Source: an uncultured Bacilli bacterium (lineage in GTDB: Bacteria; Bacillota_I; Bacilli_A; RF39; UBA660). Taken from it: a stretch of DNA of 32,052 nt. Below are positions 1 to 32,052 of this stretch, piece after piece. The first letter of the stretch is position 1. Each line of letters opens with the position of its first letter. The DNA is taken from positions 1 to 32,052 of the forward strand of contig CALVSR010000011.1 in NCBI GenBank assembly GCA_944359075.1. Direction: 5' to 3'. The position numbers were made by a program, and so were the translations under genes. Under the pieces are notes generated by a model. That model searched no databases and had not been told where the DNA came from. It saw only the letters and a list, made by a program, of their open reading frames with translations.

Positions 1-211
1 GATCTCTTGACCTCATTATATCTGTCTTTTATTATTTTGTACAGTTTTTTAATAAAAATTCCTGTTAAGTTTACACCTTTCTAAAAAACTATTTTCCCGC
101 TTTTTCTTTTAATTTTATCATTACAGGATTCTTTTTTTATTTCTAACTATTGCTCAGCTTCTCTTCTAGGGAATATCTCTTACTTTTATACTCCATATTC
201 TTTTCATAAAA

Positions 212-1621
212 CTAATTATAAGCATTATCGTTTTCTAGCGTTTCTTGAAAATAACTTACTTGATTACGATTTAACTTTTCTATATTATTTTTCGAAGTAT
301 AAATATATATTTTACATTTAGAATAATTAATAATTTTTTTATTATTAATATCTTGAAGAATTTCTCTTAATAATTCTAAAATATTACTATCATTATTCTC
401 AAAATATAACCATAAATAATCTGTATATTCTTTATCATATTTCAATTTGTAGTTCTTAGTATGTTTAGAAACAATTCTTATATCATTGCGATCTTCTTCT
501 ATGTATTCCATCATATTACCATTATGAGATTCAATCACTAAATTCTCTTGCATAGGCATAATGATTTCCTCTTTCAAATACACTTCATGATTCATATCAT
601 TAATATAATCAAAACTGGTAAATCCTATGGTACCAATTCCTACACCTACTCCAAACAATATTAATGATACAATAAATGAAACTAGTAAAAATTTCTTCTT
701 ATTCTTTCTATTCATAATGAAGTTGAATAGTACCACTAATATTATAATATTTATGAAAATACAAGATACTGTTGCTAGGAAAATACCTAAAAAGAATAAC
801 CCCGTTTTCATAATTAAAAATGATATCACCAATGCTACAACAAAGAAAACTAAGGATATAGAACATGGGAAAGCTATCATCAAGGCAAATCCTTTTATCA
901 AAAATAATAAACATTTTAACATTCCAGATATAAATCGATACTCTGAATGTTTGGGATCCCTGATAACGATCTTTTCTTTTTTCTTTTCCAAATATACTTT
1001 TTCGGGTTCTGTATTTCTTTTGGTTATTTCTGATTCATTATTTTCTTCTTTGGTATTTTTATCTTCTTTGACAATTACATAATAATCCAAGTATCTTACT
1101 TTAAAAATATGAATGAATAATATAATAGCTAAGATTGTTGCAAATACTAAGTATATGCTATCACAAATTCGAGAAATCATATTCTCTACCTGGTATGGAA
1201 AAACAGATATAAGACCTGATAATATATGGTTTCCAATTGCTCCTATTATGGAAAAAAGTAATAATAATACGATTCCAATTATAAACTGCTCAAAAATACA
1301 CTTTAGTCTAGTGTTCCATTTCATACTACTAAACATATCTACCGTTTTCGTAATAAAAGATAAAAAATCATCCACATATTTATTGATTGTAATCTTAGAC
1401 TGCTTTTCTCTATTAACTTCCCTAATGTCTTGATTTAATAGATCATCCACATTTAAGTTAAACATTTTGGCAAGTTGAATTACTTTGTCCATTTCAGGAT
1501 ACGCTTGATTGGATTCCCATTTAGAAACAGACTGTCTAGAAACACCAAGTTGTTCTGCTAGTTGTTCTTGAGAAAGATTATGTTCTTTTCTAATCTTCTT
1601 TAAATTTTCTGCTAAATTCAT
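212..1621 (-). CDS. XRE-family transcriptional regulator with multi-pass membrane region
   Basis: Predicted DNA-binding regulator tethered to the membrane (469 aa). Residues 1-65 form a classic XRE helix-turn-helix (LSQEQLAEQLGVSRQSVSKWE). After a linker come hydrophobic segments at about 110-135, 150-173, 235-303 and 310-333, then a polar tail of about 130 residues that probably lies outside the membrane. A charged, Glu/Lys-rich loop (about 185-225) separates the membrane blocks. The layout suggests an envelope-sensing one-component regulator, but the signal is unknown. SD GGAGG lies before the ATG. The gene is monocistronic: an extended -10 promoter lies upstream, and a terminator separates it from the ABC exporter operon transcribed in the same direction. 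The 211 bases downstream hold nothing I recognise. The HTH call is firm; the sensory role is inference. Confidence 0.85.
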   Translation of the reverse strand: MNLAENLKKIRKEHNLSQEQLAEQLGVSRQSVSKWESNQAYPEMDKVIQLAKMFNLNVDDLLNQDIREVNREKQSKITINKYVDDFLSFITKTVDMFSSMKWNTRLKCIFEQFIIGIVLLLLFSIIGAIGNHILSGLISVFPYQVENMISRICDSIYLVFATILAIILFIHIFKVRYLDYYVIVKEDKNTKEENNESEITKRNTEPEKVYLEKKKEKIVIRDPKHSEYRFISGMLKCLLFLIKGFALMIAFPCSISLVFFVVALVISFLIMKTGLFFLGIFLATVSCIFINIIILVVLFNFIMNRKNKKKFLLVSFIVSLILFGVGVGIGTIGFTSFDYINDMNHEVYLKEEIIMPMQENLVIESHNGNMMEYIEEDRNDIRIVSKHTKNYKLKYDKEYTDYLWLYFENNDSNILELLREILQDINNKKIINYSKCKIYIYTSKNNIEKLNRNQVSYFQETLENDNAYN

Positions 1622-1664
1622 TTTATTTTTTCCTCCTTTTCACCAACATTTTATATTTTCAACT

Positions 1665-1715
1665 GGTTGCATTCTACCAATTTTTAGTTGTTTTTTGTTA
1701 ATTTTCGGTTGCATT
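1665..1715. repeat. Direct repeat GGTTGCATT bracketing the XRE promoter (possible operator)
   Basis: GGTTGCATT occurs at 1665-1673 and again at 1707-1715, 42 bp apart, close to four helical turns. One copy overlaps the downstream edge of the -10 and the other lies just upstream of the -35. This suits autoregulation by the XRE protein through looping or cooperative binding. The repeats are seen directly; their function is inferred. Confidence 0.4.
1671..1701 (-). promoter_or_regulatory. Putative promoter of the membrane XRE regulator
   Basis: On the minus strand a TTAACA -35 (1696-1701) and a TAGAAT -10 (1671-1676) are separated by 19 bp. The -10 is preceded by TGG, an extended -10, which can tolerate the long spacer. 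It lies about 50 bases upstream of the ATG at 1621. Confidence 0.45.
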
Positions 1716-1733
1716 TACTTTATTTTAACATAG

Positions 1734-1757
1734 AAAAAGAACTATTCAAGTTCTTTC
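1734..1757 (-). terminator. Intrinsic terminator after the ABC exporter operon
   Basis: Minus-strand stem AAAGAACT / AGTTCTTT (arms 1749-1756 and 1736-1743, loop of 5) followed by T residues. It lies about 30 bases past the permease stop and before the XRE promoter. Confidence 0.6.
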
Positions 1758-1786
1758 TAAACAGATAAAAAATAAATGGAATACTA

Positions 1787-3361
1787 TTAGTTTTTAATAT
1801 CTCTTTTTGTATAAACAATATTCGTAATCCCATATAGAATTATAGTTACTACTATAGAAATCATAATTCCTCTCCCATAACTAATATTAGCTTGTTTTAA
1901 AATATTAGTATATGGCTCTAATTTACCATGAATAAATCCTACATCAAAGAATAAGAACGGTGTATAGATTAAAAATCTGCATTTTAAGTTAGCACATAGA
2001 AACCAGTAAATAGGAGATAGTATAGCTAAAATAGATGTAATTCCAACTGTTATACTGGTACTTAAAGTGATGGCAGATAAGAAAAATAAAATACTTAAAA
2101 AACAAATCACAGAAATACTAGCAACAAATAGCTCTTTCAACAAATATAAATAATAATTTACTTCTACAACATGATGATTCATATAAAGAAGTTTAGGTGT
2201 AAATAAATCTGTGAATCCGTATTTCATACCACTGTATAAGCTTAAGAATAATAAACCGATTAACCAGATGATATAAGCGTGGATTATCAAATAGATAAAC
2301 TTACTAAGTAATATCTTCCACCTTCTGACAGGTGCAGTAATGATATTTTTAATCGTACCTTTACTATGTTCTCCTGCAATAATATTTCCACTTGTAATAC
2401 TAACCAAAACCATAACTATTACCGAAAAATGAAAAATCAAATTAACATTAGATTTGGTAGTTAAATAAATATCATAGTCATCTATTTGATCATCACTATT
2501 AAATGCTAGATCATGCGGAATAGAATGCTCTTGACTATATAATATGATATTTCTTTTACTGATTGCATCCTCTTTTAAATAAGTATAATATCTTGCATAA
2601 TCTTGATAGGTAGGAAAAGAATTATTATAATTTTGAGGTTTAAACTCCGCTTTTTTTATTAATTCCTGATTTGCATGGATTCCTAGTTGATGGTATTGAT
2701 TTAGATTTAAAGCAAGATAATGATTACTTTTTTCAACCTTATTTAAAGCAATAAAATTAGCTATTTCTTTTTCTTCCTCTGGTATTAGTCCTTTATTCAA
2801 TAGATATTCCATATAAACATAATACTTATTAGACTTTAAAATGTTAGCATAGTCATTTATTTTTTCTTCATTTTCTAAATATAATGTATCTAGTTCTTGT
2901 TTTGGATATGCAGTACATAAATGATGAATTTCTCCTTGAAAAGGTGATTCAAATATATAGCTTGATGTATTGCATATTTGTTGTATCGTTGAACTATCAT
3001 AATTTTCTTTTAAGATTTTAATTCCAATATTAGTACTAGACAAACGAATCATCTCTTCTGCTAAATCTCTCGCATAATCATTCCCTTGTATTTCTAAAGA
3101 ATTTAAATAAGTATAAATTTTTCCTTTTACTTCATATACCATTAAATTATAATCTTCTTCTAATGTCCTATTTTCTTTATTGGATAATTCTTCTATTTTC
3201 TTTTGAAAATTACTGAAACTCCATACACTCTTTTCATACATTTTACTATATATTTCTACAAAACCTATGGATACTACTAACATAATAATACTAATTATTA
3301 CGAGCTTCTTAATACTGTAATTTTTAATAAACTCACTTTTTACTAAATTCACTATTTTCAT
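1787..3361 (-). CDS. ABC-2-type exporter permease with large extracytoplasmic loop
   Basis: Membrane partner (524 aa) of the HTH-ATPase encoded just upstream. It has one N-terminal membrane helix (about residues 15-37), then about 270 polar residues likely outside the cell, then about five further helices in the C-terminal half. The cytoplasmic stretch after the second helix (GEHSKGTIKNIITAPVRRW) is typical of ABC-2 permeases, where it contacts the ATPase. The frame opens at a TTG at 3379, but I choose the ATG at 3361 because GGTG lies at good distance before it. That leaves a 29-nt overlap with the ATPase gene, so translation is probably coupled. The substrate is unknown; peptide or antimicrobial efflux, or immunity, is a common role for this architecture. 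Confidence 0.8.
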   Translation of the reverse strand: MKIVNLVKSEFIKNYSIKKLVIISIIMLVVSIGFVEIYSKMYEKSVWSFSNFQKKIEELSNKENRTLEEDYNLMVYEVKGKIYTYLNSLEIQGNDYARDLAEEMIRLSSTNIGIKILKENYDSSTIQQICNTSSYIFESPFQGEIHHLCTAYPKQELDTLYLENEEKINDYANILKSNKYYVYMEYLLNKGLIPEEEKEIANFIALNKVEKSNHYLALNLNQYHQLGIHANQELIKKAEFKPQNYNNSFPTYQDYARYYTYLKEDAISKRNIILYSQEHSIPHDLAFNSDDQIDDYDIYLTTKSNVNLIFHFSVIVMVLVSITSGNIIAGEHSKGTIKNIITAPVRRWKILLSKFIYLIIHAYIIWLIGLLFLSLYSGMKYGFTDLFTPKLLYMNHHVVEVNYYLYLLKELFVASISVICFLSILFFLSAITLSTSITVGITSILAILSPIYWFLCANLKCRFLIYTPFLFFDVGFIHGKLEPYTNILKQANISYGRGIMISIVVTIILYGITNIVYTKRDIKN

Positions 3362-4331
3362 CTTGTTCACCACTTTCAAAACTCTCTGTCTTAGTAAAAA
3401 ATAATTCTTCTAAACTAATATTTTTATATTTAGCTTCTTCTATACCAAAATCACTAATGATATTACCTTGATCGATGATAATAACCCTATCACAAATATT
3501 TTCTACCTCTGATAAAATATGACTACTAATTAAAATACTCATATTTTGTTCCGTGCTAATCTTTTTTAACATACTTCTTAACTCTTTGATTCCTCTGGGA
3601 TCTAAACCGTTTGTAGGTTCATCTAAAATCAAAAGTTTGGGCTTTTTAATTAATGCATTGGCAAGGGCTAGTCGTTGCTTCATCCCCAATGAATATTTTT
3701 TTACTTTATCATGAATTCTATCATCAAGACCAACAAACTTTACCATTTCATCTATATATTCTTTATCCTTTATATCATTCATAAGAGCCGTTATTTGCAG
3801 ATTCTTCTTTCCTGTTAAATTTAGATACATATCGGGACTTTCAATAATGCTTCCTGTCTTGGATAAGGCCTTTTCTAAATCTTTTTGAATATCATAACCA
3901 CAAATTTTAATCTTTCCGGAATCCGCTTTGTATAACTTTAAAATCGTTTTAATCAATGTGGTTTTTCCAGCACCATTTGGACCAATCAATCCTACAATAT
4001 CACCTTCATACATCGTTAGATTAATATTATTTAGAATTTTTCTTTTACCAAAAGATTTAGATAAATTGGATACTTCTAGTACTTTACTATGATGATTGAT
4101 ATTAATTTCTTTTTTCTTAAATTGTCTTTCCCCATTTAAAAGTTCCTGAACTGTAACATGAAATATTTTAGATAATTCTGTTAAATAAGATATATCTGGA
4201 GCATTAATTCCTCTTTCCCATTTAGAAACCGATGTATCCATGATTCCTAGCATATTGGCTAATTCCTTTTGAGTTAATTGATTTTCTTTTCTAAGGTTAC
4301 TAATAAACAAGCCCATTTTTTCTTGATTCAT
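3333..4331 (-). CDS. ABC transporter ATPase fused to an N-terminal XRE helix-turn-helix
   Basis: Fusion protein of 332 aa. Residues 1-65 are an XRE HTH (LTQKELANMLGIMDTSVSKWE). A linker follows, and from about 85 there is a full ABC ATPase: Walker A GPNGAGKTT (117-125), signature YSLGMKQR (213-220), Walker B LLILDEPTNGLD (233-244) and switch His in ISSH (271). All catalytic residues are present. The ATG at 4331 is preferred over the GTG at 4340 because GAGGTG sits six bases before it. It is the first gene of a two-gene operon with the ABC-2 permease. The HTH may let the exporter ATPase regulate its own operon, for example by sensing transport state. That role is inference; the domain order is clear. 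Confidence 0.88.
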   Translation of the reverse strand: MNQEKMGLFISNLRKENQLTQKELANMLGIMDTSVSKWERGINAPDISYLTELSKIFHVTVQELLNGERQFKKKEININHHSKVLEVSNLSKSFGKRKILNNINLTMYEGDIVGLIGPNGAGKTTLIKTILKLYKADSGKIKICGYDIQKDLEKALSKTGSIIESPDMYLNLTGKKNLQITALMNDIKDKEYIDEMVKFVGLDDRIHDKVKKYSLGMKQRLALANALIKKPKLLILDEPTNGLDPRGIKELRSMLKKISTEQNMSILISSHILSEVENICDRVIIIDQGNIISDFGIEEAKYKNISLEELFFTKTESFESGEQDENSEFSKK

Positions 4332-4370
4332 AAGGGTCACCTCATGTTCATATTAACAGATATCAATAAA

Positions 4371-4403
4371 AAAGTATATGGCTTATTAGGCTAGTTATAC
4401 TTT
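4371..4403. promoter_or_regulatory. Perfect 8-bp dyad in the divergent intergenic region
   Basis: AAAGTATA (4371-4378) and TATACTTT (4396-4403) form a perfect inverted repeat, 25 bp centre to centre. It lies between the divergent exporter and uptake operons. It could be an operator for the HTH-ATPase. No T-tract suggests it is a terminator. Confidence 0.3.
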
Positions 4404-4444
4404 AAGGATGATTAAAATAAAAATACTAATTTTTGATTTCCATA

Positions 4445-4473
4445 ATAACACTTCACTAAAGTTTTCATATAAT
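4445..4473 (+). promoter_or_regulatory. Promoter of the ABC uptake operon
   Basis: Consensus -10 TATAAT (4468-4473) with ATAACA (4445-4450) 17 bp upstream. The predicted start at about 4480 leaves a very short leader, with the SD AAAGGAGGA (4482-4490) almost at the 5' end. There is no room for a riboswitch. Confidence 0.6.
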
Positions 4474-4493
4474 AAACTAGTAAAGGAGGATAT

Positions 4494-5489
4494 ATGAAAA
4501 AGATAATTTATTCGATTATTTGTATAGTCATTATTGGTTTGATTGCGCTATTATTTATTTTGGATCTAAATAAAGGTGATAAAAAGAATAATGATTTAGA
4601 GAAAATTCGAGTTGCTGAAGTTGCTCATACAGTATTCTACGCTCCACAATATGCTGCTATTAGTCAAGGCTTCTTTGAAGAAGAAGGTCTAGACATTGAA
4701 CTTATTTTAACACCAGGTGCTGACAAGGTTACTGCTGCTGTTTTATCAGGTGATGTTGAAATTGGTTTTTCTGGAAGTGAAGCATGTATTTATGTATATA
4801 ATGCCGGAGAAAAAGATTATTTAAAGACTTTTGCTCAATTAACTCAAAAAGATGGTACTTTCTTAGTATCACGTGAAAAGATTGATAACTTTACACTAGA
4901 TGATTTAAAAGGAAAGAGTGTCATTGGAGGAAGACAGGGTGGGATGCCAGAAATGACATTCGAATGGGCACTTCGTCAAAATGGAATTGATCCTGTTAAT
5001 GACTTAGATATCGATACTAGTGTTGCTTTTGCTGCTATGAGTGGTGCTTTTATAGGGGGACAAGGAGATTTTGTTACTCTATTTGAACCAAATGCACTAC
5101 AAATAGAACAGCAAGGATTGGGATATGTTGTGGCTTCTATTGGAGAACTTGGAGGAGTAGTACCATATACTTCTTACAGTGCTCGTATTAGTTACCTTGA
5201 ACAAAATCCTGAAATTATTGAGAAATTTACAAGAGCTATTCAAAAAGGACTTGATTATGTGCATAATCATAGTGATGAAGAAGTAGCTAGTGCCATACTA
5301 GAATTTTTCCCAGATACATCATTAAATGATTTAACTGGAGTTATTAAAAGATATCGTAGTATTGAAGCATGGCCAACTACTACTGAATTTAGTAGTGAAT
5401 CATTCTACCATTTGCAAGAAATTATGCAAGCTGCTAATGAATTAGATAATACTGTAAAATACGAAGATTTAATCTATATCAAGGACTAG
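4494..5489 (+). CDS. ABC transporter substrate-binding protein, NitT/TauT/SsuA (NMT1-like) family
   Basis: Extracytoplasmic solute receptor of 331 aa. Residues 1-24 are a hydrophobic N-terminal anchor without an obvious lipobox Cys, so it is probably held by an uncleaved helix. The mature fold starts near residue 40 with RVAEVAHTVFYAPQYAAISQGFF and continues with GLDIELILTPGADK, LSGDVEIGFSGSEA and DLKGKSVIGGRQGG. These are hallmark segments of binding proteins for nitrate/taurine/sulfonate or thiamine-precursor-like ligands. The exact ligand cannot be read from sequence. It is followed after 3 nt by its ATPase gene. The transporter is probably not functional here because that ATPase gene is interrupted. 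Confidence 0.85.
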   Translation: MKKIIYSIICIVIIGLIALLFILDLNKGDKKNNDLEKIRVAEVAHTVFYAPQYAAISQGFFEEEGLDIELILTPGADKVTAAVLSGDVEIGFSGSEACIYVYNAGEKDYLKTFAQLTQKDGTFLVSREKIDNFTLDDLKGKSVIGGRQGGMPEMTFEWALRQNGIDPVNDLDIDTSVAFAAMSGAFIGGQGDFVTLFEPNALQIEQQGLGYVVASIGELGGVVPYTSYSARISYLEQNPEIIEKFTRAIQKGLDYVHNHSDEEVASAILEFFPDTSLNDLTGVIKRYRSIEAWPTTTEFSSESFYHLQEIMQAANELDNTVKYEDLIYIKD

Positions 5490-5492
5490 ATA

Positions 5493-5981
5493 ATGAAACC
5501 AATCTTAAGTATTCAAAACTTACAAAAAACTTACCATGATATTGATGGAGAAGTATGTGCAATTCAAGATATTACCTTAGATGTTTATGAAAAAGAACTT
5601 ATTTCCATTGTAGGTCCTTCTGGTTGTGGAAAAACAAGCTTACTTTCTATCCTATCCAATTTAGAAAATAAGTCAGATGGTACCATTTCTTTTAATAAAG
5701 ATAATATTACATTAGGCTACATGTTACAAAAAGATGCATTATTTCCCTGGAAGACAATTTTAGAAAATTGCCTAATAGGATTAGAAATTAATCATACATT
5801 AAACAAAGAAACAAAAAATAGAGTTATTCAGTTATTAAATACTTATGGACTAGGAGATTTTATTCATAAATATCCAGATGCTTTATCTGGGGGTATGAAG
5901 CAAAGAGTTGCTTTAATTCGAACATTAGCTGTAGATCCAGATATTTTGCTCCTAGATGAGCCTTTCGCCCGATATTGTTAG
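5493..5981 (+). pseudogene. ABC transporter ATPase (SsuB/TauB-like), 3' truncated at prophage junction
   Basis: N-terminal 158 residues of a nitrate/sulfonate-type import ATPase. Visible are Walker A GPSGCGKTS (41-49), Q-loop Q79 (YMLQKDALFPW), signature LSGGMKQR (131-138) and Walker B ILLLDEPF (151-158). After DEPF (or DEPFA) the frame reads ARYC and stops, where homologues continue SALD or AALD through the D-loop, switch His and about 80-90 further residues. The family is normally about 240-260 aa; this is 162. The break coincides with the start of phage-type genes, so I read it as disruption by integration, not decay. SD AAGGA lies before the ATG, 3 nt after the binding-protein stop. The missing 3' part and the permease gene are expected at the far prophage end. 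Confidence 0.85.
5958..5972. other. Putative attL core at the host/prophage junction
   Basis: The ATPase family match stops within these bases (GAGCCTTTCGCCCGA). Left of them is conserved Walker B coding sequence; right of them is an inverted repeat and a phage HNH-like gene. The exact crossover cannot be placed without attR or an empty site. Confidence 0.5.
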
Positions 5982-6009
5982 TACTAAACTAAAGGAGAAC
6001 TAACAATAT
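5972..6009 (+). repeat. Perfect 11-bp inverted repeat enclosing an SD and the start of an HNH-like gene
   Basis: ATATTGTTAGT (5972-5982) pairs with ACTAACAATAT (5999-6009) around a 16-nt loop that contains AAAGGAG (5991-5997). The ATG of the next gene begins at 6008, so its first two bases are in the stem. It may modulate translation, be an integrase-binding dyad beside attL, or both. Confidence 0.6.
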
Positions 6010-6511
6010 GAATAATTTAAAATGTAGAAAACAAGGATTCAATAAATATATTTGTAAAAGAACTAATAAAGAAATCAAATTATGTGATTGTAAGAATTGC
6101 CCTTATAAGGAATATAAAGATAAAAAATGCACAACTATTATGAAAAAGTCCAGTTTAGAGTGGAAAAATGCACAAAAAAGTCCGGTTTACTGTACAAAAA
6201 TGAAGAAAAAAAGTAGTAAGCTTACTAAATTAGAACGAAATAGATTTAGTCTATTTACTGATAATATGAGCAAATGTTATTTCTGTCCAAACAAAAAAGA
6301 CCACACTCATGAGATATTTTGTGGTCGTAACAGACAGAATTCTATGAGATATGGTCTATGCCTACCTATTTGTGAATCATGCCATAGAAAGTATCAAAAT
6401 GATTCTGTATTCAATGAAGAATGGCACATCAAAGGGCAATTAAAATTTATCGAGGTTTATCCTAATTTAAGGTTTGAGGATATATTTAGGATTAATTATT
6501 TAGACAAATGA
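6008..6511 (+). CDS. Cys-rich HNH-like zinc protein, phage-type
   Basis: Small basic protein (167 aa). The C-terminal half carries CYFC (90-93), HTHEIF (99-104), GRNRQNSMRYGLC (106-118) and CESCH (122-126), then ends FEDIFRINYL. This matches a small HNH-type family common in Firmicutes phages, often written CxxC..HE.FFG..R..S..YGL..PLC..CH. The N-terminal half has a second Cys cluster (C16, C26, C28, C31, C41), possibly another zinc knuckle. Nuclease activity is not proven; a full catalytic HNH triad is not obvious. It is the only plus-strand gene I accept in the prophage part, directly beside attL and convergent with the toxin-antitoxin pair. SD AAAGGAG is in the loop of the 5972-6009 inverted repeat. 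Confidence 0.7.
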   Translation: MNNLKCRKQGFNKYICKRTNKEIKLCDCKNCPYKEYKDKKCTTIMKKSSLEWKNAQKSPVYCTKMKKKSSKLTKLERNRFSLFTDNMSKCYFCPNKKDHTHEIFCGRNRQNSMRYGLCLPICESCHRKYQNDSVFNEEWHIKGQLKFIEVYPNLRFEDIFRINYLDK

Positions 6512-6534
6512 AAACTAGGAACAAATCCTAGTTT
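6512..6534. terminator. Hairpin between convergent HNH-like and toxin genes
   Basis: Perfect 9-bp stem AAACTAGGA / TCCTAGTTT with a 5-nt loop, starting one base after the HNH-like gene's stop. There is no strong T-tract on either side, so termination may be weak. The remaining bases to 6624 show nothing clear. Confidence 0.45.
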
Positions 6535-6624
6535 ATGGATAGACTAATATGTCCTTCGATTTCTCTTCACAATGCTATCCGCATTATATATTATGTTGCA
6601 TAATTACAAAATAATACTAATTTA

Positions 6625-6981
6625 TTATATTTGAAACTTTGAAATCATATCTAACTGATAGTCTTGATATTTCTGGATAAATTCTGTTTTTTTATCTATT
6701 GGTAATTCCCCAATTTTTTGACCCATTTTCGTTCTAGGACCAGTGTATATTTTAGTAGTTTTAATAATAGATTTTTTTGCTAAACCGATTGACTTTGCTA
6801 CGCTATCCTCCAATTCAACATCATAAATACCACAATCGGCAGATGAAGATATAATTACATAATGTATATCAACAAACTGTAACTGATTATTCCCATCATT
6901 TCCAATAATTAAAATAGGTCTAACTTTTTGCATACCATTATTAGGTTTGGTGGCAACATATGTCCAGATTTCCCCAATCAT
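6625..6981 (-). CDS. PemK/MazF-like type II toxin
   Basis: Predicted ribonuclease toxin, 118 aa. The N-terminus MIGEIWTYVATKP followed by KVRPILIIGND (R21-P22) is the characteristic opening of the PemK/MazF fold (GDIW..G...RPVLVI), and SIIKTTKIYTG supplies the second conserved strand with Thr residues. Known members cut mRNA. The ATG at 6981 is chosen over the GTG at 6990: it overlaps the antitoxin stop as TGATG and has AGAGGAG seven bases upstream. The pair is therefore translationally coupled, antitoxin first. It lies in the cargo zone at the left prophage end and could act in lysogen maintenance or in defence against other phages. Family confidence is good; target and role are not determined. 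Confidence 0.8.
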   Translation of the reverse strand: MIGEIWTYVATKPNNGMQKVRPILIIGNDGNNQLQFVDIHYVIISSSADCGIYDVELEDSVAKSIGLAKKSIIKTTKIYTGPRTKMGQKIGELPIDKKTEFIQKYQDYQLDMISKFQI

Positions 6982-7538
6982 CAATCCCACTCCTCTTCTT
7001 CTGGTTGAAATACAGAATTGATGAAGTAATTAGCAATACTTGATTTTGAAATCGTTTTATCGCTTCTTTCATCAGGGTCTAAGCCAACTCGTGCTAATAT
7101 CCAAGGTTCTTGATTATGTGTCATTTCTTCTAGAAATTTTGAGTCATATTTTGAAAAGTTATTTTTTACATAATTTAATATATCTAAGGTCTGCGGATCA
7201 AAGTCTATAAGTTGAAAGTTGACATCAATAGGATTGAAAGAAAAAGATCTAAATGTGTGATAAACAGATGGAACTACAGGACCATGAACCCACGCTTCCA
7301 TTTCTTCATAAAATAATTCTTTATCATTAAAGGCAAATGAAAATCCTTGAGATAAATATAGTAATTTTTGCAATTTTAATGGTTCTGGATGAATCTCATT
7401 TATAAACCATTTAGCAATATCTTGCGCACTATACCTTTTCAACATAATATCACTATCCTCTTTATTATTAGTTCTTTTTTCTAGCTTAATTAAATCATAC
7501 CACAAATTGGTGAAGAATACTATAACATTTTTCCACAT
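6981..7538 (-). CDS. Panacea-domain antitoxin (DUF4065 / SocA-like)
   Basis: Predicted antitoxin, 185 aa. The Panacea signature is clear: YSAQDIAKWFI (36-46), LKLQKLLYLSQGFSF (54-68) and WVHGPVVPSVYHTFRSF (83-99), ending in an acidic tail QPEEEEWD. Panacea domains are known to neutralise many unrelated toxins, each usually encoded next to it. Here the partner is a PemK/MazF-like toxin. The frame is open to a TTG at 7601, but the ATG at 7538 has the strong SD AAAAGGAG nine bases upstream and lies downstream of a promoter-like pair. A further ATG at 7445, with AGAGG, would begin just four residues before the domain. The extra N-terminal 30 residues could be a toxin-specific extension. Confidence 0.8.
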   Translation of the reverse strand: MWKNVIVFFTNLWYDLIKLEKRTNNKEDSDIMLKRYSAQDIAKWFINEIHPEPLKLQKLLYLSQGFSFAFNDKELFYEEMEAWVHGPVVPSVYHTFRSFSFNPIDVNFQLIDFDPQTLDILNYVKNNFSKYDSKFLEEMTHNQEPWILARVGLDPDERSDKTISKSSIANYFINSVFQPEEEEWD

Positions 7539-7583
7539 TTTGTCAATCTCCTTTTGCATTTTGTCATTTTTATTTTGCAACCT

Positions 7584-7613
7584 ATCATATATATTATTCA
7601 AAATAGAAATTAA
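7584..7613 (-). promoter_or_regulatory. Possible promoter of the toxin-antitoxin pair
   Basis: Minus strand TATGAT -10 (7584-7589) with a weak TTAATT -35 (7608-7613), 18-bp spacing. It lies after the late-operon terminator, so the pair could be transcribed independently of phage lysis genes in a lysogen. Confidence 0.3.
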
Positions 7614-7650
7614 TTTTACTTTATCCTATGCGTAATTATTTCTTAAAATC

Positions 7651-7694
7651 AAAAAAAAAGCCTAGTTCAGTACAATAAAGTAACTAGGCTTTTT
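7651..7694 (-). terminator. Strong intrinsic terminator after the lysis genes
   Basis: 12-bp stem AAAAGCCTAGTT / AACTAGGCTTTT (arms 7682-7693 and 7656-7667), followed on the minus strand by a run of nine T (7659-7651). It ends the late operon directly after the endolysin stop. The A-rich other side could give some plus-strand activity too. Confidence 0.85.
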
Positions 7695-7695
7695 A

Positions 7696-8742
7696 CTATT
7701 TTATATATAATTCTTCGTTTTCTTTTAATGGTATTTTGTAAGTTGCTGTTTTTGATGCTTTATAAGACCATTTAAAAGTTATTTCTTCTTTTGAGGATAA
7801 TTCTACTACTTTTGACTCCAACTCTTGAATTCTAGTGTTTTTTGTAGAGATTTCACTATCTTTTTGTACCAATTGATTATTAAGTTCTTCAATCTGTTTC
7901 TTCAGTAGTTCTATTTCTTCTTTAGAAGTATCTGTTTCTACTACTTTGCTTAATTCCTTACACCATTCTCCATCAGAAGCAATATAAATTCCACTTTCTA
8001 CTTGATACCATGTATATCCATCATTTTCAGTTTTAGAAATATAATTGTAGATTCCTTTATTGATATATCCTAATTTCTTACAATTTTTAGATGCACCATT
8101 TCTTGCATTTAGATTATCTACTAAGACTTCTACTTGATCTGCTTTATCATTTCTTGATACTGGTGTTCCTACCCTATCAACTGGCTTTTCCTTAAAAGTA
8201 CTACCATTACTATTTTTTATAGTTGTAAAGCTGGAATCAATATAAAAAGCTTCTTCTGGTAATAATGATTTTTCGTAGGTATAACACCATTTACCATTAT
8301 TATTTTGTTTCAGTCCATAATATTTACCAATATTGGCTGTAATATGAAAATGATTTCCTGTAGCATTTCCATCAGTACCTTCTAAAAGAATTTTAGTTCC
8401 TTTTTTTAATGTTTGTCCTTTTGAAACTTGTTTTAAATTATCTTCATTCATATGAGTTAAGGTAATGTATAAATAATCCGCCTCTTCTTTATATGGAATA
8501 TATAATTTATTTACAGATTTTAGTCTTACTGTATTAGTAGTAGAAGTATTTAATCCTAAAACTTCTTCTATAATAAAATCATTTTGTGGTTCAAAATAAC
8601 TTCTACCTGAATCTTTACAAGCTTCATCCCAAGGTTTATCACTATAATTAGTTACATTTTTCCAGTGTGGAATATGATTACCTTGATTATAATTTTGCGT
8701 GATATTCATTACACTAAATGGATAAATAGCATATTCTTTCAT
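7696..8742 (-). CDS. Phage endolysin: M23-like peptidase, SH3-like domain, C-terminal coiled coil
   Basis: Predicted cell-wall peptidase of 348 aa. Residues 1-140 resemble the M23 (LytM/lysostaphin) fold of Firmicutes phage lysins: YPFSVMNITQNYNQGNHIPH, DKPWDEA, THMNEDNL and GNHFHI. Likely zinc and catalytic residues are H26, D39, H97, H131 and H133; the pairing is my reading. Residues about 205-265 (VEVLVDNLNARNGAS, WYQVESGIYIASDGEW) are an SH3-like wall-binding domain. Residues 275-320 form a coiled coil, and a short basic tail follows, which is unusual for an endolysin and may oligomerise it. The gene starts at an ATG sharing one base with the holin stop and is the last gene of the late operon before a strong terminator. 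Confidence 0.75.
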   Translation of the reverse strand: MKEYAIYPFSVMNITQNYNQGNHIPHWKNVTNYSDKPWDEACKDSGRSYFEPQNDFIIEEVLGLNTSTTNTVRLKSVNKLYIPYKEEADYLYITLTHMNEDNLKQVSKGQTLKKGTKILLEGTDGNATGNHFHITANIGKYYGLKQNNNGKWCYTYEKSLLPEEAFYIDSSFTTIKNSNGSTFKEKPVDRVGTPVSRNDKADQVEVLVDNLNARNGASKNCKKLGYINKGIYNYISKTENDGYTWYQVESGIYIASDGEWCKELSKVVETDTSKEEIELLKKQIEELNNQLVQKDSEISTKNTRIQELESKVVELSSKEEITFKWSYKASKTATYKIPLKENEELYIK

Positions 8743-9110
8743 TAAATATCATCTCTCTTTATTTCAATTATTTCTTCATTTGTAGCATTCTCAATTGAAG
8801 TAGATACACCAATTATTTTTCCTAACTTTCCTAATACCATAGTCCCATACATAACAATCCCAGCAGTGTATAGATACTCTAATCCTTTCATTAAAGTAAT
8901 ATTTTCTTGATTAATAGAACCAATAATCATATCTGGATTTAATATTCCACAAAGATAGATTAAAATTAAAGCAAGAATAATCATTCCTGCTTTAACTCCA
9001 CCATTTATTAAATTATCTTTATTAAATTCTGCTTTTAATTTTGCTAAACTTGCTCCTAGTGCTATATTAGCACCCATAAGGCATAAAAGCCCTAATAATA
9101 ATTTCCACAT
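8742..9110 (-). CDS. Holin-like membrane protein
   Basis: Small protein (122 aa) with three hydrophobic segments (about 3-20, 38-57 and 76-97) and a charged C-terminal tail (EIIEIKRDDI). This is the profile of a class I holin that forms membrane lesions and releases the endolysin. SD AAGGAGGA lies before the ATG, and it directly precedes the M23 endolysin with a one-base overlap. The family is not recognised by sequence; the call rests on topology and position. Confidence 0.65.
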   Translation of the reverse strand: MWKLLLGLLCLMGANIALGASLAKLKAEFNKDNLINGGVKAGMIILALILIYLCGILNPDMIIGSINQENITLMKGLEYLYTAGIVMYGTMVLGKLGKIIGVSTSIENATNEEIIEIKRDDI

Positions 9111-9124
9111 AATATCCTCCTTCT

Positions 9125-9451
9125 TTACTTATTATGAATTTCATTAAATTTCTGATTTATATATTCAAATTCATGAGTTATATAAGAGTTATAACCCATT
9201 TTATGATATTTATCATAGATTTCAAAAATGTGTTGGAATTGTACTTTGGATTTATGCGTTCCTTGTCTTAAATCCTCTGCAAAGTTTACGATTTCTCCTC
9301 TAATATCGTCTACTGTATTTCTATCAATTTTGGAATCTAATTTTTTTACGGTTTTATCTAAATTTTCAATTTTTGTATTGACATCTTCCATTAAAAAATT
9401 CCTAATCATCTTAGGAACTTTTAACATGAATTTTTTTATTTGTTCTTTCAT
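9125..9451 (-). CDS. Small coiled-coil phage protein upstream of holin
   Basis: Protein of 108 aa with a basic amphipathic N-terminus (MKEQIKKFMLKVPKMIRNF), a coiled coil (residues 24-45, NTKIENLDKTVKKLDSKID), and a helical C-terminal part (EIVNFAEDLRQG, FQHIFEIYDKYHKMG, SYITHEFEYIN). Similar proteins occur beside holins in Firmicutes prophages, but I know no function. It could modulate the holin. The ATG at 9451 has AAAGGA seven bases upstream and is preferred over the longer open frame that begins at 9484 inside the previous gene. Confidence 0.6.
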   Translation of the reverse strand: MKEQIKKFMLKVPKMIRNFLMEDVNTKIENLDKTVKKLDSKIDRNTVDDIRGEIVNFAEDLRQGTHKSKVQFQHIFEIYDKYHKMGYNSYITHEFEYINQKFNEIHNK

Positions 9452-9468
9452 CTTTTTATCCTTTCTTT

Positions 9469-9903
9469 TTAGTCTATAAACCATTTTTCATGTATTCGAA
9501 ATTGTAAGGTTGCAGGAATATATCCGACACGCTCGTTGGCACTTTGCTCATCTTGATAAATTTCAACATTCCCAGCACTTGTGATTCTTCCACATACAAT
9601 TCTATTTAAACCACTTACAACGCAAGTAAAATATAATGAAACATTGCCAAAATAGTTTTTTATTTTTGGTAAATATTCACTAGGTACACTTCCTATTGTA
9701 TTATAACCATTTGCAAAATTAGTAGCATATTCCTCGAAATCTAAAATAACAGTTTTATTTTTCTTTTGTAATTTGTTGACCGTTATTTCACCGCAAGCCG
9801 TTGATGATATATCCAACTGAGATTCACTAATCTGTTGTAATTCTATTATAGATTTTGGTACCACTTTCTCATTATCCTTATTTTTCATTTCTACTATTTT
9901 CAT
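9469..9903 (-). CDS. Tail-fibre tip or decoration protein 3, shared N-terminal peptide
   Basis: Protein of 144 aa beginning MKIVEMKNKDNEKVVPKS, which matches the start of the two genes upstream (pattern MK..ELKNK..E...P). The rest is unlike them: a beta-rich stretch with YLPKIKNYFGNVSLYFTCVV and GRITSAGNVEIYQDEQS. I infer that the common N-terminus docks onto the fibre or baseplate and the variable body is an exposed tip or decoration domain. No good SD is visible; instead a perfect hairpin abuts the ATG. It is the last fibre gene before the lysis module. The body has no family I recognise. Confidence 0.55.
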   Translation of the reverse strand: MKIVEMKNKDNEKVVPKSIIELQQISESQLDISSTACGEITVNKLQKKNKTVILDFEEYATNFANGYNTIGSVPSEYLPKIKNYFGNVSLYFTCVVSGLNRIVCGRITSAGNVEIYQDEQSANERVGYIPATLQFRIHEKWFID

Positions 9904-9924
9904 AATTAGATCTTTTATCTAATT
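9904..9924 (-). promoter_or_regulatory. Perfect hairpin abutting the start codon of the third fibre-tip gene
   Basis: Minus strand AATTAGAT-AAAAG-ATCTAATT sits directly before the ATG at 9903. There is no canonical SD; only AGAAGAAA precedes the hairpin. It may lower or condition translation. Confidence 0.4.
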
Positions 9925-9930
9925 TTTCTT

Positions 9931-10338
9931 CTATTTATATCCAATAATTCTATTTATATAAATATTATTATCATTAGTAGTAATTGCTGCTGAACCAACC
10001 GTATTTTGATTATAAACAATATTAATCACCTTATCTTCTACTATTTTTATAATCTTATTTTGAAAATAGCTTGCATCAGAATTTACTACATTAACACCCA
10101 AATAGATTTGTTTATTATTAGCTTGATAAACCTCTACTGAATTATAATAATCATTGGCATTATAAAATATTTTTATATATTTATAATTAAGTGCACTATC
10201 ATTTAATATTATATTTTCATTAGATGCTCCAGAGAATAATATTGTTCCTTCCAGATTTTTTATTCTTTTCTCATAATTCAAATTAATTGGATCTAAATTT
10301 TCGTTTTCTTTATTTTTTAATTGTACTAATTTTTTCAT
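9931..10338 (-). CDS. Tail-fibre tip or decoration protein 2, shared N-terminal peptide
   Basis: Protein of 135 aa starting MKKLVQLKNKENENLDPIN, again the common KNK..E..P docking pattern. The remainder is Asn/Tyr/Ile-rich and beta-like (NYKYIKIFYNANDYYNSVEV, KQIYLGVNVVN), ending NIYINRIIGYK. It resembles short fibre-tip proteins that replace one another among related phages. The 15-nt gap to the upstream gene contains no SD, so expression may depend on re-initiation. Function is inferred from position and the shared N-terminus. Confidence 0.55.
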   Translation of the reverse strand: MKKLVQLKNKENENLDPINLNYEKRIKNLEGTILFSGASNENIILNDSALNYKYIKIFYNANDYYNSVEVYQANNKQIYLGVNVVNSDASYFQNKIIKIVEDKVINIVYNQNTVGSAAITTNDNNIYINRIIGYK

Positions 10339-10353
10339 ATAAAATTAGCTTAT

Positions 10354-10803
10354 TTATGCAACTCGCTTATAAAAATATACTACTTCTACTGGATGAATAT
10401 TATTATGTGCTTGTGAACCACCTTTACTTTCTGCAATAAATGTAGATCCACTACCACTTACAAGCTTATAACCCATAGTACCACTTTCATTATAAATATT
10501 ACTCCATGCAATAAATAATTGTGTTCCATCTACTGTAATATTGTGAAAATGATCTGGGATTTCCTCAATTGTTAAAGTATGTTCTTTCTCACCAAATTGA
10601 TTACCTGCAGCTTTAAACCTATCTTCTGCAGAATTAGGATTGATTCCTATTGGGCTTCTTTCTTTTAATGTAAGTTCCCATGTTCCATAATAATATTTAG
10701 ACATTTCCATTTCTCTATCAAATGTTAATATCTTGCCTATAGGTTCCCACTTTTTTGGAATAATAATCTCTCCCAATTTGTTTTTTAGCTCGATTATTTT
10801 CAT
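10354..10803 (-). CDS. Tail-fibre tip protein 1, collar / gp10-C-terminal-like
   Basis: Protein of 149 aa. The N-terminus MKIIELKNKLGEIIIPKKW carries the shared docking pattern. From residue 40 it shows the phage tail-collar / T4 gp10-C-terminal-like layout: YYYGTWELTLKERSPIG, FGEKEHTLTIEEIPDHFHNI, GGSQAHNNIHPVEVVYFYKRVA. The paired His segments (HFH, AHNNIHP) are conserved in these domains and may bind metal. Such proteins form the receptor-facing end of fibres. SD AAGGTG lies eight bases before the ATG. Upstream lie a G10 tract, a hairpin and a small ORF. Confidence 0.7.
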   Translation of the reverse strand: MKIIELKNKLGEIIIPKKWEPIGKILTFDREMEMSKYYYGTWELTLKERSPIGINPNSAEDRFKAAGNQFGEKEHTLTIEEIPDHFHNITVDGTQLFIAWSNIYNESGTMGYKLVSGSGSTFIAESKGGSQAHNNIHPVEVVYFYKRVA

Positions 10804-10836
10804 AAACGATCACCTTGAAAAAGAAAAGAAGAAAAA

Positions 10837-10923
10837 TCAAATATTTTCCTCCTTTCCTCGTTTTGGGGTGTTGTGTTGCTTAAATAAGCAACCCCCCCCC
10901 CACTTAAATTTTAAATTTTTCAC
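10837..10923 (-). CDS. Possible small ORF spanning the G10 tract
   Basis: GTG-started ORF of 28 codons (VKNLKFKWGGGCLFKQHN...), with AAAGGA about ten bases upstream. The G10 tract encodes W-G-G-G. If the tract loses one G, the frame instead runs to a TGA at 10802-10800 that overlaps the ATG of the fibre-tip gene as ATGA. If it gains one, translation stops four codons after the tract. Whether it is translated is unknown; it is too short for compositional tests. Confidence 0.3.
   Translation of the reverse strand: MKNLKFKWGGGCLFKQHNTPKRGKEENI
10865..10901 (-). repeat. G10 homopolymer with adjoining hairpin in late-operon gap
   Basis: The plus strand has C10 at 10892-10901, read as G10 in the transcript. 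It is followed by the perfect palindrome GTTGCTTA-TT-TAAGCAAC (10892 to 10875) and then CCCC (10868-10865), which could pair with the G-tract. Such a tract is exceptional in this AT-rich window and is prone to slippage. Confidence 0.7.
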
Positions 10924-10945
10924 AAATATCATATCCTTTCATTTT

Positions 10946-11164
10946 TTAATTTGTTTCTGCAGTTTCTGTTTCTGTTGTTGTAGTATCATATAATGTTATT
11001 GCCCCAGTTTCTTCGTTAATTTCGCCTACTACTTCATAAAAAATAGAATTGTTTTCTAATGCTTCAATACCACCTTCTATATTATTTAATTTTTCTGCTT
11101 CTATTGGTGTTTCTTCGCTAGGGTCATCCTTCCAAATTGTTTTTATGTAAGGTGTATATGCCAT
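10946..11164 (-). CDS. Small phage tail-region protein
   Basis: Protein of 72 aa: MAYTPYIKTIWKDDPSEETP then IEAEKLNNIEGGIEAL and an acidic, Thr-rich C-terminus (TTTTETETAETN). The TxW..G..TPI.A..LN.IE.GI pattern is very common in short proteins, or N-terminal segments, found beside tail fibres of Firmicutes phages. Its helix probably trimerises or docks the fibre. The start is the ATG at 11164 with SD AAAGGAG, not the longer frame to 11206 that overlaps the fibre gene. Confidence 0.65.
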   Translation of the reverse strand: MAYTPYIKTIWKDDPSEETPIEAEKLNNIEGGIEALENNSIFYEVVGEINEETGAITLYDTTTTETETAETN

Positions 11165-11183
11165 CTTATCACTCTCCTTTAAT

Positions 11184-13523
11184 TTAATTAAATTTTGTAT
11201 ACCCATTTATATATAATGTTGCTTTACATGCTCCACTCATTGCATAGCAATCTGAATAATTGCTTGGGGCAGATGCATCACTTTCTATTTTTAATAAATT
11301 AAAACCCTTATCTATGTACGAAATTATATCAATTGTTTTTTTGCTTGTCCCATTAGATGATGATCCAGTAAAACCACTATTTCCAAAAGCATTAGGTACT
11401 TCTGAAAATCCTGCTGAATCATATCCAAACATAGCATATCCATTATCAACAGTTATTTTTGTTGATAATTTACTAGATGACTTATATAATTTTAGATTTC
11501 TCGAATATCCTGTTGTAATAGGTGTACCGGCATTATAATAAGATACTGGGATATGATCTAAAATTATATAAGCATTCAAAATAGTAAAATCTTCTGGTAC
11601 TTCAAATGCAAATTCTAAACAATCTTTAACACATCCTGAGCCAGTATAGCTAAATCCCATAGGTAGTAGCACATTACCGCCTACAAATTCTTGTGATTTA
11701 ATATTTGCATCTATCATTTTGGTTGTTAACATACCGCTACCGCCTACTACAATACTGCCGTCTTCTAAATAGATATTCCCCTTAAATTTTCCACTATCAG
11801 CTTCAACATGTCCTGAAAATTTTCCATTTTTAGCCTCCACAGTTCCATCTTCAAGAATTTTAAAATTCTCATTTGCTGTTACTAACCCTTCGAAAACTAT
11901 TTTTTTAGCTAGTAGTTTTATTTCTTCTGGGCTCATATTGATTCTAGAAACTAAAATATCTACAGCTGTAGCATTTTCTATTTCTTGTTTAGTTTCTAGT
12001 AAAATGCCATTAGCTGAAGCCAAAATACTTGCTGCCATCTGTATTTTTGTTGCAAAAGTTTCTGTAAATTCATTTTTGATGGCATATGTTGCTGAAAAAT
12101 TTAGTCCACTGTTTTTAAAACTAGAAAGATAAATAACATTTTTACCATTTTTTAATGGTACTATTATATTATCGTACTTTATAACTTTTTCTTCGCTCAA
12201 TAAATATTCTTCATTATTTTCATCCACACCAATTCGCTTAATTAATTTTGTTTCCGTAGAATTAATAATGAATTCGTCGGATACTTCGCCAAGTTTTCTT
12301 AATCTCTTGACTGGTAATCTTATTTTTTCTTGTGTGCCGTCTTCATACTCAATAATTAAATAACTAGTTTTTCCATATAAATTACTAGATGGATATATTT
12401 CCTTTGAAGGAAAAAATAAAGACATTTGTCCTTTTATTCTGAGCTCTAGTATATTTCCTTCCATTGCCTCAGTCAATTCTATATTATCTAGATTAGTTAA
12501 GGTATTAGTTAGAGTGAGACTTTTAGTAACGGTTTGGGAGATCTGATCTAATAGTATAGATAACTCAGCCAAATTTAATGTTGGCACCTCGGTAGTATTT
12601 ATTCCTTTGATTTCTTCGATAATTTTTCCATTTGCATCTACTTTTTTAGTTAAATTTTCAGTAGTAGTTTTTTCAGTATATGTTTGTTTTACAAATGCTT
12701 TGATAGAATCACTTGACTTTACGATATCCGATTCAATATTGCTATTAATTACTTCAACAATTTTATTTATTTCGTCAGTTGTATAATAATATGACTCTAA
12801 AGATTTTAAAGATAATTCATCTTCTTTTTTATGCCAATCTAGGGGATTAAAAGTTGTATTAGTCACTGTTGCATAAAGAAAATCACCAATTTCAATATCA
12901 ATATTAAAATTACTTGCCACTTCGTCAGTCATAACTCTTATAAAATCATTTTTAATATAATTATTAGGAATTGATGTAAAAATATTTTTATGACCATTTA
13001 TAGTGTCAAAAATTGCAATTGGAACATTAATTTCCAACCAATCATATGTAATTGGATTCGTTGCTATTTTAGTATAAACATAAGAATGATATATTCCATC
13101 TTTTAATGTACGCCAATAATCACCCTCATGTTCTGCCTTTAATATCGATGTATCCCAATCACTGCTAGGATCATTATCTTGATAAAATGTTTCTATTTTT
13201 CCATCGGATTGCTCTTTAACATCAACCTCAGATAAAAAAAGAAAGTTTTCGGCAATTAGATTATTTTGCTTTTCATTGTAAATGACAACCCAATCCGCAA
13301 TAGAAAAAGAACCAATTAAACGATCCTTTATACAGCGATACACTTTATTATCCTGTGAATATGTCCAACCTACATAATAAGGAGGATTAGGAGGAGAACT
13401 AAAACTTTTACTATATGTTTTTATTTCTTTCTCTGTTTGTTCTTTAGAAAATGAAAGAATTTTCTTCAAAAAGCCATAATTTACCTGATCAGTATCATAT
13501 TTTGGTTCTTTTATATTTCCCAT
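11184..13523 (-). CDS. Tail fibre / tail protein
   Basis: Large structural protein of 779 aa. Residues about 45-82 (PPNPPYYVGWTYSQDNKVY, RCIKDRLIGSFSIADWVVI) resemble a small carbohydrate-binding-like module (xWxxG..Y..N..Y.C) found in fibres and chitinases. The centre (about 250-550) is helical and Thr/Glu-rich. At about 555-595 Gly-rich turns KNGKFSGHVEADSGKFKGNI and YLEDGSIVVGG form the triple-stranded beta needle typical of fibre shafts. The last 180 residues (from GGNVLLPMGFSYTG) are a distinct beta domain with four Cys, probably the receptor-binding or capping head. SD GGAGGTG lies before the ATG. No peptidase or lyase motif is visible. Confidence 0.7.
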   Translation of the reverse strand: MGNIKEPKYDTDQVNYGFLKKILSFSKEQTEKEIKTYSKSFSSPPNPPYYVGWTYSQDNKVYRCIKDRLIGSFSIADWVVIYNEKQNNLIAENFLFLSEVDVKEQSDGKIETFYQDNDPSSDWDTSILKAEHEGDYWRTLKDGIYHSYVYTKIATNPITYDWLEINVPIAIFDTINGHKNIFTSIPNNYIKNDFIRVMTDEVASNFNIDIEIGDFLYATVTNTTFNPLDWHKKEDELSLKSLESYYYTTDEINKIVEVINSNIESDIVKSSDSIKAFVKQTYTEKTTTENLTKKVDANGKIIEEIKGINTTEVPTLNLAELSILLDQISQTVTKSLTLTNTLTNLDNIELTEAMEGNILELRIKGQMSLFFPSKEIYPSSNLYGKTSYLIIEYEDGTQEKIRLPVKRLRKLGEVSDEFIINSTETKLIKRIGVDENNEEYLLSEEKVIKYDNIIVPLKNGKNVIYLSSFKNSGLNFSATYAIKNEFTETFATKIQMAASILASANGILLETKQEIENATAVDILVSRINMSPEEIKLLAKKIVFEGLVTANENFKILEDGTVEAKNGKFSGHVEADSGKFKGNIYLEDGSIVVGGSGMLTTKMIDANIKSQEFVGGNVLLPMGFSYTGSGCVKDCLEFAFEVPEDFTILNAYIILDHIPVSYYNAGTPITTGYSRNLKLYKSSSKLSTKITVDNGYAMFGYDSAGFSEVPNAFGNSGFTGSSSNGTSKKTIDIISYIDKGFNLLKIESDASAPSNYSDCYAMSGACKATLYINGYTKFN

Positions 13524-13533
13524 AATTCACCTC

Positions 13534-16500
13534 CTAAAACAATTGATTCCATAATTTTTTCTTTTCTATAGCCGTTAATGGCATTTTTTCTATATATTCA
13601 TATAATGAACTTTTATAATTAGAAATTGAATACCCTGCTTGTTTATATAAAACAACTTTTTCTAAAACACTTGCATTTAAACCATTAATATATTGATATA
13701 TTGCATTTCTTCTATAATTTGTATATGAATTTCCTTGATACGAAGCTTTTATATCATTTATATATTTTATTGTATTTAAGTAATTATCCGCTTTTATATT
13801 GAATTTCTGTAAAAGGTTAATAGTATCCTCACTTGCATACTCTTTAGAATATAAATAATATTTTTGATCATTGGTTAAATTTGAATTAACTAAATAATCA
13901 ATCATCAATTCTTTTGCTTTTAAATTAGTATAATTCTCCTCATACTGATTTTTAACTTGATAGTAATCATATAAATCATAAGATGTAAAACCTTTATTAT
14001 CTATATCATCAATAAATTTCTTTTTATTATCAGAATTTAGACTATAAAATAATGTATATACTTCCTCATCATTAGCAATTTTATTTAACTTATCAACAGT
14101 AATAAAATCATCATCAGAGCTGGACAATGCACTTAATAAATAGTTTTTTTCTTTTTTGCTAAATTCATCGTTATTCATAATAGAATAAGCTTTCTTTGCT
14201 GAAGCAGAGCCTTTAATTGTATTACCACTTGAATCCTTATCTGATTTAATCGAAGATAAATTAGTGAAATCGGTTCTATATTTTCTATACTCGGATAAAC
14301 TAATATCTAGACTTTTCCATTCCTTTATTTGATTTTCTGTTAATGGCGCATACCCTTTATCAAAATATTCAGTAGCATTTTTACTAGAATATTGACCGAA
14401 TATTAGACTTTTAGTAACTCCAATAGGATCCTTTGGTGCTTCAAATCTTAGTTTGCCACTTGAAGTATAACTTCCAGCAATATCATGCATATACATAGAA
14501 GCACCTTCTATTGTCTTTTTTAATTGTCCTCCTCCGAACGGCATCACAACATAAAAAATAGGTTTTGATAATTCTTTCGTTAAATTTTTAATAGCCTTAC
14601 TTTTAGTTTCATCATTAAATAATTGTGTAAAGGATTCTGTTGTTGTTCCAATATCAGGAATTGCCGATTGAATTGGTAATCTACCTCCACCTAATAGGCC
14701 ACCAACAAAAGGTAATTCTCCGACTAGATCTGTAGCTATATTAGAAATCTTATCATATGTGGATAAATTATCATTCATAACAGTTTTAACAGAATCTCCC
14801 ACTATATCTATAGGGCTAAATGCACTTTTTCTTCCTGTTACAGCCTCACTAAATTGATTATATAACCATGCACCAACAAACATCTTCACGAAAGCACCAA
14901 CTAATTTTTTCTTTGCTTCGTCTCCTAAATCACGAGACATATCTTTCAGCATATAACCATATTGATTATTAACTTCCAATTGAAATGCTGTTACTAATTT
15001 GACAAGTGGGCTTTTTCGATTAAAAATTGTAGGCATACTTCCTTTATCTCTTCCGGCCATAATATCTTTAGCAAATTCATTAGCATTTTTTATAGCTTGT
15101 TCTTGGGACATCCCTTTATCAATGTTATCGTAGTATTTTGCTCTTACTATTGTATTTGAAGTAATGGAATCAACTGCTTCAAATATTACGCTGGCTTTAG
15201 AATTAATATTATCCAATTTTGTTTTATATAATCTATCTGCTTGTTTCGTTCTGTTTATTAAAAAACTAGAGCAATTATCAAATCCATCGTTTCGAAATTG
15301 ATTAGAAATACTTTCTTTTATAGCTTTAGCCATATTTTTAGTAGACACTTGACTCCAAGCTTGGGTTATTGGGATAAAGTTTGTTAAAGCAGAAGAAATA
15401 TTAAATCCTACCATATTAGCACTAACTCTGGATTGAACATTTTTCATAATTGTATATGTTTCTCTTCCTAACATATGTTCCATTCCACGGTCGCCTATAT
15501 CTTTTTTATTAGCTAAGCTGTCTGTATAATTTCTTAATTCTGTTACTAAATTAGGTAGAGGATTATTAATTTTAGCAAACTCTAAATCTATTAGTGCTTG
15601 TTTCTGATCTTGATCGTATTCGTTATTATTAGCGATAGACTCTATTTTTTGTCTAATAGCATCATCCGTATATTGAGTTCTTATAACAGTCTCTAATGCT
15701 CTTAACTTTTGAATATCTTCTGTATGAAAAATCAAATCAGCAGCACCACGAATATAATTATCAAATCCTTTTAAAGCATTATAATCTGTTACTTTACCTA
15801 ATCTCCTCTGAGCATTTTTAAAATATGTTTTTCCAGGTTTAAATATTTCTGTCATACCTGCTATGTCTGTAGGCAATTGATTTTTATCAATTTTAAATCC
15901 CATTTTTTCTGCTAGCTTAGCAAATTTACCTTGAGTTTTTTCTTCTTGAAAATGTGGAAAATATCCTTTTCTATATTCAATTTCCTTATATCCTTGTTCT
16001 TTCAACACTTTGTTAGTTTCAACAATTAATTCATCATAAATAGTTCTAAATTCTTCTACAGCGTTTGAAAGCTTATCATAATCTAAATTATTATCACTTA
16101 TATATTGATCTACCTGTGGTCCAGTAATTAGAGTTTCCTTATTATATTTGTACTCTCCTAACATCTGAACAGCAACAGATTCTTTATTATTTAGATTAAG
16201 ATTTTTAATGCGTTCATTATAAGAATTAATAAAATTTTCGCTCCTAGCATTATTTTCAGAGATTGGTTGAAAATATGTAGAATATATTCTATCTGCATCC
16301 GTTTTTGACATAATATCATACATATTTCTTTTCATTGTATTTATCTGATATTTAATTCCTGCAGATTTGTCTTTCCAATCAACCATATTTTCTGTTAGTT
16401 CATATGCTTGATCAATATATTCTTGTTTTTTAGTTATACGTTGTTCTTGAATTTTAAAATCTTTAGAATTCATCTTTTCATTTCTATTTTTATAATATTC

Positions 16501-19476
16501 AATTCTACGATCATAATCTAATTTCCTATTCTGTAGTTGATTATTTAAATTAGTTATCTGAATATTTAATTGTGTTGCTATTTTGGTATCTTGATTTACC
16601 TTTGATTTTAATAATTGCTGTTTTTGTTTTATCTTATCCTCTATTCTTTTTGATAAAGCATCTTTTTCTTGTTCTAAACGTTTTATAGCATTTTCATTAT
16701 TTTCTATTTTCTTTTGATTAACTTCTTTGATTGGTGTTTCTTTTTTTATCTCACTAGCTAGTTTTCTTGTTTCCTGAAAAGTATTTTTTAGAGCAATAGA
16801 GCCTTTTTTTATTTTAATCATATCTGTTCTTGTACCTCTAGCAGGAAAGTTTTTTTCTAGGTATTCTTGCCACTCATTATTCTTATTAAAAAAAGAACTG
16901 TTTTCTAGTTCTTGCGTATTTTTGTTATTTTCCTGCATAGAATATTTAGTAGATAACGTGTCCGATTTGACATTTGTGTTAGATTGTGATATATTATCTA
17001 CAGAAAAACCAGTAGGTCGATTCGGACTAGTTTCCGATATACCGCTGGTTTTTTTAATGCTATTTACTTCATAAAAATGCTTATTACCATTATTGTCTAT
17101 ACCAATATTAACTATACCACTAAAAGATTGTCCATCTAAAATAAAATCAAAATTATAATATTCCCATTTTGAATATTTAGATGTATCTTTTGAGGGCATT
17201 GCAGTTTTTATTTTTTCTGATATTTCTAATACATTTTTAAGTTCTGGAGTCAATTTCATTTTTTCATTAAAATTAGGTTGTTTTTTGCCAGGGTTTGTAT
17301 ATTTGTTAGCTGAGGTTCTATCAATTATTGCTTGATCATTGCCAGATAAAGTAGTTGTACCTCGTAAATAATCATTAATATACATTTTAGCTATTTTATT
17401 ATATTCACTAGGTTTGATTCCATCAAAAATATTTTGATCTGTATCCACACTAACAAAATTTTTACCATTTGAATCTTGTTTAATACTTAACTTGGTAGTT
17501 TCTAGATTATTATTTTTGTTTCTATAAGCTTCTTCCCACTTGTTTTTTAAATCTTTAATAAATAAACTTTCTTTTGAGTTACCAGTTATTTTATTAGCTA
17601 AAGAAACAATTGAATTATATATTCTTTTAAATATACTAGGTTTTTCCATAGAAAGATTATGAATGAATTCTTGACTACCAAATAATTGCCCCGATATATC
17701 AGCTAAAACTTCACTAGAAATATCATCAGTACCATATGTTTGCTTTAACGATTCTAAAGTTTGATTAAATTCTTGATTCTTACTTGCATAATCTAATACA
17801 ATTTCTTTCATAGAATTCGTTTCTATGGCATGAGTTACTTCATGCATAATTAAAAACTCTCCTGCACGATCTGAATTAGGATTAATTCTAATTTCAGTTT
17901 CGCCATCTGGAAGAGTTTTTATTTGTGCGTTTACATATTGGTTGCTATTATTAGTTATAGTATCATCAAAAATAACATTATAATTTTTGTCTCGTATTAT
18001 TTTTGAATAAGTATCTAATAAATTTTGAGTTTCTTCTGAATTATCAAAATACTTACTAGCACTTTCTTTTAAAATATTAATTTTTTGATTATCCGATTGT
18101 TCATATCGATATGAGTTAATAGAATTGTTTTGAATATTATTATTTAACTGTTTTAAGCCAATTTGAGAAGAGTTTTGATTTCCTAGACTATTTATACTAT
18201 TTTGATTAATTTCGTTTGAATTTGTAGATGTACTATTGCTACGAGCAGTGTTGTTATTTAATGTTCCCCTAATATCTGAAATGTTATTGGGTGCATCAAT
18301 AATTCCTGCAGTGATAGCACCCATAATAAATGAGGTCATCATATCTTGTACACTTACATTTTTATTTGCCTCTCCAATATTCCCTAAAACAGATTTATCA
18401 CTATTATAATCATATGTAAATTGTTTTAGATAAGGATTAATAAACTCTGATAAAGCTTCTTCTGTACCTTCACCAATTAATTTATATCCTGATTTCAAAA
18501 TAGCTTTTGATAGTTTTTTTGATGACTCCTCTATTCCTTCGCCAATTAGCTTAGAAGCAATACCATCTAATCCTGCTCCTGCTGTTCCTTTTAATCCAGG
18601 AATACCTCCTGTAATCCATTCTGTAACAGTTTCAGTTGCAGCATTCATAATACCATATCTTCTAGCTTCACTTGTTGTAGCACCATTTTGATAAGCTTCT
18701 TCAATTCCACTTCCATAAGACCCAGCTAACATTGGAAGAGACTGAACTAGTTTATTAGTTGAACCTATTTTATTATTAGCTAAAAGATTTACAGATTGTC
18801 TACCTAATTCTTGAGCAATAGCACCACCCATATTATCAGTCTTTACTAAAGAATTAGATTCTACTAAATCTTTATAGAAATCATCTTTTCCTACCGATTC
18901 CATCAATTTATCAGTATAATTAGTAGCTATCATTTCTTGTCTTGCTTGAGCTTTTTCTTTATTCACTTCATCTTCTGTTTTTCCCTTATGAAGTCCAATA
19001 GTTTTTTCTAATTTTGTATTAATTTTATCAGAAATTCCACCAGTTAAATCAGCACCAAAATCAATTATTCCTTCGGCCCCTCTAATAACACCTTCTCCAA
19101 AATTTTGAGCCGTACTTAATATCGTACTACCTAAAGTTTTAGAAATATCTCCAAAGTCATAACCATCTTTTAATGCTTCTGATTCGTTAATGATATTTTT
19201 TCCAGCATTAACGATATTTCTAGGTGCGTTTACTATGGTATTTTTTAAATTATTAGCACCTTGTTTTACTTCTCCTAAGAACATTTTAGTAAAATCACCA
19301 AATTGATATCCATCATCTAACAGATCGTAATGACTTTTATTTGCTTTAGTAGATTTTATTTTAGATTTAGATGTTGTAGTAGGAGCCAATTGAACCTTTT
19401 TTCTTAACTTTATACCATCAACATCTTTATATTCATCTTCATTGTTGTTAGTTAAATTTCCTAAATTGATAGCCAT
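13534..19476 (-). CDS. Giant polyvalent / internal virion protein with metallopeptidase, toxin-like and LPD38-like domains
   Basis: Protein of 1980 aa, probably packed in the virion and injected with DNA. The N-terminus (1-400) has repeated amphipathic Gly-rich helices, including two GYxFGDxxK repeats (57-64 and 106-113), and likely contacts membrane. After an Asn/Ser-rich linker (405-465) comes a zinc metallopeptidase: MHEVTHAIE with H545, E546 and H549, and a likely third ligand E589 in SSEVLADISGQ. Residues about 670-808 (YNKIAKMYINDYLRG, ELKNVLEISEKIKTAM, YNFDFILDGQSFSGIVNIGI) resemble PBECR-type barnase/EndoU/RelE-like domains of polyvalent proteins; this assignment is tentative. A long coiled coil follows (900-1030), then a helical LPD38-like region to about 1700 (LVKLVTAFQLEVNNQYGYML) and a Tyr/Asn-rich C-terminus. 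SD AGGAGG lies before the ATG. Roles could be DNA ejection, peptidoglycan or host-protein cleavage, or attack on rival elements. Confidence 0.7.
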   Translation of the reverse strand: MAINLGNLTNNNEDEYKDVDGIKLRKKVQLAPTTTSKSKIKSTKANKSHYDLLDDGYQFGDFTKMFLGEVKQGANNLKNTIVNAPRNIVNAGKNIINESEALKDGYDFGDISKTLGSTILSTAQNFGEGVIRGAEGIIDFGADLTGGISDKINTKLEKTIGLHKGKTEDEVNKEKAQARQEMIATNYTDKLMESVGKDDFYKDLVESNSLVKTDNMGGAIAQELGRQSVNLLANNKIGSTNKLVQSLPMLAGSYGSGIEEAYQNGATTSEARRYGIMNAATETVTEWITGGIPGLKGTAGAGLDGIASKLIGEGIEESSKKLSKAILKSGYKLIGEGTEEALSEFINPYLKQFTYDYNSDKSVLGNIGEANKNVSVQDMMTSFIMGAITAGIIDAPNNISDIRGTLNNNTARSNSTSTNSNEINQNSINSLGNQNSSQIGLKQLNNNIQNNSINSYRYEQSDNQKINILKESASKYFDNSEETQNLLDTYSKIIRDKNYNVIFDDTITNNSNQYVNAQIKTLPDGETEIRINPNSDRAGEFLIMHEVTHAIETNSMKEIVLDYASKNQEFNQTLESLKQTYGTDDISSEVLADISGQLFGSQEFIHNLSMEKPSIFKRIYNSIVSLANKITGNSKESLFIKDLKNKWEEAYRNKNNNLETTKLSIKQDSNGKNFVSVDTDQNIFDGIKPSEYNKIAKMYINDYLRGTTTLSGNDQAIIDRTSANKYTNPGKKQPNFNEKMKLTPELKNVLEISEKIKTAMPSKDTSKYSKWEYYNFDFILDGQSFSGIVNIGIDNNGNKHFYEVNSIKKTSGISETSPNRPTGFSVDNISQSNTNVKSDTLSTKYSMQENNKNTQELENSSFFNKNNEWQEYLEKNFPARGTRTDMIKIKKGSIALKNTFQETRKLASEIKKETPIKEVNQKKIENNENAIKRLEQEKDALSKRIEDKIKQKQQLLKSKVNQDTKIATQLNIQITNLNNQLQNRKLDYDRRIEYYKNRNEKMNSKDFKIQEQRITKKQEYIDQAYELTENMVDWKDKSAGIKYQINTMKRNMYDIMSKTDADRIYSTYFQPISENNARSENFINSYNERIKNLNLNNKESVAVQMLGEYKYNKETLITGPQVDQYISDNNLDYDKLSNAVEEFRTIYDELIVETNKVLKEQGYKEIEYRKGYFPHFQEEKTQGKFAKLAEKMGFKIDKNQLPTDIAGMTEIFKPGKTYFKNAQRRLGKVTDYNALKGFDNYIRGAADLIFHTEDIQKLRALETVIRTQYTDDAIRQKIESIANNNEYDQDQKQALIDLEFAKINNPLPNLVTELRNYTDSLANKKDIGDRGMEHMLGRETYTIMKNVQSRVSANMVGFNISSALTNFIPITQAWSQVSTKNMAKAIKESISNQFRNDGFDNCSSFLINRTKQADRLYKTKLDNINSKASVIFEAVDSITSNTIVRAKYYDNIDKGMSQEQAIKNANEFAKDIMAGRDKGSMPTIFNRKSPLVKLVTAFQLEVNNQYGYMLKDMSRDLGDEAKKKLVGAFVKMFVGAWLYNQFSEAVTGRKSAFSPIDIVGDSVKTVMNDNLSTYDKISNIATDLVGELPFVGGLLGGGRLPIQSAIPDIGTTTESFTQLFNDETKSKAIKNLTKELSKPIFYVVMPFGGGQLKKTIEGASMYMHDIAGSYTSSGKLRFEAPKDPIGVTKSLIFGQYSSKNATEYFDKGYAPLTENQIKEWKSLDISLSEYRKYRTDFTNLSSIKSDKDSSGNTIKGSASAKKAYSIMNNDEFSKKEKNYLLSALSSSDDDFITVDKLNKIANDEEVYTLFYSLNSDNKKKFIDDIDNKGFTSYDLYDYYQVKNQYEENYTNLKAKELMIDYLVNSNLTNDQKYYLYSKEYASEDTINLLQKFNIKADNYLNTIKYINDIKASYQGNSYTNYRRNAIYQYINGLNASVLEKVVLYKQAGYSISNYKSSLYEYIEKMPLTAIEKKKLWNQLF

Positions 19477-19492
19477 AACTACAACCTCCTAT

Positions 19493-20533
19493 TTATTTTA
19501 TAAATGTAATTCCCGTAGGTGCAGTATACATGTTTCCAACTGACATAAATTGTCCTGTTAAATCTATATATTTATTTTGCGAACCATCCCAAGTATAATA
19601 TTTTCCTGATGATGTTTTCCATACTTTTTGATTATCAATATTTGCACCTGTAGCACCTGTATTTCCTGTTCCAAATAAATCTTTCATCTTATACCCACTG
19701 TTAGAAAGTTTTTCTCCACCAACATTATCAGGCTGATATTTAACTCCGTTTTTATCTAATGTACCAAAAGTTCCATATTTTGTATCTGGGTTAATTTCTC
19801 CCTCATAATAATTCGTTTTGATAGTATTGTTTGAACTTGAATTTGTATTACTAAAGCCTGCGTTACTTGCATTTATTTGAGCCCAAGTCTGAGCATTTTT
19901 AATAGCGTCTTGTTGTTTTTGATATTCTAATTGTAGATTAAATTGTCTAATTGCTTCCTGCCTGTCTGCTTCTGCTTGCTGATTTTCATATTCCTGTTGT
20001 TTTTGTGCTAAATACTGAGCATATACAGTATTATATTGATTTAATGCATTGGCATCTATCTGACTATTTAAATCTGCAATATTTTGATCGTACTGGTTAA
20101 TAGCATTAATGCGGTTTGTATCATACTGTAAGTTTGTGCTGTTTACTTGATCATCAATTGCTTTTAATTGAGATGCCCTATCTTTAAGAATTGAATTTAA
20201 ATTTTCGCCATAACTATTATTAATAGAATTCACTTGACTTCCTACAATGCCTTGAGTAGATAATCCTGCTCTACTCATTGCTCCTTGATTATCTTTTAGA
20301 GCTAACATTCTATTAATATTTGCTTGCTTAGCATTTTCCTCTGCTGTTTGTTTTACCGTGTCTTTTCCTGCATTCAAGGTATTAACTGCATCTAATCTTT
20401 GATTTTCTATTGTACTTAACGCATTTTGCTTAGCTTGGTTTTGCTGATCAATTAAATACTGGCTTTGTTGTTTAATAGCATCTGCATATCTTTTTGCATT
20501 TTCTTCGGCTTCTTGAATCCACGAACTAGCCAT
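19493..20533 (-). CDS. Q/N-rich coiled-coil virion (ejection) protein
   Basis: Protein of 346 aa, with residues 1-215 almost entirely helical and very rich in Gln, Ala and Asn (KQQSQYLIDQQNQAKQNA, YAQYLAQKQQEYENQQAEA). A central Ala/Gly motif MSRAGLSTQGIVGSQVNSI interrupts the helices. The C-terminus is Gly/Thr-rich with KVWKTSSGKYYTWDGSQNKY. This pattern, and its place between the nozzle gene and the giant injected protein, matches the internal or ejection proteins of short-tailed phages that form a trans-envelope channel. SD GAGGAGAG lies before the ATG. No enzymatic motif is seen. Confidence 0.6.
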   Translation of the reverse strand: MASSWIQEAEENAKRYADAIKQQSQYLIDQQNQAKQNALSTIENQRLDAVNTLNAGKDTVKQTAEENAKQANINRMLALKDNQGAMSRAGLSTQGIVGSQVNSINNSYGENLNSILKDRASQLKAIDDQVNSTNLQYDTNRINAINQYDQNIADLNSQIDANALNQYNTVYAQYLAQKQQEYENQQAEADRQEAIRQFNLQLEYQKQQDAIKNAQTWAQINASNAGFSNTNSSSNNTIKTNYYEGEINPDTKYGTFGTLDKNGVKYQPDNVGGEKLSNSGYKMKDLFGTGNTGATGANIDNQKVWKTSSGKYYTWDGSQNKYIDLTGQFMSVGNMYTAPTGITFIK

Positions 20534-20537
20534 TTTA

Positions 20538-22409
20538 TCACTCTCCTCTATATTTACCTGAATTAATATATTCTAAAATTAATCTTTCAAATGTCATTCG
20601 TTTGTTAGTTTGATTACTCATATAAAATTTCACAAACATGAATTTTTTTATTTTTTCTTTTTCTTGGATCGTTTTAGGAAAATCATCATTTAAAGCACTA
20701 TAATTTTTTGTTATAATTTCTACACTTCCATCATCTAAAATGTATCCTAGAGTAATATTACAATCGCCTCCAGGATTCAGTATTAATGTTACAGTTCTAA
20801 CTGTTTTAGCTAAATGGCTTGAATTTAGTTCTAAAAATGGAGTCTCCCAATAAACTTCAACAGGTTCTTCAATATCTAAATAATCATCAGAAAATGAACA
20901 AATTTTTCCGTCTTCTGTTCCAAAATATAACCTATTATTCCATCCAAATAAGACTCTCGCTGGTATATTATCCCAATACCACCATTCATATTGATATTGT
21001 TCTGTTTTAGAATGCTTTGGATAACTTAAATACCTACTATCTGCAATATAAATATGATTGTTAACTGCTAAATAATATTTTCCATTTAGTGAAATAGCTT
21101 GTGCATTTTCTAAATTTTCTTCTTTTAATAATTTTCCATTTATATAATAACTTCTTTGTTGAGCAAATTTTTCACCATTCGAGCTTCCAATAATTGCAAA
21201 TACTCCTTGATCACTTAGAATAAGAGGATCATTTAATAAATTACAATTGCAATTTGCTGTTATACATCCTATATTTTTAGATCCATCTTTTAATGGGAAT
21301 ACTTCCACACTGTCTAATAAATTATAGTCTCTGTAATAGATGGTACTATCTGTATCACTTTGCTTTTTATTAATTCCTAAAGTGCCATCAGACAATCTAG
21401 AGTAACCAGTAATTGGATCTACACCCACTTTTGTAAAATTATCATCTGGCCAATATAAGGGGTTGTCTTGTTCTGAATGAAAATCGTAATTTGCAAAATC
21501 AGGATTACCTGTTGCAAAGATTCTGTTTTCGTTTCCTTCGTACCCATAAAGGCAAGCTATTGTGCATTTATTAATCTTATTAGCATTTTCTGAATTATCT
21601 TTGATTCTATATTGTATTCTTACATTATCTCTACCTAATACGGGACTTGGTCCTGGTGCAGTATTAAATGTAAGAGTTGAAGTTTCTGAATTAAAGGTGT
21701 AATCTGTTATAACTTGATAATCACCTGTATCTTTTAGTATTTCTACTAGTTCAATTGCTTCTACATTTGTATCTTCTAAGATAAAATCTTGTTGATCATA
21801 TTCTGTTGACACTCCATCTACTTCTTTGGTAAGAACTTCCGATAAAAAAGAGTTAATTCTACTTGAACAAACTAAATTTGCTTTTTCATAACTTGTTCCA
21901 CCACCAGATGCATTTCTTGCAATAGAAGTTAGAGGTACATATCCAACCTGATCTAAAAACCTTGCTTGTGCACCACTCCCAAAATCTCCATAAACAACCG
22001 TTCTTGTTCCATCAAAAATAATTAGATATTCGTTAATATAGAGACCTTGAGAGCGATTATCCGTCATTCCTGATAAAATATTAGTATAAGTTTTAAAATC
22101 AGTGCTACACTCATATAAAATAGTACCAGAATGTACTAAAAACATTTCTTTTCCTTTATAATCAATATTCCAGACACCATTTATGTTATTACCAATTGTA
22201 TTTAATATTTTATATCCATTTCTAGATTCATTATAACCATTTTTATTGATGATATTTTTAGCATTGGGGCTTCTTTTTTTATCAACTTCTATTGGGCTAG
22301 AAGTGAAATCTACTCCCATAAAACTATCTATTGTATAGATATTTTTTGTTGGTGATGAAGGAATACTATACATTTGAACTATAGACAGTTTCAATACTGT
22401 TAGGACCAT
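20538..22409 (-). CDS. Tail nozzle / packaged-DNA stabilisation protein (P22 gp10-like)
   Basis: Protein of 623 aa, almost entirely beta-strand. Near the N-terminus, FMGVDFTSSPIEVDKKRSPN followed by AKNIINKNGYNESRNGYK is the typical start of short-tail nozzle proteins (G.n...sp..v...r.p...N......G....R.GY). Repeated blade-like segments (FLVHSGTILYEC, LIIFDGTRTVVYG, KYYLAVNNHIYIAD, RLYFGTEDGKICSF) suggest a beta-propeller. It would cap the connector below the portal. The ATG at 22409 has AAAGGA eight bases upstream and overlaps the connector gene by 44 nt. An ATG at 22373 gives only 8 nt overlap but has no SD. Confidence 0.65.
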   Translation of the reverse strand: MVLTVLKLSIVQMYSIPSSPTKNIYTIDSFMGVDFTSSPIEVDKKRSPNAKNIINKNGYNESRNGYKILNTIGNNINGVWNIDYKGKEMFLVHSGTILYECSTDFKTYTNILSGMTDNRSQGLYINEYLIIFDGTRTVVYGDFGSGAQARFLDQVGYVPLTSIARNASGGGTSYEKANLVCSSRINSFLSEVLTKEVDGVSTEYDQQDFILEDTNVEAIELVEILKDTGDYQVITDYTFNSETSTLTFNTAPGPSPVLGRDNVRIQYRIKDNSENANKINKCTIACLYGYEGNENRIFATGNPDFANYDFHSEQDNPLYWPDDNFTKVGVDPITGYSRLSDGTLGINKKQSDTDSTIYYRDYNLLDSVEVFPLKDGSKNIGCITANCNCNLLNDPLILSDQGVFAIIGSSNGEKFAQQRSYYINGKLLKEENLENAQAISLNGKYYLAVNNHIYIADSRYLSYPKHSKTEQYQYEWWYWDNIPARVLFGWNNRLYFGTEDGKICSFSDDYLDIEEPVEVYWETPFLELNSSHLAKTVRTVTLILNPGGDCNITLGYILDDGSVEIITKNYSALNDDFPKTIQEKEKIKKFMFVKFYMSNQTNKRMTFERLILEYINSGKYRGE

Positions 22410-22965
22410 AACTATGGTCCTTTTCTCCTATTAAATTAACTTGACTTATAAATTCATTCAAATATTGAGTAGCCATTGAAATATCATCATCTTTATATAA
22501 TTCACCAGCAATATAAAGTGGGATTAAACTTAACAATTGGTTATTTAAATCTATTTTTTGAGTTGAGGGTGTACTGGTTGTAATTCTATCTATAAAAGCT
22601 TCATAATAAATAGTAATATTGCCATTAGTCCAATTTTGAATAACTAATACATTGTTACCTTCTACTCGGTAGTTAATATTATCTGTTCCATCGTAACTAA
22701 TTTCATATATTTTTTTAAATTTATCTATTAGATTCTCTAATTGATATTTTCCCGTTTCATTTTTTTCTAATTCATAACTCAAAATATATGGTTTACCATT
22801 TTCCAAAATATAATTAATTGCTTCATTGCATGCTTGTGGCATTGCATTTAAATATGTCTTATATTTTTTATCTGTCTTATAGTTTTCTAACTCATCTACA
22901 TTTAATACATCAGAATTTAAAAACATCTTTTTTAATGATTCAACTTGAATTTCTCCCCAGTTCAT
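22366..22965 (-). CDS. Head-tail connector (adaptor) protein
   Basis: Protein of 199 aa starting MNWGEIQVESLKKMFLNSD, then a helical part (TYLNAMPQACNEAINYILEN), a beta-rich middle and a final helical part (LIPLYIAGELYKDDDISMAT, QYLNEFISQVNLI). Helix-strand-helix adaptors of this size between capsid and nozzle genes bind the portal (compare P22 gp4). The assignment comes mainly from position and the helical pattern. SD AAGGAGGT precedes the ATG, and a structured 68-nt gap lies upstream. Confidence 0.6.
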   Translation of the reverse strand: MNWGEIQVESLKKMFLNSDVLNVDELENYKTDKKYKTYLNAMPQACNEAINYILENGKPYILSYELEKNETGKYQLENLIDKFKKIYEISYDGTDNINYRVEGNNVLVIQNWTNGNITIYYEAFIDRITTSTPSTQKIDLNNQLLSLIPLYIAGELYKDDDISMATQYLNEFISQVNLIGEKDHSYGPNSIETVYSSNV

Positions 22966-22981
22966 TTTATTACCTCCTTGG

Positions 22982-23023
22982 TCAAGTTTGTAGGAGTTGC
23001 ACCTACATTTACTACTAACTTGA
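22982..23023 (-). promoter_or_regulatory. Two-tier stem-loop in the gap before the connector gene
   Basis: Outer arms TCAAGTT (22982-22988) and AACTTGA (23017-23023) enclose the perfect inner hairpin TGTAGG / CCTACA (22989-22994 and 23002-23007), with one 9-nt bulge. It ends just before the connector's SD. A processing or translation-control element is possible. Confidence 0.45.
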
Positions 23024-23026
23024 TAA

Positions 23027-23054
23027 AAAGAAACTAAATATACTTAGCTTCTTT
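23027..23054 (-). terminator. Terminator-like hairpin after the capsid cassette
   Basis: 11-bp stem (arms 23054-23044 and 23037-23027 on the minus strand, one G-U pair), 6-nt loop, running into TTTCTTTTT. It overlaps the last codons and stop of the 131-aa gene. It would lower transcription of the tail genes relative to the capsid. Confidence 0.55.
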
Positions 23055-23429
23055 TAAAATTCTTTTTACTTCTTCTGGTACTTTAACTTCTTCACCGCGT
23101 TTAATTTGATAAGTATATCCATTTATAGTAACTGGAACTAATAAATCATCTGGATTTCTTTCACTAATTGGAATAATAACATCCACCGTTTTTTGCGTGT
23201 TTTTCAATTCTTTATTAGTTTGTCTGGCTATTTTATTCATTTCAGCATCAGAAATTTCTTTTACTCTAGCTTCTACTTCTTCTTGAGCTTTTTTTACCGC
23301 AGCCCTTTCAGCTTCTAAATTTTGAAGTGCTTCATACTGTTCTTTAGTAAGTTCCACACTGACTTTTTCCTCATCTATAATAATTTGATTTGCTTCTTTT
23401 TGTTCACTGATTTTAACATCTTTTGCCAT
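23034..23429 (-). CDS. Hypothetical phage head protein downstream of capsid
   Basis: Protein of 131 aa with a charged coiled coil (LTKEQYEALQNLEAERAAV to about residue 85) and a C-terminal beta module LVPVTINGYTYQIKRGEEVKVPEEVKRIL. That last module recurs in small proteins just after phage capsid genes, but no function is known to me; minor capsid or head-decoration protein is possible. The ATG at 23429 (MAKDVKIS) has GGGAGG upstream and replaces the longer frame from 23459. Confidence 0.55.
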   Translation of the reverse strand: MAKDVKISEQKEANQIIIDEEKVSVELTKEQYEALQNLEAERAAVKKAQEEVEARVKEISDAEMNKIARQTNKELKNTQKTVDVIIPISERNPDDLLVPVTINGYTYQIKRGEEVKVPEEVKRILKEAKYI

Positions 23430-23465
23430 CTCTATTCCTCCCTTAATATAAAAGAGCAACTGCTA

Positions 23466-24413
23466 TTAAGCAGATGCTCCTGTTTCAATTCTTACAATTG
23501 CCAATTCATTTAAACGAATTGCTGTAAACATATTTTTCCAACCAATCGTATTTCTTTGCTCTAATGGGTCTTCTGTTCCAGACTCACTAGCACGTTTTAC
23601 AATGATACGTGGTTTTCCATTACCACTTTCCAAATCAACCATTCCATATGAGTGTCTTCCGTAAATGACAGCTCTATGAATATCTACAGGTGTTGATGCT
23701 TCATTCTTTACAGTTGATGAATTGGTAGAAACTTTAATACGAGTTTTATCTAAGGTACCGATTTCTCCTTTTAATAATGCTCTGGTATTAGCATATTTGG
23801 CAATTTCAGTAAATCCATTGGAAGATTTTTCTTCTTTAAGATCCAATTCTTGGTCTGCGTCAATAATTGCATGATAATAACCATCTTCAAATGTCTTTGC
23901 ACCAGCTTTTTTAAGAGTTTTTTCTGCTTTTCTAATTTCAATAGCAGTTAAAACATCTGTATTTAATACAGCATCACGAGAAGCACGTCCATTTGCATAT
24001 TGAACGGTTGTACCAGTAAGTAATGTATCTCTTACAATTGTATCTACTAGTAATGCAGCTTGTTCTCCTTCTAGTTCGCTGGTTTCTGTGATGGTTGGAT
24101 CTTTTCCAACTAAATCCAAAACATCTGATACTGTTACATAATCTCCATACTGTTTTACTGTTGCTTTTAATGATGTAATATTTAGAGATTTTCCATCAGG
24201 TGTTACACCTTCAGTAAGTGGTGCAGTTGGAATTGCTAAAGAATTATATCTTCTAAATTCTATTTCTGTACCTTTTCCTTTAGGCATTTTCTTTTTATCA
24301 GCATCTTCTGCATATTGAAGTTCTGGTAAAAGTCTTTCTAATAATGTTCTATCATAGAATGTTTGATTTTCCACTGTTAGTGTTCCAATAGTGTTAGTAT
24401 TTAAATTTGGCAT
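23466..24413 (-). CDS. Major capsid protein, N4-gp56 family
   Basis: HK97-fold shell protein of 315 aa. Near-diagnostic segments are YDRTLLERLLPELQYAED, KGTEIEFRRYNSLAIPTAPL, TEGVTPDGKSLNITSLKATV, KQYGDYVTVSDVLDLVGKDP and AALLVDTIVRDTLLTGTTVQ. These match the N4-gp56 family of major capsid proteins found in many Firmicutes prophages. The C-terminus IGWKNMFTAIRLNELAIVRIE is also typical. SD AAAGGAG lies before the ATG. It follows the scaffold gene and precedes a small head protein and a terminator-like hairpin, consistent with high expression of this cassette. Confidence 0.88.
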   Translation of the reverse strand: MPNLNTNTIGTLTVENQTFYDRTLLERLLPELQYAEDADKKKMPKGKGTEIEFRRYNSLAIPTAPLTEGVTPDGKSLNITSLKATVKQYGDYVTVSDVLDLVGKDPTITETSELEGEQAALLVDTIVRDTLLTGTTVQYANGRASRDAVLNTDVLTAIEIRKAEKTLKKAGAKTFEDGYYHAIIDADQELDLKEEKSSNGFTEIAKYANTRALLKGEIGTLDKTRIKVSTNSSTVKNEASTPVDIHRAVIYGRHSYGMVDLESGNGKPRIIVKRASESGTEDPLEQRNTIGWKNMFTAIRLNELAIVRIETGASA

Positions 24414-24430
24414 ATTATCAACTCCTTTTC

Positions 24431-25234
24431 TTATTCGCCATTTTTAACACGTTCTACTTCTTTTAAAAATTCTTCTCTACTCATGTTATTATAGTCAACA
24501 ACATTTGTAGATTGATTATTAAGACTTCCTGGCGTTGAAATTGCATTAGCTATTGCATTTTCTGCTTGTTTCATAGAATCAGTTCTAAATTTATTCTGCA
24601 ATTTTTGATAGTTTTCATAGAGTGTAACTAGAGATTTATTTTTTCCTTCAATATAATCTTTGAATATCTCATCCTCTAGTAATTCAGAAAGGTTAATTTT
24701 AGGGTACTTTTCATTAAACTCCTCAACATCTTTTTTTGCTTGTTCCTGAATCTCTTTTTCTCTCTGACTTTTTTTAATCATTTCTCTTTTCTCATTAGCT
24801 ATATATTCAGCATAATCAGAAAGAGGATCTTTTCCTTCTTGTTCTAATTTACACATAGCTTCATACATTTCAATATCCGTTTCATCTTTTATTGGGGTAT
24901 TAGTAAAAGGATTCATTTTTCCTTTAAATGCTTCTAATTTTCCCCTTTTAAAAGCATCTTGAATCTCTTTATCTCTTTCTTCTTTTTGTCTTCGTTGTTT
25001 AGCAAACTTAGCATTTTCTTCTTTTGATTGAGTTTGCTTTAGATTTTCTTTTGATGTTTCATTTGAATTCGATTCTTGATTTTGAGATTCTTCATTTCCA
25101 TCATCCACTGCATTAAGGTTTTCCTCGTTATTACTGGAATCTGTAAAATTAACCTCATCAGAATCTACTTTAGTAGACGCTTCCTCTACTTCGTTTGGTT
25201 CAGCGACTTCCAACTCTTTTACGCTATCTTCCAT
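24431..25234 (-). CDS. Capsid scaffolding protein
   Basis: Protein of 267 aa with a highly acidic, Asn/Ser/Glu-rich N-terminus (1-75), a basic patch (KFAKQRRQKEERDKEI), the segment MNPFTNTPIKDETDIEMYEA and a long coiled coil (about 150-225). The C-terminus is a short helix, MSREEFLKEVERVKNGE. This composition and its position between portal and capsid are standard for internal scaffolds that guide procapsid assembly and then leave. No protease motif is seen. A strong SD, AAAGGAGGA, follows a tandem repeat in the leader. Confidence 0.75.
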   Translation of the reverse strand: MEDSVKELEVAEPNEVEEASTKVDSDEVNFTDSSNNEENLNAVDDGNEESQNQESNSNETSKENLKQTQSKEENAKFAKQRRQKEERDKEIQDAFKRGKLEAFKGKMNPFTNTPIKDETDIEMYEAMCKLEQEGKDPLSDYAEYIANEKREMIKKSQREKEIQEQAKKDVEEFNEKYPKINLSELLEDEIFKDYIEGKNKSLVTLYENYQKLQNKFRTDSMKQAENAIANAISTPGSLNNQSTNVVDYNNMSREEFLKEVERVKNGE

Positions 25235-25250
25235 ATTTTCTTCCTCCTTT

Positions 25251-25304
25251 GATTTTTGCGCTATTCACTGCGATATTTTGGATTTTTGCGCTATTCACTG
25301 CGAT
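25251..25304 (-). repeat. Tandem 30-bp-period repeat in the scaffold gene leader
   Basis: The 24-bp sequence GATTTTTGCGCTATTCACTG + CGAT occurs at 25251-25274 and 25281-25304, identical, separated by 6 bp. It fills most of the portal-scaffold gap and ends at the scaffold SD. Each copy has CGC and GCG ends that could form a small stem. Confidence 0.8.
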
Positions 25305-25315
25305 TTATTCTTAAA

Positions 25316-27025
25316 TCATTGCTGATTTAATACTGGATTCGTTATATTGTTAGGTATATTCATAGTTGACTGTGTTTGTTGCTGTAATAACATTTGTTGA
25401 TATTGTTCTTCTTTTTTTCTTTCTCTAATTTGTTTTAATTGTTTTTTGAATGGCATAATAGAATCTGGATAAAGTTCTATATAATCATCTGTATCAATAT
25501 CTCCTGCTTGTTTTAAATTATCTAATAATCCTATTGATAAACTTTCAGACCATTGCCCTCCTGCACCCACTTCTATATTCATTGAGTAATCGTAATCATC
25601 ATAATTACTTCCATTCATCTGTGCTAGATATTGATGACCATCTTCTTCATAAGAAAATAATCTTCCATCATTGTAGTAGCATTTAAAAAATTGAAGCAGA
25701 ATAGCTCCAATTTTTTCATAAGTTCTATAGTATCTCTTTTGATACATTTCTACAGGTTTTTTAGCTTGATTTTGTAAAGCAATAATTGCACTAGCTGCCA
25801 TATTGGCACCTAAAACTTCTCCAGTAACAACTTCTGTCGATCCTGTCGTTGTTCTTGTTAAATCTATTAATGTATTGGTTATCTGCAATGCTTGAGGATT
25901 AAAATTAGATGTATTCATATAAGTAATACCCCAACCACTACCATTTCCTCTAGAATAGTCTGTTAAGATTTCACCAGGTGTATTAGTAATTTTCTGTTTG
26001 GCTAATGCTCCGGCTTTTTGTAAAATTTTTGGCCATGCTGTTTGCTGAACAGATAAAAGCATCATACCTATGCCGAAATTGACTTCTTTGTTATTAGGAA
26101 TTGCTTGTTCAACTTCTCCTTGTCCATAAATAGAGTCTTTTCTATTTTTGTGACTTTCAAAAACAATTGGATATAGTTGCTTTTCAAAAACTCTATTTTT
26201 TTCTTGCGATGGTTTATCTGGTTCTTTAGCTTCTTCTATATCTCTATCTTTTATTTTATGTTTATTTAAATTAGGCTCCCAATAAGTAGGTTCCTGAATT
26301 TGAACATCTTTTGTAGCTTGTTCCCAAACAACTTTCCCGTTTTTTCTAGAATATTGTGTAATGACACGACAAACTTGCTTATCTCTAAATTCTTCTTGGT
26401 CAGACTCATTATCAGCCTTAATATCATACCAATTGGAAATTCCGTTCTTTTTAGCTCTATTTCTTACTGATTCTATTGGTTCATCACTTATAATTTGAAT
26501 CCATTCTTGTTTCTGAATATCCTTTTGAGCAGGATTAGCGAATAATACATTTTTAGGATGCAGTACTTCCCCTCTTACTGCTCCAATAAAAGGAGATTGC
26601 GTCCCACCAGTTACCTCATTATCCCAATAATAATGAATTCCATAACTACCTAACTGTGTTGCATAATCTTGGATTATATCATCTAGATCTTCTTGTTTTA
26701 ATTCTTTTAAAGTATTCTCTGCAAATTTAGTAAATAAAGATGCTCCTTCAGCAGCTTTTTCTATATCAAAAAATACTTCGTGTGGTCTATAAATAATTTT
26801 TATTTTAGAAGATAAAATATTAGATTTTTTATTTTCAGCTATCATAGCACATAAATTGATAACTGGTCTGGGCATATTTCTAGTTCTTGGAGTTGCTTTG
26901 GGCCAGTGCTTACCTTCAACAAAATCTTCACATTCTTGCCAAAGACTTGTTAAACCCATTCTAGTTTGATATGCTACTGCATCTAAATACCTTTTCCACA
27001 AAGTTGTTGGTTCATTATTATTCAC
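25316..27025 (-). CDS. Portal protein, P22-like
   Basis: Dodecameric DNA-entry pore of 569 aa. Family segments: LWKRYLDAVAYQTRMGLTSL, WQECEDFVEGKHWP, MPRPVINLCAMIAENKKSNI, GALAKQKITNTPGEI, TGSTEVVTGEVLGANMAASA (the conserved helix near the tunnel loop) and KPVEMYQKRYYRTYEKIGAI. The Gln-rich C-terminus (EEQYQQMLLQQQTQ) is a short barrel-like tail. The GTG at 27025 is chosen because AGGAGG lies eight bases upstream; GTG 27034 and ATG 27031 are too close to it. The start overlaps the stop of the small gene upstream as GTGAATAA. Position between terminase and scaffold agrees. Confidence 0.85.
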   Translation of the reverse strand: MNNNEPTTLWKRYLDAVAYQTRMGLTSLWQECEDFVEGKHWPKATPRTRNMPRPVINLCAMIAENKKSNILSSKIKIIYRPHEVFFDIEKAAEGASLFTKFAENTLKELKQEDLDDIIQDYATQLGSYGIHYYWDNEVTGGTQSPFIGAVRGEVLHPKNVLFANPAQKDIQKQEWIQIISDEPIESVRNRAKKNGISNWYDIKADNESDQEEFRDKQVCRVITQYSRKNGKVVWEQATKDVQIQEPTYWEPNLNKHKIKDRDIEEAKEPDKPSQEKNRVFEKQLYPIVFESHKNRKDSIYGQGEVEQAIPNNKEVNFGIGMMLLSVQQTAWPKILQKAGALAKQKITNTPGEILTDYSRGNGSGWGITYMNTSNFNPQALQITNTLIDLTRTTTGSTEVVTGEVLGANMAASAIIALQNQAKKPVEMYQKRYYRTYEKIGAILLQFFKCYYNDGRLFSYEEDGHQYLAQMNGSNYDDYDYSMNIEVGAGGQWSESLSIGLLDNLKQAGDIDTDDYIELYPDSIMPFKKQLKQIRERKKEEQYQQMLLQQQTQSTMNIPNNITNPVLNQQ

Positions 27026-27248
27026 TATCATCACCTCCTACTACTTCTCCAGTTTGCCATTCGGTTATTAAATTGCTTGTTAAGTTTGTAAATTTATCTT
27101 TTGATAAGTCAGGTGCATTTTCTGGAATTTCTTGATTTACTTCTTTTGAATTTATAATCAAAAAATATTTGTGTATTATCAAAGGTACTGCTAATCCTAG
27201 ACCAAATCCTAGAATAAAAATTACTAATCCTAATAAAGTTTCAATCAT
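27018..27248 (-). CDS. Small membrane protein between terminase and portal
   Basis: Protein of 76 aa with one strong hydrophobic helix (LLGLVIFILGFGLGLAVPLII, residues 5-25) and a polar, acidic tail. SD GGTGGTG precedes the ATG. It overlaps the portal start. The function is unknown; single-helix proteins here are seen in other phages but I know no role. Confidence 0.6.
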   Translation of the reverse strand: MIETLLGLVIFILGFGLGLAVPLIIHKYFLIINSKEVNQEIPENAPDLSKDKFTNLTSNLITEWQTGEVVGGDDSE

Positions 27249-27252
27249 ATCA

Positions 27253-28902
27253 TCACCACCTTAATAAAATATCTTCACTATCTTCATCATATAAATCATC
27301 ATCTGCAGTTTTAAGAGGATCTGGCCATTCAATTTTAGTTTCTTTTACTTCTTCTTTTACTACATAACTTTGTTGATCACGAGACATCAATGATATTCCA
27401 AAAGACATAACTCTATCATCATGAAAACCGCTTTCTGCTTCTTTTTTTCCGTTTTCTTTTTTTACAAAAGTTAAACATTGTTTCAATAATTTTATATTAT
27501 TTATTTTTTCTATATTTTGTCTAACAAATTCTACTAATGTAGAAATTAAAACAGGTCTTGTAGCTATGGTTGTTAACCAACCTATTTTATCTTGTATTTT
27601 TATCTTAATAGAGTCATCCACTTCTCTTTGATATTGATTTGTATATCCCATATTCCATAACATTTTTGTAGGATATGTTGAATAATTATTTTCAATACTT
27701 ATTAGTGCCTCATTATAAAATATACCTAAGCAATACATCTGATCTGCATATAAATCTTCATCAGTTTCTATTTCTAAGCAGGCAACTTGCTTACAATTTG
27801 TATTGTCAATTACATCCCCACAAAACTCATCGCTACCAATTCCAGCTGTATCACCAGACAATACATAAGGATATCCTGGTTTAGGATATTCATATAATTC
27901 AATGCAACCTTTTTCATCATCTTGCCATTCAATATTATCTATTTCTAAACCTTCTTTAGTATAAATAAATTTACCTTTTCTTAAAGGTTTAATATCTTTT
28001 ATTTTTTCGATTCTATTCACTACTTTTTCTTTGTCAAAAATACATTGTCCTGTGCCTAAAAATGCTTCTTCTGGAGAAATTGGATATTCTTGTTTAAACA
28101 TATCAATATCTCCATTACATTCAGTATTGATTTTGTATCTTCTCCAAGCCAATTGATCGTTTGATAGATTATAAATTTCTTTTAATTCTTTTTCTTCTTG
28201 AGTTAATTCGAATCCATCATATTTTCTTCTATATTCTGGTAATTGATTCCATCCTAAGAAAACTGGTATAAAATCGCTTCTTCCAGCTACTGCTGCGTCC
28301 CACATTTCTTTAAAATCATCATATCCATTAGCAGTTGATTCAATAATTATTATAGTTCCAGGTAAATCTGGAACTGTTGCCATAAGCCCTGATAAAGTTT
28401 TATGTTTATCCCCAGGCCAAAAAGCATATTCTGATATATGAAGAAAATGATAAGTAAAAGATCTACCTGTGCCTTTAGAGCCAGCTGTCATACATCTAAT
28501 CGAACTATTTAATCCTGTCCCTTTGTCATTATTAAACACTAATTCCTTAGCATTAGAATATTTAGTTTCAGGTCTAAAATTCTCAGGCATACAATCATAC
28601 ATGAATTTGGACATATTATACAAATTCGATGTTGCTTCATCGCTATGAGTGATAATCCCTGCTTGTTTATTAGTTGAATTTAATACATTACTAAAAATGA
28701 TGCTCTCTGTTGCCGTTGATATACCTTCTTGTCTTGCTTTTAGAACAATTACTCTAATGGGTTTATTTTGTAGAGCTTGGCTTTTAATGGCATCATAAAA
28801 TACATTTTGAGGATAATTGAATTTTAGAGGGATAATCTTACCTTCTTTAGTTTTTATCTTAACAAATTCTTCTATCCACTTTTTGCGATTAATACTCTTC
28901 AT
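27253..28902 (-). CDS. terL: Terminase large subunit
   Basis: DNA-packaging motor and nuclease, 549 aa. N-terminal ATPase: Walker A-like KARQEGIST (55-63), Walker B HFLHISE (152-158, E158 catalytic) and coupling motif IIIESTANG (185-193). C-terminal RNase H-like nuclease: LSGDTAGIGSDEF (D351), SIENN (E404) and GFHDDRVMS (D495/D496), the three acidic positions that hold metals. Length is normal for the family. It overlaps the small-subunit gene by 14 nt. It would dock on the portal encoded just downstream. All motifs are present, so packaging should be functional. Confidence 0.93.
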   Translation of the reverse strand: MKSINRKKWIEEFVKIKTKEGKIIPLKFNYPQNVFYDAIKSQALQNKPIRVIVLKARQEGISTATESIIFSNVLNSTNKQAGIITHSDEATSNLYNMSKFMYDCMPENFRPETKYSNAKELVFNNDKGTGLNSSIRCMTAGSKGTGRSFTYHFLHISEYAFWPGDKHKTLSGLMATVPDLPGTIIIIESTANGYDDFKEMWDAAVAGRSDFIPVFLGWNQLPEYRRKYDGFELTQEEKELKEIYNLSNDQLAWRRYKINTECNGDIDMFKQEYPISPEEAFLGTGQCIFDKEKVVNRIEKIKDIKPLRKGKFIYTKEGLEIDNIEWQDDEKGCIELYEYPKPGYPYVLSGDTAGIGSDEFCGDVIDNTNCKQVACLEIETDEDLYADQMYCLGIFYNEALISIENNYSTYPTKMLWNMGYTNQYQREVDDSIKIKIQDKIGWLTTIATRPVLISTLVEFVRQNIEKINNIKLLKQCLTFVKKENGKKEAESGFHDDRVMSFGISLMSRDQQSYVVKEEVKETKIEWPDPLKTADDDLYDEDSEDILLRW

Positions 28903-29299
28903 CTGATGTACACGACTCCATTTTTCTTATGTATTCTTCATAACTCATATCAACATTAATATTTTCTACTTTTTCTCTTTCTGCATAGCCAAAATTATTT
29001 TTCAGATTAAAGATGATGCCCGTAACTTGTTTATTTTTATACAATCCTTGCTCTAAAAATGCTTCTATTTTTGCTTTAGCCTGTTTAATAACTAGCCCAT
29101 AACTATCAGGATATTTTTTTTCATAATTATATAAAGTAGTTCTATCAATATCCAAATATGCAGCAAGCCCACATATTCCCATAGGTTCTTTTTCTTTCAA
29201 ACATTTTAAAAAGTATTCAGAGCATTTGACTTCAAATTCATCAACGTTTGAATACTTTTTGGGTCTTCCTAAAAAATGTTTGCACCTTGTTTTTGGCAC
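28889..29299 (-). CDS. terS: Terminase small subunit
   Basis: DNA-recognition subunit of 136 aa. It contains LGRPKKYSNVDEFEVKC, a helix-turn-helix (ICGLAAYLDIDRTTLYNYEK, about residues 42-61), then IEAFLEQGLYKNKQVTGII and FNLKNNFGYAEREKVE, all typical of small terminases in Firmicutes phages. The frame opens at 29377, but the GTG at 29299 has AGAAGGTG eight bases upstream and gives the normal start about 10 residues before GRPKKY. It is followed by terL with a 14-nt overlap. Confidence 0.85.
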   Translation of the reverse strand: MPKTRCKHFLGRPKKYSNVDEFEVKCSEYFLKCLKEKEPMGICGLAAYLDIDRTTLYNYEKKYPDSYGLVIKQAKAKIEAFLEQGLYKNKQVTGIIFNLKNNFGYAEREKVENINVDMSYEEYIRKMESCTSDEEY

Positions 29300-29426
29300 T
29301 AATATCACCTTCTTTCTTTTTTTTGTTACTATAGTAATTTTCACATTCTTTCTCTCTAACACATCCATGACAGCCATGCTTCATAAAATAAGAAATATCA
29401 CAAAAGCTTTTATAATTAGAATTCAC
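29241..29426 (-). CDS. Possible small Cys-rich phage protein overlapping terS
   Basis: Frame of 61 codons from a GTG at 29426 that overlaps the stop of the gene upstream. Its middle reads FCDISYFMKHGCHGCVREKE with a further Cys, a CX10CX2CX5C array that looks like a zinc knuckle and not a chance shadow. After KKKKEGD the frame overlaps the start of terS by 59 nt, so the real protein may be shorter than shown. The SD is weak (GAG). Low confidence. Confidence 0.35.
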   Translation of the reverse strand: MNSNYKSFCDISYFMKHGCHGCVREKECENYYSNKKKKEGDISAKNKVQTFFRKTQKVFKR

Positions 29427-29655
29427 AACTAAACTCGATTGCAGTTGCACTTACAATTTTTATTGATTCATTATTTTTATGTACACAATTTTTATCGTAA
29501 GTGTTTTTATAATAATTTAATTTATTATTTAAACTTTTGTTTCTATTTATAATAAATTCAGTATCATCTTGTCCTGGAATAGTTATTTCTACGCAGATAT
29601 CCGCTCCATCTCTTTTAGCTTCTTCAAATATATCTTCTAACATTTCTATTCTCAT
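29416..29655 (-). CDS. Hypothetical small phage protein, first gene of the packaging block
   Basis: Protein of 79 aa starting MRIEMLEDIFEEAKRDGADI, then CVEITIPGQDDTEFIINRNK and ending SIKIVSATAIEFSCEF. It is an alpha-then-beta protein; proteins ending KIVSA..IEF are common next to phage late regulators, with no known function. The ATG at 29655 with AAGGAT is chosen over the TTG at 29676. Only about 20 bases separate it from an intrinsic terminator upstream. Confidence 0.55.
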   Translation of the reverse strand: MRIEMLEDIFEEAKRDGADICVEITIPGQDDTEFIINRNKSLNNKLNYYKNTYDKNCVHKNNESIKIVSATAIEFSCEF

Positions 29656-29674
29656 TTTTATCCTTCTTTCAAAC

Positions 29675-29700
29675 AAAAAAGAACGACTGTGCTCGTTCTT
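29675..29700 (-). terminator. Intrinsic terminator between late regulator and packaging genes
   Basis: Minus strand AAGAACGA-GCACAG-TCGTTCTT followed by T residues: 8-bp stem (29693-29700 with 29679-29686), 6-nt loop. It ends the early/middle unit, yet leaves about 20 bases before the next start codon, so the late transcript must begin upstream of it and read through. Confidence 0.75.
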
Positions 29701-29726
29701 ACATATTTTTATTCATTTTAATAGTA

Positions 29727-30188
29727 TCACATATTTTCCGGACAAATCGGACAAACTTGATTTTTTTCTAATTTTTCTAAATACCTATCATGTTCTTTTC
29801 TAATACTATCTTCAGTTGCATTTTTTCCAATTAATGCTGCGATTTTTATCCAAGGATATTGTTCAATGTATCGATAATTAAAAATTCTTCTTAATCTACT
29901 CGTTGGTAATTTATCTATAAATTCTTCAACTTGAATTTGAATATTTAATAACTTACTATGTCTATCTTCTAAAAGGCTTTTATAATATTCTATTTTTTTT
30001 ATTGCCTTTTGATCTAAGCCTTGAATCTTCAGTCTTGTTGGTACTATTGGAAAATATTTTGTGGTACTTTCCACAGAGTCTGAAATAATCTCATGAGTTT
30101 TGGGTTCTAGCTTGTAAATTTTGTTTTCTAATTCTTTGATTTCTAATCGAATATCACATAATTGAATTAAACATTCTTTTAATGTCAT
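29727..30188 (-). CDS. Phage late transcription regulator, ArpU/RinA-like
   Basis: Protein of 153 aa with a helical N-terminal part (coiled coil about 10-28 and 62-92) and a C-terminal sigma-like HTH: LPTSRLRRIFNYRYIEQYPW then IKIAALIGKNATEDSIRKEH (94-133). The pattern 'RRIF..RYI....W..IA..IG.....SI...H.R.L' is that of ArpU/RinA/DUF1492-type regulators, which switch on late operons in Gram-positive phages. The tail has CPICP. SD AAGGAGGAG precedes the ATG. The position right before the terminase block fits the role. Confidence 0.75.
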   Translation of the reverse strand: MTLKECLIQLCDIRLEIKELENKIYKLEPKTHEIISDSVESTTKYFPIVPTRLKIQGLDQKAIKKIEYYKSLLEDRHSKLLNIQIQVEEFIDKLPTSRLRRIFNYRYIEQYPWIKIAALIGKNATEDSIRKEHDRYLEKLEKNQVCPICPENM

Positions 30189-30198
30189 TAACTCCTCC

Positions 30199-30435
30199 TT
30201 ATTCCACCAAAAGATTACCTTTTCTCAAATCGTTTAAGTATTTTAAATGATCTCTTTTGATTTTACTGTTTTTATTTATAAATATAGTTCTATCCTTTAT
30301 TAAAATCTCTATGATAATTCTTTGATTCTTATTTACTCTTATTACCTTTTTATAAGTAGGAAATATAAGATTCTCTTCATATTTATATCTATAATTTTCT
30401 AAAATTATTAAATCAATATTATTTCTTATCTTCAT
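30199..30435 (-). CDS. Hypothetical small basic phage protein
   Basis: Protein of 78 aa, rich in Lys, Asn and Ile, with beta-like strands (VIRVNKNQRIIIEILIKDRT) and a basic C-terminal helix (KIKRDHLKYLNDLRKGNLL). No family is recognised. The SD, AGAGGTG, is partly inside a hairpin that ends at the ATG. It sits 10 nt before the late regulator gene. Confidence 0.55.
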   Translation of the reverse strand: MKIRNNIDLIILENYRYKYEENLIFPTYKKVIRVNKNQRIIIEILIKDRTIFINKNSKIKRDHLKYLNDLRKGNLLVE

Positions 30436-30464
30436 AGGGAAACACCTCTATTTTAGTGTTCCCT
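30436..30464 (-). promoter_or_regulatory. Hairpin covering the ribosome-binding site of the 78-aa gene
   Basis: Minus strand AGGGAACAC - 10-nt loop - GTGTTTCCCT, a 9-bp stem with one bulge, directly before the ATG at 30435. The SD AGAGGTG straddles loop and stem, so folding would limit ribosome access. Confidence 0.45.
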
Positions 30465-30481
30465 AGAATTTAAGATTTAAT

Positions 30482-30547
30482 TTATTCATCTGCCTCTTCT
30501 TCAAAATATATTTCATCATCATCTATGAATGTGTAGATACTAATCAT
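30482..30547 (-). CDS. Possible tiny acidic phage ORF
   Basis: ATG-started frame of 21 codons (MISIYTFIDDDEIYFEEEAD + E) beginning two bases after the stop of the 109-aa gene. Nine of its 21 residues are Asp or Glu. The SD is weak, and re-initiation after the upstream gene is possible. Without it, the gap 30436-30549 would be the longest in the early block. Confidence 0.35.
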   Translation of the reverse strand: MISIYTFIDDDEIYFEEEADE

Positions 30548-30549
30548 TT

Positions 30550-30879
30550 TTAATACATATCTCTTATTCTAAATAAAACATTGTATTCAGATTTTGAAAT
30601 AAAGTTATTGATATCACAACTTAATTTCTCAATATTTTCTACTCGCCATTCTTGACCATGATCATAACTTTGATTACACATTATCTCAGCTATCTGTGAT
30701 ATTATTTCTTTAGCTTCATCTTCCGAAGTAATATCATATAATTCAAAATTGTAGCCAAAAGATTCTTCTAATCTTTCATAATATACAGTTATATCTTTAC
30801 CTTCATCTTTTTCGATAATTAATCTTAATTTTGTTGGAATAGTCTCCCTTTCTGGTATATAAAATTCTATTCTTTTCAT
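30550..30879 (-). CDS. Hypothetical phage protein
   Basis: Protein of 109 aa. It starts MKRIEFYIPERETIPTKLRL, then beta-alpha elements (GKDITVYYERLEESFGYNFE) and an amphipathic helix (TSEDEAKEIISQIAEIMCNQ). No motif or family is recognised; it is soluble and acidic. SD AGAAGG precedes the ATG. It is one of a row of closely packed early genes (2-nt gaps) that probably form one operon. Confidence 0.55.
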   Translation of the reverse strand: MKRIEFYIPERETIPTKLRLIIEKDEGKDITVYYERLEESFGYNFELYDITSEDEAKEIISQIAEIMCNQSYDHGQEWRVENIEKLSCDINNFISKSEYNVLFRIRDMY

Positions 30880-30881
30880 TC

Positions 30882-31238
30882 TTACTTACCTTCTTTCTTA
30901 ATCTTATTTAATTCTCTTACTATTGCATCTAAATCTTCATTTAGTTTTTGAAAATTATGAGCTATTGTTTTTTCATCCATTACATCTGGATTATCAATAT
31001 AATCATAGTGTTCTATCTCTTTTTCTTCTTCTATGATTTCTATTTCATCATCTAGCTTATATACTCTCTGTAATCTTTCAAAAAAATCGTAACCTTCTAG
31101 ACTAATGATTTCATTATTTTCTATTGTATAAATTATTCTTGGACTTTCAAATAAAGTGCTTTTACTTTTTACTATAAAAGATAGTTTATTCTTAATTTTT
31201 TCTAAATAAATTTCATTTAATAAATTTATTACTTTCAT
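30882..31238 (-). CDS. Hypothetical phage protein with C-terminal coiled coil
   Basis: Protein of 118 aa with a mixed alpha/beta N-terminal half (SFIVKSKSTLFESPRIIYTI), a strongly acidic segment (DDEIEIIEEEKEIEHYDYID) and a C-terminal helix likely to coil (HNFQKLNEDLDAIVRELNKI). No family is recognised. SD AAGGTG precedes the ATG. It is two bases from its neighbours on both sides. Confidence 0.55.
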   Translation of the reverse strand: MKVINLLNEIYLEKIKNKLSFIVKSKSTLFESPRIIYTIENNEIISLEGYDFFERLQRVYKLDDEIEIIEEEKEIEHYDYIDNPDVMDEKTIAHNFQKLNEDLDAIVRELNKIKKEGK

Positions 31239-31240
31239 TC

Positions 31241-31474
31241 TTACACCTTCTCTACTATTTCATATTTTTTTGGTTTTCTGCTGATTTTATCATCATACAT
31301 TACTAAAGCACTAAAGCTATATACTTGTTCTTGATTTTCATCTGGAAAATGACTTGTTGAAAATTTAATATCTATTATCTCTTGATTATGTTCTTCACAT
31401 TGTTCTGATAGTTGATTCAATTTTTTTTCTAAATCTGTTTCTGTTTCACAATCATATACTTTTATCTTCAACAT
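31241..31474 (-). CDS. Cse60-like (DUF2758) small protein
   Basis: Protein of 77 aa: MLKIKVYDCETETDLEKKLN then EIIDIKFSTSHF and YSFSALVMYDD. This matches the Cse60/DUF2758 pattern (ikvfd...e..ie..vN..l......I.dIky.......y.ysaliiY). In Bacillus, Cse60 is a sporulation-expressed protein of unclear action; phage copies are frequent and likely do something unrelated to sporulation. SD AGGAG lies before the ATG. Confidence 0.6.
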   Translation of the reverse strand: MLKIKVYDCETETDLEKKLNQLSEQCEEHNQEIIDIKFSTSHFPDENQEQVYSFSALVMYDDKISRKPKKYEIVEKV

Positions 31475-31476
31475 TT

Positions 31477-31716
31477 TTATTCTCCTAATACTTTATCTAT
31501 TTTTTCTAAAATATTATCTGCTTGTTCTTCCCAGTCAAATTCATGTGGCATTAGTTTTTTACAAGTTTCTATAATTTCTTTTATTTCATTTAAGGCTTGT
31601 TCTAAATTTGTTATATGTTGCATTAAGAAAGCACTTTGTAGTGATGTTAAATCTTGTCTTAATAATGCTAATTTACACTCTTTTATATCTTCGTTATTAA
31701 ATTCTATTGTTCTCAC
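31477..31716 (-). CDS. Hypothetical helical phage protein
   Basis: Protein of 79 aa, all-helical: RTIEFNNEDIKECKLALLRQ, then AFLMQHITNLEQALNEIKEI and WEEQADNILEKIDKVLG. No family is recognised. The frame is open to a TTG at 31740, but the GTG at 31716 has AGAGGAGAG nine bases upstream and begins one base after the stop of the YopX-like gene, so it is the better start. Confidence 0.55.
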   Translation of the reverse strand: MRTIEFNNEDIKECKLALLRQDLTSLQSAFLMQHITNLEQALNEIKEIIETCKKLMPHEFDWEEQADNILEKIDKVLGE

Positions 31717-31717
31717 C

Positions 31718-32052
31718 TTATTCACTCTCCTCTTTATCAAATATGTTTCCTATTACTTCAATTCCATTAGGACTGACTAAATGCACTTGCTTTTTAGTAT
31801 TAATAAATTCTGCATACCAGCCAAATTGATATGTATTGCTAACATATTTTTCTTTCCAATCATCAGTTTTATAATTTCCATATTTAATAATAAACAAATT
31901 ATCTTCATCACTATATTCATTACCTTTGCAAATATCTCCCTCAAATATCTTCTTACCATTTTTATCTGTTAGTCCTGTATATTGTCCTATCGTTTTCGAC
32001 TCGACTTCAAAGGCAACACCTCTATTATCAACAATGCTATGAGAAAACACCG
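31718..32052 (-). CDS. YopX-family protein (5' end beyond window)
   Basis: C-terminal part (at least 110 codons) of a YopX protein. The signature ESKTIGQYTGLTDKNGKKIF followed by EGDI is unmistakable, with the usual beta-rich C-terminal domain (VSPNGIEVIGNIFDKEESE). The open frame reaches the window edge. A GTG at 32050 is the first possible start in view, but family members normally have about 20-40 residues before this point, so the true start is likely outside. YopX proteins are common in Firmicutes phages and their function is unknown. Confidence 0.85.
   Translation of the reverse strand, partial: VFSHSIVDNRGVAFEVESKTIGQYTGLTDKNGKKIFEGDICKGNEYSDEDNLFIIKYGNYKTDDWKEKYVSNTYQFGWYAEFINTKKQVHLVSPNGIEVIGNIFDKEESE

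Follow-up and report, generated by a model that had tools for sequence, protein, structure and literature searches.

It is textbook knowledge that bacteria evade phages by homopolymer-slippage phase variation. In the contingency loci of Campylobacter and Neisseria, poly-G or poly-C tracts (poly-G of about 8–12) lie near the gene start and are polymorphic in length; one of the three frames is productive, and exposed proteins are affected. The Campylobacter tract is usually found within the host gene's own reading frame (PMC10877375). Elsewhere in such contingency loci the tract lies in the promoter. A different device is stop-start translational coupling, where the stop of a leader overlaps the next start as ATGA. 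Clusters of frame transitions have been classed as phase variation or as coupling (PMC3711429). A variable G-repeat in an mRNA leader also controls expression in the RepG/tlpB system of Helicobacter pylori, there by small-RNA targeting and not by a leader reading frame (PMC8295292).

Among phages, poly-G indels occur within the population of the Klebsiella phage MMNM, where one poly-G site is intergenic and one lies in an open reading frame for a non-virion product (PMC11633184). Diversity-generating retroelements vary receptor binding within a phage population (PMC8008677). DNA inversion likewise varies receptor binding by phage tail fibres.

The locus described here, ahead of a fibre-tip gene of a prophage, shares properties with these systems but differs from each. 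Unlike the Campylobacter and Neisseria tracts, its poly-G tract is in a separate leader open reading frame that is able to couple to the phage tip gene, and unlike ordinary stop-start coupling, the overlap exists only at certain tract lengths. The MMNM sites are not described as a tail-fibre leader in the relevant section of that paper (PMC11633184). Retroelement and inversion systems employ mutagenic reverse transcription or recombinases, whereas slippage at this locus would change the amount of a tip protein and not its sequence. The open-access literature that was searched, which does not include subscription journals or preprints, yielded no paper on poly-G leaders of tail-fibre genes. Both slippage switches and stop-start coupling have been described before; their combination in a leader before phage tail genes is apparently new. 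We consider it likely, with a probability of roughly 0.72, that the tract is a slipped-strand phase-variation switch of receptor tips that works by leader translation and by restart or unmasking at the tip gene. Expression has not been tested.

The tip-gene leader and its three frames

The window, i.e. the whole stretch of 32,052 nucleotides that was analysed, spans the whole of contig C11, one of the 90 that make up a metagenome-assembled genome of 1.34 Mb. A prophage lies in it: a family scan of the window proteins identified a terminase, a portal and a major head protein, and the tail module of this prophage reads on the minus strand. Among the 28 window proteins scanned there is no reverse transcriptase or invertase family near the tip gene. 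Close to regulators on the left of the contig are a MazF-like protein and ABC-transporter-like pieces (window 6625-6990 and 3333-5981). About 140 bases between the 86-aa tail gene (stop at 10946) and the tip gene hold a GTG leader, the G10 tract and two hairpins. The features, in the order in which they are transcribed, are:

10946..11206, minus strand: upstream 86-aa gene with a fibre-attachment-like N-terminus (PHROG 2012 minor tail protein, E 4.5e-5)
10934..10939, minus strand: AAAGGA, probable ribosome-binding site of the leader (from the sequence; AAAGGA is also in the nearest relative)
10837..10923, minus strand: leader open reading frame, GTG start at 10923-10921, 28 codons at 10 G (frames computed per tract length)
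10892..10901, minus strand: G10 tract, proposed slippage site (exactly 10 G; 11 G in the nearest relative)
10865..10895, minus strand: hairpin 1, formed by the last Gs and GTTGCTT-ATTT-AAGCAAC, with outer pairs to CCCC at 10868-10865 (predicted folds, local z -3.13)
10817..10859, minus strand: hairpin 2, about 17 bp and longer than hairpin 1, which buries AAAGGAGG at 10855-10848 (predicted fold)
10810..10816, minus strand: AAGGTGA, ribosome-binding site of the tip gene (from the sequence)
10800..10803, minus strand: ATGA, the tip start and the leader stop of the 9/12-G frame (frame computation; kept in the nearest relative)
10354..10803, minus strand: fibre-tip gene, 149 aa, with a Gp10_C domain (Pfam PF21939, 44.5 bits, cut-off 27)

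The tip gene also matches PHROG tail and tail-fibre families. The 86-aa gene probably has its real start at MAYTPYIKTIW, near 11164, and a 66-aa homologue is found at the same place in the nearest relative.

The tract is a homopolymer far above chance: window GC is 28.4%, a run of eight G is expected 0.07 times in shuffles of the window, and apart from this tract the G or C runs of the plus strand reach no more than 5. The frames of the leader are shown by computation at each tract length. With its tract as assembled, 10 G, the leader ends in the TGA at 10839-10837. At 8 or 11 G it stops at 10882-10880, four codons beyond the tract. Only at 9 or 12 G does it reach 10802-10800, where its stop overlaps the tip ATG as ATGA; at the assembled length this overlap is absent. 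The sequence-only reading had called a G10 run striking in an AT-rich phage, and had described the 28-codon GTG frame with a Shine-Dalgarno sequence, the stop at 10837, the outcomes at 9, 11 and 12 G, and a hairpin and CCCC just beyond the tract that can pair with the G-run. All of this held, and a second hairpin is added here.

How much does the ATGA say by itself? In 35% of shuffles of the window locus some frame ends within -20 to +2 nt of the next start (p 0.35), and therefore the ATGA by itself is weak evidence. The case for a switch rests on conservation in a relative and on the same design in other phages. As with all tract lengths in this study, that of the window is an assembly consensus and not a count of reads.

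Predicted folds of the leader region are shown by computation. The 151-nt region folds with a z of -4.42 against shuffles. The GTTGCTT/AAGCAAC hairpin sits immediately 3' of the G10 tract, and hairpins that resemble it occur at three other loci (L291, L327, L130). In hairpin 2 the predicted unpaired probability of AAAGGAGG is 0.002, and the mean for the stretch -15 to -5 of the tip gene is 0.58. The tip's own ribosome-binding site is thus only half buried, and it is possible that tip translation does not need the leader. With AAAGGAGG buried but the AAGGTGA region half open, the leader may therefore raise tip translation and not permit it, or it may guard the message from polarity. A TTG at 10840, behind AAAGGAGG, was considered as a conserved start and ruled out, as the nearest relative lacks the TTG.

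Conservation in the nearest relative

Genome contigs were scanned with the N-terminal part of the protein of an upstream 779-aa gene and with its homologues. Six loci were found, the best of which (L363; 79% protein identity) is from JAGBEP010000016.1, the metagenome-assembled genome of Clostridia bacterium RGIG9048 from water deer rectum. Gene order matches that of the window and the leader is the same, with a tract of 11 G as opposed to 10 G. The distance from tract to tip ATG is 88 nt in both, with 6 substitutions. AAAGGA, GTG and ATGA are all conserved, both hairpins are predicted again, and the frame outcome at every tract length is identical to that of the window. Conservation of the design is thus shown. 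From GTG to ATG the two sequences are 92.6% identical, compared with 83.1% over the 1000 nt that open the upstream 779-aa gene and 68% in the tip gene beyond its first 200 nt. The leader ends early in the relative (11 G) and midway in the window (10 G); neither assembly is in the ATGA phase. The sequence-only reading had named tract lengths in related prophages as a check on the switch, and here the relative differs by one G and has the same three-frame logic.

Poly-G leaders in viral contigs

Viral contigs (IMG/VR) were scanned for a Shine-Dalgarno sequence and ATG followed by a short leader and G8. The pattern was AGGAG...ATG; the window leader, with its GTG start and AAAGGA, does not have it. 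With ATGA starts at least 120 stretches were found. A leader was scored as coupled if one of its three frames ends -20 to +2 nt from the start of the next gene. The first scan gave 52 testable leaders, i.e. those without a fused long frame, and 37 of these are coupled, against 12.96 expected from shuffles (P <1e-5). A second scan, with ATGT starts, gave 18 coupled of 26 (7.90 expected, P <1e-5). Leader ends at exactly -4 number 16/52 in the first scan (5.10 expected) and 6/26 in the second (2.95 expected, P 0.03). Relative to the assembled tract, the coupled frame is +0 in 20, +1 in 15 and +2 in 20 of 55 leaders, so that it is in phase at the assembled length in 20/55 and out of phase in 35/55. 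This even spread fits tracts that drift randomly through all phases.

A harder control consisted of 124 tract-free Shine-Dalgarno–ATG leaders from the same loci. Fifty of these are coupled, 39 of them in the natural frame, a result to be expected when genuine small genes overlap the genes next to them. The tract leaders show no enrichment of natural-frame coupling (20/80 vs 39/124 in the tract-free controls), and ends at exactly -4 rise at most modestly (22/78 for both scans summed vs 26/124). The telling class is coupling that can be reached only through a change in tract length: coupling in a shifted frame alone is seen in 36/80 tract leaders vs 11/124 controls (Fisher P 3e-9). Fold strength separates coupled from uncoupled loci poorly (mean z -2.40, n=54, vs -1.97, n=16).

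What genes lie behind these leaders? Proteins behind the 56 coupled loci match tail, tail-fibre and collar PHROGs, and the Pfam families Collar (5 members), Gp10_C, Laminin_G_3 and Gp53-like_C (2 each). Behind the 24 uncoupled loci are major head, methyltransferase, Gam and one tail-assembly family. Where the family is known, genes behind coupled leaders are mostly tail-fibre, collar or lectin genes. The scan reports families and not members, and hence gives no per-protein fraction; many members may lack a match.

Tract-length differences and tandem arrays

Differences in tract length between related sequences are shown, although as assembly lengths only. Two IMG/VR records (L134 and L184) align over 5,604 bases with only two differences, each of one G, and both fall in leader tracts, one in each of two leaders (9 vs 8 in the first, 9 vs 10 in the second). 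The first leader is coupled at 8 G and not at 9 G; the second is coupled at neither length. Two further close pairs have tracts of 12 and 10 (L265/L309 and L129/L178). Fused-type leaders vary also, with 9 vs 10 in L296/L315 and 11 vs 8 in L158/L181. Some close pairs have equal tracts, e.g. L309/L355 (10, 10) and L165/L237 (9, 9). A tract of uniform length had been named by the sequence-only reading as grounds for refuting the switch; lengths do differ in otherwise near-identical phage DNA, in assemblies and not in reads. The proposal that slippage could phase-vary receptor-binding tips is thus supported by comparison, while the effect on expression is inferred.

Poly-G starts also come in tandem. 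A 127-kb contig (G400) has four tandem genes with a poly-G leader on each; the one array gene that was tested alone has a Collar domain. A 221-kb phage contig (G401; L281, L348) has ten tandem poly-G starts at 97389-107431, with tracts of 10, 10, 7, 9, 9, 8, 10, 10, 8 and 10. The tract is inside the gene's own start in all five starts that were read out. The single protein tested from this array has no PHROG or Pfam match, and the genes are inferred to be fibres from their tandem paralogy. The array may possibly be a combinatorial switch.

Other relatives and the host genomes

A DNA BLAST search with the leader in 386 genomes of the host family returned only its own locus in full; other places were discarded as short AT-rich matches (about 20–60 bases). 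The leader as an exact pattern had no match in viral contigs, and no relative was found there for either the tip or the 779-aa protein. Nineteen loci with tip homologues in the genus and the own genome (L014-L032) were inspected for G runs of six or more; apart from the window tract there was a single one, a G6 in G014. There is no long tract in the 220 nt upstream of ten tip homologues. The sister species G014 has nine tandem Gp10_C-like tip genes (L033, G014:C4:34000-52000, at 7077-11296), where TA microsatellites and structured spacers precede three of the tip genes; G5-G6 runs were seen between genes of this array and nothing longer. A second related phage, in the same host family (G207), has two small open reading frames with G9 and G8 amid fibre-module genes, but both fail the coupling criterion and were rejected as the same device. 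Coupling at family-genome loci is 3/10, against 1.49 expected (P 0.14). Annotated phages showed no match to the fibre regions or proteins of L145, L160, L127, L309, L134 and L348, and only short or distant matches to L129; therefore no cultured phage is named for the viral loci.

Poly-G tracts are also present in the genomes of the host genus, where they are found in promoter spacers of the form TTGACA...Gn...TATAAT-like (own genome and genus loci L044-L071). G9 is present in 16/17 genus genomes. Tracts of the own genome (G000) are at C9:26595-26604 (L009), C50:1941-1949 (L012), C37:8334-8345 (L011) and C75:4142-4156 (L013). The spacers that contain poly-G are 19 bp at C9, 18 at C50 and 19 at C37, followed by TAGAAT/TATAAT, and the C9 and C50 tracts precede paralogous MKTNKLWLGILIGVL secreted-type proteins. 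Outside any promoter spacer, a G9 at G000:C34:4290-4298 (L010) abuts the ATG of a deaminase-like gene.

In the host family, the pattern of Shine-Dalgarno sequence, ATG, short leader and G8 occurs in 45/386 genomes, vs 22 for a reversed control pattern (hand tally). Thirty of the loci were read. At several of them one of the three frames encodes a long protein, often with a membrane anchor; at others a leader lies ahead of the next gene. Acyltransferase-like or membrane-anchored host proteins with 7-15 codons and then G8-12 are found at L095, L105, L106, L109, L111, L117, L123 and others; the long product is in only one of three frames, and there are often several copies per genome. One locus (L113) is closely like that of the window, with the leader MYKNKQKFEWGGG, a hairpin around the ribosome-binding site and a leader frame that overlaps the next start. 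The protein of 138 aa encoded downstream matches neither PHROG nor Pfam families.

Proposed mechanism and alternatives

In the proposed mechanism, ribosomes would start at the leader GTG and be fed to the fibre-tip gene. With 9 or 12 G they would cross both hairpins and stop on the tip ATG, where they would restart or keep the tip's start accessible (ON). At 10 or 11 G the stop would come 33 or 76 nt too early, and there would be less tip translation (low or OFF). Replication slippage would alter the tract by one or two bases, so that virions rich in tips and virions poor in them would coexist in one phage population. Three steps of this mechanism are inferred: frequent slippage, a rise in tip synthesis through coupling, and an effect on adsorption.

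Could the same switch act through transcription? An early stop in the leader would leave an untranslated stretch, and Rho or an endonuclease would remove the tip message, while a leader read to its end would protect it. This polarity model remains possible. Its frame logic is identical, and the tip ribosome-binding site is already half open, so that unmasking alone may not be key. Against it, no Rho site or terminator is shown (the sole terminator-like site in a scan is on the opposite strand), and restart is hinted at by leader frames whose stop falls right on the start codon. A tract of fixed length might instead cause RNA-polymerase slippage or ribosomal frameshifting and so yield a constant mix of products whatever the DNA length. 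G10 and then a hairpin could be a slippery site with its stimulator; however, such a site is expected to hold one length, whereas near-identical relatives differ in the tract length of their DNA and all three phases occur, and we consider this unlikely.

Two other explanations carry still less weight. Poly-G could be a promoter spacer that switches transcription. In this the tract would resemble many of those in the host genus, among them those at C9, C37 and C50 in the own genome, where a spacer of 18-19 separates TTGACA from TAGAAT/TATAAT. At the window tract, however, the best -35 and -10 have two mismatches each and a spacer of 24, and the tract is contained in an open leader that has the same frames in the nearest relative; this reading is very improbable. 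Also hard to sustain is the view that the tract is a non-functional homopolymer or a fault of assembly within an intergenic region that has hairpins. For the ATGA frame the window locus, taken alone, yields p 0.35, and homopolymers are error-prone in assemblies. But the same tract and leader are present in an independent metagenome-assembled genome, and coupling in a shifted frame recurs in phage leaders (P 3e-9). Assembly error had been the alternative offered by the sequence-only reading itself.

Significance

A slippage switch of the tip gene thus stays the preferred reading, and a bolder one can be put forward, towards which the evidence leans without settling it. Poly-G leader switches may be a widespread and apparently undescribed class of phage contingency locus, set on receptor-binding genes that stand alone or in tandem arrays with as many as ten or so members, each with its own switch, such that one genome could give a combinatorial mix of tips. 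Phages of this gut-host family and their hosts would then both use slippage in the same receptor contest.

There is a practical side, in that gene callers may drop or mis-frame poly-G leaders. If the switch is real, mixed tip expression would be explained without any enzyme, and phages would hedge receptor use with a device of their hosts, employed by way of a coupled leader and not within the gene itself.
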